Positions 1 to 64,000 of a stretch of DNA of 64,000 nt are shown one piece after another. Source of the stretch: Caulobacter radicis (GTDB lineage Bacteria; Pseudomonadota; Alphaproteobacteria; Caulobacterales; Caulobacteraceae); the NCBI RefSeq assembly GCF_003094615.1, contig NZ_QDKO01000040.1, positions 134,675 through 198,674 on the forward strand, written 5' to 3'. A program made the position numbers and the translations under genes. The notes under the pieces are model-generated. The model was given only the letters and a program-made list of their open reading frames with translations, did not search any database and was not told the origin of the DNA. The number at the start of each line of letters is the position of its first letter. Position 1 is the stretch's first letter.

Positions 1-30
1 TCATCGGGCGGTAGGGCTCGCTTATCTCCG

Positions 31-163
31 CCGTCATTCCCGCCCTTGTGGCGGGAACCTCTCTATCAGCTGCAGGTGAGTGAGGGGCGGATCGCTAGCG
101 ATCCGCTTGTGCTTCCCGTGCGAACGGAACCAGGGGTTCCCGCCACAAGGGCGGGAATGACGG
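31..163. repeat. Intergenic palindrome, family A copy 1
   Basis: Two perfectly complementary 29-base arms (31-59 and 135-163) begin CCGTCATTCCCGCC and end in the reverse complement. The centre holds a smaller palindrome around GGATCGCTAGCGATCC. A diverged copy sits at 62678-62812 with the same outer arms and inner hairpin. It lies just downstream of the minus-strand TraB/GumN gene. It encodes nothing credible. It could act as a terminator or as a mobile palindromic unit; no transposase is visible. Confidence 0.85.
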
Positions 164-180
164 GAGTAAAAGGCGTTCCA

Positions 181-1161
181 CTAGCTCGGCGAGGTCACCG
201 TCGCGCCGCCGGCCTTCAGCCGGTCCAGCACGCCGTTGCCAGGCAGCAGAAAGGCCAGGTCGACGACGGCGATGGTGACGCCAGGCCGCTCCAGCGCTTC
301 GGACAGGGCCTTGGCCGACTGACCGATCTGTTCGTTCAGCAGACCCGCCCCGCCGGGCGCGCGCAACAGGCAGCGCTGGGCGGCGCTGGACGAGTAGCGG
401 GCGCGCACCGAGGCGATGTCACCGTTGGCCCAGTCGGTTCCCAGCGTGTTCCAGCGCGGGGCCTCGTAGTCGATCTCGTTGAGGGCGTCGCGCAGGCAGG
501 CCAGGTTGGCCTCGTCCGACAGCTTGCCGGCCGCGCCCAGCACCGGGCCCAGGCGATACTGGCTCATGGCCTTGACCTTGACGCCCTTGGCCTTGGCCAT
601 GCGCTCGATGGTGCTGACCGGCTTGGCTTCCGAGAGGCCGGCGGCCTGGCGGAAGTCGGACAGCACGATGAAGCCCGCCACGGCCGGCTTCCAGTCCTTG
701 TAGGGGATCGCGGTGCGGCGGGCCTGGGTGCGGGCCTTGACGAAGCGGTCCTTCAGGTCGGGCGGCAGCTGGTCTTCCAGCTTCTTGCCGAAGCCCTGGC
801 GCACGCCGCCGCCGCCGGTCAGGAAGAACTTGGTGACCTGCATCGGTCCGACCGAGGCCTCGGGCGGCACCAGCACGAGACTGGCCTGGTCCAGGGCGCG
901 GTTGAGGCGCGGGCTGTCCCACTTCAGCTGGTGCGGCAGGGGCGCGGCCGAGCCGAGCACATAGAGCTTGGCCCCGTTCTTCTCGACCAGCCACAGGGCC
1001 GGGCCCGGCGGGCGGGCGACGACCAGCAGCTCCTCGACCACGGCGCTGCCCGGATCGGCCGGCTGCAGCTCGACCGTCGGCGTCTGGGCCGCGACCGGAA
1101 CGGCGAAGGCGAGCGCCAGGGCGGTGAGCGCCGCGATGCGGGCGGGTCTCGAAACGGCCAT
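181..1161 (-). CDS. TraB/GumN family secreted protein
   Basis: A 326-residue protein with an N-terminal signal peptide (hydrophobic stretch about residues 8-25, cleavage near VAAQT). The rest resembles the TraB/GumN family: an early segment with WLVEKNGAKLYVLGSA, the usual family opening where a short strand is followed by a conserved glycine-serine/histidine turn, then a helical region. The family includes putative periplasmic metalloproteases related to Tiki; this copy has GSA where many members have GTxH, so activity is uncertain. The start is supported by AGGAGGAGC a few bases upstream. It is divergent from the DUF885 gene, with 128 bases between. Confidence 0.75.
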   Translation of the reverse strand: MAVSRPARIAALTALALAFAVPVAAQTPTVELQPADPGSAVVEELLVVARPPGPALWLVEKNGAKLYVLGSAAPLPHQLKWDSPRLNRALDQASLVLVPPEASVGPMQVTKFFLTGGGGVRQGFGKKLEDQLPPDLKDRFVKARTQARRTAIPYKDWKPAVAGFIVLSDFRQAAGLSEAKPVSTIERMAKAKGVKVKAMSQYRLGPVLGAAGKLSDEANLACLRDALNEIDYEAPRWNTLGTDWANGDIASVRARYSSSAAQRCLLRAPGGAGLLNEQIGQSAKALSEALERPGVTIAVVDLAFLLPGNGVLDRLKAGGATVTSPS

Positions 1162-1289
1162 GGGTGCTCCTCCTGCTTGCGGTCAGACATAGTGCGCGTC
1201 GGCGGATGGCGAAACGGGGGCGTGGCTTGCGCGAGCTCCCCGACGCATGGCTGTCTGCGCCGGCTGTCGGCGATGCAAGGAGGGGAAAC

Positions 1290-3089
1290 ATGCTCAAGCG
1301 GTGGATGGGAGCGGCCTGCGTGGCCGCCGTGCTGGCCGGGACCTCGGTGTCGCCGGCCCTGGCCCAGGCGCCGACGGCGACCGCCTCGGCCGGCGTCGCC
1401 TCGCCGGCGCTGAAGGCCCTGGTCGACGAGCACTGGGCCTGGTGGCTGAAGGGCGCGCCGGTGCAGGCCACCCTGCTGGGCGTGCGGACCTATGACGACC
1501 AGCTGGACGATCCGTCCCTGGCCTTCGCCGATCGCCGCGCCGCCGAGGCGCAAGCCTTTCTTGCGCGGCTGGACGCCATCTCCGACGCCGGCCTCTCCCA
1601 GCCCGACCGGGTCAACAAGGCCATCCTGCATCGCATGCTGAGCGAGCAGGTCGAGGGCAACCGCTTCGGCCAGCGCACCATGCTGTTTTCCAGCATCGGC
1701 AGCTGGCACCAGTATTTCGCCGCCCTGCCCGACATGCTGCCGTTCTTCACCAAGGCCGACTACGACAGCTACCTGAAGCGGCTGGACCTCTATCCGGCCT
1801 ACAACACAGCCTCGATCGCCACGGTGCGCGAGGGGCTCTCCAAGGGCTACGTCCAGCCGTGCGCGCCGATGAAGGCGTTCGGGGCGACGATCACCGCCAC
1901 CATCGCCAAGGATCCGGAGGCCTCGGCCTTCTACAAGCCGTTCAAGGGCAAGAAGCCGGCGACGATCGCCGACGCCGACTGGACCGCCATGCAGGCCCGC
2001 GCCAAGGCGACCATCACCGGCAAGATCAATCCCGCCTACCAGGCGCTGGCGGACTTCTACGAGAAGGACTACGCGCCCCGGTGCCGCAAGGACGTGGCCG
2101 CCGCCGCCCTGCCGCAAGGCCCGGCCTGGTACGCCTACCAGGTGCGGGTGATGACCACGACGACCCGGACGCCTGACGAAATCCACCAGCTGGGCCTGTC
2201 GGAGGTGGCCCGCATCCGCGCCGAGATGGACGAGGTCGCCAGCAAGAGCGGCCTCGCGCCCGATCGCAAGGCCTTCATCGGCAAGCTGCGCACCGACCCG
2301 AAATACTACGCCAGGACGCCGGCCGAGCTGATGCGCGAGGCGACGTTCCTGGCCAAGACCATCGACGGCTGGATGCCCAAGCTGTTCGGGACCCTGCCAC
2401 GCCTGCCCTACACGGTGCGCGAGATCCCGGCCGAGATCGCCGAGGGCAACACCACGGCCTATTACAACGCCGGTTTCGCCAGCACCGGCTCGCCCGGGGT
2501 CTATTTCGTCAACACCACCCATCTGGACCAGCGGCCGCTCTACGAGATGCCGGCCCTGACGGTGCACGAGGCGGTGCCCGGCCATCACCACCAGATCGCG
2601 CTCCAGCAGGAACTGGACCTGCCGGAGTTCCGCAAGAACGCGGCCTTCTTCACCGGCTTCGTCGAGGGCTGGGGGCTCTATTCCGAGCGCCTGGGCATCG
2701 AGATGGGCCTCTACGACACGCCCGAGAAGGACATGGGGCGTCTGTCCTACGAGATGTGGCGCGCCTGCCGCCTGGTGGTCGACACCGGCATCCATTCCAA
2801 GGGCTGGACCCGCGACCAGGCCATCGCCTTCATGCTCGACAACACCGCCCTGTCGAAGACCAACATCGAGGCCGAGGTCGACCGCTACATCACCTGGCCC
2901 GGCCAGGCCCTGGCCTACAAGCTGGGCGAGCTGAAGATCCGCGAGCTGCGCACGCGGGCCGAGACGGCGCTGGGCCCGAAGTTCGACCTGCGCGGCTTCC
3001 ACGACGCGGTGCTGAAGAACGGCTCGTTGCCGCTCGACGTGCTGGAGACCCAGGTCGACGCCTGGATCGCCAGCCAGAAGGCCAGCTAG
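1290..3089 (+). CDS. DUF885 family secreted protein (putative peptidase)
   Basis: 599 residues with a signal peptide (MLKRWMGAACVAAVLAG... cleaved after ALAQA). The body is a typical DUF885 protein: a long helical domain and, in the C-terminal half, the HEAVPGHHHQ segment, which looks like an HExxxGH-type metal site, followed by EGWGLYSE. Members are predicted zinc-dependent carboxypeptidase-like enzymes of the periplasm; substrate unknown. The ATG at 1290 is chosen over upstream starts because AAGGAGGGG lies at 1277-1285 and the signal peptide begins there. Its stop overlaps the convergent gene's stop by four bases. Confidence 0.85.
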   Translation: MLKRWMGAACVAAVLAGTSVSPALAQAPTATASAGVASPALKALVDEHWAWWLKGAPVQATLLGVRTYDDQLDDPSLAFADRRAAEAQAFLARLDAISDAGLSQPDRVNKAILHRMLSEQVEGNRFGQRTMLFSSIGSWHQYFAALPDMLPFFTKADYDSYLKRLDLYPAYNTASIATVREGLSKGYVQPCAPMKAFGATITATIAKDPEASAFYKPFKGKKPATIADADWTAMQARAKATITGKINPAYQALADFYEKDYAPRCRKDVAAAALPQGPAWYAYQVRVMTTTTRTPDEIHQLGLSEVARIRAEMDEVASKSGLAPDRKAFIGKLRTDPKYYARTPAELMREATFLAKTIDGWMPKLFGTLPRLPYTVREIPAEIAEGNTTAYYNAGFASTGSPGVYFVNTTHLDQRPLYEMPALTVHEAVPGHHHQIALQQELDLPEFRKNAAFFTGFVEGWGLYSERLGIEMGLYDTPEKDMGRLSYEMWRACRLVVDTGIHSKGWTRDQAIAFMLDNTALSKTNIEAEVDRYITWPGQALAYKLGELKIRELRTRAETALGPKFDLRGFHDAVLKNGSLPLDVLETQVDAWIASQKAS

Positions 3090-3604
3090 GGCGTCATGCA
3101 GGCGGCCTCGACCACCGTGGCGTCCAGCGTCCCGGCGGCCGGGGCCTGCCAGTCCTGCTCGAAGCGATAGGCGTCCTCGGCGCCTTCGAGATTGTTGGCC
3201 GGGTAGCGGAAGGCCGCGGCGTTGCGGAAGCGACCCGCCGTGCAGTCGACCTCGACCAGCAGCTTTTCGGACAGGAAGGGCGGCGCGTCCGGCGCCTCTG
3301 CCTCGGTGCGCGGCTGGCGAAACTCGTGGCGGACCCAGACTTGGCCCCGCGGTTTGAGGCCGTCGTTGCCCTTGGCGGTCTTGGCGAACATCAGCACCGC
3401 GCCGTCTTCGCCGGCGGCGAAGAACGGCCAGCCGTCGCCACGCACCTTCTGGGCCCAACGCGGCATGGGCTTGGCCTTCTCGCCGGGGGTGACGACGACG
3501 CCGTCGACGGTCTGGGAGGCGGGCGGCGGAGCGGCGGCCTGAACGGCCAGCAGCAGGCCCCCGGCGAGCATCAGGTCGGCGAGGGTCACTAAGCGGCCTC
3601 CCAT
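3086..3604 (-). CDS. Small secreted hypothetical protein
   Basis: 172 residues with an N-terminal hydrophobic segment (LMLAGGLLLAVQAAA), probably a signal peptide. The mature part has paired cysteines (VEVDCTAGRF and VEAACMTP) and repeated aromatic strands, loosely like the surface-adhesin E-like small periplasmic proteins, but I do not claim family membership. A second possible start is the GTG at 3589, which has GGGAGG seven bases upstream; the ATG at 3604 adds an arginine expected in a signal peptide. Function unknown. Confidence 0.6.
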   Translation of the reverse strand: MGGRLVTLADLMLAGGLLLAVQAAAPPPASQTVDGVVVTPGEKAKPMPRWAQKVRGDGWPFFAAGEDGAVLMFAKTAKGNDGLKPRGQVWVRHEFRQPRTEAEAPDAPPFLSEKLLVEVDCTAGRFRNAAAFRYPANNLEGAEDAYRFEQDWQAPAAGTLDATVVEAACMTP

Positions 3605-3686
3605 GTCGGACGCGGGGCGCCCTTTCCTTCGTTGCTGGTCACGGTAACATGGGTATCCGAGCGATCAACCGGCCGAGGGCTTGCCG

Positions 3687-4142
3687 ATGACCAACAGGGC
3701 CGCCGTGCTGTCGATGCTGCTGCTCGTCGCCCTGGCCGGCGCGGCGCAGGCCGCTCCGACCCGCAAGGACAGCTGGGGCAAGCCGGGGATCAGCTACCTG
3801 AAGTACCGCACCGACGCCGCCGAGTGCCTGCACTATGTCGAGACCGCCGCGCCCGTGAAGCTGCCGCTGGTCGACGTGGTGTTCGAGATGGACATGGCCG
3901 TGGATCCGGCGGGCGGGCTCGACGCCATGTACGCCTATGCCGACCAGCAGAAGCTGCACATGAACCGCAACTGGCGCGAGGTGCGACGGCAGGCGACCGG
4001 GGCGGTCGAGACCTGCCTGGCCCAGCGCGGCTACAACCGCTTCAAGCTGACCAAGGCCGAGCGCGAGGAGCTTGAGGGCTTGCGCGTCGGCACGCCGGCG
4101 CGGCAGCTTTATCTGTGGCGGCTGGGATCGGAGCCGCGCTGA
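3687..4142 (+). CDS. Secreted hypothetical protein
   Basis: 151 residues counted from the ATG at 3687, which is preceded by GAGGG; a TTG six bases earlier is a less likely start. The first 23 residues are a signal peptide ending in AQAA. The mature part is hydrophilic with two cysteines (AAECLHYVE and VETCLAQRGY), a pattern common in small alphaproteobacterial periplasmic proteins where the C-terminal 'CLxxRGY' segment recurs. I recognise no enzyme motif. It is followed after 12 bases by the DUF2007 gene, so the two are probably co-transcribed. Confidence 0.6.
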   Translation: MTNRAAVLSMLLLVALAGAAQAAPTRKDSWGKPGISYLKYRTDAAECLHYVETAAPVKLPLVDVVFEMDMAVDPAGGLDAMYAYADQQKLHMNRNWREVRRQATGAVETCLAQRGYNRFKLTKAEREELEGLRVGTPARQLYLWRLGSEPR

Positions 4143-4154
4143 GGAGGTCGGTCG

Positions 4155-4583
4155 ATGAGCCTGACCGAGATCGCCCGCTTCGCCGACCTCGTCGAGGCCC
4201 AGGTCGCCGCCTCGCGGCTGCGAGCCGAGGGCGTGCAGGTGCTGGTCCAGAACGAGCACTGGGGCGCCAGCGACTACCTGATGACCATCGCCATGGGCGG
4301 CTTTCGGCTGTGGACGCCCGACGTCGACGCCGATGAGGCGCGGCGACTGATCGCCGACCTGCGGGGCGGCGAGACGTTGGCCGAGACCCCGTCGTCCGGC
4401 CGGGTGACCTCGACGGCCAGGGCCGGGGCGGCGCTGGCCCTGGCGGCGACCTTCGGGCCGACGGTCGCCCTGCTGCTGGGCGGCAAGGGTCGCGGCGGCT
4501 GGATGCGGTCGGTCGCGGTCGGGGTGGCGGGGCTTTGCCTGGCGGTCGGGCTGGCGGCCTGGGCCGCCGCGCTGTTTGGCTAG
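4155..4583 (+). CDS. DUF2007 domain membrane protein
   Basis: 142 residues. The N-terminal 70 residues fit the DUF2007 fold ('putative signal transducing protein'): LTEIARFADLVEAQVAASRLRAEG, then a strand pair ending in LWTPDVDADEARRLI. Two hydrophobic helices (about residues 95-112 and 120-140) anchor it in the membrane. GAGGAGG seven bases upstream supports the start. Known DUF2007 proteins are poorly characterised; a role in protein quality control or metal sensing has been suggested for relatives, but nothing here decides it. Its end overlaps the convergent exporter gene by four bases. Confidence 0.75.
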   Translation: MSLTEIARFADLVEAQVAASRLRAEGVQVLVQNEHWGASDYLMTIAMGGFRLWTPDVDADEARRLIADLRGGETLAETPSSGRVTSTARAGAALALAATFGPTVALLLGGKGRGGWMRSVAVGVAGLCLAVGLAAWAAALFG

Positions 4584-5473
4584 GGGGCCGGCGCCGGCTG
4601 GGCCTGCAGGCTTTCCGGATCGGCCTGCTTCTCGCCCAGCACCACGACGAAGCTGCCGGCGATGATCATCAGGCCGCCGACGGCTAGGGCCAGGGTCAGG
4701 TGGTCGCCGAACAGCAGGACGCCGATCGAGGCGCCCATCAAGGGCTCGATGTTGATGAACACCCCGGCGCTGGCGCTGCCGACGCGGGACGAGCCGTACT
4801 GCCAGGCGGCCGTGGCCAGCAGGGTCGACAGCACGCCCAGGCCCAGCACGCTTGTCCAGGCGATCGGCGACAGGTCCAGCTTCGGCGGGCCGTGCATGGC
4901 CAGCGCGATCGGCAGCACGGTGAAGGCGGCGACGATCACCGTCACCGCCGGGATGGCCATCGGCGTCGGCGGCTTGGGCGCGCGCTTCAGAACCACCAGC
5001 CAGGCCAGGAAGATCAGCAGCGAGCCCAGCGAGAGCGCCACGCCCAGCAGCGAGCCGGCGCCGTCGGGCTTGCCGGCGATCAGGGCCGCGCCGAGGGTGG
5101 CCGCGCCGACGCCCATCCAGGAGGCGCGGCTGACCTTCTCGCCCATGACCTTGGCGCAGACGGCGATCAGGGCCGGCATGGCCCCGACCAGCAGCGCCGC
5201 CAGGGTGACGCTGACATGGGCCAGGCCTTCGAACTGCACCAAGAAGGCCACGCCGTAGAGCGCGCCCGAGGCCAGCATCACCGGCGATTTGAACAGGGCG
5301 CGGGCTTCCTTCGTCGCCAGGGCGAAGGGCGCGGCGACCACGGCGGCGACGATGAAGCGCAGCAGCACCATGTGGGCCGCGTCGGTCTCGCGCAGGATCA
5401 GCTTGCCCAGCGGGAAGCCCAGGCCCCAGAGCGTGCCGGCGAGGATCAGGGCGAGGAAGGCGACGCGTTTCAT
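4580..5473 (-). CDS. EamA/DMT family transporter
   Basis: 297 residues with ten predicted membrane helices arranged as two EamA repeats of five helices, the standard drug/metabolite transporter layout. The first repeat opens with FLALILAGTLWGLGFPLGKLIL; the second ends in GVFINIEPLMGASIGVLLFGD, the usual conserved 'N-x-EP' segment of EamA proteins. Substrate cannot be inferred. The start at 5473 is taken because transport homology begins there and GAGG lies upstream; upstream in-frame residues look non-coding. The 295-base gap behind it carries the promoter region of the next gene. Confidence 0.85.
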   Translation of the reverse strand: MKRVAFLALILAGTLWGLGFPLGKLILRETDAAHMVLLRFIVAAVVAAPFALATKEARALFKSPVMLASGALYGVAFLVQFEGLAHVSVTLAALLVGAMPALIAVCAKVMGEKVSRASWMGVGAATLGAALIAGKPDGAGSLLGVALSLGSLLIFLAWLVVLKRAPKPPTPMAIPAVTVIVAAFTVLPIALAMHGPPKLDLSPIAWTSVLGLGVLSTLLATAAWQYGSSRVGSASAGVFINIEPLMGASIGVLLFGDHLTLALAVGGLMIIAGSFVVVLGEKQADPESLQAQPAPAP

Positions 5474-5768
5474 GGGGGCCTCATGGCGTATCCGCGGCCG
5501 CCTGGCGAGAGGCGGCGCGGCCCCGATATGCCGCGAGGGCGTGTCAGGGGCTGTCAGCAGGACCCGCGAGAAGATGAAATTTTCGAAAGGCGGCGTATCG
5601 CGGCCTTCGAGCCACAGGATCAAGTGCTTGATTTGCATGCACTTCGTATCATCGCGCCCGGCAACGCTTCATTGGTGTAACATTGTTCACAACTTCAGAC
5701 ATTTTCGCGCCACAACCGCCTTCAACCTAGGCCGCAGTTCGTTTCCACCCCTTGCGATGGAGATCGCC

Positions 5769-6365
5769 ATGCGTCTCGTCCTGAAGTCTCTCACCCTCGC
5801 CGCCGGCGCGGCCCTGGCGGCCGGCGTCGTCGCCGCCTCGGCTCAGCCCGCCGCTCCGCCGCCCCCGCCCGCGCCGCCGGAAGCGCCCGAGCCGCCGCCT
5901 CCGCCAAGCTTCGACCACATGGTGTTCCGCGACCGCATCGGGCCGGTTCGCATGCACCAGGATCCGGAAGCCCGCGCTCAGCGCCTGCGCGACGTGCTGC
6001 AACTGACCGACCGCCAGGACGGCGCGCTGAAGGCCTACATCGCCGCCACCGGTCCCAAGGAGCGTCCGGAGCCCAAGCCGGCCCGCGATGAAAGCGTCAA
6101 GGACAAGGCGCCGCCGACCGCGCTGGAACGCCTCGACGAGCAGGCCGAGCGCATGGCCAAGGTCGCCGCCGACCTCAAGGGCCGCGCGGACGCCACCCGC
6201 AGCTTCTACAACGCCCTGACGCCCAGCCAGAAGAAGGCCTTCGACGCCCTCGGCCCGGAAGTGACCGGCGCCCCGAACGTCAGCGTCCGCCGCTTCGAGA
6301 CCCGGGGTCCCAAGCCCGGTTTCGGCGAACGCCGGGTGATCATCCAGCGCAAGTCGGGCTCGTAA
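5769..6365 (+). CDS. LTxxQ (Spy/CpxP-like) periplasmic protein
   Basis: 198 residues with a signal peptide (MRLVLKSLTLAAGAALAAG...ASAQ), a proline-rich linker, and two LTxxQ motifs (LTDRQDGALKA and LTPSQKKAFDAL), the signature of the Spy/CpxP group. Members are small helical periplasmic chaperones or stress sensors often induced by envelope or metal stress. The ATG at 5769 has GATGGAG upstream; another ATG at 5757 would add four residues. The gene stands alone, 49 bases ahead of ccmC, so read-through into the ccm genes is possible but unproven. Confidence 0.75.
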   Translation: MRLVLKSLTLAAGAALAAGVVAASAQPAAPPPPPAPPEAPEPPPPPSFDHMVFRDRIGPVRMHQDPEARAQRLRDVLQLTDRQDGALKAYIAATGPKERPEPKPARDESVKDKAPPTALERLDEQAERMAKVAADLKGRADATRSFYNALTPSQKKAFDALGPEVTGAPNVSVRRFETRGPKPGFGERRVIIQRKSGS

Positions 6366-6414
6366 GGCGCCGAGACGATTGCGGGCGTCCTCAGGCCGAT
6401 CTAAGTCAAGGTCG

Positions 6415-7164
6415 ATGGGCGCCCGCAACCACAACAAGAACCCGTTCGATTTCCTGGCCAACCCCGAGCGGTTCATGGCCTTCTCGCGCTGGGCCGCGCC
6501 CATGTTCGGCGCGATCGCCGGCGTGCTGGCGGTGGCCGGCCTGGTCCTGACCTTCACGGTCCCCGAGGACTATCAGCAGGGCGACACGGTGCGGATGATG
6601 TTCATCCACGTGCCGGCGGCCGTGCTGGCGATGTTCGTCTATCTGTGCCTGGGGATCGCCAGCTTTCTGGCGCTGGTGTTTCGCCACGCCCTGGCCGACG
6701 CGGCCGCCCAGGCTTGCGCCCCGCTGGGCGCGGCCTTCACGGTGCTGGCCCTGGCCACAGGCTCGCTGTGGGGCAAGCCGATGTGGGGAACCTGGTGGGT
6801 GTGGGACGCCCGCCTGACCTCGGTGCTGGTGCTGCTGCTGTTCTATCTCGGCTATCTGGCCCTGCGCGGGGCCATCGACGACGAGCAGAAGGCCGCACGG
6901 GCCGCCGCCATCCTGGCCCTGGTCGGCGTCATCAACCTGCCGATCGTCAAGTTCTCGGTCGACTGGTGGAACAGCCTGCACCAGGGATCTTCCACCCTGC
7001 TGGCCAAGCCCGAGAACCGGCTGCCGGTGGTCTACGCCTGGCCCATGCTGCTGATGCAGCTGGCCTATCTGTCGGCGTTCGGATCGCTGTGGCTGGTGCG
7101 GATCCGGGCGCTGGTCTGGCGGCGCAAGGCGCGCAGCCTGGCCCTGAAGGCGGCGGAGGCCTGA
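6415..7164 (+). CDS. ccmC: Heme ABC exporter permease CcmC
   Basis: 249 residues with six membrane helices. The tryptophan-rich WWD motif (MWGTWWVWDARLTS) and the flanking histidines are diagnostic of CcmC, which holds heme in the periplasm and helps load it onto CcmE for System I cytochrome c maturation. The start at 6415 is supported by AAGG upstream. It heads a tight ccmC-ccmD-ccmG run. CcmA and CcmB, its normal partners, are encoded at 27.4-28.7 kb; ccmE, ccmF and ccmH are not in this window. Confidence 0.95.
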   Translation: MGARNHNKNPFDFLANPERFMAFSRWAAPMFGAIAGVLAVAGLVLTFTVPEDYQQGDTVRMMFIHVPAAVLAMFVYLCLGIASFLALVFRHALADAAAQACAPLGAAFTVLALATGSLWGKPMWGTWWVWDARLTSVLVLLLFYLGYLALRGAIDDEQKAARAAAILALVGVINLPIVKFSVDWWNSLHQGSSTLLAKPENRLPVVYAWPMLLMQLAYLSAFGSLWLVRIRALVWRRKARSLALKAAEA

Positions 7165-7168
7165 TCAC

Positions 7169-7336
7169 GTGCATTTCGATTTCGACGCCGGCAAGTACGC
7201 CGTCTATGTCTGGCCCGCCTTCGCCCTGACGGCGGCGGTGTTCGGCTGGATGATCGCCGACAGCCTCCTGGCCGCCCGCCGCTGGCGGGCCGAGGCCGAG
7301 CGCCGGCAGGCCGAAGCGAAAGAGCCCCGCAAGTGA
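7169..7336 (+). CDS. ccmD: Heme exporter accessory protein CcmD
   Basis: A 55-residue protein starting with GTG at 7169, with GGAGG at 7155-7159. It has one membrane helix (YVWPAFALTAAVFGWMIADS) followed by a positively charged tail (ARRWRAEAERRQ), which is the CcmD pattern. CcmD joins CcmABC and is needed to release holo-CcmE. It begins four bases after the ccmC stop and its own stop overlaps the GTG of ccmG as GTGA, so the three genes are translationally coupled. Confidence 0.9.
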   Translation: MHFDFDAGKYAVYVWPAFALTAAVFGWMIADSLLAARRWRAEAERRQAEAKEPRK

Positions 7337-7845
7337 AGCGCTGGCTGGCCTTTTCGCCGCTGATCGTGCTGGCGGCCCTGGCGGTGCTGTTCGCCGGCTA
7401 CGCCCTCAAGCGCAATCCGCAGGTCAGCCCCGACGCCCTGGTCGGCAAACCGGTTCCGGTCCTCTCCTTGCCCGACCTCGACAGCGGGACGCCGACCCCG
7501 GTCCGCAGCGCCGGCGACGGGCCGATGCTGGTCAATTTCTTCGCCTCCTGGTGCGCGCCGTGCGAGGTGGAGCATCCGCAGCTGATGGCGCTTAAGGCGC
7601 GCGGCGTCCGCGTCGTCGGCGTCGCCTACAAGGACGCGCCGGCCAACACCGAGGCGTTCCTGGGGCGTCTGGGCGATCCGTTCGCCGCCCGGCTGGTCGA
7701 TCGCGACGGCCGGGCGGGCGTGGAGTTCGGCGTCACCGGCGTGCCCGAGACCTTCGTGGTCGACGCGCAAGGCCAGGTGGTGGCCAAGCATACGGGGCCG
7801 ATCACGGCCGAGGATCTGGACGCGCTCGTTTCCAAGCTGCGTTGA
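7333..7845 (+). CDS. ccmG: Thiol:disulfide interchange protein CcmG/DsbE
   Basis: 170 residues: an N-terminal membrane anchor (about 8-25), then a periplasmic thioredoxin fold with active site W-C-A-P-C (Cys74 and Cys77) in ASWCAPCEVEHP and the cis-proline segment GVTGVPETFVVD. This is the CcmG/DsbE reductase that keeps the CXXCH cysteines of apocytochrome c reduced before heme attachment. The family's acidic residue after the active site (E78) is present. Start GTG at 7333 overlaps the ccmD stop. Confidence 0.95.
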   Translation: MKRWLAFSPLIVLAALAVLFAGYALKRNPQVSPDALVGKPVPVLSLPDLDSGTPTPVRSAGDGPMLVNFFASWCAPCEVEHPQLMALKARGVRVVGVAYKDAPANTEAFLGRLGDPFAARLVDRDGRAGVEFGVTGVPETFVVDAQGQVVAKHTGPITAEDLDALVSKLR

Positions 7846-7875
7846 AGCGTCGCGCACTTTCCGGCTTAGAAGCTC

Positions 7876-7908
7876 GTTAACCACGCTCGCGCACTCTGCA
7901 TTAACCAT
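7876..7908 (+). promoter_or_regulatory. CtrA-like half-site pair
   Basis: GTTAACC at 7876-7882 and TTAACCAT at 7901-7908 lie 16-48 bases ahead of the small gene at 7924. TTAACCAT matches the CtrA half-site described for Caulobacter; the full TTAA-N7-TTAA form is not present. Regulation by CtrA is therefore a motif-based inference. Confidence 0.4.
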
Positions 7909-7923
7909 GCTATCAACCGCGTC

Positions 7924-8202
7924 ATGAGCACCGTTCGTCCCACCGGCTTGCCCGCTGTCCCCGCCCGATCCTCGTCGGGCGCCGTGACTCCGGCCGGCCA
8001 GTCGCGCGCGGCGGCCTTCTTCCAGGCGGCGGTCACCGACGCGACGAGCGCGCGTCCGACGGCCTCGCCGATGACCGTGCAGTTGCAGACCCAGACCGAG
8101 CCCCAGGCGCGCCGCACCGTGCCGCCCAAGGCCTTCACCGCCCCGACCGAGCAGCCGCAGAAGATCCTGCGCCCGGGCTCGCTGCTGAACATCCTGGTCT
8201 GA
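7924..8202 (+). CDS. Hypothetical 92-residue protein
   Basis: Begins MSTVRPTGLPAVPARSSSG and ends ILRPGSLLNILV. It is rich in Ala, Thr, Pro and Ser with low hydrophobicity until the last eight residues, and shows no signal peptide, membrane helix or known motif. I do not recognise the family. Evidence for a real gene is codon bias (third positions mostly G/C) and CtrA-like motifs directly upstream. No strong ribosome site is visible. It sits between ccmG and a palindromic repeat, and could be a small cell-cycle-regulated protein. Confidence 0.5.
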   Translation: MSTVRPTGLPAVPARSSSGAVTPAGQSRAAAFFQAAVTDATSARPTASPMTVQLQTQTEPQARRTVPPKAFTAPTEQPQKILRPGSLLNILV

Positions 8203-8241
8203 GTTAGGCGCCTCGGGGCGCTTTGAAAGTTCCAACCATCA

Positions 8242-8383
8242 TCGTCATCCCGAAAAGCGCGGAGCGCTTATCCGGGACCCAGAGGACTGGGCTCCGCGGC
8301 AGGGTTCGCTTCCGCACATTCGCCGGCGCATCGTGGCGGCCCCTGGGTCCCGGCTCTTCGCTGCGCTACGGCCGGGATGACGA
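8242..8383. repeat. Intergenic palindrome, family B copy 1
   Basis: Arms start TCGTCATCCCG and end CGGGATGACGA, and both carry a GGGACCCAG/CTGGGTCCC pair inside. A second copy is at 38457-38597. REP-like unit between the convergent small gene and ftsK; no coding potential. Confidence 0.8.
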
Positions 8384-8399
8384 GCTGAGAGCGAGAACG

Positions 8400-8434
8400 A
8401 AAAACGCCGCGACATCGACTGTCGCGGCGTTTTC
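8400..8434 (-). terminator. Bidirectional terminator after ftsK
   Basis: AAAACGCCGCGAC / GTCGCGGCGTTTTC forms a strong hairpin with A-rich and T-rich flanks on both sides, 20 bases past the ftsK stop. It can end ftsK transcripts and read-through from the plus strand. Confidence 0.8.
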
Positions 8435-8454
8435 CTTTTGCGATCTTTCGAGCC

Positions 8455-10968
8455 CTACAGCGGCGGAGGCGGCGGGGCGAGGATCTCGCGCTTGCCTGCG
8501 TGGTTGGCGGCGCCGACGACGCCTTCCTTCTCCATCCGCTCCATCAGCGAGGCGGCGCGGTTGTAGCCGATCTGCAGGCGGCGCTGGATGTAGCTGGTCG
8601 AGGCCTTGCGGTCGCGGGTGACCACGGCCACGGCGTGGTCGTAGAGGTCGTTGGCCCCGCCCTCGCCGGCGAAGGCGCCCTCGATGGCCTCTTCCTGCTC
8701 CTCGTCGCCGCCGGCGGTGACTTCCTCCAGGTACTGGGGGATGCCCTGGTCGCGCAGGAACTTGGCCACGGCTTCGACCTCGCCGTCGCTGACGAACGGG
8801 CCGTGCAGGCGGGTGATGCGGCCGCCGCCGGCCATGTAGAGCATGTCGCCCTGGCCCAGCAGCTGCTCGGCGCCCTGCTCGCCCAGGATGGTGCGGGCGT
8901 CGATCTTCGACGTCACCTGGAAGCTGATCCGGGTCGGGAAGTTGGCCTTGATGGTGCCGGTGATGACGTCGACCGACGGACGCTGGGTGGCCATGATCAG
9001 GTGGATGCCGGCGGCGCGGGCCATCTGGGCCAGACGCTGGACGGCGCCTTCGATGTCCTTGCCGGCCACCATCATCAGGTCGGCCACCTCGTCGATGACC
9101 ACGACCAGGTAGGGCATGGCCTCGGGGCGGATCTGCTCGGTCTCGTAGATCGGGCGGCCGGCGTCGTCGAACCCCGTTTGAACGGTCCGTTCGAAGTGCT
9201 CGCCCTTCTCGAGGGCCTCGTTGGCCTTCTCGTTGTAGCCGCCGATGTTGCGCACGCCGATCTTGGACATGCGGCGATAGCGGTCCTCCATCTCGCGGAC
9301 GGTCCACTTCAGCGCCACGACGGCCTTCTTCGGATCGGTCACGACCGGCGCCAGCAGGTGCGGGATGCCGTCATAGACCGACAGTTCCAGCATCTTGGGG
9401 TCGATCATGATGAAGCGGCACTTCTCGGGCGGCAGCTTGTAGAGGATCGACAGGATCATGGCGTTGACGCCGACCGACTTGCCCGAGCCGGTGGTGCCGG
9501 CGATCAGCAGGTGGGGCATCTTGGCCAGGTCGGCGATATAGGGCTCGCCGCCGATGGTCTCGCCCAGGGCCATGGGCAGGATCGAGCTGGCCTTGTCGTA
9601 GTCGGCGCTGGACAGCAGGTCGCGCAGATAGACGGTCTCGCGACGCTGGTTGGGCATTTCGATGCCGATGGCGTTGCGGCCCTGGGCCACGGCCACGCGG
9701 CACGAGATCACGCTCATCGAGCGGGCGATGTCGTCGGCCAGTGCGACGACACGGGCGGTCTTCACGCCCGGCGCCGGCACCAGCTCGTACATGGTCACGA
9801 CGGGGCCGGGACGGATCTGGTCGATCTGCCCCTTGACGCCGAACTCGGCCAGCACGCTTTCCAGCAGGCGGGCGTTCTGGCGCAGGGCGCCCTCGTCGAA
9901 CTCGGCCGAGCGCGGCTTGGCCTTGGCCAGCATGGCCAGTTCCGGCAGCTGGAAGCCGTCTTCCTCTTCCTCGAAGTCGAAGGTCTTCTGCTGCTCGCGC
10001 AGTTCGCGGTTGCTGGTCGCGGCCGGGGCCTTGGGCTGGCGGATGGCCAGGGGGCGGGGCTCGAAGCTGGGCGCGAAGTCGTCCTCGTCGTCCTCGACCG
10101 GCGGCGGGGCCGGGCGGGCGGCCTTGCCGGCGCGCGGCGCGGGCTGGGGCGCGACGACCATGCCGTCCTCATCGTCCGCCGGGGCGGGCGCGCGGGCGGC
10201 GCGGCGGGCCGCGGGGGCCTGGGGCTCGTCGTTGTCGATGGCGTCCATGGCCTCGCGCACCGGGCGGCGGGGCGCGGCCTTGGGACGCGCGGCGCGGACC
10301 GGCTCGGGTTCGCGCTCCTGGCGGGGCGCGCGTTCGCGCGGGGCGGTCAGGCGGGCGACCAAGGAGAGGACGCTCTCGGGGTCGACGCGGCGCACGCCCA
10401 GGGCGTAGCCGACGCCGATCACGGCCCCGACCAGCAGCAGAAGGGCGGCGATGATCCGGGCGCCGGGGATGTGGGCGAAGCTGAAGATTCCGGCCAGCAG
10501 GTTCAGAAGGCCGTCGCCCCAGAAGCCGCCCAGGCCCTTGGCCAGCGGCCAGACGGCGGGCTTGGCCAGAACGGTGAGGAAGCCGGCCAGGGCCAGCAGG
10601 CCGGCCACGCCGACGCCGGCGCGCACGCGCAGCTCTCGGCGGTGGGCGTCGGGATCGGGCTGGGCGGTGCGGGCCAGGCCGAACACCAGCATCATGATCG
10701 CCGCCACCCAGCCGGCCAGGCCGAGGGACTGGACGACCACGTCGGCGATCACCGCGCCGGCGCCGCCCAGGGCGTTGCTGGCCGGCGCGCCGCTGACGGC
10801 GTTGAAGCTGGGATCGGCGGCGTCGTAGGTGGCCAGCGACAGCAGCAGACCCGCGCCCAGAACGGCCAGGACGCCGCCCCGGAACCGGGCCGTCCACGGC
10901 TGGTCCCAGCCGTAGCGCACGGCCTCCCAGACCAGCTCCACATTCGATCGCCGCGCAACTCGCGCCAT
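8455..10968 (-). CDS. ftsK: DNA translocase FtsK
   Basis: 837 residues. Four N-terminal membrane helices (residues about 25-190) anchor it at the division septum; a Pro/Ala/charged linker (about 210-330) follows; then the RecA-like motor with Walker A GTTGSGKS (Lys497), Walker [14 protein letters not shown], and a C-terminal gamma winged helix ([21 protein letters not shown]) that reads polarity sequences. It pumps chromosome ends apart and activates XerCD at dif during division. Shorter than the E. coli protein because the linker is short, as is normal in alphaproteobacteria. The start MARVARRSN directly follows a gap with a CtrA-like site. Confidence 0.97.
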
Positions 10969-11010
10969 GAACCACTCCGAAGCACTTCGAATGCTACCTT
11001 GTGGCCCCAG

Positions 11011-11029
11011 ATGGTTAAGGGGCGTTTAC
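11011..11029 (-). promoter_or_regulatory. CtrA-like site upstream of ftsK
   Basis: The minus strand reads TTAACCAT at 11018-11011, and on the plus strand TTAA-N7-TTAC spans 11015-11029, one base short of the full CtrA motif. It lies about 45 bases from the ftsK start. Cell-cycle control of ftsK is plausible; binding is untested. Confidence 0.45.
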
Positions 11030-11163
11030 CGAGATCGGGTGCGCGGGGCCTCTGGAAACAAAGACTTAGTGTCGCACGTCGTCACGAGAGCTTCATGGAA
11101 CCGGACGCGCGGGACGCGCATTCATCCCTCGTATCCCCCTAGTAACATCCCCTCTGACTTCGC

Positions 11164-11195
11164 GGCCCGGACGGCGACGCCCGGGTCGTTTTTCG
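11164..11195 (+). terminator. Orphan plus-strand terminator-like hairpin
   Basis: CCCGG and CCGGG arms around a ten-base loop are followed by TCGTTTTTCG on the plus strand only. No plus-strand gene precedes it, so it may end a short transcript from about 11040-11163, which contains the C-rich stretches TATCCCCC and ATCCCCTC. The rest of the gap 10969-11163 shows only the ftsK promoter area. Confidence 0.35.
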
Positions 11196-11201
11196 TCAAG
11201 A

Positions 11202-11331
11202 TGCTCCCCCTGAAGGGGGAGCTGTCGCGGAGCGACTGAGGGGGAAGTTGCTGCGGCGTCTGAGGCTGTTGCCGGCTCATCAGGAACTTCCCCCTCCGGC
11301 CCTTCGGGCCACCTCCCCCTTCAGGGAGAGG
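11202..11331. repeat. Intergenic palindrome, family C copy 1
   Basis: Starts with GCTCCCCCTGAAGGGGGAGC, and its right part holds CGGCCCTTCGGGCCACCTCCCCC. Two related copies lie at 13514-13632 and 36330-36452, sharing the GGCCCTTCGGGCC core. It separates hslU from the ftsK promoter region. Confidence 0.8.
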
Positions 11332-11334
11332 GTT

Positions 11335-12626
<1,292 letters not shown>

Positions 12627-12630
<4 letters not shown>

Positions 12631-13466
12631 GTGTCGTTGATCAGGGTCTCGAAGATCAGGCGCCAGCCTTCGGCGCGTTTCTGCCACACGTGCATATAGT
12701 GCGCGGCGACGGGTTTGTTATCGGGTCCGCTCCAACTGGCCTCGCCGTGGGTCCAGACGAGGTCGCCGGCGCCCGACGCGCCGCCGCCCTGCGGACGAAG
12801 CGCGATCGAGGCCGGACGCAGGGAGAGGCGGGTCTTCAGGTCGTCGCCGGCGAGGGTCTGGGAATCCTTGGGACCCAGCAGCCAGGCGTCGGCGGTCAGC
12901 ACGGCCCTGTAGGCGGCGGGGGCGTCGGTGGATACGGCCAAGGCCAGGGCCGCCTCGGCGTCGCGGGCCTCTTCGAAGCCCTGGGCCTGGGACGTGGCGC
13001 CTTCCGGGGCCAGCGGCCCGACCTGGGCGGCGGCGTCGGGACCGGGGGCCTTGCCGGGGTCGGCCTGCGCGCCGCCGTCATAGACCCACTTCCACACCCC
13101 GTCCGCGCCCTTGCGCCAGATGGTGGCGTAGTAGCCGCCGCGCCTGTCGTCGATGCTCCAGGGGCCCAGCGACAGGCCAAGGTCGCCGGAGCGGGCGATC
13201 ACCACCTTCTGCGGCCACCAGAACAGCTTGGGTTCATTCGTTCCGGGGCGCTTTTCGTAGAGCGCGCGGGCGTTCACGGGGCCGGGCGCGAAGACGATGG
13301 CGTCGTCGGCCATGTGCTTGAGAAACGAGCCCCTGATCCCCAGCGCCAGGCCGTCGGCCGCGAAGGCCCGCTCGGCGGCCTCGATGGGGGCGGCCGAGAT
13401 GTCCTGGGCGATGGCGGGACCGGCGATGGCCGCGGCGATCAGGGCGGGGGGAAGGATCTTGAGCAT
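12627..13466 (-). CDS. Secreted SnoaL/DUF4440-like protein
   Basis: 279 residues with a signal peptide ([21 protein letters not shown]). The mature part contains two SnoaL/DUF4440-type units: [34 protein letters not shown] with the [28 protein letters not shown] strand set, then a second [29 protein letters not shown]...HGEASWS...[19 protein letters not shown]. Function unknown; such folds can be ketosteroid-isomerase-like. AGGAGG nine bases upstream fixes the start. It is translationally coupled to hslU, so it would be made with the heat-shock protease. Confidence 0.8.
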
Positions 13467-13513
13467 GGTCAGGGCCTCCTGCCAGCACCTTAGCGCGTCA
13501 CGGTTGGCGAGGG

Positions 13514-13632
13514 ACCTCCCCCCTTTGGGGGAGGCGATCGCGGAGCGATCGGCGGGGAGAAGCCGGCCGGTATTCGGGAAGCTGAGAACGCCCCCCTCCG
13601 GCCCTTCGGGCCACCTCCCCCAGAGGGGGAGG
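13514..13632. repeat. Intergenic palindrome, family C copy 2
   Basis: CCTCCCCC...GGGGGAGG arms with GATCGCGGAGCGATC in the left half and GGCCCTTCGGGCC in the right half. Nearly identical in layout to the copy at 36330-36452. It lies between hslV and the SnoaL-like gene on the same strand. Confidence 0.8.
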
Positions 13633-13641
13633 ATCTTTGCC

Positions 13642-14205
13642 CTACAGTCCTTCGACCGTCAGGTTGCCGTTGGTGTAGACGCAGATTTCGGCGGCGATGG
13701 CCATCGAGCGGCGGGCGATCTCCTCGGCGGTCAGGTCCTGGTCGATCAGGGCCTTGGCGGCGGCCAGGGCGTAGTTGCCGCCCGAGCCGATGGCCGCCAC
13801 AGCGCCGCCGCCGGGGCTTTCGCCCGGCTCCAGCACGTCGCCGACGCCGGTGACGGTGTAGATGGCGTCCTTGTCGGCGACCAGCAGCATGGCTTCGAGG
13901 CGGCGCAGGTAGCGGTCGGTGCGCCAGTCCTTGGCGAGATCCACGCAGGCCCGGGCCAACTGGTTGGGATACTGCTCGAGCTTGGCTTCCAGCCGCTCGA
14001 TCAGGGTGAAGGCGTCGGCCGTGGCCCCGGCGAAGCCGGCGACGACGGCGCCCCCGGCCAGGCGGCGGACCTTGCGGGCGTTGCCCTTGACGACGGTTGG
14101 GCCCATGGAGACCTGTCCGTCGCCGGCGATCACGGTCTGGCCGTTCTTGCGCACCGCGAGAATGGTGGTGCCGTGCCAGTCGGGGAACGAGTTCGAGCTT
14201 TGCAT
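13642..14205 (-). CDS. hslV: ATP-dependent protease subunit HslV
   Basis: 187 residues from the ATG at 14205. After a 12-residue propeptide the proteolytic N-terminal threonine Thr13 appears in [25 protein letters not shown], and GNARKVRRL and [14 protein letters not shown] are the usual HslV blocks. HslV forms the two-ring peptidase of the HslUV heat-shock protease. It is divergent from the MoeB-like gene 41 bases away and upstream of the SnoaL-like gene and hslU on the same strand. Confidence 0.97.
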
Positions 14206-14246
14206 GGCTTCGCATGTGGCGAGGCCGGCCTGGAGGGTCAAGCGCC

Positions 14247-14984
14247 ATGAGCTTTTCCGAACGCGAGGTCGAGCGCTACGCCCGCCACCTGGTGCTGCGC
14301 GAGATCGGCGGGCCGGGGCAACAAAGGCTGAAGGCGGCCAGGGTTCTGATCGTCGGCGCAGGGGGCCTGGGCGCGCCGGCCGCGCTCTATCTGGCGGCCG
14401 CGGGCGTGGGGACGATCGGCATCGCCGACGCCGACGAGGTGTCGCTGTCGAACCTGCAACGGCAGGTGCTCTATGCCGAGGCGGACGTCGGCCAGCCCAA
14501 GGTCGAGGCGGCCGCCCAGCACCTGGCGGCGCTGAACCCGAACGTGGCGGTGGTCCCCCACCCCGTCTGGCTGGACGCGAGCAACGCCCGTGAGATCGTG
14601 CGCGGCTACGACCTGGTGCTGGACGGGACGGACGACTTTTCCACCCGCTTCGCCGTCAGCGACGCCTGCCTGGCCGAAGGCAAGGTGCTGGTCAGCGGGG
14701 CCCTGGGCCGCTGGACCGGCCAGGTGGGCGTGTTCCGCGGCCAGCCCTGCTACCGCTGCCTGGTGCCCGAGATCCCGCCGGACGCCGAGACCTGCGCCCT
14801 GGTCGGCGTGGTCGGCGCCCTGGCCGGCGTCATCGGCTCGATGATGGCGCTGGAGGCGGTGAAGGTGATCACCGGGGCCGGCCAGCCGCTCGACGGGCGC
14901 CTGCTGATCTACGACGCCCTGGCGGCCGAGACCCGCACGGTGAGGATCGGCGCGGACCCGGGCTGCCCCGCCTGCGGAGCATAG
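14247..14984 (+). CDS. HesA/MoeB/ThiF family adenylyltransferase
   Basis: 245 residues. ATP-binding GAGGLG in [23 protein letters not shown], the R-x-x-L-R-E-I-G-x-x-G-Q-x-x-L opening, and two zinc-binding CxxC pairs (CYRC and CPAC) match MoeB/ThiF. These enzymes adenylate the C-terminal glycine of MoaD or ThiS for sulfur transfer in molybdopterin or thiazole synthesis. There is no C-terminal rhodanese domain. Without moaD or thiS nearby I cannot choose between the two roles. GGAGGG at 14232 supports the start. Confidence 0.85.
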
Positions 14985-15052
14985 CGTCGTTCGGCGAAAA
15001 CCTTGTGCCTACGGGGCTTTACGGGGTCGAGTCGGTGGATCGTTTGGTCTAG

Positions 15053-16630
<1,578 letters not shown>

Positions 16631-16648
16631 CGGGCGGCGTGTGGTCTT

Positions 16649-16740
16649 CGTCCTTCGACAAGCTCAGGATGAGGACCAATTCAGGCCCTGCGGATCCGTC
16701 GAAAACCTCACCCTGAGTTCGTCGAAGGGCGAGGTTTTCG
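16649..16740. repeat. Intergenic palindrome, family D copy 1
   Basis: CGTCCTTCGACAAGCTCAGG on the left is answered by CCTGAG...TCGAAGGGCGAGG on the right. Two other copies sit at 46120-46226 and 56244-56332. Between convergent genes; may also end both transcripts. Confidence 0.8.
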
Positions 16741-16754
16741 CACCCGGCGCCCCC

Positions 16755-18821
16755 CTACGCGAACCCCTTGCGGATGTGCTCGATCGACTTGGTCAGCACC
16801 AGCTTCCAGTTGTCGTCCGACCAGTCGCGGTGGCCGACGCCCTTCATCTCGACGTGCTCGCAGGGCTTGCCGGCGGCCTTCAGGGCCTTGGCCATGATCT
16901 TCGACTGCTTGGGGGTGACGATGGTGTCCTCGGTGCCGTGGATCAGCAGGACCGGGGCCTTGATCTCGGCGGCGCGTTCGGAGGGCGAGGCGGCGAGCAG
17001 CATGGCCTTGTCGGCCTTGGGATCGCCTATGGTCTTGCACCAATAGGCATAGGCGTCGGAATCCGAGCCGTCCTCCGAGCGCGAGAAGGCCAGGCTTTCG
17101 ACCAGGTCGGCGTCGCCGGCGATCGAGACCACGGCCTTGTAGAGGTCGGGCTTGCGCACCGCGCCCATCAGGGCCGCGTAGCCGCCATAGCTGACGCCGC
17201 AGATGGCGATGCGGCCGGGATCGGCGGCGCCCGAGGCGACCACCTGGGCCACGGCGTCCTCGACGTCCTCCTGCATCAGGTCGCCCCAATGCTTGCGGCC
17301 GGCGTTGGCGAAGGCCTTGCCGTAGCCGCCCGAACCCCGGAAGTTGGGTTGCAGCACCAGCCAGCCCTGGGCGGCCAGCGCCTGGGCGAACAGGTCGAAG
17401 CTCAAGGTGTCGCGCACCTCGGGACCGCCGTGCGGCAGCACCACCATCGGACGGGGCTTGTCGGAGGCGATCACCGGCGTCGTCAGGTAGGCGGTGATCG
17501 TCTGTCCGTCGCGGGTCTTGATCGGCAGGGCCTTCATCGGCGCCAGGCGTTCCTGGGTCAGCCACGGGCGCTTGTCGCCCAGCAGGCGCAGGTCCTTCCT
17601 GTCGAGGTCGTACAGCCAGAAGGCGCCCGGTTGGCGCGGGCCGCTGACGAAGAAGATGAACCGCTTGTGGTCGGCGCTGACGTCGAAGGGGCTGACGTTG
17701 CACTCGTCGCCGAAGTAGGCGTTGATCCCCTTGTAGTGGGCCGCCAGCTTCGGATCGAGGAAGCGGTGGTTGCTGCGGTCGTCGCTGACCGAGATGCTGA
17801 GCGTCTTGTAGCTCTCGTCGACGAACACGCCCTGGATCGGCCGCTTGTCGTCGTGCGAGACGACCTCGCCGACGCTCATCGACTTGGTGTCGAAGCGCCG
17901 GATGGTGGGCATGTCGGCGCCTTCGTCGGTCGACAGCATCAGCAGCACGCCCGGTTCGGGCGTCGGGGCCACGAACTCCAGGTCCGACAGCTTCTTCAGC
18001 TCGTTGCGGCGGACCTTCTTGTAGAGCTTCCACTCCTTTTCGCCCGGCGCGCGGGCCAGGACGCTGACCACGGTGCCGCGGGCGTTGGAGTCGTAGCGGA
18101 TCACCGGTACGCCGTTCTGGGTGTACCAGCCGTCGGTCGACGGGGACCCGCGCTCGAGATGGACCGCCTCGCCGGTATAGACGTCGACCACGTAGAGGGT
18201 CTCGCACTCGGTGACGGTGTCCCAGATCTGCATCAGGATCCGCTTGGGGTCGGTGTTCATCCGGTCGACCACGTTGGCCAGATTGAACTGCCGCTTCATC
18301 ACCCCTTTCTGGTTGTTGAAAAGCACCACGGGATCGCGGCCGTCGGCCCCGATCGCCAGGATGCGGCGCACCGGAATGGGGATGAACTCGCCGTAGAAAT
18401 AGAGGCCCATGGGATGGCCCTTGGCGTCCTTGGTCATCCGGACCCAGATCAGCAGGCGTTCCTCGTTGGCCCACTCCACCTGGTCGACGACGGTCTCGCC
18501 CAGCTGCACCGGCTTGATCGACTCGTCGCTGCCGGCGGTCTCGTAGAAGATGATCAGGGCGGTGGTCTTGTCGCCCTTCTTGCGCTCGACGAGGATGGCC
18601 ACGCGCGAGCCGTCCGGCGACAGGGCGGTGTCGAGCACCTCGGCGCCTTGCAGCAGCTCGTCGACGCTGGGCGGGACGATGACCGTCTTGTCGGTCTTGG
18701 TCTCGACCTTCTTGGCGTCGGCCTTTTTCGCGTCGCCCGTCTTTTCATCCGCGGCGAAGGCGTGATCGATGGCCAGCGGCGCCGACGAGGCGGCCGCGAT
18801 CATGAAACGGCGAGTAAGCAA
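16755..18821 (-). CDS. S9 family prolyl oligopeptidase-like peptidase
   Basis: 688 residues with an N-terminal signal (MLTRRFMIAAASSAPLAIDHAFA) placing it in the periplasm. A seven-bladed propeller-type N-terminal part precedes an alpha/beta hydrolase domain with HGGPEVRD (oxyanion region), the nucleophile motif GVSYGG (Ser544), the acid in HGTEDTIV (Asp632) and GVGHRDW (His664), a full catalytic triad. Related enzymes are dipeptidyl-peptidase or acylaminoacyl-peptidase types; the specificity is not visible. Monocistronic, convergent to the CoA-transferase across a family D repeat. Confidence 0.9.
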   Translation of the reverse strand: MLTRRFMIAAASSAPLAIDHAFAADEKTGDAKKADAKKVETKTDKTVIVPPSVDELLQGAEVLDTALSPDGSRVAILVERKKGDKTTALIIFYETAGSDESIKPVQLGETVVDQVEWANEERLLIWVRMTKDAKGHPMGLYFYGEFIPIPVRRILAIGADGRDPVVLFNNQKGVMKRQFNLANVVDRMNTDPKRILMQIWDTVTECETLYVVDVYTGEAVHLERGSPSTDGWYTQNGVPVIRYDSNARGTVVSVLARAPGEKEWKLYKKVRRNELKKLSDLEFVAPTPEPGVLLMLSTDEGADMPTIRRFDTKSMSVGEVVSHDDKRPIQGVFVDESYKTLSISVSDDRSNHRFLDPKLAAHYKGINAYFGDECNVSPFDVSADHKRFIFFVSGPRQPGAFWLYDLDRKDLRLLGDKRPWLTQERLAPMKALPIKTRDGQTITAYLTTPVIASDKPRPMVVLPHGGPEVRDTLSFDLFAQALAAQGWLVLQPNFRGSGGYGKAFANAGRKHWGDLMQEDVEDAVAQVVASGAADPGRIAICGVSYGGYAALMGAVRKPDLYKAVVSIAGDADLVESLAFSRSEDGSDSDAYAYWCKTIGDPKADKAMLLAASPSERAAEIKAPVLLIHGTEDTIVTPKQSKIMAKALKAAGKPCEHVEMKGVGHRDWSDDNWKLVLTKSIEHIRKGFA

Positions 18822-18937
18822 GGCGGCCCCCCGGTCGCACTGAAGACTACAGGCGCGAGGGCTCGGTCCCCCGCGACCTCACAGTCGCGAGTTTCCACAA
18901 GCTTTGCAATTGCAAGATGCGATCGCCCGGAGGGCGG

Positions 18938-19924
18938 TCAAAGCATGGCGGGGATCACGCGGTCGGGCGGCCGGTGGCCGTCCATGAAGGTCTTCACGTT
19001 GACGATGACCTTCTCGCCCATGTCGATACGGCCCTCGACCGTGGCCGAGCCCATGTGCGGCAGCAGCACCACGTTGGGCAGCTTCAGCAGCTTGGGATTG
19101 ATGGCCGGCTCGTGCTCGTAGACGTCCAGGCCCGCGCCGGCGATCTCGCCCCTCGCCAGCATGTTGGCCAGGGCCCCCTCGTCGATGACCTCGCCGCGGG
19201 CGGTGTTGACGACGATGGCGTGCGGCCGCAGCAGCTTGAGCCGGCGGGCCGACAGCAGGTGGTAGGTGGCCGGGGTGTGCGGGCAGTTGATCGAGATGAT
19301 GTCCATCCGGGCCAGCATCTGGTCGAGGCTTTCCCAGTAGGTGCAGCCCAGCTCCTCGGCGATGCGCGGGCTGACGGGCTTGCGGTTGTGATAGTGCACC
19401 TGCATGCCGAAGGCCTTGGCGCGGCGGGCCACGGCCTGGCCGATGCGGCCCATGCCGACGATGCCCAGGCGCTTGCCCCACAGGCGGCGGCCCAGCATCC
19501 AGGTCGGCGACCAGCCCTTGAACTCGCCGGCCTTGACCACCTCGGCGCCTTCGACGACGCGGCGGGCGGCGGCCATGATCAGGGTCATGGTCAGGTCGGC
19601 GGTGTCCTCGGTCAGGACGCCCGGGGTGTTGGTGACGATGATCCCCCGCGCGTTGGCGGTGGCGACGTCGATATTGTCGACCCCGGCCCCGAAATTGGCG
19701 ATCAGCTTGAGCCGCTCGCCGGATCGCGACAGAAGGCGCGAGTCGATGCGATCGGTGATCGTCGGCACCAGAACGTCTGCCCGTCCCATGGCCTCGACCA
19801 GCTCGTCGGCGGTCATCGGCGTGTCGGACAGGTTCAGTTCGGTGTCGAACAGTTCGCACATGCGCGTCTCGACCGGATCGGGCAGCTTGCGCGTGACGAC
19901 GACTTTGAGCTTGCGGGCAGGCAT
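18938..19924 (-). CDS. D-2-hydroxyacid dehydrogenase (glyoxylate reductase type)
   Basis: 328 residues. NAD(P)-binding G-x-G-x-x-G in LGIVGMGRIGQAVARRAKAFG; catalytic Arg in NTARGEVID, Glu in YEHEP and His in LPHMGSAT match the D-isomer specific hydroxyacid dehydrogenase fold, closest to glyoxylate/hydroxypyruvate reductases. It reduces glyoxylate or hydroxypyruvate to glycolate or glycerate, or works in reverse on a 2-hydroxyacid; the substrate is inferred only. The start MPARKL at 19924 is chosen by homology. It is divergent from the SH3 gene. Confidence 0.9.
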   Translation of the reverse strand: MPARKLKVVVTRKLPDPVETRMCELFDTELNLSDTPMTADELVEAMGRADVLVPTITDRIDSRLLSRSGERLKLIANFGAGVDNIDVATANARGIIVTNTPGVLTEDTADLTMTLIMAAARRVVEGAEVVKAGEFKGWSPTWMLGRRLWGKRLGIVGMGRIGQAVARRAKAFGMQVHYHNRKPVSPRIAEELGCTYWESLDQMLARMDIISINCPHTPATYHLLSARRLKLLRPHAIVVNTARGEVIDEGALANMLARGEIAGAGLDVYEHEPAINPKLLKLPNVVLLPHMGSATVEGRIDMGEKVIVNVKTFMDGHRPPDRVIPAML

Positions 19925-19997
19925 GGGCGGTCCGAAAAGCCTTTCCCTGACGGGCGTTGGAAATCTGTAGCAAAGGGGCCGGAAGCGGCCAAGCAAC

Positions 19998-20537
19998 ATG
20001 CCGGTGAAATGCAAACATCGTTCGCTGGGCGGATTGGCGCTGGGCGGTCTTGCGGCGACGGCCCTGCTGCTGGCGGGGCCCGCCCTGGCCCAGGCGCCGG
20101 CCACCACGCCGTCGGGCCTGCCGGTGCCGCGCTACGTCGTGCTGAAGTACGGCGAGGTCAATGCGCGCCAGGGCCCGGACGAGCAGCACCGCCTGCTGTG
20201 GATCTACAAGGCCAAGGGCCTGCCGGTGCAGGTGGTGGCCGAAACCCGTGAGTGGCGACGGATCTGCGATCCCGAAGGCGGCTTGGCCTGGGTGCACAAG
20301 CGCACCACCGACGGCCGGCGCACGGCCATGCGAGTGCAGGACAGCCCCCTGCCCCTGCGCGCCTCGCCCAAGCCGGAGTCGCGGATCAGCGCCTATCTGG
20401 CCGGCCGCTCGATCGCCAATCTCGACAAATGCGAGAAGGGCTGGTGCCGGCTGAAGGCCGACGGCGCGTCGGGCTGGGCCCCGGAAGGCGAGATCTGGGG
20501 GGCGAAAGAGGTCCCGCAGTGTCCCGAGGGGCGCTGA
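19998..20537 (+). CDS. Secreted bacterial SH3 domain protein
   Basis: 179 residues: signal peptide (LALGGLAATALLLAGPALAQ), then two SH3-like repeats. The first runs VNARQGPDEQHRLLWIYKAKGLPVQVVAETREWRRICDPEGGLAWVHK; the second LPLRASPKPESRISAYLAG...CEKGWCRLKADGASGWAPEGEIWG. This is the DUF1058/SH3-like arrangement of alphaproteobacterial periplasmic proteins, probably binding cell-wall peptides. Cysteines in both repeats may pair. It lies ahead of fabA with an 86-base gap. Confidence 0.8.
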   Translation: MPVKCKHRSLGGLALGGLAATALLLAGPALAQAPATTPSGLPVPRYVVLKYGEVNARQGPDEQHRLLWIYKAKGLPVQVVAETREWRRICDPEGGLAWVHKRTTDGRRTAMRVQDSPLPLRASPKPESRISAYLAGRSIANLDKCEKGWCRLKADGASGWAPEGEIWGAKEVPQCPEGR

Positions 20538-20623
20538 TTTTGGTCCCTTTCGGCGCTGCTCTCACCAATTGTCGCCGAATGTAACATTGAGGCCCGCCCC
20601 GGCGCCGTGCTAGGGGCGTTCGC

Positions 20624-21139
20624 ATGCAAAAGAGCGCCTACACCTTCGAAGAGCTCCTGGCCTGCGGCCGGGGCGAAATGTTCGGCCCCGGCAACGCCCA
20701 GCTGCCCGTGCCGCCGATGCTGATGTTCGATCGCATCGTCCGGATCGAATCCGAGGGCGGCAAGTACGGCAAGGGCTATGTCGAAGCCGAATTCGACATC
20801 AACCCGGACCTCTGGTTCTTCGGCTGCCACTTCATCGGCGACCCCGTCATGCCCGGGTGCCTGGGCCTGGACGCCATGTGGCAGCTGGTCGGCTTCTTCC
20901 TGGGCTGGTCGGGCGCGCCGGGTCGCGGCCGCGCCCTGGGCGTGGGCGAAGTGAAATTCACCGGCCAGGTCACCCCCGAGGTCAAGAAGGTCGTCTACAA
21001 GATCGACCTCAAGCGCGTGATCATGCGCAAGCTGGTCATGGGCATCGGCGACGGCGTCATGGAAGCCGACGGCAAGGTGATCTACGAAACCAAGGACCTC
21101 AAGGTCGGCCTGTTCACGGCCGAACAGATGGCGGGTTGA
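20624..21139 (+). CDS. fabA: 3-hydroxydecanoyl-ACP dehydratase/isomerase FabA
   Basis: 171 residues, full length for FabA. The hot-dog active site is His69 in [15 protein letters not shown] and Asp83 in [17 protein letters not shown]. FabA dehydrates 3-hydroxydecanoyl-ACP and isomerises it to the cis-3 product, the branch point to unsaturated fatty acids. It leads a plus-strand fabA-fabB-fabI block; fabB starts 69 bases downstream. Its upstream region (20538-20623) holds the promoter area but no operator that I can name. Confidence 0.97.
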
Positions 21140-21208
21140 TCCAACCGACAGGCCGGCCGTTCTGTTCAAGGAGCCGGCTCCGGCGATCGGGGAGAAAGAG
21201 GTACTGAT

Positions 21209-22423
21209 ATGCGTCGCGTCGTCGTCACGGGACTGGGCGTCGTCTCGTCCATCGGCAACAACGCCAACGAGGTGCTGGCTTCGCTGCGCGAGGCCAAGTC
21301 GGGCGTGGTCGCCGCGCCGGAGTACGCGGAACTCGGTTTCCGCTGCCAGGTGCACGCCGCGCCCCAGATCGAGTGGGAAGGCCTGGTCGATCGCCGCGCC
21401 GCCCGCTTCCTGGCGCCCGGCACGGCCTACGCCCACATCGCCATGGAGCAGGCGATCGCCGATTCCGGCCTCGAGGAGAGCGACATCTCCAACGAGCGCA
21501 CCGGCCTGATCGTCGGTTCGGGCGGTCCGTCCACCCGCGTCATCGTCGAGGCCGCGGCCACGACGAAGGAGAAGGGTCCCAAGCGGATCGGTCCGTTCGC
21601 GGTGCCCAAGGCCATGAGCTCGGGTCCGTCGGCGGTGCTGTCGACCTGGTTCAAGATCCGCGGGATCAACTACTCGATCAGCTCGGCCTGCGCGACCAGC
21701 GCCCACTGCATCGGCGCGGGCGCCGAGCAGATCCAGCTGGGCAAGCAGGACATCGTCTTCGCCGGTGGCTGCGAGGAGCTGGACTGGACCCTGTCGAACC
21801 TGTTCGACGCCATGGGCGCCATGAGCACCAACTTCAACGACCGCCCGGCCGTGGCCAGCCGCGCCTACGACAAGGACCGCGACGGCTTCGTGATCGCCGG
21901 CGGCGCCGGCGTCGTGGTGCTCGAGGAGTACGAGCACGCCAAGGCGCGCGGGGCCAAGATCTATGGCGAGCTGATCGGCTACGCCGCCAACTCCGACGGC
22001 TACGACATGGTCGCGCCGTCGGGCGAGGGCGCGGCCCGCTGCATGAAGCTGGCCATGGCGGAAGCGGGCGGCCGGACCATCGACTACCTGAACCCGCACG
22101 GCACCTCGACGCCGGTCGGCGACAGCAAGGAGATGGGCGCGGTGCGCGAGGTGTTCGGCGACAAGGCGCCGCTGATCTCGTCGACCAAGTCGCTGACGGG
22201 CCACAGCCTGGGTGCGGCCGGCGCCCAGGAGGCGATCTACTCGATCCTGATGCTCAAGAACGGCTTCGCCGCTGAGAGCGCCAACATCGAGAACCTCGAC
22301 CCCGAGTTCGCCGACCTGCCGATCCTGCGCGAGCGCGCCGACAAGCCGCTCGACACGGTGATGTCCAACAGCTTCGGCTTCGGCGGCACCAACGGCACGC
22401 TGATCTTCGGCCAGGTCGACTGA
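21209..22423 (+). CDS. fabB: 3-oxoacyl-ACP synthase I FabB
   Basis: 404 residues of the KAS I/II condensing fold with Cys-His-His catalytic residues: Cys161 in [14 protein letters not shown], His297 in [11 protein letters not shown] and His332 in [14 protein letters not shown], and [10 protein letters not shown] near the end. The His-His triad and pairing with fabA identify it as FabB, which elongates the cis-3-decenoyl-ACP from FabA. GGAGAAAGAGG lies upstream. Very likely co-transcribed with fabA and fabI. Confidence 0.96.
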
Positions 22424-22509
22424 GCCTTTTCCAGACACGCCGGGGCAGGCGGGTTCCGAAGCGGAAGCCCGCCTGCTAACCAGCGATCCAAGATCCAAGG
22501 AGCCGACCG

Positions 22510-23325
22510 ATGGCCGACGACTACGCATTCCCCAAGGGCGAGCTGATGGCGGGCAAGAAGGGCCTGGTCATGGGCGTGGCCAACCACAATTCGATCGCCT
22601 GGGGCATCGCCAGCCAGCTGGCCGCCCAGGGCGCCGAGATGGCCTTCACCTACCAGGGCGAGGCGCTGGAGCGCCGCGTGCGCCCGCTGGCCGAAAGCAT
22701 CGGCGTCAACACCCTGATCCCGGCCGACGTCACCGACGACGCCTCGATGGACGCGGCCTTCGCCGCCGTCGAGGAGAAGTTCGGCACGCTCGACTTCGTG
22801 GTCCACTCGGTGGCCTTCGCCAACAAGGACGAGCTGAAGGGCTCGTTCGTCGACAACACCACCCGTGAGGGCTTCCTCACGGCCATGAACATCTCGGCCT
22901 TCAGCTTCGTCGACGTCGCCAAGCGCGCCGCCAAGATCATGCCGAACGGCGGCTCGCTGATCACCATGACCTATCTGGGGTCGGAGCGGACCATCCCGAA
23001 CTACAACACCATGGGCGTGGCCAAGGCCGCCTTGGAAGCGGCGACCCGCTACATCGCCCGGGACCTCGGCCCCAAGGGCATCCGCTGCAACGCCATCTCG
23101 GCCGGCGCCATGCGCACCCTGGCCCTGGCCGGCATCGCCGGCGGCCGCGGCATGATCGCCCAGGGCCGCGCCTTCAGCGCCATGAAGGAAGACACCTCGA
23201 TGGAAGGCGTCGCCGGCGCCGCCCTGTGGCTGGTCTCGGACCTGGGCCGCTCGACCACGGGCGAAGTCGTCCACGTCGACGCCGGCTTCCACATGATGGG
23301 CATGCCCGACGAAGCCGAGGGTTGA
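22510..23325 (+). CDS. fabI: Enoyl-ACP reductase FabI
   Basis: 271 residues, SDR fold. The NAD-binding start is GVANHNSIAWGIA; the FabI-type active site is Tyr155, Tyr165 and Lys172 in the Y-x6-K spacing (YNTMGVAKAALEA), the hallmark of FabI and the triclosan/diazaborine target. It performs the last reduction of each fatty acid elongation cycle. AAGGAGC at 22496 favours the start at 22510 rather than the ATG at 22546. A terminator follows. Confidence 0.96.
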   Translation: MADDYAFPKGELMAGKKGLVMGVANHNSIAWGIASQLAAQGAEMAFTYQGEALERRVRPLAESIGVNTLIPADVTDDASMDAAFAAVEEKFGTLDFVVHSVAFANKDELKGSFVDNTTREGFLTAMNISAFSFVDVAKRAAKIMPNGGSLITMTYLGSERTIPNYNTMGVAKAALEAATRYIARDLGPKGIRCNAISAGAMRTLALAGIAGGRGMIAQGRAFSAMKEDTSMEGVAGAALWLVSDLGRSTTGEVVHVDAGFHMMGMPDEAEG

Positions 23326-23351
23326 TCGCTTTCGGTTCAGGCTGACGAACG

Positions 23352-23383
23352 AGCCCGGCGGAGCGATCCGCCGGGCTTTTTCG
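23352..23383 (+). terminator. Terminator of the fab operon
   Basis: AGCCCGGCGG / CCGCCGGGCT hairpin followed by TTTTTCG, starting 27 bases past the fabI stop. Confidence 0.88.
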
Positions 23384-23411
23384 TGGGCTTCGGTAGTGTT
23401 AGCTTAGAGAT

Positions 23412-23645
23412 ATGAGCACACTGAACATCGCTCTACCCGAGACGCTCCAGGCCTTTGTCGAGGAGCAGGCCGCTGCTCAAGGCTATGAGGGCGAGGCTGA
23501 ATACGTGCGCGACCTTATCCGTCAGGAGCAGGATCGTGAGGCGCTGAATGCGCTGCTGCGGAAAGGCGAGATGTCGCCTCCAGGCCGGGTGGCCGATGAA
23601 GCTTATTTCAACGATCTTCGGGCTCGGATCCTGAAGGGACAGTGA
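23412..23645 (+). CDS. parD: ParD-type antitoxin
   Basis: 77 residues: MSTLNIALPETLQAFVEEQAAAQGYEGEAEYVRDLIRQEQDRE is a ribbon-helix-helix DNA-binding domain with a flexible acidic tail (GRVADEAYFNDLRARIL) that would wrap the toxin. It overlaps the parE start by four bases, the usual coupled order antitoxin then toxin. RHH antitoxins autoregulate their operon; the 28 bases before the start and the short gap after the fab terminator would hold that operator. Slightly lower GC than flanking genes. Confidence 0.88.
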   Translation: MSTLNIALPETLQAFVEEQAAAQGYEGEAEYVRDLIRQEQDREALNALLRKGEMSPPGRVADEAYFNDLRARILKGQ

Positions 23646-23962
23646 GCTTCAAGCCGGTCATCCCCCGAACTGAGGCCGAAGCCGATGTCGAGGCGGCTGT
23701 GAGCTGGTATTTATCTCAGGCGGGCGTTTCGACTGCCCTCGGCTTCGCTGAAGCTCTGCGTGAGGCCTATCGGATCATCAGCGATCGCTCAGCCGCAGGT
23801 TCACCGCGCTACGCGTACATCCTGAGACGACCCGGCCTGCGAACCTGGCAGCTAAAACGCTACCCCTACTTGATCTTCTACTTCGACCGAGATGATCACG
23901 TGGACGTCTGGCGGGTGCTCCACGGTCAGCGCGACATCCCGGCTGGCTTGCAAGGCGACTAA
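23642..23962 (+). CDS. parE: ParE-family toxin
   Basis: 106 residues starting with GTG at 23642 inside the parD stop. AEADVEAAVSWYLSQAG...FAEALREAYRIISDRSAAGSPRYAYILRRPGLRTWQLKRYPYLIFYFDRDDHVDVWRVLHGQRDIPAGL matches the RelE/ParE fold of ParE toxins (chromosome-borne ParE block DNA gyrase). It is complete, with the C-terminal RVLHGQRDIP segment intact. It ends four bases inside the stop of the convergent tetR gene. Confidence 0.88.
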   Translation: MSFKPVIPRTEAEADVEAAVSWYLSQAGVSTALGFAEALREAYRIISDRSAAGSPRYAYILRRPGLRTWQLKRYPYLIFYFDRDDHVDVWRVLHGQRDIPAGLQGD

Positions 23963-24567
23963 GGCGCGTAGGCCCGCATGAACCGCGCCGCCGCCGCCGC
24001 CGCCAGGGCGTTGAACTGTTCGGGGGTGCGGTCGGACGGCAGGCGCAGGAGGGCGCGCAGCTGGCTGTGGCCCAGCACCATGCCGGCGAAGAACTCGGCG
24101 GCCTGCTCGGGTTCGTCGACGGCCAGGCGGCCGAGCCTCGTCTCGGTCTCCAGGAAGGCGGCCAGCTGGCGGCGGGTCTGGCGGGGCCCGGCCTCGAACA
24201 CCTCGCTCGCCACGTCCGGCATCTCGCCCGCGCCCTGGATGATCACCCGCAGCACCGAATAGCCGTTGGTGGTGATCACCGTCTCCAGCATCGAGCGGGC
24301 GAAGGCCTCAAGCGCCTCGCGCGGGTTGTCGATGGCGCCGGGCTCGCGCAGCGGGGCGGTGATGCGGGCCACGCGGCGGGCCATCAGCGCCTTCACCAAC
24401 TCGGCCTTGGAGCCGTAGTGGTTGTAGACCGTCTGCTTGGAGACCCCGGCCCGGCGGGCGATCTCCTCCATGGGGGCCGAGAGGCCGCGCTGGCCGATCA
24501 CCTCGACGGCGGCGTCGAGGATGGCTTCGGTCTTGGCGACGTCGATCTGTCCGGCGATCCTGGGCAT
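23959..24567 (-). CDS. TetR family repressor of the efflux operon
   Basis: 202 residues. The helix-turn-helix is MEEIARRAGVSKQTVYNHYGSKAELVKAL (about residues 34-62), with a longer C-terminal ligand domain resembling AcrR/TetR_C members. It is last in the minus-strand order hlyD-mfs-tetR: its ATG at 24567 shares a base with the MFS stop (TGATG). It therefore probably autoregulates the operon through the palindromes near 27311-27373. Confidence 0.88.
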   Translation of the reverse strand: MPRIAGQIDVAKTEAILDAAVEVIGQRGLSAPMEEIARRAGVSKQTVYNHYGSKAELVKALMARRVARITAPLREPGAIDNPREALEAFARSMLETVITTNGYSVLRVIIQGAGEMPDVASEVFEAGPRQTRRQLAAFLETETRLGRLAVDEPEQAAEFFAGMVLGHSQLRALLRLPSDRTPEQFNALAAAAAARFMRAYAP

Positions 24568-26162
24568 CAGTGGGCGTCCGATGGGGGCGGGGGGATGACC
24601 TTGGGCGGGGCGGCCAGCAGGCTGACGGCGGCGGCGACGAAACAGCCGTAGGCCAGCAGGGTGAAGCTGTCGCCGAAGGCCAGCACCGTGGCCTGCTGGT
24701 TCATCATGTTGCCGATCGCCTTGCGCGCCGCGCCGTCGGGGTCGGTGACCCCCAGCTGCTGCATGCGCGCGGCCAGGCCCGCCATCATCGTCGCCGCCTC
24801 GCCGCCGTTCGCCACCTTCGACGACATGTCGCTGAAATAGAGGGCGGTCTGCTGGGTGATGCTGGTGGCCAGCAACGCCAGGCCGATGGCGCCGCCGGTG
24901 TTGCGCGACAGGTTCACGAGGCCGGAGGCGTTCTTGACCATGTGCTGGGGCAGGGTGCTCATCGTGATCTGCTGGGTCGCGATCATCGCGATCATGACCC
25001 CGACGCCGCGACAAGCCTGGACCCCGGCGAATTCCCAGAAACCCCAGTTTTTGGTCACGCCGTGGGCCATGTACATGCCCCAGCCCGCCAGCAGGAAGCC
25101 GATGCACATCGGGATGCGCGGATCGACCTTGCGGACGATGCGGCCGGCGATCGGTCCGGTGGCGAACATCGACAGGCCCGAGACCACCATGGTGGTGCCC
25201 ACTTCCGAGGCTGAATAGCCCCGCACGCGGCTGAGGAACTGCGGCAGCAGGAAGGTGCCGCCGAACAGGCTGGCGCCCGAGATCGCGGTCATCATCACGC
25301 CGATGCTGAAGTTGCGGTTGGCGAAGGCCTTCAGCTCGACGATCGGGTTCCTGTAGGTCAGCTGGCGCCAGATGAAGACGACGCCGGTGACCACGGTCAC
25401 GACGGTCAGCCCCAGGATCAGGTCGTCCTCGAACCAGTTCTCCTTGGCGCCTTCCTCCAGCACGTACTGCATGCTCATCAGGAAGACGGCCATGAAGGCC
25501 AGGCCCGACCAGTCGAAGCCCTTGGCGAGGCTCGGGTCGCCCTTGTCGAAGTCGCCCCACTTGGCGACCGCGAACAGCACCAGGATCCCGGGCGGGACGT
25601 TGATGAAGAACAGCCAGCGCCAGGACAGCCACTCGGTCAGGTGGCCGCCGAGGGTCGGGCCGACGGTGGGGGCCAGGGTGACGATCAGGCCCATGATGAC
25701 GCTGGCGGTGATCCGGCGCTCGGGCGGGAAGGCGGTGAAGGCCACGGCGAACACCGTCGGGATCATCGCTCCGCCGATGAAGCCCTGCAGGGCCCGCGTC
25801 AGGATCATCATGTCGATCGACGACGAAAGGCCCGTCGCGACGCTCATCAGGATGAAGCCCAGGCACGAGGCCATGTAGAGCCGCTGGGTGCCCCACAGGC
25901 GCGACAGGTATCCCGACAGCGGGATCATCACGACCTCTGGGATCAGGTAGGCGGTCTGGATCCAGCTGACCTGGTCGGCGCTGGCCCCGACGCCCGCCTG
26001 GATCTGCGGCAGCGAGGCGGCCACGATCTGGATGTCGAGGATGGCCATGAACTGGCCGATGACCATGGCCCCGAAGCCGAGGAACAGCTTGGTCCAGTCG
26101 ACATCGCTCCCGGTCTTGGCCGGGGCGGGCTTGGCGGAAGCGGGCAGGGCGGCGTCGGTCAC
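24567..26162 (-). CDS. DHA2 family efflux MFS permease (EmrB-like)
   Basis: 531 residues with fourteen membrane helices, the EmrB/QacA DHA2 layout. Motifs: QIVAASLPQIQAGVGASADQVSWIQTAYLIPEVVMIPLSGYLSRLWG (helices 1-2), GFIGGAMIPTVFAVAFTAFPPERR (motif A-like loop), VGPTLGGHLTEW (motif C). It exports drugs or other hydrophobic compounds with the HlyD partner. It starts at GTG 26162, 12 bases after the HlyD stop. Confidence 0.92.
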   Translation of the reverse strand: MTDAALPASAKPAPAKTGSDVDWTKLFLGFGAMVIGQFMAILDIQIVAASLPQIQAGVGASADQVSWIQTAYLIPEVVMIPLSGYLSRLWGTQRLYMASCLGFILMSVATGLSSSIDMMILTRALQGFIGGAMIPTVFAVAFTAFPPERRITASVIMGLIVTLAPTVGPTLGGHLTEWLSWRWLFFINVPPGILVLFAVAKWGDFDKGDPSLAKGFDWSGLAFMAVFLMSMQYVLEEGAKENWFEDDLILGLTVVTVVTGVVFIWRQLTYRNPIVELKAFANRNFSIGVMMTAISGASLFGGTFLLPQFLSRVRGYSASEVGTTMVVSGLSMFATGPIAGRIVRKVDPRIPMCIGFLLAGWGMYMAHGVTKNWGFWEFAGVQACRGVGVMIAMIATQQITMSTLPQHMVKNASGLVNLSRNTGGAIGLALLATSITQQTALYFSDMSSKVANGGEAATMMAGLAARMQQLGVTDPDGAARKAIGNMMNQQATVLAFGDSFTLLAYGCFVAAAVSLLAAPPKVIPPPPSDAH

Positions 26163-26174
26163 GACGGCGCGCCC

Positions 26175-27287
26175 TTAGCGGGCCTGGGTCGCGGTCGAGG
26201 CGCGGGCGACCTGCGCCGAACCCTGGCCGGCTTCGGCAAACGAGGCGCCCGAGCGGTCGCGGACGTCGACCTTGACCTCGACCGACAGGCCCGGGCGCAG
26301 GGCCGCGCCGACGCCGGTGCGCTCGACGGCGATCTTGACCGGCAGGCGCTGGGTGATCTTGGTGAAGTTGCCGACGGCGTTCTCGACCGGGATCAGGGCG
26401 AACTCCTGGCCGGTGGCCGGGGCGAAGCTGTCGACCTTGCCGATGATCTTCTGCTTGCCGAAGGCGTCGGCCTTGATCTCGACCGGCTGGCCGACGCGCA
26501 GGCGGGCGACCTGGGTCTCCTTGAAGTTGGCGACCACGAAGCTCTGGCCCAGGGGCACCACCGACATCAGGGCGACGCCAGGCTGCACCAGTTGGCCGGG
26601 GCGCACGGTGCGGGCGCCGACCACGCCGGCGGCGGGGGCGCGGATCACGGTGCGTTCCAGGTCGATGCGGGCCTGGTCGACGGCGGCGTGGGCGGCGGCG
26701 GCCTGGGCGATGGTCTGGGCGCGGGCCGAGCCCAGCGACGAAGCCGTGCGGCGCTCGGCCTCGAGGGCGGCCTGGGCGCTGGCGACGGCGGCGTCCGACT
26801 GCTTGGCGCCGGCGGCCTCGGTCTGGACCTTCTGCTGCGAGACCCAGCCCTGCTGGGCCAGGGAGTCGTAGCGGGCGAGGTCGGCGCGGGCCCGGCCGGC
26901 GTCGGCCTGGGCGCTGGCGACGCCCGCCTGGCGCTGCTGGATCAGGGCCTGTTCGAGGATGGCCTTGTCGTCGACGCTCTTGATGGCGGCGTCGAGGGCG
27001 GCGGCGTTGGCGATCGCCTGGTCGAGCTTGGCCTGGAAGGTCGAGGGATCGATCTTGGCCAGCACCTGGCCGGCCTCGACCCGTTGATTGTCGGCGACCA
27101 GGACCTGCGCCACATAGCCGGTGACCTGGGGGCTGACCGACACGGTGTCGGCCTGCACGAAGGCGTTGTCGGTGCTCTCGAAGCGCTGCTTGTCGATGTA
27201 CCAGAACACGCCGCCGACCAGGATGGCCACGCCGGCGACGCCGGCGACCAGCAGCGGAACCAGCTTCTTCTTCTTCGTCTCGGCCAT
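26175..27287 (-). CDS. HlyD/EmrA family membrane fusion protein
   Basis: 370 residues. One N-terminal membrane helix (LVPLLVAGVAGVAILVGGVFWYI), a biotinyl-lipoyl half (DNAFVQADTVSVSPQVTGYVAQVLVADNQRVEAGQVLAKID), a long coiled-coil hairpin (about residues 95-200) and the second lipoyl/beta-barrel half (VVGARTVRPGQLVQPGVALMSVVPLGQSFVVANFKETQ). It is the periplasmic adaptor of the MFS pump. The ATG at 27287 follows CAGGATTTGGCC. Promoter palindromes lie upstream. Confidence 0.93.
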   Translation of the reverse strand: MAETKKKKLVPLLVAGVAGVAILVGGVFWYIDKQRFESTDNAFVQADTVSVSPQVTGYVAQVLVADNQRVEAGQVLAKIDPSTFQAKLDQAIANAAALDAAIKSVDDKAILEQALIQQRQAGVASAQADAGRARADLARYDSLAQQGWVSQQKVQTEAAGAKQSDAAVASAQAALEAERRTASSLGSARAQTIAQAAAAHAAVDQARIDLERTVIRAPAAGVVGARTVRPGQLVQPGVALMSVVPLGQSFVVANFKETQVARLRVGQPVEIKADAFGKQKIIGKVDSFAPATGQEFALIPVENAVGNFTKITQRLPVKIAVERTGVGAALRPGLSVEVKVDVRDRSGASFAEAGQGSAQVARASTATQAR

Positions 27288-27310
27288 GGCCAAATCCTGA
27301 AAGGAGGTAG

Positions 27311-27373
27311 GCGTCCGACGGATCAATGTTCGCCTGTCGGACGCGACGGGGGATAAATGGACGATTTCGTCCA
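27311..27373 (-). promoter_or_regulatory. Operator palindromes ahead of the efflux operon
   Basis: Two inverted repeats precede hlyD: GCGTCCGAC (27311-27319) with GTCGGACGC (27336-27344), and the perfect 16-base palindrome TGGACGATTTCGTCCA at 27358-27373. The second is the kind of spacing TetR dimers use. Binding by the TetR protein encoded at the operon end is inferred. Confidence 0.55.
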
Positions 27374-27435
27374 AAAATCAATCCGCCGTCGCCGCGTCAT
27401 TGTGCGGCGCCGCAAAATTCCGGTCCGAGGGGCCT

Positions 27436-28101
27436 TTAGTCGAGGGCGTTGCGGCAGGCCGCGGCCATGGCCAGGGGGCTGAGCGCGATCGCCGCGGCGC
27501 TGTAGGCCAGCAGGAACAGCAGGCCGCCGGTCCACGGCAGGCCGCCGCTCAAGGCGTCCAGCGCGCCGGCCCCGAAGATCACCGGCGGGGCGTAGAGCGG
27601 CAGGACGATGACCGCCACCAGCAGGCCGCCGCGCTTGCTGCCCAGCGACAGGGCCGCCCCCAGTCCGCCCAGGAACGAGAAGGCCAGGCCCCCGGCCAGG
27701 GCGCAGACGAACAGCAGGGGCATGATCGCCGGCGAGGCGCCCAGCGCCACCGCCGCCACCGGGGCGGCCAGGGCCAGCGGCGCGCCGGCCGCCAGCCAGT
27801 GGGCCAGGCACTTCGCCGCCGCGACGGCTTCGAGCGGGGCGGGGCCCAGGGCCAGCAGGTCGAGCGCCCCGTCCTCGAAGTCGCGCTCGAACAGGCGCTC
27901 CAGCGAGAGCAGGGCGGCCAGCGCCAGGGCCAGCCAGGCGATGCCGGGGGCCAGGCTCGCCAACCGTTCGGGCGCGCGGCCGGCGGCGAGCGGCAGCAGG
28001 GTGACGACGCAGGCGTAGAAGGCCAGGGCCAGCAGCGGACCGCCGCCCCGGCCCCAGGCCAGGGCGAACTCGCGCCGGAAAAGGACGCCGAAGCCCCTCA
28101 T
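27436..28101 (-). CDS. ccmB: Heme exporter permease CcmB
   Basis: 221 residues with six membrane helices and the CcmB pattern: an N-terminal [32 protein letters not shown], then [58 protein letters not shown]. CcmB is the permease of the CcmAB transporter that, with CcmCD, supplies heme to CcmE. Its ATG at 28101 overlaps the ccmA stop (ATGA). The 3' gap (27374-27435) has no gene. Confidence 0.92.
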
Positions 28102-28715
28102 GCGCCGACCTCGACCAGGCGGGCGGGGACGGGCAGGGGGTCGTGCACGGCGGCCAGAACCATGCCGCCGCCCGCCAGATGCTCGGCCAGGATCACGCCG
28201 AAGGCGGCGCGGTGGGCGGCGTCCAGCGGGGCCATCGGCTCGTCCAGCAGCCACAGGGGGCGGGGGCTGGCCAGCAGCCGGGCCAGGGAGACGCGGCGGC
28301 GCTGGCCGGCCGACAGGCGGCGGACCTCCAGATCGAGCAGGCGGCCAAGCTCCAGCCGCTGGACGGCGGCGCGGGCCGAGGCCTCGGTCCCACCGGTCCA
28401 GCGGGCCTGGAACAAGAGCTCCTCCCAGGCGGTGCGGGCGCTCTTCAGGCCGTCGTGATGGCCGGCCAGGTGCAGGTGGTCGGCGCGGGCGGCTTCGGCC
28501 TCGAGTATCCGCCCTTCGGAGCCTTCGAAGCCGATGGTTCCGGCCTGGGGGCGCAGCAGGCCGGCGACGGCTCGCAGCAGGCTGGTCTTGCCCGCGCCGT
28601 TGCGGCCGGTGAGGGCCACGGCGTCACCGCTTTCGAGGTCCAGATCCAGCCCCGAAAACAGGGTCCGCTCGCCCCGCGACAGGCTCAAACCCTTTATGCG
28701 AACGGCTCTCATCAT
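28098..28715 (-). CDS. ccmA: Heme exporter ATP-binding protein CcmA
   Basis: 205 residues, short for ABC ATPases as usual for CcmA. Walker A GRNGAGKT at 37-44, the LSAGQ signature in [17 protein letters not shown], Walker B PLWLLDEP. CcmA energises the release of holo-CcmE from CcmC. Two consecutive ATGs (28715, 28712) are possible starts; no ribosome site is strong. The gene is divergent from acnA, 181 bases apart. ccmC-ccmD-ccmG are about 20 kb away. Confidence 0.93.
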
Positions 28716-28896
28716 TGGAAGTCCATGCCGCGCGCATGGACGTTGTGGGTAACCGGCGCTAAGAAGCGCTCGGCCGTCACCCTCCGCATTGGATGGGGCG
28801 TACGCGGCGCGAGGATGGACGCTGTGGGTCCGCCTCGATCGCGCGATCCCGGGAGTGGTTTTCCGGCGGCCGTGGACAGAGAAGGGATCCTTCCAA

Positions 28897-31584
<2,688 letters not shown>

Positions 31585-31615
31585 GCAGCGACGTTCTTCA
31601 GACGTTGAATACGAG

Positions 31616-31650
31616 ACGGCCGGTCCCCCTGGGGCCGGCCGTTTTCGTTT
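31616..31650 (+). terminator. Terminator after acnA
   Basis: GGCCGG / CCGGCC hairpin with a CCCCCTGGGG top, followed by GTTTTCGTTT, 31 bases past the acnA stop. Confidence 0.85.
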
Positions 31651-31756
31651 GTCGGGGCCCCGACATCGTTGTCGTGTGGATTCCCGGCCTAGAAGCGGCC
31701 ATTTCACGGCCTCGTGAGGGGCGACGCAGCGGTTTCTTGGCTTAAGTGCGCCGCAC

Positions 31757-32467
31757 ATGCGTACGGCCTTGATCTCTCTTCTTTCCCTCGCCCTGACGAG
31801 CCTCGTCGCCGCCCCGGCCGCGGCCAAGTCGCCCGTGCTGGTCGAGCTGTTCACCTCCCAGGGCTGTTCGTCCTGCGGCAAGGCCAATCTGGCCGCCGCC
31901 GAGCTGGCCGAGCGCGACGACGTCCTGGCCCTGACCTATTCGGTCGACTACTGGGACTATCTCGGCTGGAAGGACACCTTCGCCAAGCCGGCCTTCGGCG
32001 AGCGCCAGCGCGCCTACGCCAAGGCCTTCGCCCTGCGGGACGTGCCCACGCCCCAGGTGGTGGTGGCCGGAAAGGTGCAGGCCTCGGGCGCCAAGGCCGA
32101 GACCGTCGAGAAGCTGATCGACGCCGCCCACCTGCCGCCGGCCCCGGACATGGAGTTCGTCGGGACCAACCGCGTCGCCATCGGCTCGGGCGCGTCGCCG
32201 CGCGGCGGGGCCGAGGTGTGGCTGGTGCGCTTTGATCCGCGCAAGCAGGAGATCGCCGTCAAGCGCGGCGACAACCGCGGCCAGACCATCATTCACCGCA
32301 ACGTGGTGCGCGAGATCGTCAAGATCGGCGCCTGGACCGGCCGCCCGAAGATGTACCGCCTGCCCGCGCTGGCCAAGGACGACGATCTGGCCACCGCCAT
32401 CATCGTCCAGGGGGCCAAGGGCGGCCGGGTGCTGGGCGTGCTGCCCCCCGGCGGCAAGAGCCGGTAG
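31757..32467 (+). CDS. DUF1223 secreted thioredoxin-like protein
   Basis: 236 residues. Signal peptide (LISLLSLALTSLVAAPAAA) followed by VLVELFTSQGCSSCGKANLAAAELAERDDVLALTYSVDYWDYLGWKDTFAKP: the CSSC pair (Cys37, Cys40) sits where thioredoxin-like folds have their CxxC. DUF1223 proteins are exported and of unknown function; a periplasmic redox role is an inference from the motif. It follows acnA in the same direction, as in many alphaproteobacteria, but a terminator separates them. Confidence 0.88.
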   Translation: MRTALISLLSLALTSLVAAPAAAKSPVLVELFTSQGCSSCGKANLAAAELAERDDVLALTYSVDYWDYLGWKDTFAKPAFGERQRAYAKAFALRDVPTPQVVVAGKVQASGAKAETVEKLIDAAHLPPAPDMEFVGTNRVAIGSGASPRGGAEVWLVRFDPRKQEIAVKRGDNRGQTIIHRNVVREIVKIGAWTGRPKMYRLPALAKDDDLATAIIVQGAKGGRVLGVLPPGGKSR

Positions 32468-32479
32468 GGCGGATCTCGC

Positions 32480-33142
32480 TCAGTACCCCCTTGGCGGCCG
32501 CCAGCCGGCCAGGCCGAGCATGAACTCGCCCAGCGCCCGCTCGTCGCCGCGCTCGGGCGACCAGCGGTTCACATAGCGATAGGTCCCGCCGCTTGCGGAT
32601 TCCAGGATCCATTGCGACCCGTCCGTACCCAAGCGGCAGTCGGCGGAACTCCGGTTCAGATTCGATGCGGCCTTCAGCAGATGCTCGAAGCGGCGTTCCT
32701 CGTCCTTGCTCAACACCCTGCGCACAACCCCGCCGGCGTTTTCCTCCGGCAGGCCGGGATCGTAGCCGCCCGCCCCGGACAGCCGCGTGGCCACCAGCTC
32801 GGTCTCACCGGTGGACCAGCGGTTCAGGCGCACGATCATCGGCTTGTGGAAGGTGGGGATGAAGGTCAGCCGGTAGGTCCGCACGCCCGGCGGACGCGAC
32901 TGACGCGACAAAGCGTAGAGCGAGGGCTCGTCGGCTGCCATCAGGATGCGCGGATACCATTCGGCTTCGACCTCGCTGATCACCGGCTGGCGTCTGAAGA
33001 TCGGGCAGAGGATCGAGGGCTTGCGGAACTCGGGCGGAAAATAGCCGGACCCCCGCGCCGGGTCCGACGCTGCGCCGACCGGCGGGGCGGCAGCAAGCGC
33101 GCCCATGATGATCGCAATCGCCAGACCGCCGCCTTTGATCAT
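32480..33142 (-). CDS. Secreted hypothetical protein
   Basis: 220 residues with a signal peptide (LAIAIIMGALAAAPPVGAA). The mature region has two cysteines (SILCPIFRR and SADCRLGTDGSQWILE) and a mixed-strand pattern (TYRLTFIPTFHKPMIVRLNRW, GGTYRYVNRWSP). I recognise no family. Convergent with DUF1223, 13 bases apart; a 767-base gap lies upstream. Confidence 0.65.
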   Translation of the reverse strand: MIKGGGLAIAIIMGALAAAPPVGAASDPARGSGYFPPEFRKPSILCPIFRRQPVISEVEAEWYPRILMAADEPSLYALSRQSRPPGVRTYRLTFIPTFHKPMIVRLNRWSTGETELVATRLSGAGGYDPGLPEENAGGVVRRVLSKDEERRFEHLLKAASNLNRSSADCRLGTDGSQWILESASGGTYRYVNRWSPERGDERALGEFMLGLAGWRPPRGY

Positions 33143-33199
33143 GACCTCTCCCCCTCGCGGCCATTGTGACGGCGTGGGTTTACGGGTGTCAATCCGGTG

Positions 33200-33370
33200 C
33201 GGGCGCGCAAAAGAAACCCCGCCTCGCCTTAGGGGATGATCGGCGAAGCGGGGTCTTTAGGGGAGGGGATAGAAGATACGCGCCGGTCGAACGGGCCGCC
33301 CACGAGCCGGTGGGCTGGAGGGGCTGTTCAGGATCCCGGACCGCGAGGCGTTCCGATCGACCGACCATGA
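33200..33370 (-). ncRNA. Candidate small RNA, tandem unit 1
   Basis: A minus-strand unit with the block GGATCCTGAACAGCCCC at 33336-33320, a C-rich stretch with CCCCTCCCCTAAA, and a terminator hairpin at 33217-33253 followed by TTTCTTTT on the minus strand. The same layout recurs 284 bases away in the neighbouring unit, and identity extends weakly but without gaps upstream of the block. No coding sequence explains the conservation. The 5' end is not determined. Confidence 0.45.
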
Positions 33371-33489
33371 GACTATCGAGGGGCCAAGCGGCCGACGAAG
33401 GGCGCGATCAGGGTCGTTTCGCGACGGGGTGGGGCGGCTCTGTGGCGATCTTTGCAGTTCCGCAAGCCGCGTCGAAAAGGGGCGGGGGG

Positions 33490-33660
33490 CCAGATGCGAA
33501 AAGCCCGCGTGGGAGGGGGCTCCACGCGGGCTCTGCAGTTTAAGAGAGGGGTTCTCTTGATTTGGTCTGTCGGCCGACCGGCCCGCGATCAAGGGGGGCT
33601 GGGGGGGCTGTTCAGGATCCTGGACCGTGGGGTCTCCGATCAGCCGACACTGACTTTTTC
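33490..33660 (-). ncRNA. Candidate small RNA, tandem unit 2
   Basis: Partner of the unit at 33200-33370: block at 33620-33604, then CCCCTCTCTTAAA and a strong terminator (AGCCCGCGTGG / CCACGCGGGCT, 33502-33532) with TTTTCG on the minus strand. The hairpin loop AGCCCCCTC is C-rich. Both units resemble trans-acting sRNAs that pair with ribosome sites. Read as sRNA by inference; RNA evidence is needed. Confidence 0.45.
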
Positions 33661-33762
33661 GCTGGGGAAGCGGGCGGGCGAACGACCGAAACAAGGTCAT
33701 TTCGTGGCCTGGTTCAGCTTGGCTTTTCGCTTCGTCGAACGATGTTGCGGATTTGCGACGGC

Positions 33763-33874
33763 TGAGCCTGTCGGGGCCGGATGGAACATCCGGGCCCCGA
33801 TAAACAGGCTCAGACTCAAAGTTTAGAGCGCGTTTGGGCGGGCGAAACCGCTCACACTTTCGCCCAACGCGCTC
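33763..33874. other. Two long hairpins in the 33.1-33.9 kb gap
   Basis: Hairpin 1 (33763-33812): TGAGCCTG, TCGGGGCC and GGATG pair with CATCC, GGGCCCCGA and CAGGCTCA around a GAA loop. Hairpin 2 (33826-33874): AGCGCGTT and GGGCGAAA pair with TTTCGCCC and AACGCGCT. They lie 36-100 bases ahead of DUF2794. They could end the upstream transcription, structure the DUF2794 leader, or be a repeat unit. Confidence 0.6.
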
Positions 33875-33909
33875 GCTTAAACGCCTGATTTGGGGTTAGG
33901 ATTCGTCCG

Positions 33910-34239
33910 ATGGCCCTGGATGTCTCCCCTCCCGTCGGCGGCGTCGTGTTCTTCGAGCGGCGCGAGATCGACCAGCTGCTGCGGCTGTACGGCCGGATGG
34001 TCGCGGCCGGCGAGTGGCGCGACTACGGCATGGGCGGCGCGGCCGACCACGCGGCCTTCTCGATCTTCCGCCACGCCGCCGAGGCCCCGCTCTATCGCGT
34101 CGAGAAGTGGCCCGAGCTGGCTCGCAAGCAAGGCCAGTGGCTGGTGCGCGGCCAGGGCGGCATGGTGCTCAAGCGCGGCCACGACCTGGCCCAGGTTCTG
34201 CGGCTGTTCGACAAGGGCAAGTTCAAGGTCGTCGACTAG
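33910..34239 (+). CDS. DUF2794 domain protein
   Basis: 109 residues: VVFFERREIDQLLRLYGRMVAAGEWRDYGMGGAADHAAFSIFRHAAEAPLYRVEKWPELARKQGQWLVRGQGGMVLKRGHDLAQVLRLFD fits DUF2794, small cytosolic proteins found across alphaproteobacteria. Function unknown. No signal peptide or membrane helix. A bidirectional terminator follows, shared with the convergent BI-1 gene. Confidence 0.8.
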   Translation: MALDVSPPVGGVVFFERREIDQLLRLYGRMVAAGEWRDYGMGGAADHAAFSIFRHAAEAPLYRVEKWPELARKQGQWLVRGQGGMVLKRGHDLAQVLRLFDKGKFKVVD

Positions 34240-34263
34240 CGGCCCACCGACCATGCGCCCACG

Positions 34264-34304
34264 AAAAAGCCCCGGCGGAGCGATCCGCCGGGGCTTCGTC
34301 GTTT
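34264..34304. terminator. Bidirectional terminator
   Basis: AGCCCCGGCGGA / TCCGCCGGGGCT hairpin with A-rich left side and T-rich right side, between convergent DUF2794 and the BI-1 gene. Confidence 0.8.
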
Positions 34305-34320
34305 CGGCCTGGAAGGCGCC

Positions 34321-35067
34321 TTAGCGGCGGTCGCCCAGGAAGAACAGCAGGAAGCGGAACAGGTTGATGAAGTCCAGGTACAGGTTCAGCGCGCCGTAGT
34401 TGGTGGCCACCGACTTGGCGGCCGCGTCGCCGCCGACCTGGTAGTAGGTCATCTTCAGGTTCTGCGTGTCGTAGGCGATCAGGCCGGCGAAGATCAGCAC
34501 GCCGATGGCGTTGATCGCGAAGACCAGCGGGCCCGACGGGAAGAAGATCGACACGATCGAGGCCAGGATCAGGCCCACCAGACCGATGATCAGGAAGCTG
34601 CCGAAGCCGGTCAGGTCCTTCTTGGTGGTGTAGCCGAACAGGCTGAGCGCGCCGAAGGCGGTGGCCGTGATCAGGAAGGTCGAGGCCACGCTGCCGCCGG
34701 TGTACATCAGCACCACGGTGCCGAGCGACGCGCCGATCAGCGACACGATCGACCAGTAGATCACGCCCGCGGTGCGCGGGTTGATCGACTTCATCACGAA
34801 GCTCGAGAACAGCAGAATGCCCAGCGGGGCGAAGGCGATGACCATGCCCAGCAGCGTGTAGCCCACGCGGTTGCCGTTCACCTGGAACAGCAGGTCGCGC
34901 ACGGGCGGGAACGAGCTGGTCGTCCAGGCGAGGGCGGCCGACAGCAGCAGGCCCAGCGCCACCTTGTTGTAGACGCCGAGCATGAAAGTGCGCAGCCCGG
35001 CGTCAACCGACATGTCGACGCGATCCGCCGGGATCGTGCGCGCATAGTCGCGGTTGAAGTCGTTCAT
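34321..35067 (-). CDS. Bax inhibitor-1/YccA family membrane protein
   Basis: 248 residues, seven membrane helices. MNDFNRDYARTIPADRVDMSVDAGLRTFMLGVYNKVALGLLLSAALAW is the usual BI-1 opening, and IYDTQNL-type AYDTQNLKMTYYQ plus GALNLYLDFINLFRFLLFFLG close it, with the conserved aspartates of the pH-sensing helix. Bacterial homologues are calcium leak or proteostasis (FtsH-linked) proteins. CACGTG and an imperfect inverted repeat lie at about 35080-35115 in its promoter gap. Confidence 0.92.
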   Translation of the reverse strand: MNDFNRDYARTIPADRVDMSVDAGLRTFMLGVYNKVALGLLLSAALAWTTSSFPPVRDLLFQVNGNRVGYTLLGMVIAFAPLGILLFSSFVMKSINPRTAGVIYWSIVSLIGASLGTVVLMYTGGSVASTFLITATAFGALSLFGYTTKKDLTGFGSFLIIGLVGLILASIVSIFFPSGPLVFAINAIGVLIFAGLIAYDTQNLKMTYYQVGGDAAAKSVATNYGALNLYLDFINLFRFLLFFLGDRR

Positions 35068-35264
35068 CGAAGGAAACCCTTATTTCAACGTCCCCGAGGG
35101 GACACGTGTGAAATATCGGATCGAATGGCCTTCTACGCAAGGCTTCAAGCGGGAAGACGAGGTCGGCGCGAATGTATCAAAGTATGTCCGGGCGCCCGAG
35201 GTTTGGGTTCGCCTTGGCGGCGCGACGTCCTAAATAGGGCGGGCAAAGCCAAGCAGGGGACTTC

Positions 35265-36317
35265 ATGGACTACGTCGAACTCGGCCGCACCGGCATCCAG
35301 GTCTCGCGCTGCTGCCTGGGCACCATGACCTGGGGCTCGCAGAACAGCGAGGAAGAGGCCCACGCCCAGATGGACTACGCCCTGGGGCGCGGGGTCACCT
35401 TCTGGGACACGGCCGAGATGTACGCCAGCCCGCCCACGGCCGAGACGCAAGGCAGCACCGAGCGCTACATCGGCAGCTGGCTGGCCAAGACGGGGCGTCG
35501 CAAGGACATCGTCCTGGCCTCGAAGGTCGCCGGCCGGGGCTCGGCCTTCGGCGGCCTGCCGTGGATGCGCGCCGACGGCGCCAGCACCCGCCAGACCAAG
35601 GCCCAGATCGACGAGGCCGTGGAAGGCTCGCTGAAGCGCCTGCGGACCGACTATCTCGACCTCTACCAGCTGCACTGGCCCGACCGCGCCGTGCGGGTGT
35701 TCGGCGGCCAGACCTACAAGGACTATGACGACGACTACGAGCGCTTCGGCGACATCCTCGAGGCGCTGGACGCGCACGTGAAGAAGGGCTCGATCCGCAG
35801 CATCGGCGTCTCCAATGAGTTTCCGTGGGGCGTGATGAAATTCCTGGCCGAGAGCGAAAGCCGGGGCCTGCCGCGCATCGCCTCGATCCAGAACGCCTAT
35901 CACCTGGCCAACCGGGTGTTCGAGTACGGCCTGGCCGAGATCGCCATGCGCGAGCAGGTGGGCCTCTTGGCCTATTCACCGCTGGCCCAGGGCCAGCTGA
36001 CCGGCAAGTACCTGGGCGGAAACCTGCCCGAGGGCTCGCGCAAGGCGCTCTACAACCGCATGCAGCGCTACGAGGGCCCCGGCGCGATCGAGGCGTTCAC
36101 GGCCTATGTGGATCTGGCCCGCCAGAACGGCCTGGATCCGGCCCAGCTGGCCCTGAAGTTCGTCGACGCCCGCCCGTTCGTCACCGCCACCATCATCGGC
36201 GCGACCAGCATGGACCAGCTGAAGACCGACATCGACGCGTTTGATGTGGAATGGACCGAGGAGCTGGAAAAGGCGGTCAACGCGATCCACGCCGCGCGGC
36301 CGAATCCTTGTCCGTGA
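35265..36317 (+). CDS. Aldo/keto reductase (Tas-like)
   Basis: 350 residues of the NADPH aldo-keto reductase barrel. Catalytic tetrad: Asp48 and Tyr53 in FWDTAEMYASPPTAE, Lys87 in LASKV and His137 in YQLHWPD. The length and the AEMYASPPTAETQGSTERYIG segment match the Tas/YghZ type rather than the shorter 2,5-diketogluconate reductases. Substrate not determined. The promoter area lies in 35068-35264; a family C repeat follows the gene. Confidence 0.92.
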   Translation: MDYVELGRTGIQVSRCCLGTMTWGSQNSEEEAHAQMDYALGRGVTFWDTAEMYASPPTAETQGSTERYIGSWLAKTGRRKDIVLASKVAGRGSAFGGLPWMRADGASTRQTKAQIDEAVEGSLKRLRTDYLDLYQLHWPDRAVRVFGGQTYKDYDDDYERFGDILEALDAHVKKGSIRSIGVSNEFPWGVMKFLAESESRGLPRIASIQNAYHLANRVFEYGLAEIAMREQVGLLAYSPLAQGQLTGKYLGGNLPEGSRKALYNRMQRYEGPGAIEAFTAYVDLARQNGLDPAQLALKFVDARPFVTATIIGATSMDQLKTDIDAFDVEWTEELEKAVNAIHAARPNPCP

Positions 36318-36329
36318 TCTGAGCCGGGA

Positions 36330-36452
36330 ACCTCCCCCTGTGGGGGAGGCGATCGCGTAGCGATCGGTGGGGGGAGACAGATCGGCCAGCGTTTCGAAAG
36401 CTGAAAACGGCCCCCCTCCGGCCCTTCGGGCCACCTCCCCCAGAGGGGGAGG
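36330..36452. repeat. Intergenic palindrome, family C copy 3
   Basis: CCTCCCCCTGTGGGGGAGG on the left and GGCCCTTCGGGCCACCTCCCCC on the right; close in layout and spacing to the copy at 13514. Between convergent aldo/keto reductase and CaiB genes. Confidence 0.82.
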
Positions 36453-36462
36453 ATCTCCGACG

Positions 36463-37659
36463 TTAAACCACCCCTCGCGCCTTCAACTCGGCGACCTTCT
36501 CGGCGCTCATCCCCGCCACCTGCGTCAGCACCTCTTGCGTGTGCTCGCCCAGCGTCGGGCCCGGCCAGCGCACCCCGCCTGGGGTGTCGGTGAGGCGGGG
36601 GAAGGCGTTCTGCATCTTCACCTGGCCGAACACCGGATGGGGCACGGAAACGATCGATTCGCGGGCCTGGAACTGCGGGTCGGCCAGCATTTCGGGGGCG
36701 CGGTAGATGCGGCCGGTGGCGAGGCCAGCGGCCTCCAGTTTCGGCAGCAGGTCGTCGATGTCCTGATCGAGGGTCCAGGCGGCGATGCGGGCGTCGAGCT
36801 CGGCCTGGTTGACGCCCCGGGCGGCGTGGTCGCGATAGCGGGGGTCTTCGGCCAGGTCCGGGCGGCCCATCAGGTCGCAGAGGCGCTTGAACAGGGTGTC
36901 CTGGTTGGCGCCGATCAGCACCAATTCGCCGCTCCTGGTCGGATAGACGTTGGAGGGGGCGATGCCGGGCAGCACCGCGCCCGAGCGCTCGCGGATGTAG
37001 CCGGTCAGGTCGTATTCGGTGATCAGGTTCTCCATCACCGTCAGCACGCTCTCGTAGATCGCCGCGTCGACCACCTGGCCCTTGCCGGTGGCGTGGCGGG
37101 CGTGCAGGGCCATCATCACGCCCAGCGCGGCGTTCAGGCCCGACAGGCTGTCGCCGATCGAGATGCCGGCGCGGGCCGGATTGCGGTCGGGCTCGCCGGT
37201 GATGTGGCGCAGGCCGCCCATGGCCTCGCCGACCAGGGCGTAGCCGGCCCGCTTGGCGTAGGGGCCGGTCTGGCCGAAGCCCGAGACGCGGGCCATGACC
37301 AGGCCGGGATTGGTCCTGGACAGCGCATCGTAGCCCAGGCCCCACTTCTCCAGCGTGCCGGGGCGGAAGTTCTCGACCACCACGTCGGCCGTGGCGATCA
37401 GGTCGCGGGCGATGGCGCGGCCCTCGTCGGTGCGCAGGTCGACGGTGACCGACTTCTTGTTGCGGCCGATCACCGGCCACCAGGGCGACAGGCCCTTGGG
37501 CTTGGAGCGCCCCCACTGGCGCATCGGATCGCCGGCCGCGGGGTCTTCCAGCTTGATGACCTCGGCGCCGAAGTCGCCCAGCACCTGGCCGCAGAACGGA
37601 CCGGCGATCAGCTGTCCCATCTCGATGACGCGAACGCCCGCCAACGGTCCTTGGGTCAT
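36463..37659 (-). CDS. CaiB/BaiF family CoA-transferase
   Basis: 398 residues of the family III CoA-transferases. The start PLAGVRVIEMGQLIAGPFCGQVLGDFGAEVIKLEDP is conserved, and ISIGDSLSGLNAALGVMMAL holds the aspartate expected at the catalytic position; KGQVVDAAIYESVL follows. These enzymes move CoA between a carboxylic acid and an acyl-CoA; substrate unknown. The ATG at 37659 is chosen by homology. Divergent from the DUF4142 lipoprotein gene, 116 bases away. Confidence 0.92.
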   Translation of the reverse strand: MTQGPLAGVRVIEMGQLIAGPFCGQVLGDFGAEVIKLEDPAAGDPMRQWGRSKPKGLSPWWPVIGRNKKSVTVDLRTDEGRAIARDLIATADVVVENFRPGTLEKWGLGYDALSRTNPGLVMARVSGFGQTGPYAKRAGYALVGEAMGGLRHITGEPDRNPARAGISIGDSLSGLNAALGVMMALHARHATGKGQVVDAAIYESVLTVMENLITEYDLTGYIRERSGAVLPGIAPSNVYPTRSGELVLIGANQDTLFKRLCDLMGRPDLAEDPRYRDHAARGVNQAELDARIAAWTLDQDIDDLLPKLEAAGLATGRIYRAPEMLADPQFQARESIVSVPHPVFGQVKMQNAFPRLTDTPGGVRWPGPTLGEHTQEVLTQVAGMSAEKVAELKARGVV

Positions 37660-37775
37660 TTTGTTCCTCTCCCCGATCACGGAACCATCACGCGGCCGTG
37701 AACCTTCTTCCTGCCACACGGCGACGCGCGACGCCGACCTTCTTCCATCAGAAAAACGCGCAGGGAAAGACAGCC

Positions 37776-38372
37776 ATGACCCGCAAGCTCCTCATCGTCG
37801 GCGCCGCCTTCGCCGCTCTCAGCCTCGCCGCCTGCGGCCAGAAGACCGACGAGACCAAGGGCGCGGCGACCCCGGCCGAGCAGGCCGCGACCCCCGACGC
37901 CAACCCCGCCGCCACCGTCCCGACCCTGGCCGACGAGGCCAAGGCGCCCGACTTCTCGGCCAAGGCCGCCGCCGGCGACACGTTCGAGATCGAGTCGGCC
38001 AAGATCGCCCTCAAGCGCTCGACCAACGCCGACGTGAAGAAGTTCGCCCAGGCCATGATCGACGCCCACACCGCCACCAGCCAGGGCTTGAAGGCCGCCA
38101 TCGCCGCCTCGGGCGCGACCTTCACCCTGCCGGCCGCCCTGCCCGACGACCTGCAGGGCAAGCTGGACGACCTGAACAAGGCCGACGCCAAGGACTTCGA
38201 CAAGACGTACGCCGACGACCAGGTCGACGCCCACCAGGCCGCGCTGAATCTGTTCCAGCGCTATGCCCAGGACGGCGACAACGCCGCCATCAAGACCTTC
38301 GCCGCCGAGACCGCGCCGAAGATCCAGGAGCACCTGAACATGGCCGAGGGCCTGAAGAACGGCATGAAGTAG
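37776..38372 (+). CDS. DUF4142 lipoprotein
   Basis: 198 residues. Lipobox LSLAAC places a lipidated cysteine at residue 20, so it is a lipoprotein. The rest is the helical DUF4142 domain: KAAAGDTFEIESAKIALKRSTNADVKKFAQAMIDAHTATSQGLKAAI, then DDQVDAHQAALNLFQRYAQDGDNAAIKTFAAETAPKIQEHLNMAEGLKNGMK. Function unknown. AGGGAAAGA precedes the ATG. A strong terminator and a family B repeat follow. Confidence 0.85.
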   Translation: MTRKLLIVGAAFAALSLAACGQKTDETKGAATPAEQAATPDANPAATVPTLADEAKAPDFSAKAAAGDTFEIESAKIALKRSTNADVKKFAQAMIDAHTATSQGLKAAIAASGATFTLPAALPDDLQGKLDDLNKADAKDFDKTYADDQVDAHQAALNLFQRYAQDGDNAAIKTFAAETAPKIQEHLNMAEGLKNGMK

Positions 38373-38410
38373 AACGGCATGAAGTAGGGCTCTCTGGAGT
38401 CCTGATGTGG

Positions 38411-38445
38411 AAAACCCCCGGTCGCAAGGCCGGGGGTTTTTCTTT
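38411..38445 (+). terminator. Terminator after the DUF4142 gene
   Basis: AAAACCCCCGG / CCGGGGGTTTT hairpin followed by TCTTT, 39 bases past the stop. Confidence 0.9.
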
Positions 38446-38456
38446 GCAATCATGGC

Positions 38457-38597
38457 CGTCATCCCGGCCGGAGCGTAGCGGAGAGCCGGGACCCAGGGGC
38501 CGGCGTACTGAGCCGGCGACCGATTGGGTGGTGAGGCCAATTGCCGAGCCCGGTCCCCTGGGTCCCGGATAAGCCCTATGGGCTTTCCGGGATGACG
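38457..38597. repeat. Intergenic palindrome, family B copy 2
   Basis: CGTCATCCCGG arms and CCGGGATGACG, with GGGACCCAG / CTGGGTCCC inside; same architecture as 8242-8383. Confidence 0.8.
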
Positions 38598-38622
38598 AGG
38601 GTGGGGATCAGGTTGTTCCCCT

Positions 38623-41600
38623 CTAGTCCGCGACTTTCACGACGTTGTCGTCGCCGTTGCGGTCGATGACGAAGTTGTACGGGTCGACGCCGGCGAAGCG
38701 CGGGGCGACCGGCGTGACGAAGGTCAGGGTCTGGGTTCCGCTCCGGATCGGGCGGCGCTCCATGGCCACGACGTTCTTCTGCTCGAAGCCCTTCTTGCCC
38801 GGCTCGGCGGTGAACAGGCCCACGTCCAGCACTTCGTTCAGAGGCGCGTCCGTCTCCTTGCCGCGACCGTCGGCGTACATCTTCTTGGCCTCGACCACGA
38901 GCTTGACGTCGAACCGGCCGTCGGCCCGCTTCTTCACGCTCGCGCTCTTGGTCTTCAGGTCATAGAGCGTGATCTTCTCGAACAGGTCGGTGACCAGGGC
39001 CTGCTTGTCGGGGGCGACCTCGGCGCGGAGGATCCGCAGGAAGTCGAGCGTGGTCGGATAGGGCGCGCCCTTGAAGCCGTGGTCGGCGATCAGCTTGCGC
39101 AGGGCCCGGTTGACCGTTGCCTCGCCGACCTCGTGCTGCAGCCGGTACATGACCAGCGAGCCCTTGCGGTAGTGGATGTAGCCCTGGTTCTCGACCCGGG
39201 CCAGCGGCTGCTCCTCGAGCACGTCGCCGCCGCGCGAGCGCAGGTAGCTGTTGAGCTCGAACTTCAGGAACTTGCGGATCTGGGCCTCGCCGTACATCCG
39301 CTTCATGACCATCAGCGCCGAATACTGGGAGAAGGTCTCCGACAGCATGGTCGAGCCCTGCTGGTCGGCGCCCAGCACCTGGTGGGCCCACCACTGGTGG
39401 CCGATCTCGTGCGCGCCGACATAGGTGACCATGTCGATCTTTTCCGGGTCGCGGTAGTCGGCGATGAAGAACATGCTCTCCGACCAGGGGATGGTGCCGG
39501 CGAAGGCCTGGGCGAAGTCGGCATAGGCCGGGAATTCCTGGAAGCGCAGCTGCTTGAACTGATAGGGGCTGAACTGCTCCTGGTAGTAGTCGAGCGAGGC
39601 CTTCATCGCGCCGCGCATGCGGTCGATGTTCCAGGCGTGCTGCGGGTCGTAATAGACCGCCAGGTCGATACCCTTGTAGGTCTCGCGTGAGACCGCGTAG
39701 CGGGCCGACTGGATCGACAGGAACGGCAGGATCGGCGCGTCGGCCACGAAGCGCACGGTGCGGCGTTCCTGGTTCCCCGACTTCCACACCCGCTCCGAAG
39801 CCTTGCTGCCCGGCGCGATCGGCGTCTGGTCGGCGTCGGTGGTGACGGTGATGTCGGAGGTGACGAAGTCGGCGTCCTTGCGCAGGCCGTTGAACTGGCG
39901 GCTGGCCACGTCGCCCAGCCTGGCCATCCGCAGCTCGGGCGGCAGGCCGTACTTGCGGCGCTTGGCGCGGTCCTGCAGCAGGCCGTCGCGGCCCATGCCC
40001 AGAATCGGCGCGATCTCCATGTTGTTGAGGAACGTGCCGTTGGCGACCACGCGGCGCTCGTTGTCGCTGTTCTTGAAGCCCTTCTGGCTGCGCTCGGTGA
40101 TGAAGCTCATCCGGCGGGTCTCGCCTGGGGCCAGCGGGGTGTCGAAGGCGAAGATCCGGTAGTTGAAGCGCTCGAAGGTCTGCTTGGGACGCGCGCCCTC
40201 GATCGACAGGGCGCGCACGGCCAGGTCGCGGTCGAAGCGGACGTGGATTTCCTTGATCGGCGCGCCGGTCTTGTTCTGGAAGACATAGGCGCCGCGGGTC
40301 ACCGCCCGGGGCTCGCCCGGATAGAGATCGACGTCCAGCTTCATGCCCGTGATCTTGGGCTGGGGCGCGGTCTCGTAGCGCAGCAGCGTCTTTTCGAAGT
40401 CGGCGGTCCAGCGCTCGTCGTCGAGGTTGGTGCGGTACTCGTTCCAGACGTTGGTGTTGACGAAGATGAAGCTCCCCAGGCCCGCGAAGGCCAGGAAGAC
40501 GACGCCGAACACCACGCCGTTGGCGCCGCGCAGGCGGTGGGGCAGGCGGCGCAGGCGCGGCAGCAGCCGGGTCTCGGTCCCGCGACGCCACAGGGCGTAG
40601 GACAGCACCGCCAGCAGCACGGCGAAGGCGCTCCAGTAGGCGCGGAACCACCAGGCCCCGATCCAGAAGGCGCCCAGGCGGTTCATGTCCGAGAACGGCA
40701 TGCCCGGCGAGCCGCCGTAGTTGTAGAGATTGTGCTGGAAGCCGAGGTTCTGGAACGTCACCTGGGTGACGACATAGACCACCATCAGGCCCCAGCCGAT
40801 GAACTTGTGCGGGCTCAGCACCTGCAGGAACACGGCCAGCACGGCCAGCAGGACCCAATCGACGGCCTGGGGCAGCACGTACCACAGGAGGTACTTGTCG
40901 AGTTCCAGCCGGAAGTAGCCGTGGCCGATCTGGCTGACGACGCCGGCGACCACGCTGACCAGCAGGGTCGACAGCAGCACCAGGGCGATGGCGGCGATCT
41001 TGGGGGCGGTGAAGGCCCAGTCGCCGACCGGGGTGGAGTCGATGATCTCGTGGGTGCGGCGCTCGCGTTCGCGCCAGACCAGCTCGCCGGCATAATAGAT
41101 GGCGATGATCATCGGGATCAGGCTGAACGAGCCCAGCAGCGGCGCCAGCAGGGCGCGGGTCACCGGATAGATCTGGCCGCCATAGCCGTCCGCGTCGGTG
41201 GCGACCCACAGCGAGCCGGCGGCGTTGAACAGGCCCAGCGCCAGCAGCACGAAGAAGGCCGGGCTCTTGAATACCTGGCCCATGTCGAGCCGGGTGCGGG
41301 CGACGAACTGGATCCAGGCGGTGGCGCGGTCGTGGCGCGGCTGGGCCAGGGGCTTGGGGGCCGGGGGCAGGATCTCGACCGGCGGCGGCAGCGTGGCCTT
41401 GGACTTCTCGCCCTTGCGGCCGGCCAGCTCGGCGGCCTGGAAGCGGAAGAGGCCGTAGGCGGCCGCCAGCAGCCCGCCGGCCAGAACGACGACGAACACC
41501 CGGTTGAACAGCAGGGCGCCGGTCAGGGCGGGGGTGATGGTGTTGCGCTCGTTGGCGGTCCAATACTTGGTCGCCAGGCTGAAGGCGCCGGTGCCCAGGG

Positions 41601-42225
41601 GCTCCCACAGGGCCGCGGCCTGCTCGAACTCGGGCTTGTCCAGCGCGATGCCGGCCACCACCCACAGCACCAGGAAGCCGATCACCCCGACATAGGTCCA
41701 CATCATCGAGCGGGTGACGGTGGCCAGGGCGAAGAACAGCGCCGAGGTCAGCAGCAGCGTCGGCAGGGCCAGCACGAAGTAGGCGTAGAGATAGGCGTTC
41801 AGCAGGTTGGGACCCAGCTTTTCGGGGTCGATCCACGGCATGAACGAGCCGATCAGCATGGCGATCGGCACGGCCAGGAACGAGATCGCGGCGGCCAGGA
41901 AGGCGCCGGCGAAGCGGCCGTACAGATAGTCGAACTTGCGGATGCGGGTGGTGCGCAGGATCGGGCCGTAGCCGGTCTCGTCGTCGCGCACGATGACGTT
42001 GGCCACGAAGGCCGTCGTCACGAACATGTAGAAGATCGACAGGATCAGGTGGGTCTGGGCGATGGCGAACGGGGCGTTCTTGTGAATCGTGCCGCCGCCG
42101 CCGATCGAGATCCGCTCGATGGTCACCGACCCGAAGGTCAGCAGGAAGAACAGGACGGCGACCACCCAGAACACCGGGGAACGCAGCTGGTAGCGGAGCT
42201 CGAAGCTCGCGATCTTGCCGAACAT
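38623..42225 (-). CDS. ABC transporter permease fused to M1 aminopeptidase
   Basis: 1200 residues. The N-terminal half (about 1-600) has two groups of membrane helices typical of an ABC-2 type permease; the C-terminal half (about 610-1180) is a periplasmic M1-family metallopeptidase with HEIGHQWW (zinc His939 and His943) and a downstream glutamate in SETFSQYSAL. Such fused proteins are known in alphaproteobacteria and Bacteroidetes; the paired ATPase is encoded just upstream. The likely role is coupling peptide uptake/cleavage to transport or peptide-fed regulation, but it is not established. The ATP-binding gene ends 14 bases before it. Confidence 0.9.
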   Translation of the reverse strand: MFGKIASFELRYQLRSPVFWVVAVLFFLLTFGSVTIERISIGGGGTIHKNAPFAIAQTHLILSIFYMFVTTAFVANVIVRDDETGYGPILRTTRIRKFDYLYGRFAGAFLAAAISFLAVPIAMLIGSFMPWIDPEKLGPNLLNAYLYAYFVLALPTLLLTSALFFALATVTRSMMWTYVGVIGFLVLWVVAGIALDKPEFEQAAALWEPLGTGAFSLATKYWTANERNTITPALTGALLFNRVFVVVLAGGLLAAAYGLFRFQAAELAGRKGEKSKATLPPPVEILPPAPKPLAQPRHDRATAWIQFVARTRLDMGQVFKSPAFFVLLALGLFNAAGSLWVATDADGYGGQIYPVTRALLAPLLGSFSLIPMIIAIYYAGELVWRERERRTHEIIDSTPVGDWAFTAPKIAAIALVLLSTLLVSVVAGVVSQIGHGYFRLELDKYLLWYVLPQAVDWVLLAVLAVFLQVLSPHKFIGWGLMVVYVVTQVTFQNLGFQHNLYNYGGSPGMPFSDMNRLGAFWIGAWWFRAYWSAFAVLLAVLSYALWRRGTETRLLPRLRRLPHRLRGANGVVFGVVFLAFAGLGSFIFVNTNVWNEYRTNLDDERWTADFEKTLLRYETAPQPKITGMKLDVDLYPGEPRAVTRGAYVFQNKTGAPIKEIHVRFDRDLAVRALSIEGARPKQTFERFNYRIFAFDTPLAPGETRRMSFITERSQKGFKNSDNERRVVANGTFLNNMEIAPILGMGRDGLLQDRAKRRKYGLPPELRMARLGDVASRQFNGLRKDADFVTSDITVTTDADQTPIAPGSKASERVWKSGNQERRTVRFVADAPILPFLSIQSARYAVSRETYKGIDLAVYYDPQHAWNIDRMRGAMKASLDYYQEQFSPYQFKQLRFQEFPAYADFAQAFAGTIPWSESMFFIADYRDPEKIDMVTYVGAHEIGHQWWAHQVLGADQQGSTMLSETFSQYSALMVMKRMYGEAQIRKFLKFELNSYLRSRGGDVLEEQPLARVENQGYIHYRKGSLVMYRLQHEVGEATVNRALRKLIADHGFKGAPYPTTLDFLRILRAEVAPDKQALVTDLFEKITLYDLKTKSASVKKRADGRFDVKLVVEAKKMYADGRGKETDAPLNEVLDVGLFTAEPGKKGFEQKNVVAMERRPIRSGTQTLTFVTPVAPRFAGVDPYNFVIDRNGDDNVVKVAD

Positions 42226-42238
42226 GCCGCTCGCCCCC

Positions 42239-43117
42239 TTACGCCGCGCAGCGGGTGGTGGCGAGGGTCGAGAAATAGACGTCCTCGAGACCGCCGGTGA
42301 CGGGCGCGAAGCCCGCGCCGGGATCGGTGTCGGCCAGGACGTGGATGATGGTGCGGCCGCCCAGCAGGCGGGTCGAGATCACCTGGTGGGCCGCCTTGGC
42401 GTCGTCCAGCTCGGCCTTGTCGATGGTCTTCTTCCAGATGCGGCCCTCGAGCTGGGCGATCAGGTCGGCCGGGGCGCCTTCGCGCACGATGCGGCCGTCG
42501 CAGATGATGGCCATGGCCGGGCAGAGGTCGGAGACGTCCTCGACGATGTGGGTCGACAGGATCACCACCACGTTCTCGCCGATCTCGGCCAGCAGGTTGA
42601 GGAAGCGGTTGCGTTCTTCGGGGTCGAGGCCGGCGGTGGGCTCGTCGACGATGATCAGGCGCGGATCGCCGATCAGGGCCTGGGCGATGCCGAAGCGCTG
42701 GCGCATGCCGCCCGAGAAGCCGGCGATGGCCTTGCCCCGCACGTTCCACAGATTGACCTGGGCCAGCAGGCTCTCGACCGTGTCCTTGCGCTCCTTGCGG
42801 CCCGAAATACCCTTCAGCACCGCCATGTGGTCGAGCATGTCGTAGGCGCTGACCCGCGGATAGACGCCGAAGTCCTGCGGCAGGTAGCCCAGCACGCGGC
42901 GCAGGGCCTCCGGATCCTTCAGGACATCGATGTCGCCGAAGCGGATGTGGCCCGAGGTGGGGGCCTGCAGGGTGGCGATGGTGCGCATCAGGGTGGACTT
43001 GCCGGCGCCGTTGGGACCCAGCAGGCCGTACATCCCCCGCGGGATGGTCAGGCTGACCTCGTCCAGGGCGCGCACGCCGTTGCCATAGACGTGCGTCAGG
43101 TTTTCGATGATCAGCAT
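42239..43117 (-). CDS. ABC transporter ATP-binding protein
   Basis: 292 residues. Walker A GPNGAGKS at 34-41, signature FSGGMRQRFGIAQAL, Walker B LIIVDEPTAGLDPEE, and the C-terminal extension typical of ABC-2 type exporters. It is the ATPase for the permease/peptidase fusion encoded 14 bases downstream. It starts at 43117 and is divergent from the fumarylacetoacetate-hydrolase-like gene. Confidence 0.92.
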   Translation of the reverse strand: MLIIENLTHVYGNGVRALDEVSLTIPRGMYGLLGPNGAGKSTLMRTIATLQAPTSGHIRFGDIDVLKDPEALRRVLGYLPQDFGVYPRVSAYDMLDHMAVLKGISGRKERKDTVESLLAQVNLWNVRGKAIAGFSGGMRQRFGIAQALIGDPRLIIVDEPTAGLDPEERNRFLNLLAEIGENVVVILSTHIVEDVSDLCPAMAIICDGRIVREGAPADLIAQLEGRIWKKTIDKAELDDAKAAHQVISTRLLGGRTIIHVLADTDPGAGFAPVTGGLEDVYFSTLATTRCAA

Positions 43118-43287
43118 CGGTACTCGCGGCCCCCGGTCTTGTTAACGCCAACAGTCCCCAACCCGACATGACAAGACGGCGAGAGGCTGGGCAAGTGAAA
43201 GAACGTTTAGGCGGCCCGGTTCCCGACCACGGCGCCGCTTTTGCGGCGGGGTTCCGGTCGGGCGGTTTTGGGTCTAAGCAGGCGGCC

Positions 43288-43968
43288 ATGACGACCTACG
43301 CCTTTCCCCCGCCCGTCCAGCCTTCGGTTCCGGTGGAAGGATCCGAGGCGGCCTTCCCCGTCCGCCGCATCCTGTGCGTGGGCCGCAACTACGCCGCCCA
43401 CCGCGCCGAGATGGGCGGCGACGAGCGCGATCCGCCGTTCTTCTTCGCCAAGCCGGCCGACGCGATCGCGCCGCTGATGAACGACGTGCCCTATCCGCCG
43501 CGCACCGCCGACCTGCACCACGAGATCGAGCTGGTGGTGGCGCTGAAGTCGGGCGGGGCCGACATCGCCGTCGACGACGCGCTGGACCACGTGTTCGGCT
43601 ACGCCGTGGGCGTCGATCTGACCCGCCGCGACCTGCAAGGCGCGGCCAAGGCCAAGGGCCAGCCCTGGGAAGCGGGCAAGGCCTTCGACTTCTCCGCGCC
43701 GATCTCGGCCATCCGCCCGGTGGCCGACGCCACGCTGGACGGCGCCATCTGGCTGACCGTCAACGGCGTGCAGCGCCAGACGGGCCTCGTCTCCGACATG
43801 ATCTGGAACATCCCCGAGATCATCGCCGAGGCCAGCAAGCTGTGGACCCTGGCGGCCGGCGACCTGATCTTCACCGGTACGCCCGAGGGCGTTTCGGCGG
43901 TGGTGCGCGGCGACGAGATCGCCGGCGAGGTCGACGGCGTCGGCGCCCTGGCCTTCACCCTGGTCTAG
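43288..43968 (+). CDS. FAH family hydrolase (fumarylpyruvate hydrolase-like)
   Basis: 226 residues. RRILCVGRNYAAHRAEMGG...PPFFFAKPADAIAPL is the NagK/YcgM opening; HHEIELVVAL carries metal-binding acids; LVSDMIWNIPEIIAEASKLWTLAAGDLIFTGTPEGVSAV is the conserved C-terminal block. The short size favours fumarylpyruvate hydrolase-type members over human-type fumarylacetoacetase. With the GST-zeta gene 15 bases downstream it would form the last steps of gentisate or homogentisate breakdown. The start MTTYAF at 43288 is by homology; upstream frame is weak. Confidence 0.85.
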   Translation: MTTYAFPPPVQPSVPVEGSEAAFPVRRILCVGRNYAAHRAEMGGDERDPPFFFAKPADAIAPLMNDVPYPPRTADLHHEIELVVALKSGGADIAVDDALDHVFGYAVGVDLTRRDLQGAAKAKGQPWEAGKAFDFSAPISAIRPVADATLDGAIWLTVNGVQRQTGLVSDMIWNIPEIIAEASKLWTLAAGDLIFTGTPEGVSAVVRGDEIAGEVDGVGALAFTLV

Positions 43969-43983
43969 AGGGAGCGCGCGGCC

Positions 43984-44628
43984 GTGACCCTGACGCTGTT
44001 CGGCTACTGGCGGGCGGCCGCGCCCTATCGCGTCCGCATCGGCCTCGCCCTCAAGGGCCTGGCCTACGACCAGGCGCCGGTGAACCTGCTGAAGGGCGAG
44101 CAGCGCCAGGGCGCCTATCTCGACCTCAACCCGCAGGGGCTGACCCCCGCGCTCGCCCTCGGCGACGGCGTGGTCCTGACCCAGAGCCTGGCCATCCTGG
44201 AATGGCTGGACGAGACCCATCCCGAGCCCGCCCTGCTGCCCGCCGACCCGCTGGGCCGCGCCCGCGTGCGGGCCATGGCCCAGGTCGTGGCCTGCGACAT
44301 CCATCCGTTGAACAATGTGCGGGTCACCGGCGAGCTGGCCGCCCGCGGCCAGGACGAGGCCGCGCGCCGCGCCTGGATGGCCCGCTGGCTGGCCGAGGGC
44401 TTCAACGCCCTGGAAGCCGCCGTCGTCGCCCACGGCGGGACCTACGCCTATGGCGATACGCCGACCCTGGCCGACATCTGCATCGTGCCGCAGGTCTACG
44501 GCGCGCGCCGGTTCGACATCGACCTTTCACCCTATCCGACCCTGGTGGCGGCCGCCGACCGCGCCGCCGACCATCCCGCCTTCGCCGCTGCTCACCCCAG
44601 CCTCCAGCCGGACGCCGCCGATGCTTGA
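43984..44628 (+). CDS. GST zeta: maleylpyruvate/maleylacetoacetate isomerase-like
   Basis: 214 residues, start GTG. Thioredoxin-like N-half with TLFGYWRAAAPYRVRIGLALKGLAYD and NPQGLTPALALGDGVVLTQSLAILEWLDE, then the helical C-half, is the zeta-GST pattern. Odd point: the catalytic SSC block seen as RSSCSWRVRIAL in human GSTZ1 is RAAAPYRVRIGL here, so both serines and the cysteine are replaced by alanines. It sits between the FAH gene and the carbonic anhydrase, with an 8-base overlap with the latter. Confidence 0.8.
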   Translation: MTLTLFGYWRAAAPYRVRIGLALKGLAYDQAPVNLLKGEQRQGAYLDLNPQGLTPALALGDGVVLTQSLAILEWLDETHPEPALLPADPLGRARVRAMAQVVACDIHPLNNVRVTGELAARGQDEAARRAWMARWLAEGFNALEAAVVAHGGTYAYGDTPTLADICIVPQVYGARRFDIDLSPYPTLVAAADRAADHPAFAAAHPSLQPDAADA

Positions 44629-45250
44629 AGATCTGAAAACCAACAACGCCAACTGGTCCAAGCGCAAGACCGAGGTCGACGCCGAGTTCTTCAAGCGCCT
44701 CGAGAACCAGCAGAGCCCCGAGTACCTGTGGATCGGCTGCAGCGACAGCCGCGTGCCGGCCAACGAGATTGTGGGCCTCGATCCGGGCGAGCTGTTCGTC
44801 CACCGCAACGTGGCCAACCTCGCCCCGCCGCAGGACGCCAACTACCTGTCCGTGCTTCAGTTCGCGGTCGACGTGCTGAAGGTCAAGCACATCATGGTCG
44901 TGGGCCACTACGGCTGCGGCGGCGTGGCGGCGGCCATCGACGGCAAGCGCCGGGGCCTGGTCGATCACTGGCTGCATCCGATCCGCGAGGTCCACGCCGA
45001 GCACCGCTGCGAGCTGGACGCCATCCCCGAAGAGCGCGACCGCCTCAACCGCCTGTGCGAGCTGAACGTCATCCGCCAGGTGCGCAACGTCGCCTCGGAC
45101 GTGTTCGTGCAGGACGCCTGGGCCCGCGGCCAGAGCCTGGCCGTGCACGGCTGGGTCTATTCGCTGGCCAACGGCCTGGTCACCGATCTCGACGTGGGCA
45201 TCGCCAGCCAGGCCGACTACGAGCGCGTGCTGTCCGGCGCGGCGGAGTAG
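44621..45250 (+). CDS. can: Beta carbonic anhydrase
   Basis: 209 residues. Zinc ligands Cys40, His96 and Cys99, with Asp42-Ser43-Arg44 in IGCSDSRVPANEIVGLDPGELFVHRNVANL, and VVGHYGCGGV. Cytosolic, no signal peptide; length and motifs fit the E. coli Can type, supplying bicarbonate for carboxylations. It overlaps the GST-zeta gene by eight bases, so it is probably translated from the same message. A family F palindrome follows. Confidence 0.93.
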   Translation: MLEDLKTNNANWSKRKTEVDAEFFKRLENQQSPEYLWIGCSDSRVPANEIVGLDPGELFVHRNVANLAPPQDANYLSVLQFAVDVLKVKHIMVVGHYGCGGVAAAIDGKRRGLVDHWLHPIREVHAEHRCELDAIPEERDRLNRLCELNVIRQVRNVASDVFVQDAWARGQSLAVHGWVYSLANGLVTDLDVGIASQADYERVLSGAAE

Positions 45251-45252
45251 TT

Positions 45253-45384
45253 TCTCCCTCCTCCCCCTTCCCCCTTGATGGGGGAAGGGTCGGGGATGGG
45301 GGTGAAAGCGCTTCAGGACGAGGCGCCAACCAGGCCGCCGCAGCCACCCCCACCCCTGCCCCTCCCCCATCGAGGGGGAGGGAA
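45253..45384. repeat. Intergenic palindrome, family F copy 1
   Basis: CTCCCTCCTCCCCCTTCCCCCTTGATGGGGGAAGG on the left and CCCTCCCCCATCGAGGGGGAGGG on the right. A related copy is at 48288-48424. Between can and the DedA gene. Confidence 0.78.
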
Positions 45385-45469
45385 ATCCGCGCCGCGCCCG
45401 ATCGTCGCAGTTGGCGGATCGCCGTTCGGTGCTTACTTGTTCGTCACCATCCCCTGCCACGGTGGTTGC

Positions 45470-46087
45470 ATGGACGCCTTTCTCCAGAGCCTGCACAGCC
45501 TCGTCGTCGAGCACCGCCTGCTGGTGTGCGCGATCCTGGCGGTCGTCACCCTGCTCGAAGCCTTGATGCTGGTCGGGGTGCTGATCCCGATCATGGCGGT
45601 GATGCTGACGGCCGGCGCGCTGATCGCCACCGGCTCGCTGCATCCGGTCGAGGTGATCGTCTGGTGCAGCGTCGGGGCAGCCCTGGGCGATGCGATCTCC
45701 TACCTGATGGGCCGCCACATGGGCGCCTGGGCCGTGCGCCATCCGGTGCTGGCCAAGCACCGCCGCACCGTGGCCCGCGCCCGTCTCTACACCCGCCGCT
45801 ACGGCGTGCTGGCCCTGGCCGTGGCCCGCTATCTTGGCCCGCTGCGCCCATTCGTGCCGATGGCCGCGGGCATGACCCGCATGCGCGACTGGACCTTCCA
45901 CGCCGCCAACACCGTCACCGCGCCGGTGTGGGTGATCACCGTCCTGGCTCCTGGCTATCTGGCAGCGCGTCACCTGGGCTACTGGAAGCCCGATCCGGTG
46001 TGGCTGACCGCGGTGGTCGTCGGCGGCCTGCTGCTGGTCGCCACGGTGATGATCCTGCGCCGCAAGCCCGCCGCGTCGAAGGTTTGA
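45470..46087 (+). CDS. DedA family membrane protein
   Basis: 205 residues, about five membrane helices. The DedA/SNARE-associated core is present: FLQSLHSLVVEHRLLVCAILAVVTLLEALMLVGVLIPIMAVMLTAGALIATG then GAALGDAISYLMGRHMG (G-x3-G-D-x3-Y-x3-G) and RYLGPLRPFVPMAAGMTRM. DedA proteins include undecaprenyl phosphate and lipid scramblase/flippase types. The ATG at 45470 is the first usable start after the repeat. A family D repeat follows. Confidence 0.9.
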   Translation: MDAFLQSLHSLVVEHRLLVCAILAVVTLLEALMLVGVLIPIMAVMLTAGALIATGSLHPVEVIVWCSVGAALGDAISYLMGRHMGAWAVRHPVLAKHRRTVARARLYTRRYGVLALAVARYLGPLRPFVPMAAGMTRMRDWTFHAANTVTAPVWVITVLAPGYLAARHLGYWKPDPVWLTAVVVGGLLLVATVMILRRKPAASKV

Positions 46088-46119
46088 GGCTGGAGGCGTT
46101 CGGAGGCCACGCGTGGCCC

Positions 46120-46226
46120 TCGCCCTTCGACAGGCTCAGGGTGAGGACCATTTACAGGCCTGAGTTTACGGGCCCGAGCGCTGGAAAAACCTCATCCTGA
46201 GCTTGTCGAAGGACGAGGTTTTCGTC
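46120..46226. repeat. Intergenic palindrome, family D copy 2
   Basis: CGCCCTTCGACAGGCTCAGG arms with CCTGAG...GAAGGACGAGG complement; same family as 16649 and 56244. Between DedA and the convergent pbpC. Confidence 0.8.
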
Positions 46227-46250
46227 CCAAACGCCAGATATCGATCCGCC

Positions 46251-48356
46251 CTAGCCCGGCGCCCTGACGCGCACCCGGGCGCTGGCCGCCCGGCCCTGGT
46301 CGTCGACCACCCGCAGCCGGTAGAAGCCCGCCGCCGCCGGTCGCCAGACCGGCTTGCCGCCGACCGGATCGTCGGCCAGGGGCTTGCCGTCCACGTACCA
46401 CGACAGGTTCTCGCCGCCGGCCGCCAGCACCAGGCCGCGCGAACCCTTGCCCAGGCCCTCGACCTGCACCGTCGCCCCGTCGGGCGGGAAGATCAGGCGC
46501 GGGCCTTCGTCGGCGACGGTCCGCAACTGCTGCAAGGCGCCGGGGGCCGACTTCGGCGCGATCGGGCGCGGAGCCGTGGGCGGCGCGCCCACCAGGTCGG
46601 CGACGTCGAACAGGGTGGGCAGGGCCGCGTCGCGTCCGGTGAGGCCGCCGCGCGCGCCGCCGTCGGCCCGGCCGGTCCAGACGACGATGGCGTGGCCGCC
46701 GACGATCCCCGCCGCCACCGCGTCGCGGAAGCCGTAGGAGGTGCCGGTCTTGAAGGCCATGGCCGGTCCGCCCCGGGTCAGGGCCGAAGGGGCGCGGCCG
46801 CGCGGGCCCGGCGCCTCGCGCAGGATGTCGAGCACCTGGTTGACCGCTTCGGCCCGGGCGATGCGGGTTCCGGCCTGGCGTTCGCGGGCCTTGGCGTCTT
46901 TGACCGTATAGGCCAGCGGCTTGACCACCCCGCCGTCGCCCAGGCCCGCATAGAGGGTGACGAGGTCGCGCAAAGTGATGCCGGCGCCGCCCAGGGCCAG
47001 AGCCAGGCCGGCGGCCTTCACCTCGGCCTTGGGCCGCAAGAGTTTGACCCCCCCGGCCTCAAGGCGGGCGGCGAAGGCCTCGGGGCCGATCTTCTCCAGC
47101 GTGGCGACGGCCGGCACGTTCAGCGAATAGGCCAGGGCCTCGCGGGCGGTGACCTTGCCGTGGAACACGCGGTCGAAGTTCTCGGGCTGGTAGTCGGCGA
47201 ACCGCGTCTGGGCGTCGTCGATCTGGGTGTCGGGCGCCAGCATGCCGTCGTCGAAGGCGAAGGCGTAGACGAAGGGCTTCAGCGCCGAGCCGGGCGAGCG
47301 GGCGGCGCTGGTCATGTCCACCCAGCCGCCGGGCCGGTCGCGGCCGGCCGAGCCGACCAGGGCCCGCACGGCCCGGTCCCTGATCCGCACGACGATGATG
47401 GCGGCGGTGGCTTCGGGGCCCTGGCTGGCGGCGACGCTGGCGGCCAGGGGCTCCAGCCGCGATTGCAGGTCGGGGTCGATGGTGGTCAGCACGCTGGGTT
47501 GGCTGGCGGGCGCGGCGGCGGCCTGCTGGCCGGCCAGGTGCCAGGCCACGGCCGGGAAGGGCGCGCGGCGCGGGATCGGTTCGCCTTCGGCCTCGACGGC
47601 GGCGACGGTGGTCAGCACGCCGGCGCGGACCATCTTGTCGAGCACGGCGCGGCGGGCCTCGCGGGCGGCTTCGGGGCGGCGGTCGGGTCGGCGGGCCTCG
47701 GGCGCCTGGGGCAGGGCGATCAGCAGGGCCTGTTCGCCGTCGGTCAGGCTGGACGGCTCGTGGCCGAAATAGGACAGGCTGGCCCCGCGCACGCCCTCCA
47801 GATTGCCGCCGTAGGGCGCCAGGGTCAGGTAGAGCGCCAGGATCTCGTCCTTGCTCAGCCGGCTTTCCAGCTGGGCGGCGCGGACCATCTCGATCAGCTT
47901 GGATCCGAGATTGCGGGGGCGGGGCTCCAGCAGGCGAGCGGTCTGCATCGACAGGGTCGAGGCGCCGCTGCTGACCCGGCCATGCACGATCGCCGACCCC
48001 GTGGCGCGGACCACGGCGATGGGATCGACCCCCAGGTGCCAGCGGAAGCGGGCGTCCTCGACGGCCACCAGGCGCTTCAGGAACGTCGGGTCGGTGCGGT
48101 TGAGGTCGGCCCGCACCCGCCAGCGGCCGTCCTCGACCGGCAGGGCGCGCAGCCACGCCCCGCGCTCGCCCAGCACCACGGGCGAGGAGCGCTTGGCGCG
48201 GCTCATGTCCGGCGGGAAGGCGGCGCTGAGGGCGAACACCCCGACCTGGGCGGCGAGGAAACCGGCGAGCAGGCGGGTGAGCAGAGCGACCTTCCCCTCC
48301 CCCTGGATGGGGGAGGGGTCAGGGGTGGGGGTGGCTTCTGAGTCGGCGGTGGTCAC
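46251..48356 (-). CDS. pbpC: Penicillin-binding protein 1C
   Basis: 701 residues from the GTG at 48356. One membrane helix (about 23-47) precedes a GT51 transglycosylase with catalytic Glu100 in AVEDARFRWHLGVD, then a transpeptidase with S357-x-x-K360 (PGSALKPF), SLN (411-413) and KTG (536-538), and a C-terminal BiPBP_C domain (about 620-700). PBP1C makes and cross-links wall glycan; it pairs with the adjacent alpha-2-macroglobulin. Odd: residues 8-22 (ATPTPDPSPIQGEGK) come from one arm of a family F palindrome. GAAGGTG before the GTG supports this start. Confidence 0.92.
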   Translation of the reverse strand: MTTADSEATPTPDPSPIQGEGKVALLTRLLAGFLAAQVGVFALSAAFPPDMSRAKRSSPVVLGERGAWLRALPVEDGRWRVRADLNRTDPTFLKRLVAVEDARFRWHLGVDPIAVVRATGSAIVHGRVSSGASTLSMQTARLLEPRPRNLGSKLIEMVRAAQLESRLSKDEILALYLTLAPYGGNLEGVRGASLSYFGHEPSSLTDGEQALLIALPQAPEARRPDRRPEAAREARRAVLDKMVRAGVLTTVAAVEAEGEPIPRRAPFPAVAWHLAGQQAAAAPASQPSVLTTIDPDLQSRLEPLAASVAASQGPEATAAIIVVRIRDRAVRALVGSAGRDRPGGWVDMTSAARSPGSALKPFVYAFAFDDGMLAPDTQIDDAQTRFADYQPENFDRVFHGKVTAREALAYSLNVPAVATLEKIGPEAFAARLEAGGVKLLRPKAEVKAAGLALALGGAGITLRDLVTLYAGLGDGGVVKPLAYTVKDAKARERQAGTRIARAEAVNQVLDILREAPGPRGRAPSALTRGGPAMAFKTGTSYGFRDAVAAGIVGGHAIVVWTGRADGGARGGLTGRDAALPTLFDVADLVGAPPTAPRPIAPKSAPGALQQLRTVADEGPRLIFPPDGATVQVEGLGKGSRGLVLAAGGENLSWYVDGKPLADDPVGGKPVWRPAAAGFYRLRVVDDQGRAASARVRVRAPG

Positions 48357-48424
48357 GGCGCATCACCTTCAAGCGCCGCAGTCACCCCCATCCCCGGCCC
48401 TTCCCCCATCCAGGGGGAAGGGAG
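48288..48424. repeat. Intergenic palindrome, family F copy 2
   Basis: Arms CTTCCCCTCCCCCTGGATGGGGG and CCCCATCCAGGGGGAAGG, related to 45253-45384. The left arm lies inside the pbpC reading frame (residues 8-22); the right arm is in the gap before the macroglobulin gene. Confidence 0.8.
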
Positions 48425-48435
48425 CAGTTCCAACA

Positions 48436-51400
48436 TCATTGGCCGGTGATCGTCGTGCGGCCGGCGTCCGACCGGGCGGCGATGCTCGGGCGGTACATGT
48501 CCTTGGCCACGGCGCCGGGCAGGAAGAACTCGCCCGGCGTCACGGCCCGCGCGATGTAGGCCATGGCGAAGGGCTTGTTGCCCTCCAGGTCGAGCGCGGC
48601 GATGTAGCGGTCGTCGCGGCTTTCCTGGGCGTCAGGCGTCGACAGCTCCCCTAAGAACCGGAACGGTCCGTTCTGGGCGTCGTCGGCGCCGAGCGGGGCC
48701 TCGATCTCGAAGCCGGCCGGCAGGGCGTCGTCGACCACCAGGGCGGTCGAGCGGGCCTGCATCGACCGGCCCTGGATCAGCACGATCACCCGTTCGCCCT
48801 GGCGGATGGCCGAGGGATCGACCGCCCCGCCGCTCATCGTGAACAGTCGCTTGCTCACCGACAGGCCGTTGCTTTCGGCGACCGGGGCGACGATCGGCGT
48901 GCCGCGCACGCTGACCGTCCGCCACAGGGCGCCCTTGCCCTTGTTGGTGAAGCGGGCGTCGGCCAGCTTGCCCACGGCCCAGCGCGGCGCGCCGCCGGCG
49001 GGCGGCAGGGCGACGACGTTCTGGGCCTCGATGCTGATGGGGCCGGCGGCCTTCATCAGCTGGTGGGCGGCATAGAGCAGCTGGGCCTGTTCCTGGGTGT
49101 TCAGGGCGTCGGGATCCTTGACCACGTTCTCCAGGCGGCCTTGCAGCCTAGCGGCGACGTCGGTCTGGCCGGCCTGCACCGCCAGGGCCGTGACGGCGGC
49201 CACGTCACGCAGCGGGCTCTGGTACCAGTCGTACTCGTCGCGCCAGTTCAGCGAGTTGACCGCCTGGCGCATGGCCGAGCGGGCCCGGGCGTGGTCGCCC
49301 ATCAGCGCCAGGCCCGCGGCCACCTGGGCCTTGGCGATCGGCTGGTCCTCGTCCTTCATCTGCACGTCGTGCCACCAGCGCAGGCGGGCCAGATCCCCCC
49401 GCCCGGCCTTGGCCAGGACGTAGAGGGCGTAGGCGCTGGCCCGGCGACGCATGCGCTGGGTGGCCTTGCGGCTTTCGTCCTCGTTGCGGCCCCACCAGGA
49501 CGGATACTCCATCCGGTAGGCGACCGAGGCCCAGCCGTCGGGACGGCTGACCTGGCGCATGGCGTTCAGCGCCTTGTCCAGGGCCTCGTCGGGCACGGCG
49601 ACGCCTTGCGCCTTGGCCTCCAGCAGGAAGTCGGTGGCGTAGGCGCCCAGCCAAGGGTCGGCCTCGCCGTCGCCCACCCGCCACAGGCCGAAGGCGCCGT
49701 CGAGGGTCTGGCGATCCAGCAGGCGGCCCACGGCCCCGGCCAGGGCGGCCGGCGTGCGCTTGAGCTTGGGATCGGTGGAGACGTTCTGTGCGTAGAGCAG
49801 CGGATAGGCCGCCGACACCACCTGCTCGGTGCAGCCGTACGGGTAGCGCTGCAAGGCGACCGCGATCGCCGACGGGTCGAAGCCCTTGAACGGCGAGTAG
49901 CTGACCTGCAGCGTCACGTCGCCGGCCGCCAGGCCCGACAGCAGCTGGTAGTTGGGGGTGTAGCTGGCGCCCGGGGCCTGAAGTTCGGTGGTGGTGCGCA
50001 CCACGTCGCCCCAGCCCAGGCGCGTCTGGATCGGATAGTCCTTGGCGGTCGAGAAGCCGGGGCCGGTGACCTTGAAGCCGATCTTGCCGACGCCGGTGAC
50101 GTCGGGCGCCAGGAAGGGGATCTTCTCGGCGACACGCTGGCCCAGGATCAGGGTGATCACCTTCCTGAAGGCGACCTTCAGCCCGCCGGACGCATTGGCC
50201 TCGGCGGTGTAGGCGCCGGGTTTGCCCTCGACATTGTGCAGTTCCAGCGTCGCGGTCGGCTTGTCGCCGGGCGACAGGAAGCGCGGCAGGTTGAGGTCGG
50301 CCACCACCGGCTGGCGCACGGTCATGGCCTTGGAGCCCGAGCCGACGGCGTTGTCGGTCCAGGCCACGGCCATGATCCGCAGCTCGCCGTTGAAGTCGGC
50401 GGGCGGCAGCTTGATCGTCGCCTTGCCGTCGAGGCCCGTCTCGACCACGCCCGACCACAGGGCCACGGTCTTGATCGGCGTGACCGTCAGGCCCTCGCCG
50501 CCCAGCTCGTCGCCGCCGAAGTTGACGTTGGCCGGCGCGCCCATGTTCGGGTCGAGCAGGCGGCCGTAGTCGTCGCGGTAGTCGAGCGTCAGGGCCCGCT
50601 TGCCAAAATACCACTTCACCGGATCGGGGCTTTCCTGGCGGGTCAGGCGCAGCACGCCCTCGTCCACCGCCGCCACCGTGACGCGGGCCTTCTGGCCAAA
50701 GCCCAGACCCTGCACCTTGAGCGGGATTTCCACCGGCGCCTTGGAGTCGAGCTTCGGCGGCGTGCCGATATCGACCGTCAGCTTGCGGCCCTTGGGCTCC
50801 AGCGGCACGTAGACGAGGCCGAGAGCCCGCTTGGGCTTGGGCGAGGCGACCGGGTCGCGCGGCTGGATGACGGTGACCATCACATAGGCCCCGCCGCCCC
50901 AGGCGGCGCTGGTCTTCAGCTTCACGGTCGCGCCGTTCTCGCCGACCGACAGGGTCTTGAAGTCGATCAGGCGGTCGGTGGCCACGGCCACCTGGGCCTG
51001 ACCGGCATAGGGGGCCTTCAGCGTGATCTCGACGGTGTCGCCTTGCGCGTAGGCGCGGGTTCCGGCCGAGACGCGCACGAAGTCGGGGGCCTCGGCGTCC
51101 TTGGCCGGCGAGCCCCAGCCCGACGAGAACCGCGCGACGGTCTTGGTTCCTTCCGGTCCCTCGATCACCAGGCGGTAGTCGCCCCAGCCCAGGCGGCGGT
51201 TGATCCGCGCGCTGGCCCCGGCCGACATGTTCAGCGCGCCCTTGGCCACGACGGCGTCGCGGCTGGTGCGCCGCCACTGCCAGCGGCCGTCCTGCTGGAA
51301 CCAGTCGTAGTTCCAGTTCTCGCTGATCAGGGTGTAGCTGGCGGTGGTCGAGATCTTCTTGCCGGCGGCGTCGACGGCGATGACTTCCAGGCTCACCGGC

Positions 51401-53463
51401 GGGTCGTCGCGGCCCGAGCCGTCGCCCTGCTCGACCTTGACGCCGTAATAGATCGGCTTGCCGCGGACCTTGAGCTCCAGGCCCTCGCGCACGGGGCGGC
51501 CGCCGGGCTCGAACACCGAGGCGGTGACCGCCGCCACCAGGGGCTGGCCGGTATCGCCGACGTCGGAGGTGCCGAGGTTCAGGACCGCGCGACCCTCGCC
51601 GTCGGTGACGGTCGTGCCCAGCTCGATCAGCTTCTCGTCGAAGGGCTCCTTGGCGTCGCCCCACTCGAAGCCCTTGTATTGCGGGAAGGGGTCGGCATCC
51701 CGGCGCAGGCGGGCCTCGCCCTGCGTCTGCAGGCCCGAGCCCGGCGCGCCGTAGAGGAAGCGGGCGTTGACCGCGATCTGGCGGGTCTCGCCGATGCGGA
51801 TCGGCGTGCTCTCCTGGCCGGTGGCGGTGACCGCCAGACGCTGGGGGGCGAAGTCCTCGACGCTGAAGCTCAGCGAACCGGATGAGGCTTCGATGCCCTC
51901 GATGTGCAGTTCGGCGGTCCAGCGGCCGCGCGGCGCGCTGCGGGGCAGGGCGATGTCGATCGGCACGGCCCCGGCGTTGGCCTGGCCGAACCACCAGCGC
52001 TTGAACTCCACGCCCGAGGGGCGTTTGACGAGAATGTAGCCCTTGCGGTCGTTGACGGCCTTGGCCATGCGGTCGCGGATCATCGCCGTCAGGTGGACGG
52101 TTTCGCCGGGGCGATAGATGCCGCGGTCGGCATAGAGCCAGCCGTCGATGTCGCTGCCGCCGGCGCGGCCGCCCTCGCTTTCGGTGCGGCCGCCGACGCC
52201 CTGCTTGGACAGGTCGACCGGCGAGCGGTCGAGGTCGAGCACCGAGAGGTCGCCTTCGGGCCCATAGGCCATGACCATCTTGGCGCGCTCGCCGCCCTCG
52301 CCCTTCAGCAGCGGGCGGGGGAAGCGGACGCGGCCATCGGCGTCGCTCTTGACCTCGGCCAGGGGCTCGCCGTCGCGGGCGACCAGGGCCACGCGCACGC
52401 CGGCGACGGTCTTGGCGGTCTTCAGCGAGCGGACCACGACGTCCAGCGCTTCGGAACCGTCATAGGCGATCAGCGCCATGTCGGTGAACACAATCCAGCG
52501 GCGGGCCTGGGCCGGCGGGGTGTCGCCCTCGCCGTCGGGATCGCGGCCGCCCGAGGCGTCGCGCGCCTTGATCAGATAGGCGCCGGGCTTCATCTCCTTG
52601 AGCACCGCGCCCAGCGGGAAGACCGTCGTGGCCTTGGCGCCGGCCGCGCCGTCGACGGAAACCTCGCCCTTCCAGATGCGGCGGCCCTCGTCGCCGGCGC
52701 TGTCCTCGCCATAGTCGCCGGCCCAGTCGCCCTCGCCGGTGGGATCGGGGGCGCTGATCGACTTGCGCACCAGGTTTCGGTCGGACACCCGCCAGACTTC
52801 GACGGCCAGCTTCTGGACGTTCATGGTCTCGATGGCGACGCCGTCGGATTCCTCGCGCGGCAGGATCACCCCGTCGCCGGCGAAGCCGACATACGGGGGC
52901 TTCTCGCCAAAGGTGAAGTCGACGTCGGCATTGGCGCCGAGGGTCTCGCCACCCTTGGCGGGCAGGCCCTTCAGCAGGGTGATGCGGCGGTCGGTGAAGC
53001 CGACGCCGCCGATGCACAGCTCGTCGCCCTTGACCCGCACGGCCGGGGTGCGGCCGAGGTCGGGCGAGACCATGACGAAGTCGGCATAGGCCTTGGACGG
53101 GTCCAGGTCGCGGCTCATCTGGATGCAGGCCATGGCCTCGCCGCCGGAGCTGTCGATGCGGGTGCGCCAGACGGCGAAGCCCTCGGGCTTGGGCACGCCG
53201 CGTCGGCGGGCGCCTGCGTCGCGCGGCTTGCCAAACAGCGACCAGGCCTCGCCCTTGACGGCGGCCGCGCCGGACGCGGCCTTGGCCCCGCCGCCGAACC
53301 AGCCGAGGTCGGCGGTCTTGGCGGCCACGAAGCCGCCGCCGAAACCGACGACCAGCGCGCCCGCCGCGATGGCGACGGCGGGGGTCTTCAGCTGCGACTT
53401 GATCCGGGTCCAGACGGAGGTTTTGGCCGCGCCGTCGCCTTGCGGCGTCTCGTCCGTCGACAT
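48436..53463 (-). CDS. Alpha-2-macroglobulin family protein
   Basis: 1675 residues, one N-terminal membrane helix (about 33-55). A long chain of beta-sandwich MG domains carries the A2M pattern, with a thioester motif Cys1211-Thr-Glu-Gln1214 in YPYGCTEQVVS; the helical thioester domain follows. Bacterial macroglobulins trap external proteases in the periplasm and lie next to pbpC, as here (80 bases away), suggesting wall repair after damage. Start MSTDETPQGD. Lys/Asp-rich stretches between domains are likely bait region. Confidence 0.94.
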   Translation of the reverse strand: MSTDETPQGDGAAKTSVWTRIKSQLKTPAVAIAAGALVVGFGGGFVAAKTADLGWFGGGAKAASGAAAVKGEAWSLFGKPRDAGARRRGVPKPEGFAVWRTRIDSSGGEAMACIQMSRDLDPSKAYADFVMVSPDLGRTPAVRVKGDELCIGGVGFTDRRITLLKGLPAKGGETLGANADVDFTFGEKPPYVGFAGDGVILPREESDGVAIETMNVQKLAVEVWRVSDRNLVRKSISAPDPTGEGDWAGDYGEDSAGDEGRRIWKGEVSVDGAAGAKATTVFPLGAVLKEMKPGAYLIKARDASGGRDPDGEGDTPPAQARRWIVFTDMALIAYDGSEALDVVVRSLKTAKTVAGVRVALVARDGEPLAEVKSDADGRVRFPRPLLKGEGGERAKMVMAYGPEGDLSVLDLDRSPVDLSKQGVGGRTESEGGRAGGSDIDGWLYADRGIYRPGETVHLTAMIRDRMAKAVNDRKGYILVKRPSGVEFKRWWFGQANAGAVPIDIALPRSAPRGRWTAELHIEGIEASSGSLSFSVEDFAPQRLAVTATGQESTPIRIGETRQIAVNARFLYGAPGSGLQTQGEARLRRDADPFPQYKGFEWGDAKEPFDEKLIELGTTVTDGEGRAVLNLGTSDVGDTGQPLVAAVTASVFEPGGRPVREGLELKVRGKPIYYGVKVEQGDGSGRDDPPVSLEVIAVDAAGKKISTTASYTLISENWNYDWFQQDGRWQWRRTSRDAVVAKGALNMSAGASARINRRLGWGDYRLVIEGPEGTKTVARFSSGWGSPAKDAEAPDFVRVSAGTRAYAQGDTVEITLKAPYAGQAQVAVATDRLIDFKTLSVGENGATVKLKTSAAWGGGAYVMVTVIQPRDPVASPKPKRALGLVYVPLEPKGRKLTVDIGTPPKLDSKAPVEIPLKVQGLGFGQKARVTVAAVDEGVLRLTRQESPDPVKWYFGKRALTLDYRDDYGRLLDPNMGAPANVNFGGDELGGEGLTVTPIKTVALWSGVVETGLDGKATIKLPPADFNGELRIMAVAWTDNAVGSGSKAMTVRQPVVADLNLPRFLSPGDKPTATLELHNVEGKPGAYTAEANASGGLKVAFRKVITLILGQRVAEKIPFLAPDVTGVGKIGFKVTGPGFSTAKDYPIQTRLGWGDVVRTTTELQAPGASYTPNYQLLSGLAAGDVTLQVSYSPFKGFDPSAIAVALQRYPYGCTEQVVSAAYPLLYAQNVSTDPKLKRTPAALAGAVGRLLDRQTLDGAFGLWRVGDGEADPWLGAYATDFLLEAKAQGVAVPDEALDKALNAMRQVSRPDGWASVAYRMEYPSWWGRNEDESRKATQRMRRRASAYALYVLAKAGRGDLARLRWWHDVQMKDEDQPIAKAQVAAGLALMGDHARARSAMRQAVNSLNWRDEYDWYQSPLRDVAAVTALAVQAGQTDVAARLQGRLENVVKDPDALNTQEQAQLLYAAHQLMKAAGPISIEAQNVVALPPAGGAPRWAVGKLADARFTNKGKGALWRTVSVRGTPIVAPVAESNGLSVSKRLFTMSGGAVDPSAIRQGERVIVLIQGRSMQARSTALVVDDALPAGFEIEAPLGADDAQNGPFRFLGELSTPDAQESRDDRYIAALDLEGNKPFAMAYIARAVTPGEFFLPGAVAKDMYRPSIAARSDAGRTTITGQ

Positions 53464-53585
53464 CCGTCGTCTCTCCCAAACCCGAAGTGATTTGGGGGAC
53501 TTGAACCTAAGCGCGAGCGGGGGTCAACGGCGTCGCGATAATGGTTCTCAAGGTTTCGCGCGAAGCAACCGGTTACCGCTTCCGG

Positions 53586-54446
53586 TCAAGCTTCGAAGGC
53601 GACCTGGGCGGTGGTCAGGTCGTAGGTCGCCGGCACGATCTTCAGGCGGCCCTGGGCGATGCGCTCGGCCAGGACGCCGTCGGCGACCTTGAGGCGCGAA
53701 GCGATGTTGCGGGCGTTGCGGCGGGCGGCCGCGTCGTGCAGGTCGGCGGGGTGCTCGCCCTGGGCGTCGAACACCGCCGGCAGGATCGGCGCCAGCACGG
53801 CCTCGAACACGCCGGTCGGGCGGCTCTTGCGGGTGGCCGCGTCGACGGCGGCCCCGACCACGCCGCACTTGGTGTGGCCCAGCACCACGACCAGCGAGGC
53901 GCCGAGCGTATCGACGGCGTAGACGATGGCGCCCAGCGCCTCGGGGCCGACGGTCGGGCCGGCCGCGCGCAGCACGAAGAGGTCGCCCAGATTGCAGTTG
54001 AACAGCAGTTCGGGCGCCACGCGGCTGTCGCTGCAGGCCACGACCACGGCGAACGGCCGCTCGGCCGCGGCCATCTCGCCGATGCGGGCCGCCGCAGGCA
54101 GGACGAGGCTGGCGCCGCCGCGGGCGAAGATGGCGTTGCCCTGCTTGAGCCGGCCCAGCGCCTCGTCGGGGCTGATGCTGGGGACGGGCTTGGCCGGCTG
54201 GACCTGCACGCCAGAGACGGCGGTGGGCGCTTCGGGCTGCGCGCCTTCCAGCGGCGGAACGCTCTTGAGCGCCTTGTCGAGGGCGGCCTTGTCAGTGGGC
54301 TGGGTCGCCAGGGCCTTGGCGGTGCGGCGGGCCTTGGGCTTCCAGACCGGCGGGGTCCGGACCTCCTGGTAACCCTCGGCATGGGCCAGGACGGGCGCGG
54401 CGAGGCCGGCGGCCAGGCCGCCCAGCAGGATGCGTCGAGAAACCAT
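53586..54446 (-). CDS. Tat-exported beta carbonic anhydrase
   Basis: 286 residues from the ATG at 54446. The opening MVSRRILLGGLAAGLAAPVLAHA has the twin-arginine SRRxLL signal, so it is exported folded. A spacer of about 90 residues follows, then the beta-CA core: Cys138-x-Asp140-x-Arg142 in VACSDSRV and His191/Cys194 in LGHTKCGVV (zinc ligands). It converts CO2 and bicarbonate in the periplasm, unlike the cytosolic Can at 44621. Confidence 0.87.
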   Translation of the reverse strand: MVSRRILLGGLAAGLAAPVLAHAEGYQEVRTPPVWKPKARRTAKALATQPTDKAALDKALKSVPPLEGAQPEAPTAVSGVQVQPAKPVPSISPDEALGRLKQGNAIFARGGASLVLPAAARIGEMAAAERPFAVVVACSDSRVAPELLFNCNLGDLFVLRAAGPTVGPEALGAIVYAVDTLGASLVVVLGHTKCGVVGAAVDAATRKSRPTGVFEAVLAPILPAVFDAQGEHPADLHDAAARRNARNIASRLKVADGVLAERIAQGRLKIVPATYDLTTAQVAFEA

Positions 54447-54516
54447 GGTCGCCCCCGGAAACGATAACAACGCCGCGACCCTAGGGGCTGGGGGTTAACC
54501 GGAACCCAAGCCGGGT

Positions 54517-54990
54517 TCAGAGCGGCAATTCGACGCGTTTGACCACGGTGCGCATGGCGATCGACGAGCTGACCCGCACCACGCCGGGGATCCGCGTCAG
54601 TTCCTGGCTGTGCACCCGCTCCAGGTCGTCGACATCGGCCACCACCAGCCGCAGCAGATAGTCCGAGCCGCCGGTCATCAGGTAGCACTCGGCCACCTCG
54701 CGCACATTGGCCACCGCCTTCTCGAAGGCGGTCAGCGCGCCCTCGGCCTGGGACGACAGGGTGACGGTGACGAAGACGCTGAGCGGCAGGCCCACGGCCC
54801 GCTCGTCGATCACTGCGGCGTAGCGGCCGATGACCCCGGCGTCCTCCAGGGCCCGCACCCGGCGCAGGCAGGCCGACTCCGACAGGTTGGCCGCCTTGGC
54901 CATGTCCACGTAGCTGGCCCGACCCTCGCGCTGGAGCAGGCGGAGGATCTTTCGGTCGAACACATCAAGCGTGACCGGGGATTTCTTCAC
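54517..54990 (-). CDS. Lrp/AsnC family regulator, probable regulator of ald
   Basis: 157 residues from the GTG at 54990, preceded by GGAG. N-terminal winged helix (LDVFDRKILRLLQREGRASYVDMAKAANLSESACLRRVRALEDAGVI) and a C-terminal RAM ligand domain (VTLSSQAEGALTAFEKAVANVREVAECYLMTGGSDYLLRLVVADVDDL). Divergent from ald; AldR-type Lrp proteins activate ald in response to alanine. An inverted repeat at 55028-55049 lies between. Confidence 0.9.
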   Translation of the reverse strand: MKKSPVTLDVFDRKILRLLQREGRASYVDMAKAANLSESACLRRVRALEDAGVIGRYAAVIDERAVGLPLSVFVTVTLSSQAEGALTAFEKAVANVREVAECYLMTGGSDYLLRLVVADVDDLERVHSQELTRIPGVVRVSSSIAMRTVVKRVELPL

Positions 54991-55027
54991 CGAATGGCTC
55001 CGTTTGCGCAGGATTCCTGCATACCAC

Positions 55028-55049
55028 GTTCTTTGAAGGACGAAAGAAC
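55028..55049. promoter_or_regulatory. Inverted repeat in the lrp/ald gap
   Basis: GTTCTTT (55028-55034) and AAAGAAC (55043-55049) form perfect seven-base arms eight bases apart, in the 120-base divergent gap. Likely Lrp dimer site by position; binding untested. Confidence 0.5.
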
Positions 55050-55110
55050 CAAGAAACATGCGAACGTAGAGGCGTACACCAGCGTTAAAGCTAAAAAGCG
55101 AGGAAACATC

Positions 55111-56235
55111 ATGCGCGTTGGCGTCCCCTCCGAGATCAAACCGGGCGAACACCGGGTCGGCCTGACCCCCACCGCCGTCCGCGAATATGTCGCCCACGGC
55201 CATCAGGTGCTGGTGCAGCAGGGCGCGGGCCTGGGCGCAGGCTATGCCGACGAGGCCTACGTCAAGGCCGGCGCGAGCATCGCCCCCGACGCCGACGCGG
55301 TGTTCTCGGGCGCCGAGATGATCGTCAAGGTCAAGGAACCGCAGAAGGTCGAGTGGGAACGCCTGACGCAGCGCCACATCCTCTTCACCTACCTGCACCT
55401 GGCGCCCGATCCGGCCCAGACCGAGGGCCTGCTCAAGAGCGGCTGCGCGGCCATCGCCTACGAGACCGTCACCGACGCCAAGGGCGGCCTGCCGCTGCTG
55501 GCCCCGATGTCGGAAGTGGCCGGCCGCATCGCCGTTTTCTCGGCGGCCGAGACCCTGCTCAAGCACAACGGCGGCATGGGCCTGCTGCTTTGCGGCGTGC
55601 CCGGCGTGCCGCCGGCCCGCGTGGTGGTGCTGGGCGGCGGCGTGGTCGGCTCCAACGCCGCCCGCATGGCCGCCGGCCTGGGCGCCGAGGTCGTGGTGCT
55701 GGAGCGCTCGATCCCCCGCATGCGCGAGCTGGACGACCTCTATCAAGGCCGCATCCTGACCCGCTATTCGACGCTGGACGCCGTGGAGGAGGAGATCCTC
55801 AAGGCCGACGTCGTCATCGGCGCGGTGCTGACGGCCGGCGCGGCCGCGCCCAAGCTGGTGCGCCGCGAGCATCTGGCCAAGATGAAGCCAGGCTCGGTGC
55901 TGGTCGACGTGTCGATCGACCAGGGCGGCTGCTTCGAGACCAGTCACCCGACCACCCACGCCGAACCGACCTACACGGTCGACGGCGTCGTCCACTACTG
56001 CGTGGCCAACATGCCCGGCGCCGCCCCGCGCACTTCGTCCGAAGCGCTGGGCAACGCCACCCTGCCGTTCGGCCTGGCCCTGGCCGACAAGGGCCTCGAC
56101 GCGCTTGAGGACAATGTCCACCTGGCGCGCGGCCTCAACGTGCTGGGCGGCAAGCTGACCCACCCGGCCGTGGCCCAGGCCCTGGTCAAGGACTTCGTCG
56201 ACCCGTTCGGCGTCTGGGGCGGTTCGAAGCTGTAA
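55111..56235 (+). CDS. ald: Alanine dehydrogenase
   Basis: 374 residues. Pyruvate-binding Lys75 (VKVKEP) and His96 (FTYLHLA) and the NAD-binding LGGGVVGSNAARMA match L-alanine dehydrogenase, which interconverts alanine and pyruvate plus ammonia. GCGAGGAAACATC before the ATG. Divergent from the Lrp gene; regulation by alanine through it is an inference from context. Confidence 0.95.
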   Translation: MRVGVPSEIKPGEHRVGLTPTAVREYVAHGHQVLVQQGAGLGAGYADEAYVKAGASIAPDADAVFSGAEMIVKVKEPQKVEWERLTQRHILFTYLHLAPDPAQTEGLLKSGCAAIAYETVTDAKGGLPLLAPMSEVAGRIAVFSAAETLLKHNGGMGLLLCGVPGVPPARVVVLGGGVVGSNAARMAAGLGAEVVVLERSIPRMRELDDLYQGRILTRYSTLDAVEEEILKADVVIGAVLTAGAAAPKLVRREHLAKMKPGSVLVDVSIDQGGCFETSHPTTHAEPTYTVDGVVHYCVANMPGAAPRTSSEALGNATLPFGLALADKGLDALEDNVHLARGLNVLGGKLTHPAVAQALVKDFVDPFGVWGGSKL

Positions 56236-56243
56236 GTGAGTGA

Positions 56244-56332
56244 TCCTCGCCCTTCGACAGGCTCAGGGTGAGGATCAATTCAAAGGCCGTTCAATAGAAA
56301 CCTCACCCTGAGCTTGTCGAAGGGCGAGGTTT
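56244..56332. repeat. Intergenic palindrome, family D copy 3
   Basis: CCTCGCCCTTCGACAGGCTCAGGG arms and CCCTGAGCTTGTCGAAGGGCGAGG, the cleanest copy of family D. Between convergent ald and pyrF. Confidence 0.82.
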
Positions 56333-56345
56333 CCCGCAGGGGGCC

Positions 56346-57035
56346 TTACAGCCCCGCCATCTCCTCGATCACCTTCAGCGCCGCTTCGCGCGGGTCGTTG
56401 GCGGCGGTGATCGGGCGGCCGCAGACGAGGTGGCTGGCGCCGGCCTTCAGGGCGTCGGCCGGGGTCGCGGCGCGGGCCTGATCGTTCTTGGCCGACCACG
56501 CCGGGCGCACGCCGGGGGTCACCACCAGGAAATCGGGGCCGGCGATCTCGCGAGCCAGGGCCGCCTCGTGCGGGCTGGAGACGATGCCGTCGACGCCGCA
56601 GTCGATGGCCTGGCGGATGCGCCGCTCCACCAGTTCCCGCGTCGTGAAGGCGTAGCCCATCTCGATCAGATCAGCGTCGGTCAGGCTGGTCAGCACGGTG
56701 ACGGCCAGGATCTTCAGGTCCGAGCCGGCCTTGGCCTTCACCGCCGCCTGCATGACCTGCGGCTCGGCATGCACCGTCAGCAGGTCGCAGCCGGCCCCGG
56801 CCAGCACGCGGGCCGAGCGCTCCACCGTCGCGCCGATGTCGTGCAGCTTCCAATCGAGGAACACCTGCTTGCCGGCCTTCTTGAGGTCGCCGGCGAAGGC
56901 CATGCCGTCGGTGGCCAGCAGCTCCAGGCCGATCTTGTAGAACGAGGCGGCGTCGTCGATGCGCTCGACCATTTTCCGGGCGTCGGCGACCGTGGGCAGG
57001 TCCAGCGGGATGATCAGGCGCGGATCGGCGGACAT
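56346..57035 (-). CDS. pyrF: Orotidine-5'-phosphate decarboxylase
   Basis: 229 residues, short class I type. The D-x-K-x-x-D catalytic set appears in FLDWKLHDIGATVE, and GVRP plus GASHLVCGRPIT form the phosphate-binding strands. It decarboxylates OMP to UMP, the last step of UMP synthesis. Start by homology at 57035. The gene stands alone, divergent from marC. Confidence 0.95.
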   Translation of the reverse strand: MSADPRLIIPLDLPTVADARKMVERIDDAASFYKIGLELLATDGMAFAGDLKKAGKQVFLDWKLHDIGATVERSARVLAGAGCDLLTVHAEPQVMQAAVKAKAGSDLKILAVTVLTSLTDADLIEMGYAFTTRELVERRIRQAIDCGVDGIVSSPHEAALAREIAGPDFLVVTPGVRPAWSAKNDQARAATPADALKAGASHLVCGRPITAANDPREAALKVIEEMAGL

Positions 57036-57122
57036 GGGCAAGCTCCGGTGTTGGCGCGCGAGGCCGCATCGCTCTAGAGAGAGCGACGTTTCCCGCACAG
57101 TCATGAAGGTTGAGGACGTCGA

Positions 57123-57821
57123 ATGAGCCAGGCCGAACTCGCCGTCAACTTCTTCGTCGCGCTGTTCGCCCTGATCGACCCGATCGGCAACGTGCCGCTG
57201 TTCGCCGCCGCCACCATCGGCGCGGCCTCGGCCGGCCGGCGGATGGTGGCCGTCTATATCGGCCTCTTCGTGCTGGCCTTCCTGGTGTTCTTCTACTTCA
57301 CCGGGGTTTCCCTGCTGGAGTTCTTCGGCATCTCGATGCCGGCCTTCCGCATCGCCGGCGGCATCATCCTGTTCATTCTCGGCCTGGACATGGTGCGCGA
57401 CGACTTCACCACCATGTTCGCCGACGCCGCCGAGGGCGAGACCGAGCCGCTGTCGGCGCGGGTCTACGCCAAGAAGCGGTTCGAGCGGCTGATCGTACCG
57501 TTCGCCATGCCGCTGCTGATCGGGCCGGGGGCGATCTCGACCGTGATCATCTACGCCAGCGAGGCCAAGCACCTCGGCTTGGCCGGCATGGCGCTCGGCG
57601 TGGGCGTCATCGCGGCGGTGTCGGTGGTGCTGGTGGCCACCTTCTGGGCCGCGCCGGTGATCAGCAAGGTGCTGGGCCGCATCGGCATGAGCATCGTCGT
57701 GCGGGTGCTGGGCCTGATCCTCTGCGCCCTGGCGGTGCAGTTCGTGCTGATCGGGGTCGGCGACGCGACGCGCGGCCTGATCCGGGCGGACGCCAAGGCG
57801 CCGTACGCGGCGGAGAAGTAG
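57123..57821 (+). CDS. MarC family membrane protein
   Basis: 232 residues, six membrane helices: FFVALFALIDPIGNVPLFAAAT, IGLFVLAFLVFFYFTGVSLLEFFGIS, FRIAGGIILFILGLDMV and others match the MarC/UPF0056 family. Function unknown; once thought to affect antibiotic resistance. GAGGACGTCGA precedes the ATG. A family E repeat follows immediately after its stop. Confidence 0.92.
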   Translation: MSQAELAVNFFVALFALIDPIGNVPLFAAATIGAASAGRRMVAVYIGLFVLAFLVFFYFTGVSLLEFFGISMPAFRIAGGIILFILGLDMVRDDFTTMFADAAEGETEPLSARVYAKKRFERLIVPFAMPLLIGPGAISTVIIYASEAKHLGLAGMALGVGVIAAVSVVLVATFWAAPVISKVLGRIGMSIVVRVLGLILCALAVQFVLIGVGDATRGLIRADAKAPYAAEK

Positions 57822-57926
57822 TGCGTCCTTCGAGGCCCGCTGTGCGGGAGCCTCAGGATGAGGACTTCAGTGCAATAACTTCCTCATCCTGAGGTGCGAG
57901 CCGAAGGCGAGCCTCGAAGGACGCAC
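57821..57926. repeat. Intergenic palindrome, family E
   Basis: Perfect 16-base arms, GTGCGTCCTTCGAGGC at 57821-57836 and GCCTCGAAGGACGCAC at 57911-57926, with CTCAGGATGAGG / CCTCATCCTGAG inside. It touches the marC stop and lies before the convergent SDR stop. Confidence 0.8.
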
Positions 57927-57930
57927 CACA

Positions 57931-58731
57931 TCAAACCTTCCTGAACTTCCCGCCCTGGCTGGCGATCAGGGCCAGGGCCCATTCGTCGGGGATGATCTTG
58001 GCCAGCACGGCGATGGCCTTGTTGGGCGCGCCGGTGACGCAGACGGGGCGATTGGCCTCGGCCGCCTCGTAGCCGGCGGCGGCCACCTCGTCGGCGCCCA
58101 GCCACATCCAGGCCGGCAGGCTCTGGCTGACCTGGGCGCGGGTGCCGTTGACGTCGTGGAACTCCGACAGGGTGAAGCCGGGGCACAGGGCGCTGGCGTG
58201 CACGCCGTTGGCCAGGTTTTCCAGATGCAGGCTCTGGGAGAACTTCACCAGGAAGCTCTTGGTCGCCGCATAGAGGGTGTGGCCGGCCGAACCGGGCGCC
58301 AGGCCCGCCAGCGAGGCGACGTTGACGATGCGCCCGAACCGGCGCTCGACCATGCCCGGCAGCACCTTGTGGGTCATCTCGCAGACTGAGGTCAGCATCA
58401 CCTGCAGGAAGGCCGACTGGTCGGCCCAGCTGGTCTTGTCGAAGGTTCCGGGCAGGCCGTAGCCGGCGTTGTTGACCAGGGCGTCGATCTCGCGGCCCTC
58501 GGCGGCCACCGCCGCCAGCACCGCGTCGACGCCGCCGGGATCGGCCAGGTCGGCGGAAATCGCATAGGCCTCGACCCCGAAGCGCATTCGGATCTCGGCG
58601 GCCAGCGACTCCAGCCGGTCGAGCCGGCGGGCGGTCAGGGCCACGTCATAGCCGTGGCTGGCGTAGATGCGGGCGAAGGCGGCCCCGATGCCGGCTGAGG
58701 CGCCGGTGATCAGGGCGAGGCGGCGGGCCAT
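57931..58731 (-). CDS. SDR family oxidoreductase
   Basis: 266 residues. TGASAGIG (9-16) binds the cofactor, NNAG at 87-90, Ser140, Tyr154 and Lys158 form the SDR active site. Classical SDR; substrate not visible. It lies 163 bases downstream of the flavodoxin-like gene on the same strand; the gap contains two unusual hairpins. Confidence 0.92.
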   Translation of the reverse strand: MARRLALITGASAGIGAAFARIYASHGYDVALTARRLDRLESLAAEIRMRFGVEAYAISADLADPGGVDAVLAAVAAEGREIDALVNNAGYGLPGTFDKTSWADQSAFLQVMLTSVCEMTHKVLPGMVERRFGRIVNVASLAGLAPGSAGHTLYAATKSFLVKFSQSLHLENLANGVHASALCPGFTLSEFHDVNGTRAQVSQSLPAWMWLGADEVAAAGYEAAEANRPVCVTGAPNKAIAVLAKIIPDEWALALIASQGGKFRKV

Positions 58732-58801
58732 GTGGTCGAAGGTCCTGCAAGCAAAGCGTCACAGGAGTCGAGCACGCCCGCCGATCCGGTTCAAGCGGGG
58801 C

Positions 58802-58880
58802 GGAGGAACGACCTGGGGGAGGGCGGGGTCGGTCGTTCCTCCACGAAGGCGCGCCCTCGGGGGAGGGGGTAGGGCGCGCC
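58802..58880 (-). other. Two hairpins with C-rich loops (minus strand)
   Basis: Hairpin 1: GGAGGAACGACC (58802-58813) and GGTCGTTCCTCC (58831-58842), 12-base perfect arms. Hairpin 2: GGCGCGCCCT (58848-58857) and AGGGCGCGCC (58871-58880). On the minus strand the loops read GACCCCGCCCTCCCCCA and ACCCCCTCCCCCG, sharing CCCTCCCCC, the kind of loop that pairs with ribosome sites in regulatory RNAs. No T-tract follows. Candidate 3'UTR-derived sRNA or leader of the SDR gene; alternatively a passive structure. Confidence 0.45.
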
Positions 58881-58894
58881 CGACGCCTGGAGTC

Positions 58895-59503
58895 TTAGGC
58901 CGCGTCGCTCAGCGCCGGTTGGGCGCCGCGGGTCCAGCGGACGGCGGCCTCGGCCACGCGCACGCCCAGCAGGCGGGCGGTCTCGCGGTCGCCGGCCGGC
59001 GGGGTGATCTCCGGCGAGGCGTTGTCCGACTGGGCGGCGACGCCGACGAACGAGCCCACGCGGTTGATCGTCTCGGGACCGCGCTCGGCGGCGGTGACGG
59101 CCGGCGGGGCGACGCCCAGGTTGATCCAGTTCATGCCGTGCTGGGCGGCCAGGATCGTCAGGCTGGCCAGGGCATGGCCCTTGTCGCCGGCGAAGCTGTG
59201 CGAGTTGGTGAAGCCCGCGGCCAGCTTGTCCTTCCAGGCGCCGGTGAAGAAGGCCGCCGAAGTGGCGTCGGCGAAGACTTTGAACACGCCCGAGACGTCG
59301 CCCATGTAGGTCGGCGCGCCGAACACGACGGCGTCGGCCTCGGTGATGGCGTCGAGGAACGGCTTGAAGTCCTGGGCGGCGCTTTCGATGTGCAGCAGCA
59401 CTGGGGTCTGGCCGGCGTCGCGGACGCCTTCCGCGACCTTGTCGGCGAGGACGGCGGTGTGGCCGTAGCCCGAGTGATAGACGATGGCGACCTTGGTGGT
59501 CAT
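58895..59503 (-). CDS. Flavodoxin family NAD(P)H oxidoreductase (WrbA-like)
   Basis: 202 residues. FMN-binding opening VAIVYHSGYGHTAVLADKVAEGVRDAG, the GAPTYMGDVSGVFKVFADATS loop and TNSHSFAGDKG segment fit the WrbA/flavodoxin-like group. It probably reduces quinones or nitro compounds with two electrons. The ATG at 59503 follows GAGGGGACC. A palindrome (ATTACGTAAT, 59561-59570) lies upstream, and the Rrf2 gene on the same strand is next. Confidence 0.85.
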   Translation of the reverse strand: MTTKVAIVYHSGYGHTAVLADKVAEGVRDAGQTPVLLHIESAAQDFKPFLDAITEADAVVFGAPTYMGDVSGVFKVFADATSAAFFTGAWKDKLAAGFTNSHSFAGDKGHALASLTILAAQHGMNWINLGVAPPAVTAAERGPETINRVGSFVGVAAQSDNASPEITPPAGDRETARLLGVRVAEAAVRWTRGAQPALSDAA

Positions 59504-59560
59504 GGCGGTGGTCCCCTCAAGGAGAATGATGTTGTCCGAACAGAAACTGTATCGGTAGCG

Positions 59561-59570
59561 ATTACGTAAT
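59561..59570. promoter_or_regulatory. Palindrome ATTACGTAAT upstream of the flavodoxin gene
   Basis: A perfect 10-base palindrome about 60 bases ahead of the flavodoxin start in an AT-richer patch. It is a candidate operator for the Rrf2 regulator; unproven. Confidence 0.4.
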
Positions 59571-59666
59571 AGCGCCCGCCAGCGGCGCCAGGGGATCAGC
59601 AACAATTTCGGGTGCAGTTTTTCTGCGAGGGCCTTTAAGGCGCTCTCGGGCTGTCCGCCCGAGGGG

Positions 59667-60116
59667 TCAGGCGCTCTTCAGGACAGCCTCGCGCTCGGCC
59701 GGGTCGGCCAGCAGGTCGGCCACCGAGATGCGCGACAGGCGCTCGGCGGCGGCGGCGTCGGCGGCGATCAGGGCCGCGCGGACGGCGTCGGGAATGCGGG
59801 CCCCGACCGGGCAGCCCTTCACCCCGGGCGGGGCGGTGCCGAGGTTGGCGCAGCCGTGGACGGCCCGCAGCACGGTGTCGAGGGTGATGTCCTGGGCGGG
59901 CTTGAGCAGCCAGGCCCCGCCGTTGGCGCCGGCGCGCGCGCCGATCAGCCCCGCCTTGCCGAGCATGGCGGTGACGCGCCGCACCACCACCGGATTGGTG
60001 GGGACGGAGGCCGCGAGTTCGGCGCTGGCCACGGCGCGGTCGGGGCTGAAAGCCTCCTTGTGCGCCAGATAGGCCAGGGCGTGAGCGGCGACGGGGAACT
60101 TCTGACTGTCGGACAT
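59667..60116 (-). CDS. Rrf2 family transcriptional regulator
   Basis: 149 residues. N-terminal winged helix (MSDSQKFPVAAHALAYLAHKEAFSPDRAVASAELAASVPTNPVVVRRVTAMLGKAGLIGARAGANGGAWLLKPAQDITLDTVLRAV) is Rrf2-like. Only two cysteines, Cys89 and Cys102 (HGCANLGTAPPGVKGCPVG), are in the redox/cluster region where three are common, so it may be a thiol switch rather than an iron-sulfur protein. It probably regulates the adjacent flavodoxin-like gene. Confidence 0.85.
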   Translation of the reverse strand: MSDSQKFPVAAHALAYLAHKEAFSPDRAVASAELAASVPTNPVVVRRVTAMLGKAGLIGARAGANGGAWLLKPAQDITLDTVLRAVHGCANLGTAPPGVKGCPVGARIPDAVRAALIAADAAAAERLSRISVADLLADPAEREAVLKSA

Positions 60117-60291
60117 GATCTTCTGTTAAGTCCGGAACGTAAGGGGGGAACGCAAGCGTTGAAACAAAAACCGTAAAGGCGCGCGGCCAAGGTCGCGATT
60201 GAACCCGGATCGGATTGGGTGTATCGCGCGCCGCTTGATCGATATGGGGCTTCGCGCGAGATTTTCGAGGGCGCGGTCCCGGAGGGATTGA

Positions 60292-62286
60292 ATGGCTTCC
60301 GAAGCCTCCGGCGTTTCGAACACTGAGAACGCCTCCGTCGCGGCGTGCGACATTCCCCAGCAAGCGGGTTCCGCCAATGGTCACGGTCCAAAGGGCCATG
60401 GCACGTTCGCGCTCGCCCTGGGCTCGGTCGGCGTCGTGTTCGGCGACATCGGCACCAGCCCGCTCTACGCCTTCAAGGAGGCGCTGCACGCGTCGGCCGC
60501 CGACGGCGTGACCCGGGCCGAGATTCTCGGCGTGGTGTCGCTGGCCCTGTGGGCGCTGATCCTGGTCGTGACGATCAAGTACGTGCTGTTCATCATGCGC
60601 GCCGACAACAAGGGCGAGGGCGGCGTTCTGTCGCTGATGGCCCTGGCCCAGCGCGCCATGGGACGACGCACGGCGCTGGTCTTCGGCTTGGGCGTGATCG
60701 GGGCGGCGCTGTTCTACGGCGACGCCATCATCACTCCGGCGATGTCGGTGCTGTCGGCGGTCGAGGGCCTGCGGACCATTCCCGCGCTCGAGCACTCGAT
60801 CAGCACCCAGGTGGTGCTGCTGATCGCCACGGTGATGCTGCTGGGCCTCTTTTTTATCCAGAGCCGCGGCACGGCCAAGGTCGGGCAACTGTTCGGCCCG
60901 GTCTGCGCCGTGTGGTTCACGGTCATGGCCGTGCTGGGCGTCTACAACCTGCTGGCCCATCCCGGCGTGTTCCGGTCGATCAACCCGTATTACGCGGTCC
61001 ACTTCCTGCAGCATCACGGCATGGCCGGCTTCATCGTGCTGGGCGCGGTGTTCCTGACCGTGACCGGGGCCGAGGCGCTGACCGCCGACATGGGCCACTT
61101 CGGCCGCTGGCCGATCCAGGCCGCCTGGCTGTTCTTCGTGCTGCCGTGCCTGGCCTTGAACTATCTGGGCCAGGGCGCTCTGGCCCTGAACACCCTGATC
61201 GAGGCCGAACGGGCCGGCGTGCCGTTCCCCGAACTGAACTGGTTCTTCGAGATGGCGCCCGACGTGCTGCGCCTGCCGCTGGTGATCCTGGCCGGCGCGG
61301 CCACGGTCATCGCCAGCCAGGCGGTGATCACCGGCGCCTTCTCGCTGACCCAGCAGGCGATCCAGCTGGGCCTGCTGCCACGCATGGACGTGCGCCGCAC
61401 CTCCGAGACCCAGTCGGGCCAGATCTTCGTGCCGCAGCTCAACACCATGCTGCTGCTGGGCGTGCTGGCGGTGATGTTCACCTTCAAGACCTCGTCGGCC
61501 ATGGCTCATGCCTACGGCCTGGCGGTGACCGGCACCATGGTGGTCACGACCGCCATGGCCTTCATCGTCATGCGCCAGCTGTGGAAGTGGCAGTTGCCGG
61601 CGGCCCTGGCCTTCCTGATCCCGTTCATGACGCTGGACCTGGTTTTCCTCAGCGCCAACGCCCTGCGCTTCTTCACCGGCGGCTGGCTGCCGGTGCTGAT
61701 CGGGGCTGCGCTGTTCATGATCATGGCCACCTGGGTGCGCGGCAGCCAGATCCTCAGCGAGAAGACCCGCCGCGACAGCGTGCCCCTGGCAGACCTGATG
61801 GAGATCCTGCGGGCCCGCGCGCCGCACCGCGCCCCCGGCACGGCGATCTTCCTGACCTCGGACCCGGACATGACCCCGGTCGCCCTGATGCACAACCTCA
61901 AGCACAACAAGGTGCTGCACGAGCGCAACGTGGTGCTGACCGTGCGCACGGCCGAGACGCCGCGCGTGCCCGAGGAGGACCGGATCAAGACCTTCAAGGT
62001 CAACGACGACTTCAAGAAGGTCGAGATCTACTACGGCTTCATGGAGAGCCCGAATGTGCCCAAGGCGCTGGCGCTGCTGCGCAAGCAGCAGGGGCTGAAG
62101 TTCGACATCATGGCCACCAGCTTCTTCCTCGGCCGTCGCTCGATCGTGCCGTCGGCCAATTCGGGCATGCCGCTCTGGCAGGACCGGCTGTACATCTTCC
62201 TGATGAAGAACGCGGCCAACCCGACCGACTTCTTCAAGATTCCGCCGGGCCGCGTGGTCGAGCTCGGCGCCCAGGTGACTGTGTAA
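60292..62286 (+). CDS. kup: Potassium uptake protein Kup
   Basis: 664 residues, twelve membrane helices plus a C-terminal cytoplasmic domain. GSVGVVFGDIGTSPLYAFKEAL is the KUP opening; FYGDAIITPAMSVLSAVEGL follows. Kup proteins import K+ with protons, often at low pH. The ATG at 60292 has GGAGGG upstream. Its stop abuts the ATG of a small membrane protein (TAAATG), implying joint translation. Confidence 0.95.
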   Translation: MASEASGVSNTENASVAACDIPQQAGSANGHGPKGHGTFALALGSVGVVFGDIGTSPLYAFKEALHASAADGVTRAEILGVVSLALWALILVVTIKYVLFIMRADNKGEGGVLSLMALAQRAMGRRTALVFGLGVIGAALFYGDAIITPAMSVLSAVEGLRTIPALEHSISTQVVLLIATVMLLGLFFIQSRGTAKVGQLFGPVCAVWFTVMAVLGVYNLLAHPGVFRSINPYYAVHFLQHHGMAGFIVLGAVFLTVTGAEALTADMGHFGRWPIQAAWLFFVLPCLALNYLGQGALALNTLIEAERAGVPFPELNWFFEMAPDVLRLPLVILAGAATVIASQAVITGAFSLTQQAIQLGLLPRMDVRRTSETQSGQIFVPQLNTMLLLGVLAVMFTFKTSSAMAHAYGLAVTGTMVVTTAMAFIVMRQLWKWQLPAALAFLIPFMTLDLVFLSANALRFFTGGWLPVLIGAALFMIMATWVRGSQILSEKTRRDSVPLADLMEILRARAPHRAPGTAIFLTSDPDMTPVALMHNLKHNKVLHERNVVLTVRTAETPRVPEEDRIKTFKVNDDFKKVEIYYGFMESPNVPKALALLRKQQGLKFDIMATSFFLGRRSIVPSANSGMPLWQDRLYIFLMKNAANPTDFFKIPPGRVVELGAQVTV

Positions 62287-62649
62287 ATGGATATTCTCGG
62301 CGTCATCGGCGACGTGCTCTGGATCCTGGCCCTGTCGATCATGGCCGGGGCCTCGCGCATGGCCTGGGGCAAGATCCCCAAGGGCGAACCGACCCCGGTG
62401 GCCTGGTCGCCCAAGGGCGACACCCTGCTGCGCCTGCCGCGCGGCCCGGCCCTGGTGCTGCTGCCGGCCGGCGCCTTCGCCATCAGCCTCTATCTGCTGG
62501 TCGAGAGCCGTCAGGCCGACGACCTGTCGCTGTCGATCATCATGCTGGGCCTGCGCGCCACCCTGGCGGCGATCTTCGCGGTCATCCACCTGACCCAGGT
62601 GCGACGGGCGCTGAACCAGCTGGCCGAAGAGGGCAAGATCCGGCTGTAG
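62287..62649 (+). CDS. Small membrane protein coupled to Kup
   Basis: 120 residues, three membrane helices (VLWILALSIMAGASRMAWG, PALVLLPAGAFAISLYLLVES, LSIIMLGLRATLAAIFAVIHL). Unknown family. It begins on the base after the kup stop, so it is almost certainly made with Kup and may assist it. No other motif is seen. Confidence 0.75.
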   Translation: MDILGVIGDVLWILALSIMAGASRMAWGKIPKGEPTPVAWSPKGDTLLRLPRGPALVLLPAGAFAISLYLLVESRQADDLSLSIIMLGLRATLAAIFAVIHLTQVRRALNQLAEEGKIRL

Positions 62650-62677
62650 AGTTTTTCGGAGACGTCCGAAATTATCT

Positions 62678-62812
62678 CCCGTCATTTCCGCCTGTGTAGC
62701 GGGATCCCCTCTGTCGGCCGTGCGGGCAGGAGGGGCGGATCGCCAGCGATCCGCTTGCGCCTCACGCTGAAGCGGAACTAGGGTTTCCCGCCACAAGGGC
62801 GGGAATGACGGG
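62678..62812. repeat. Intergenic palindrome, family A copy 2
   Basis: CCCGTCATTTCCGCC on the left, GGCGGGAATGACGGG on the right, and the same inner GCGGATCGCCAGCGATCCGC palindrome as 31-163. In the 274-base gap before argG; the remaining 110 bases hold the argG promoter area. Confidence 0.8.
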
Positions 62813-62923
62813 ATGTTGGAAAGACCTTTGGGTCTCCAGCCAGTCCCTGTTGTTTCCCTCGTCGCAAAAGCGCGCTAAACGCCCCGCGACTTTGTGTTTT
62901 CGCCTTCGACAAGGACCCCCGAC

Positions 62924-64000
62924 ATGGCCCAGAAGCCCGTCAAGAAGGTCGTGCTCGCCTATTCGGGCGGCCTCGACACCTCGATCATCCTCAAGTGGCT
63001 GCAGACCGAGTACGGCGCCGAGGTCGTGACCTTCACCGCCGACCTCGGCCAGGGTGAAGAGATCGAGCCCGCGCGCGCCAAGGCCCTGGCCGCCGGCGTG
63101 AAGCCCGAGAACATCTTCATCGAGGACGTGCGCGAGGAGTTCGTGCGCGACTTCGTGTTCCCGATGTTCCGCGCCAACACGGTCTATGAAGGCCAGTACC
63201 TGCTCGGCACCTCGATCGCCCGCCCGCTGATCGCCAAGCGCCAGATCGAGATCGCCCGCCAGGTCGGCGCCGACGCCGTCAGCCACGGCGCTACCGGCAA
63301 GGGCAACGACCAGGTCCGTTTCGAGCTCGGCTACTATGGCCTCGAGCCCGACATCACCGTGATCGCCCCCTGGCGCGAGTGGGACTTCAAGTCGCGCGAA
63401 GCGCTGCTGGAGTTCGCCGAGAAGCACCAGATCCAGATCACCAAGGACAAGCGCGGCGAAGCGCCGTTCAGCGTCGACGCCAACCTGCTGCACTCCTCGT
63501 CGGAAGGTAAGGTCCTGGAAGACCCGGCGGTCGAGGCCCCCGAGTTCGTCCACATGCGCACCATTTCGCCCGAGGACGCGCCGGACGCCCCGACGGTGAT
63601 CACGATCGACTTCGAGAAGGGCGACCCGGTCGCCATCGACGGCGTGGCGATGAGCCCGGCGACCCTCCTGACCAAGCTGAACGAGCTGGGCCGCGACAAC
63701 GGCGTCGGCCGCCTCGACCTGGTGGAAAACCGCTTTGTCGGCATGAAGTCGCGCGGCGTCTACGAGACCCCGGGCGGCACCATCCTGCTGGCGGCCCACC
63801 GCGGCATCGAGAGCATCACGCTCGACCGCGGCGCCATGCACCTGAAGGACGAGCTGATGCCGAAGTACGCTTCGCTCGTCTACAACGGCTTCTGGTTCTC
63901 GCCCGAGCGCGAGATGCTGCAGGCGGCCATCGACTACAGCCAGACCAAGGTGTCGGGCCAGGTCCGCGTGAAGCTCTACAAGGGCAATGTCACGGTCATC
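62924..64000 (+). CDS. argG: Argininosuccinate synthase (cut by window end)
   Basis: First 359 residues; the family is usually about 400, so the last tenth lies beyond the window. P-loop-like AYSGGLDTS near residue 12, [17 protein letters not shown] and [20 protein letters not shown] are argG blocks. It condenses citrulline and aspartate with ATP. ATG chosen by homology. Confidence 0.97.

Follow-up and report, generated by a model that had tools for sequence, protein, structure and literature searches.

A tandem pair of CC3664-type sRNA genes beside DUF2794 in Caulobacter radicis and its probable kinship with BjrC174

The minus strand of Caulobacter radicis carries, at 33200-33710 of the window (the whole 64-kb stretch of DNA analysed), two units of like build, here called unit A and unit B. 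Both are almost certainly real sRNA genes of the CC3664 type, with predicted RNA ends. Judging from its sequence, unit B is a CC3664 RNA and belongs to a family already described, while unit A is the undescribed half of the pair. Taken as a whole, the locus is best explained by a pair of paralogous, C-rich sRNAs which would be transcribed here, would act in trans and would form one family with BjrC174; the probability of this reading is put at roughly 0.7.

Two units of like build

Read from 5' to 3', each unit consists of a GAAA[TC]GACC[CT]TG... element, a core of the -35/-10-like type, a long hairpin that contains GGATCCTGAACAGCCCC and has a C-rich loop, a linker, a terminator hairpin, and a T-tract. 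A repeat search detected a 40-nt repeat in two copies, at 33309-33348 and 33593-33632, with 88% identity and 284 nt apart. The 17-nt block GGATCCTGAACAGCCCC is present twice on the minus strand at the same distance of 284 nt, and a scan of the 5.57-Mb genome with up to three mismatches found it without mismatch at exactly these two places. The block is followed on its 3' side by a C-rich stretch (CCCCTCCCCTAAA in unit A, CCCCTCTCTTAAA in unit B), and the 3' end of each unit is a GC-rich hairpin with a minus-strand T-tract. Upstream, GAAACGACCCTG (from 33420) and GAAATGACCTTG (from 33703) are almost equally far from the RNA start of their unit. The preliminary description of this DNA had claimed two minus-strand units 284 bases apart with a common block, C-rich stretches followed by a hairpin and T-tract in each, and similarity extending upstream of the block; these claims are borne out. 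The features of the locus are as follows.

33499..33648, minus strand: unit B, CC3664-type sRNA gene; predicted RNA from 33648 to about 33499; RF01530 match
33209..33365, minus strand: unit A, tandem paralogue; predicted RNA from 33365 to about 33209; RF01530 match under the cut-off
33604..33620, minus strand: 17-nt block GGATCCTGAACAGCCCC of unit B (repeat search and genome scan)
33320..33336, minus strand: 17-nt block GGATCCTGAACAGCCCC of unit A (repeat search and genome scan)
33684..33703, minus strand: upstream promoter element of unit B, GAAATGACCTTGTTTCGGTC; best PWM position in the window; alignment A4
33655..33682, minus strand: core promoter of unit B, -35-like TTCGCC (33682-33677), 16 nt, -10-like GAAAAA (33660-33655); alignment A4
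33401..33420, minus strand: upstream promoter element of unit A, GAAACGACCCTGATCGCGCC; second-best PWM position
33372..33377, minus strand: putative -10-like GATAGT of unit A; alignment A4
33569..33648, minus strand: 5' hairpin of unit B, 13-bp outer stem GUCGGCUGAUCGG/CCGGUCGGCCGAC (RF01530 alignment and fold)
33593..33611, minus strand: C-rich loop of unit B with flanking base, CAGCCCCCCCAGCCCCCC; conserved in alignment A5
33502..33532, minus strand: terminator hairpin of unit B, CCCCCUCC loop, then T-tract (sequence, RF01530 alignment, covariation)
33216..33254, minus strand: terminator hairpin of unit A, UCCCCU loop (present in 27/27 aligned second units), then T-tract
33910..34239, plus strand: DUF2794 gene (PF10984), divergent neighbour and syntenic anchor; Pfam E 1.1e-37

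The family assignment of unit B is clear. RF01530 (CC3664) aligned to 33502-33648 over its full model (1-136) with 105 bits, the cut-off being 60, and an E-value of 3.9e-18 in a search of 1,051 bases. This was the only match at Rfam thresholds in the window. Unit A was also aligned over the full model (33216-33365; 57.1 bits, E 2.3e-8 in the 1,051-base search), below the gathering score of 60, and is therefore called a paralogue and not a formal CC3664 member. Second units orthologous to unit A reached 74 (G018), 64.3 (G016), and 61.4 bits (G033). The locus had been proposed earlier as a pair of paralogous regulators, possibly new. Paralogy holds, with separate promoters and terminators, but unit B is not new, being the CC3664 RNA of Rfam. 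This RNA is reportedly a Caulobacter sRNA from the work of Landt and colleagues in 2008.

Other families were sought at 32900-33950 with matches accepted up to E 5. BjrC174 (RF02355) scored 28.6 bits at unit B, under its cut-off of 45, and ar14 (RF02344) 21.8 bits at the locus, under its cut-off of 58.8. No covariance-model match to AbcR/ar15 was obtained up to E 5 in this range. Hence, the comparison with AbcR/ar15 or ar14 made in the preliminary description does not hold. The cuckoo-type loop motif CCUCCUCCC is absent from both units when their sequence is read. As for further copies in the same genome, RF01530 gave a weak place of 19.5 bits (L004). Another weak RF01530 place (L003) and a promoter-like place (L186) were rejected as extra copies, being read by eye as coding-like sequence. 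According to the accessible part of one report, CCNA_R0092 of C. crescentus varies with the cell cycle (PMC3829707); that it is CC3664 is an idea, a candidate identity.

The C-rich loop and its possible partners

The long 5' hairpin exposes the C-rich loop GCCCCCCCAGCCCC in unit B and GCCCCUCCAGCCC in unit A. Compared to dinucleotide shuffles, the hairpin energies correspond to z-scores of -3.17 (unit B) and -2.86 (unit A). The genus shows modest covariation, chiefly at terminator pairs. In unit B, changes on both sides were seen at 3/38 consensus pairs, two of these three in the terminator; in unit A at 6/19, all six in the terminator. The outer stem of unit B is almost invariant in the genus and therefore gives little information on pairing.

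Sequence comparison establishes the homology, the arrangement in tandem, the common promoter, and the conservation of the loop; transcription in Caulobacter radicis and the mode of action are inferences. Units A and B would be tandem genes for paralogous trans-acting C-rich sRNAs, each with its own promoter. In each RNA, the 5' hairpin would display the C-rich loop; a linker would come next, and then a terminator that carries more C-rich segments of the UCCCCU type. The GCCCCCCAGCCCC and UCCCCU segments could then pair in trans with G-rich ribosome-binding sites or leaders of several mRNAs, and loop pairing would mostly block translation. The two copies may provide dosage or partly separate target sets. 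Base-pairing of the C-rich loops with G-rich mRNA sites is considered somewhat probable. As for the direction of the effect, the accessible part of the work on GsrN (CCNA_R0081), the general stress sRNA of Caulobacter, describes six loop cytosines that pair with the G-rich 5' end of the katG mRNA and activate katG (PMC5869019). Activation is hence as open as repression for the two units.

Target prediction, which had been suggested earlier as a check, was run by long complementarity and gave no standout target in the genome: complements of the 17-nt block occur at 54 places against 31 for a reversed-pattern control, and those of the loop at 53 against 46. The lack of an mRNA target with long complementarity would suit another explanation, in which the RNAs are real but serve as decoys, their repeated C-rich loops binding a protein or another sRNA and not mRNAs. 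Across the class, the loop varies much less in sequence than the surrounding stems, and this fits a protein site as well as a pairing site. However, the C-rich loops of GsrN do pair with a G-rich mRNA leader, as far as the accessible part of that source goes (PMC5869019), and no protein partner emerged from this analysis. Decoys are thus judged unlikely, and pairing with mRNAs is the preferred reading.

Promoters and tandem copies

Each unit has its own conserved promoter module, made of an upstream GAAATGACC-TTNTTTCGGTC element and a -35/-10-like core, and the conserved promoter sequence GAAATGACCTTATTTCGGTC stands before the units. The core of unit B shows near-constant spacing in alignment A4 (28 sequences), and its hexamers may be taken as -35-like and -10-like. 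The strongest single result of the analysis is the promoter test with a PWM of 49 columns derived from 46 non-Caulobacteraceae promoters. Its source alignment (A3) had contained both units, and both were omitted from training. When both strands of the window were scanned, unit B ranked first with 22.0 bits and unit A second with 8.9 bits, the third place reaching 7.7. Moreover, in 27/27 Caulobacteraceae loci given to the PWM, the best place was directly upstream of the RNA, and in the 10 genus loci among them, the second-best place was upstream of the second unit.

A second promoter model, R2, was built from 28 Caulobacteraceae promoters, both units included. Across the genome it found exactly two good places (E 9.8e-18 and, for unit A, 3.9e-12), the next one being at 0.05. 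The promoter therefore looks dedicated to CC3664-type RNAs. An unusual promoter would also fit the activity described for BjrC174: of the tested Bradyrhizobium transcription start sites that lack a mapped RpoD- or RpoN-type promoter, its own showed the highest promoter activity, according to the accessible part of the report (PMC4842269).

On sequence comparison, the tandem pair is old. RF01530 matched 73 of 75 genus genomes at E <= 0.01 and 59 over the cut-off, and a manual count gave 35/75 with a tandem of two or three same-strand matches. A motif search located the second core 215-284 nt downstream in 28/31 genus loci. The misses were L010, L027, and L032; the last ends at a contig edge, and the covariance model detects a second copy in L027. 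Since the motif search adds seven genomes, the tandem arrangement is present in at least 42/75 genus genomes. Of 299 sampled family genomes, 228 gave a match at E <= 0.001 and 121 over the cut-off.

The copy number is variable. Three-copy sets are found in some genomes (G004, G049). In G049 (contig C67, L036), a three-copy array is located away from DUF2794, and the same genome has a single copy beside DUF2794 (L037). In six genus genomes (L187-L192), copies of about 79 nt are dispersed outside the main locus; they have the same core and, upstream of it, an element resembling CCGCCCCAATCCGGGCAAG. In a genome of a distant family (G340, L080), a separate tandem pair of this RNA type with its own promoters was seen at about 1007-1324, the two copies 193 nt apart; the class-wide model R1, introduced below, also matches two unlinked places in this genome.

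The lower scores of unit A, 57.1 against 105 bits for RF01530 and 8.9 against 22.0 bits for the promoter, together with a core that differs from that of unit B by 2-4 bases in many relatives, might point to a decaying duplicate, with function in unit B alone. Nevertheless, the second unit is retained with a terminator-like end in 28/31 genus loci, its terminator loop UCCCCU is identical in all 27 aligned second units, double changes occur at six terminator-stem pairs of unit A, and in the whole genome its promoter ranks second. Decay is therefore quite unlikely, and two paralogous genes are the reading retained.

The DUF2794 slot and the wider family

The DUF2794 gene was present in 30/30 genus loci (L005-L034) and in about 16/20 of L035-L054; it was not found in L036 and L048 at E 1e-4. 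For a wider view, 80 named DUF2794 loci were used, which are the best 80 of at least 590 relatives, mostly Hyphomicrobiales. A strict C-rich motif, GC(4-8)[AT](1-2)GC(4+), within 900 nt upstream of DUF2794 was found in divergent orientation in 43 of these best 80 loci and was missing from the other 37. It occurred in 0/80 on the other strand upstream and in 0/79 downstream on either strand, and mononucleotide shuffles gave it in 12/1600. A 15-nt motif, allowing two substitutions at most, was divergent in 10 of 30 further class loci and on the same strand in none.

In Rhodopseudomonas, Rhodoplanes, Pseudolabrys, and Microvirga, the slot is occupied by BjrC174, an abundant sRNA of Bradyrhizobium according to the accessible part of its description (PMC4842269). 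RF02355 was over its cut-off in the divergent DUF2794 slot in 5/15 named loci scanned (L143, L125, L126, L105, L144), with 130.1 bits in Rhodopseudomonas faecalis, 78.1 in Rhodoplanes, 72 in Pseudolabrys, 54.1 in Microvirga rosea, and 53.1 in a Rhodopseudomonas MAG; Roseibium, at 35.8 bits, was below it. Unit B has the orientation and slot of these RF02355 loci, divergently upstream of DUF2794. In the Caulobacter radicis genome, unit B was the sole RF02355 match at E <= 0.01 (E 0.0059). A scan of 240 class genomes with RF02355 gave four matches at E <= 0.01, none over the cut-off. Both models match locus L050, with 64.1 bits for RF01530 and 35.1 bits for RF02355, the latter under the cut-off. 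Rfam places neither family in a clan.

The hairpin was also followed across the class in 54 non-redundant sequences, all selected for the C motif. In this selected set, at least eight pairs enclose the motif in 54/54 sequences on folding, at least 60% of the motif is unpaired in 46/54, and the z-score is below -2 in 40/54 (median -2.8). RNAalifold yields a weak consensus for the class alignment (6 pairs, -0.85 kcal/mol). The covariance model R1, built from these 54 sequences, ranked unit B at the top of the window (E 0.0026), with unit A in third place (0.087). The second place, 54423-54536 on the minus strand (17.3 bits), spans the gap between the end of an Lrp-type gene and the start of a carbonic-anhydrase-like gene by ORF reading and was judged a chance match. 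In the whole genome, the best E-value of R1 was only 0.234. Held-out Hyphomicrobiales loci (L167, L117, L155, L136, L161) gave 2.8e-10 to 2.7e-8, and L050, outside the training set, 3.5e-9. A scan of 230 class genomes yielded 15 with a match at E <= 0.01 and missed the Caulobacter radicis genome. Ten of these matches are divergent to DUF2794 (G310, G443, G520, G502, G304, G416, G439, G440, G340, G483) and five are not (G527, G423, G469, G467, G412). Some of the 15 genomes supplied training sequences; among the nine that neither supplied a training sequence nor are near-copies of one, four matches are linked to DUF2794 (G416, G439, G483, G502) and five are unlinked.

CC3664 and BjrC174 are very probably one family, i.e., orthologous descendants of an old alphaproteobacterial sRNA divergent to DUF2794. 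Their likeness could otherwise be due to convergence on a C-rich loop at a common slot. C-rich loops recur in unrelated alphaproteobacterial sRNAs, e.g., as CCUCCUCCC loops in the accessible part of one study (PMC3927594), and the BjrC174 model scores the window below its cut-off. The gene neighbour and the orientation are, nonetheless, the same, the common promoter was recognised blind by the PWM, and L050 is matched by both models, so that convergence is very improbable and common descent is preferred. A coding origin, or terminators with chance repeats only, has a negligible probability: a same-strand ORF of 147 aa (33257-33700) covers both units, but its frame is open throughout in 2/12 genus loci (the window and L034) and interrupted by stops at codons 13 to 134 in the remaining ten; the spacing of the 17-nt cores, 215 to 284 nt, varies irrespective of frame; and the RNA family model matches both units. 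The earlier statement that no reading frame explains the units did not mention this ORF, whose frame is not conserved.

Several other elements were noticed in the neighbourhood. The DUF2794 protein was considered as a candidate binder of the RNA. Its AlphaFold model (mean pLDDT 85) consists of a helix, five strands, and a helix. Foldseek gave no match at E <= 0.001. VIA-align Z-scores were at most 7.5, with frataxin/CyaY and Mediator subunit chains among the rows at Z 5-7.5, which may reflect only a common arrangement; a PDB sequence search returned one match at chance level. Between DUF2794 and unit B, there is a strong palindrome at 33826-33874 (both strands). When 120 bases covering it were used as a query, part of them recurred in the genome as three more partial copies (80-92% identity), as in a short interspersed palindromic repeat. 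Another hairpin is situated near 33763-33811. Between unit A and DUF1223, an ORF of 220 aa without Pfam match (32480-33142, minus strand) looks like a recent arrival, as it was found outside its own genome only in L034 among the loci compared. Weak BjrC68 (RF02353) matches of 23.6-27.4 bits, against a cut-off of 39, sit at the DUF2794 end or just beyond it in three loci (L037 196-285, L049 400-470, L054 375-442); possibly, they reflect a shared terminator only, or else a second sRNA of the neighbourhood. The ybhL leader (RF00520) exceeds its cut-off at sites past DUF2794 in two rhizobial loci (L137 3710-3779, L161 3754-3815), where it presumably serves the neighbouring Bax1-I gene; none was found at Rfam thresholds in the 64-kb window.

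A broader and tentative proposal, which is rather doubtful in its full extent, would make CC3664, its twin, and BjrC174 a single core alphaproteobacterial sRNA that predates the split between Caulobacterales and the rhizobial orders. A putative conserved activator would read the dedicated promoter, and the loop would commonly regulate ribosome access in many mRNAs. Its dose would be tuned by repeated duplications, tandem as well as dispersed, and DUF2794, the constant neighbour, might be a functional partner. If CC3664 and BjrC174 form one family, sRNAs catalogued separately in Caulobacter, a cell-cycle model, and in nitrogen-fixing Bradyrhizobium become one question. The conserved loop indicates the bases to mutate, the conserved promoter could be used as bait for the regulator, and the tandem copy would explain a possible lack of phenotype in a single deletion.

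In the literature searched, mostly without subscription papers, neither the CC3664 tandem pair nor DUF2794 together with an sRNA is mentioned. New relative to the literature found are unit A, the tandem arrangement across the genus, the copies dispersed elsewhere, the promoter that looks dedicated, and the slot shared with BjrC174; as most subscription papers lay outside the search, the silence of this literature is not proof of absence.

Among known systems, the ar14, AbcR/ar15, and CCUCCUCCC-loop cuckoo-type sRNAs share C-rich loops, which are often present in multiple copies. However, the locus scores below the ar14 cut-off and has no ar15 match up to E 5, and neither unit contains CCUCCUCCC. 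GsrN also has a C-rich 5' loop, but it is encoded at another locus with a sigma-T promoter, according to the accessible part of its description (PMC5869019); the promoter of the two units has a different conserved pattern. The resemblance to BjrC174 goes further. Both are divergent to DUF2794, with a GCCCCC(C)AGCCCC loop on a two-step stem and a related upstream promoter element, whereas the stem sequence and the 3' part differ and the window, at 28.6 bits, stays under the cut-off of 45. The closest system is CC3664 itself, which unit B matches end to end, with the same structure, the C-rich loop, and the slot beside DUF2794 in relatives; unit A differs from it as a second, diverged copy under the cut-off.
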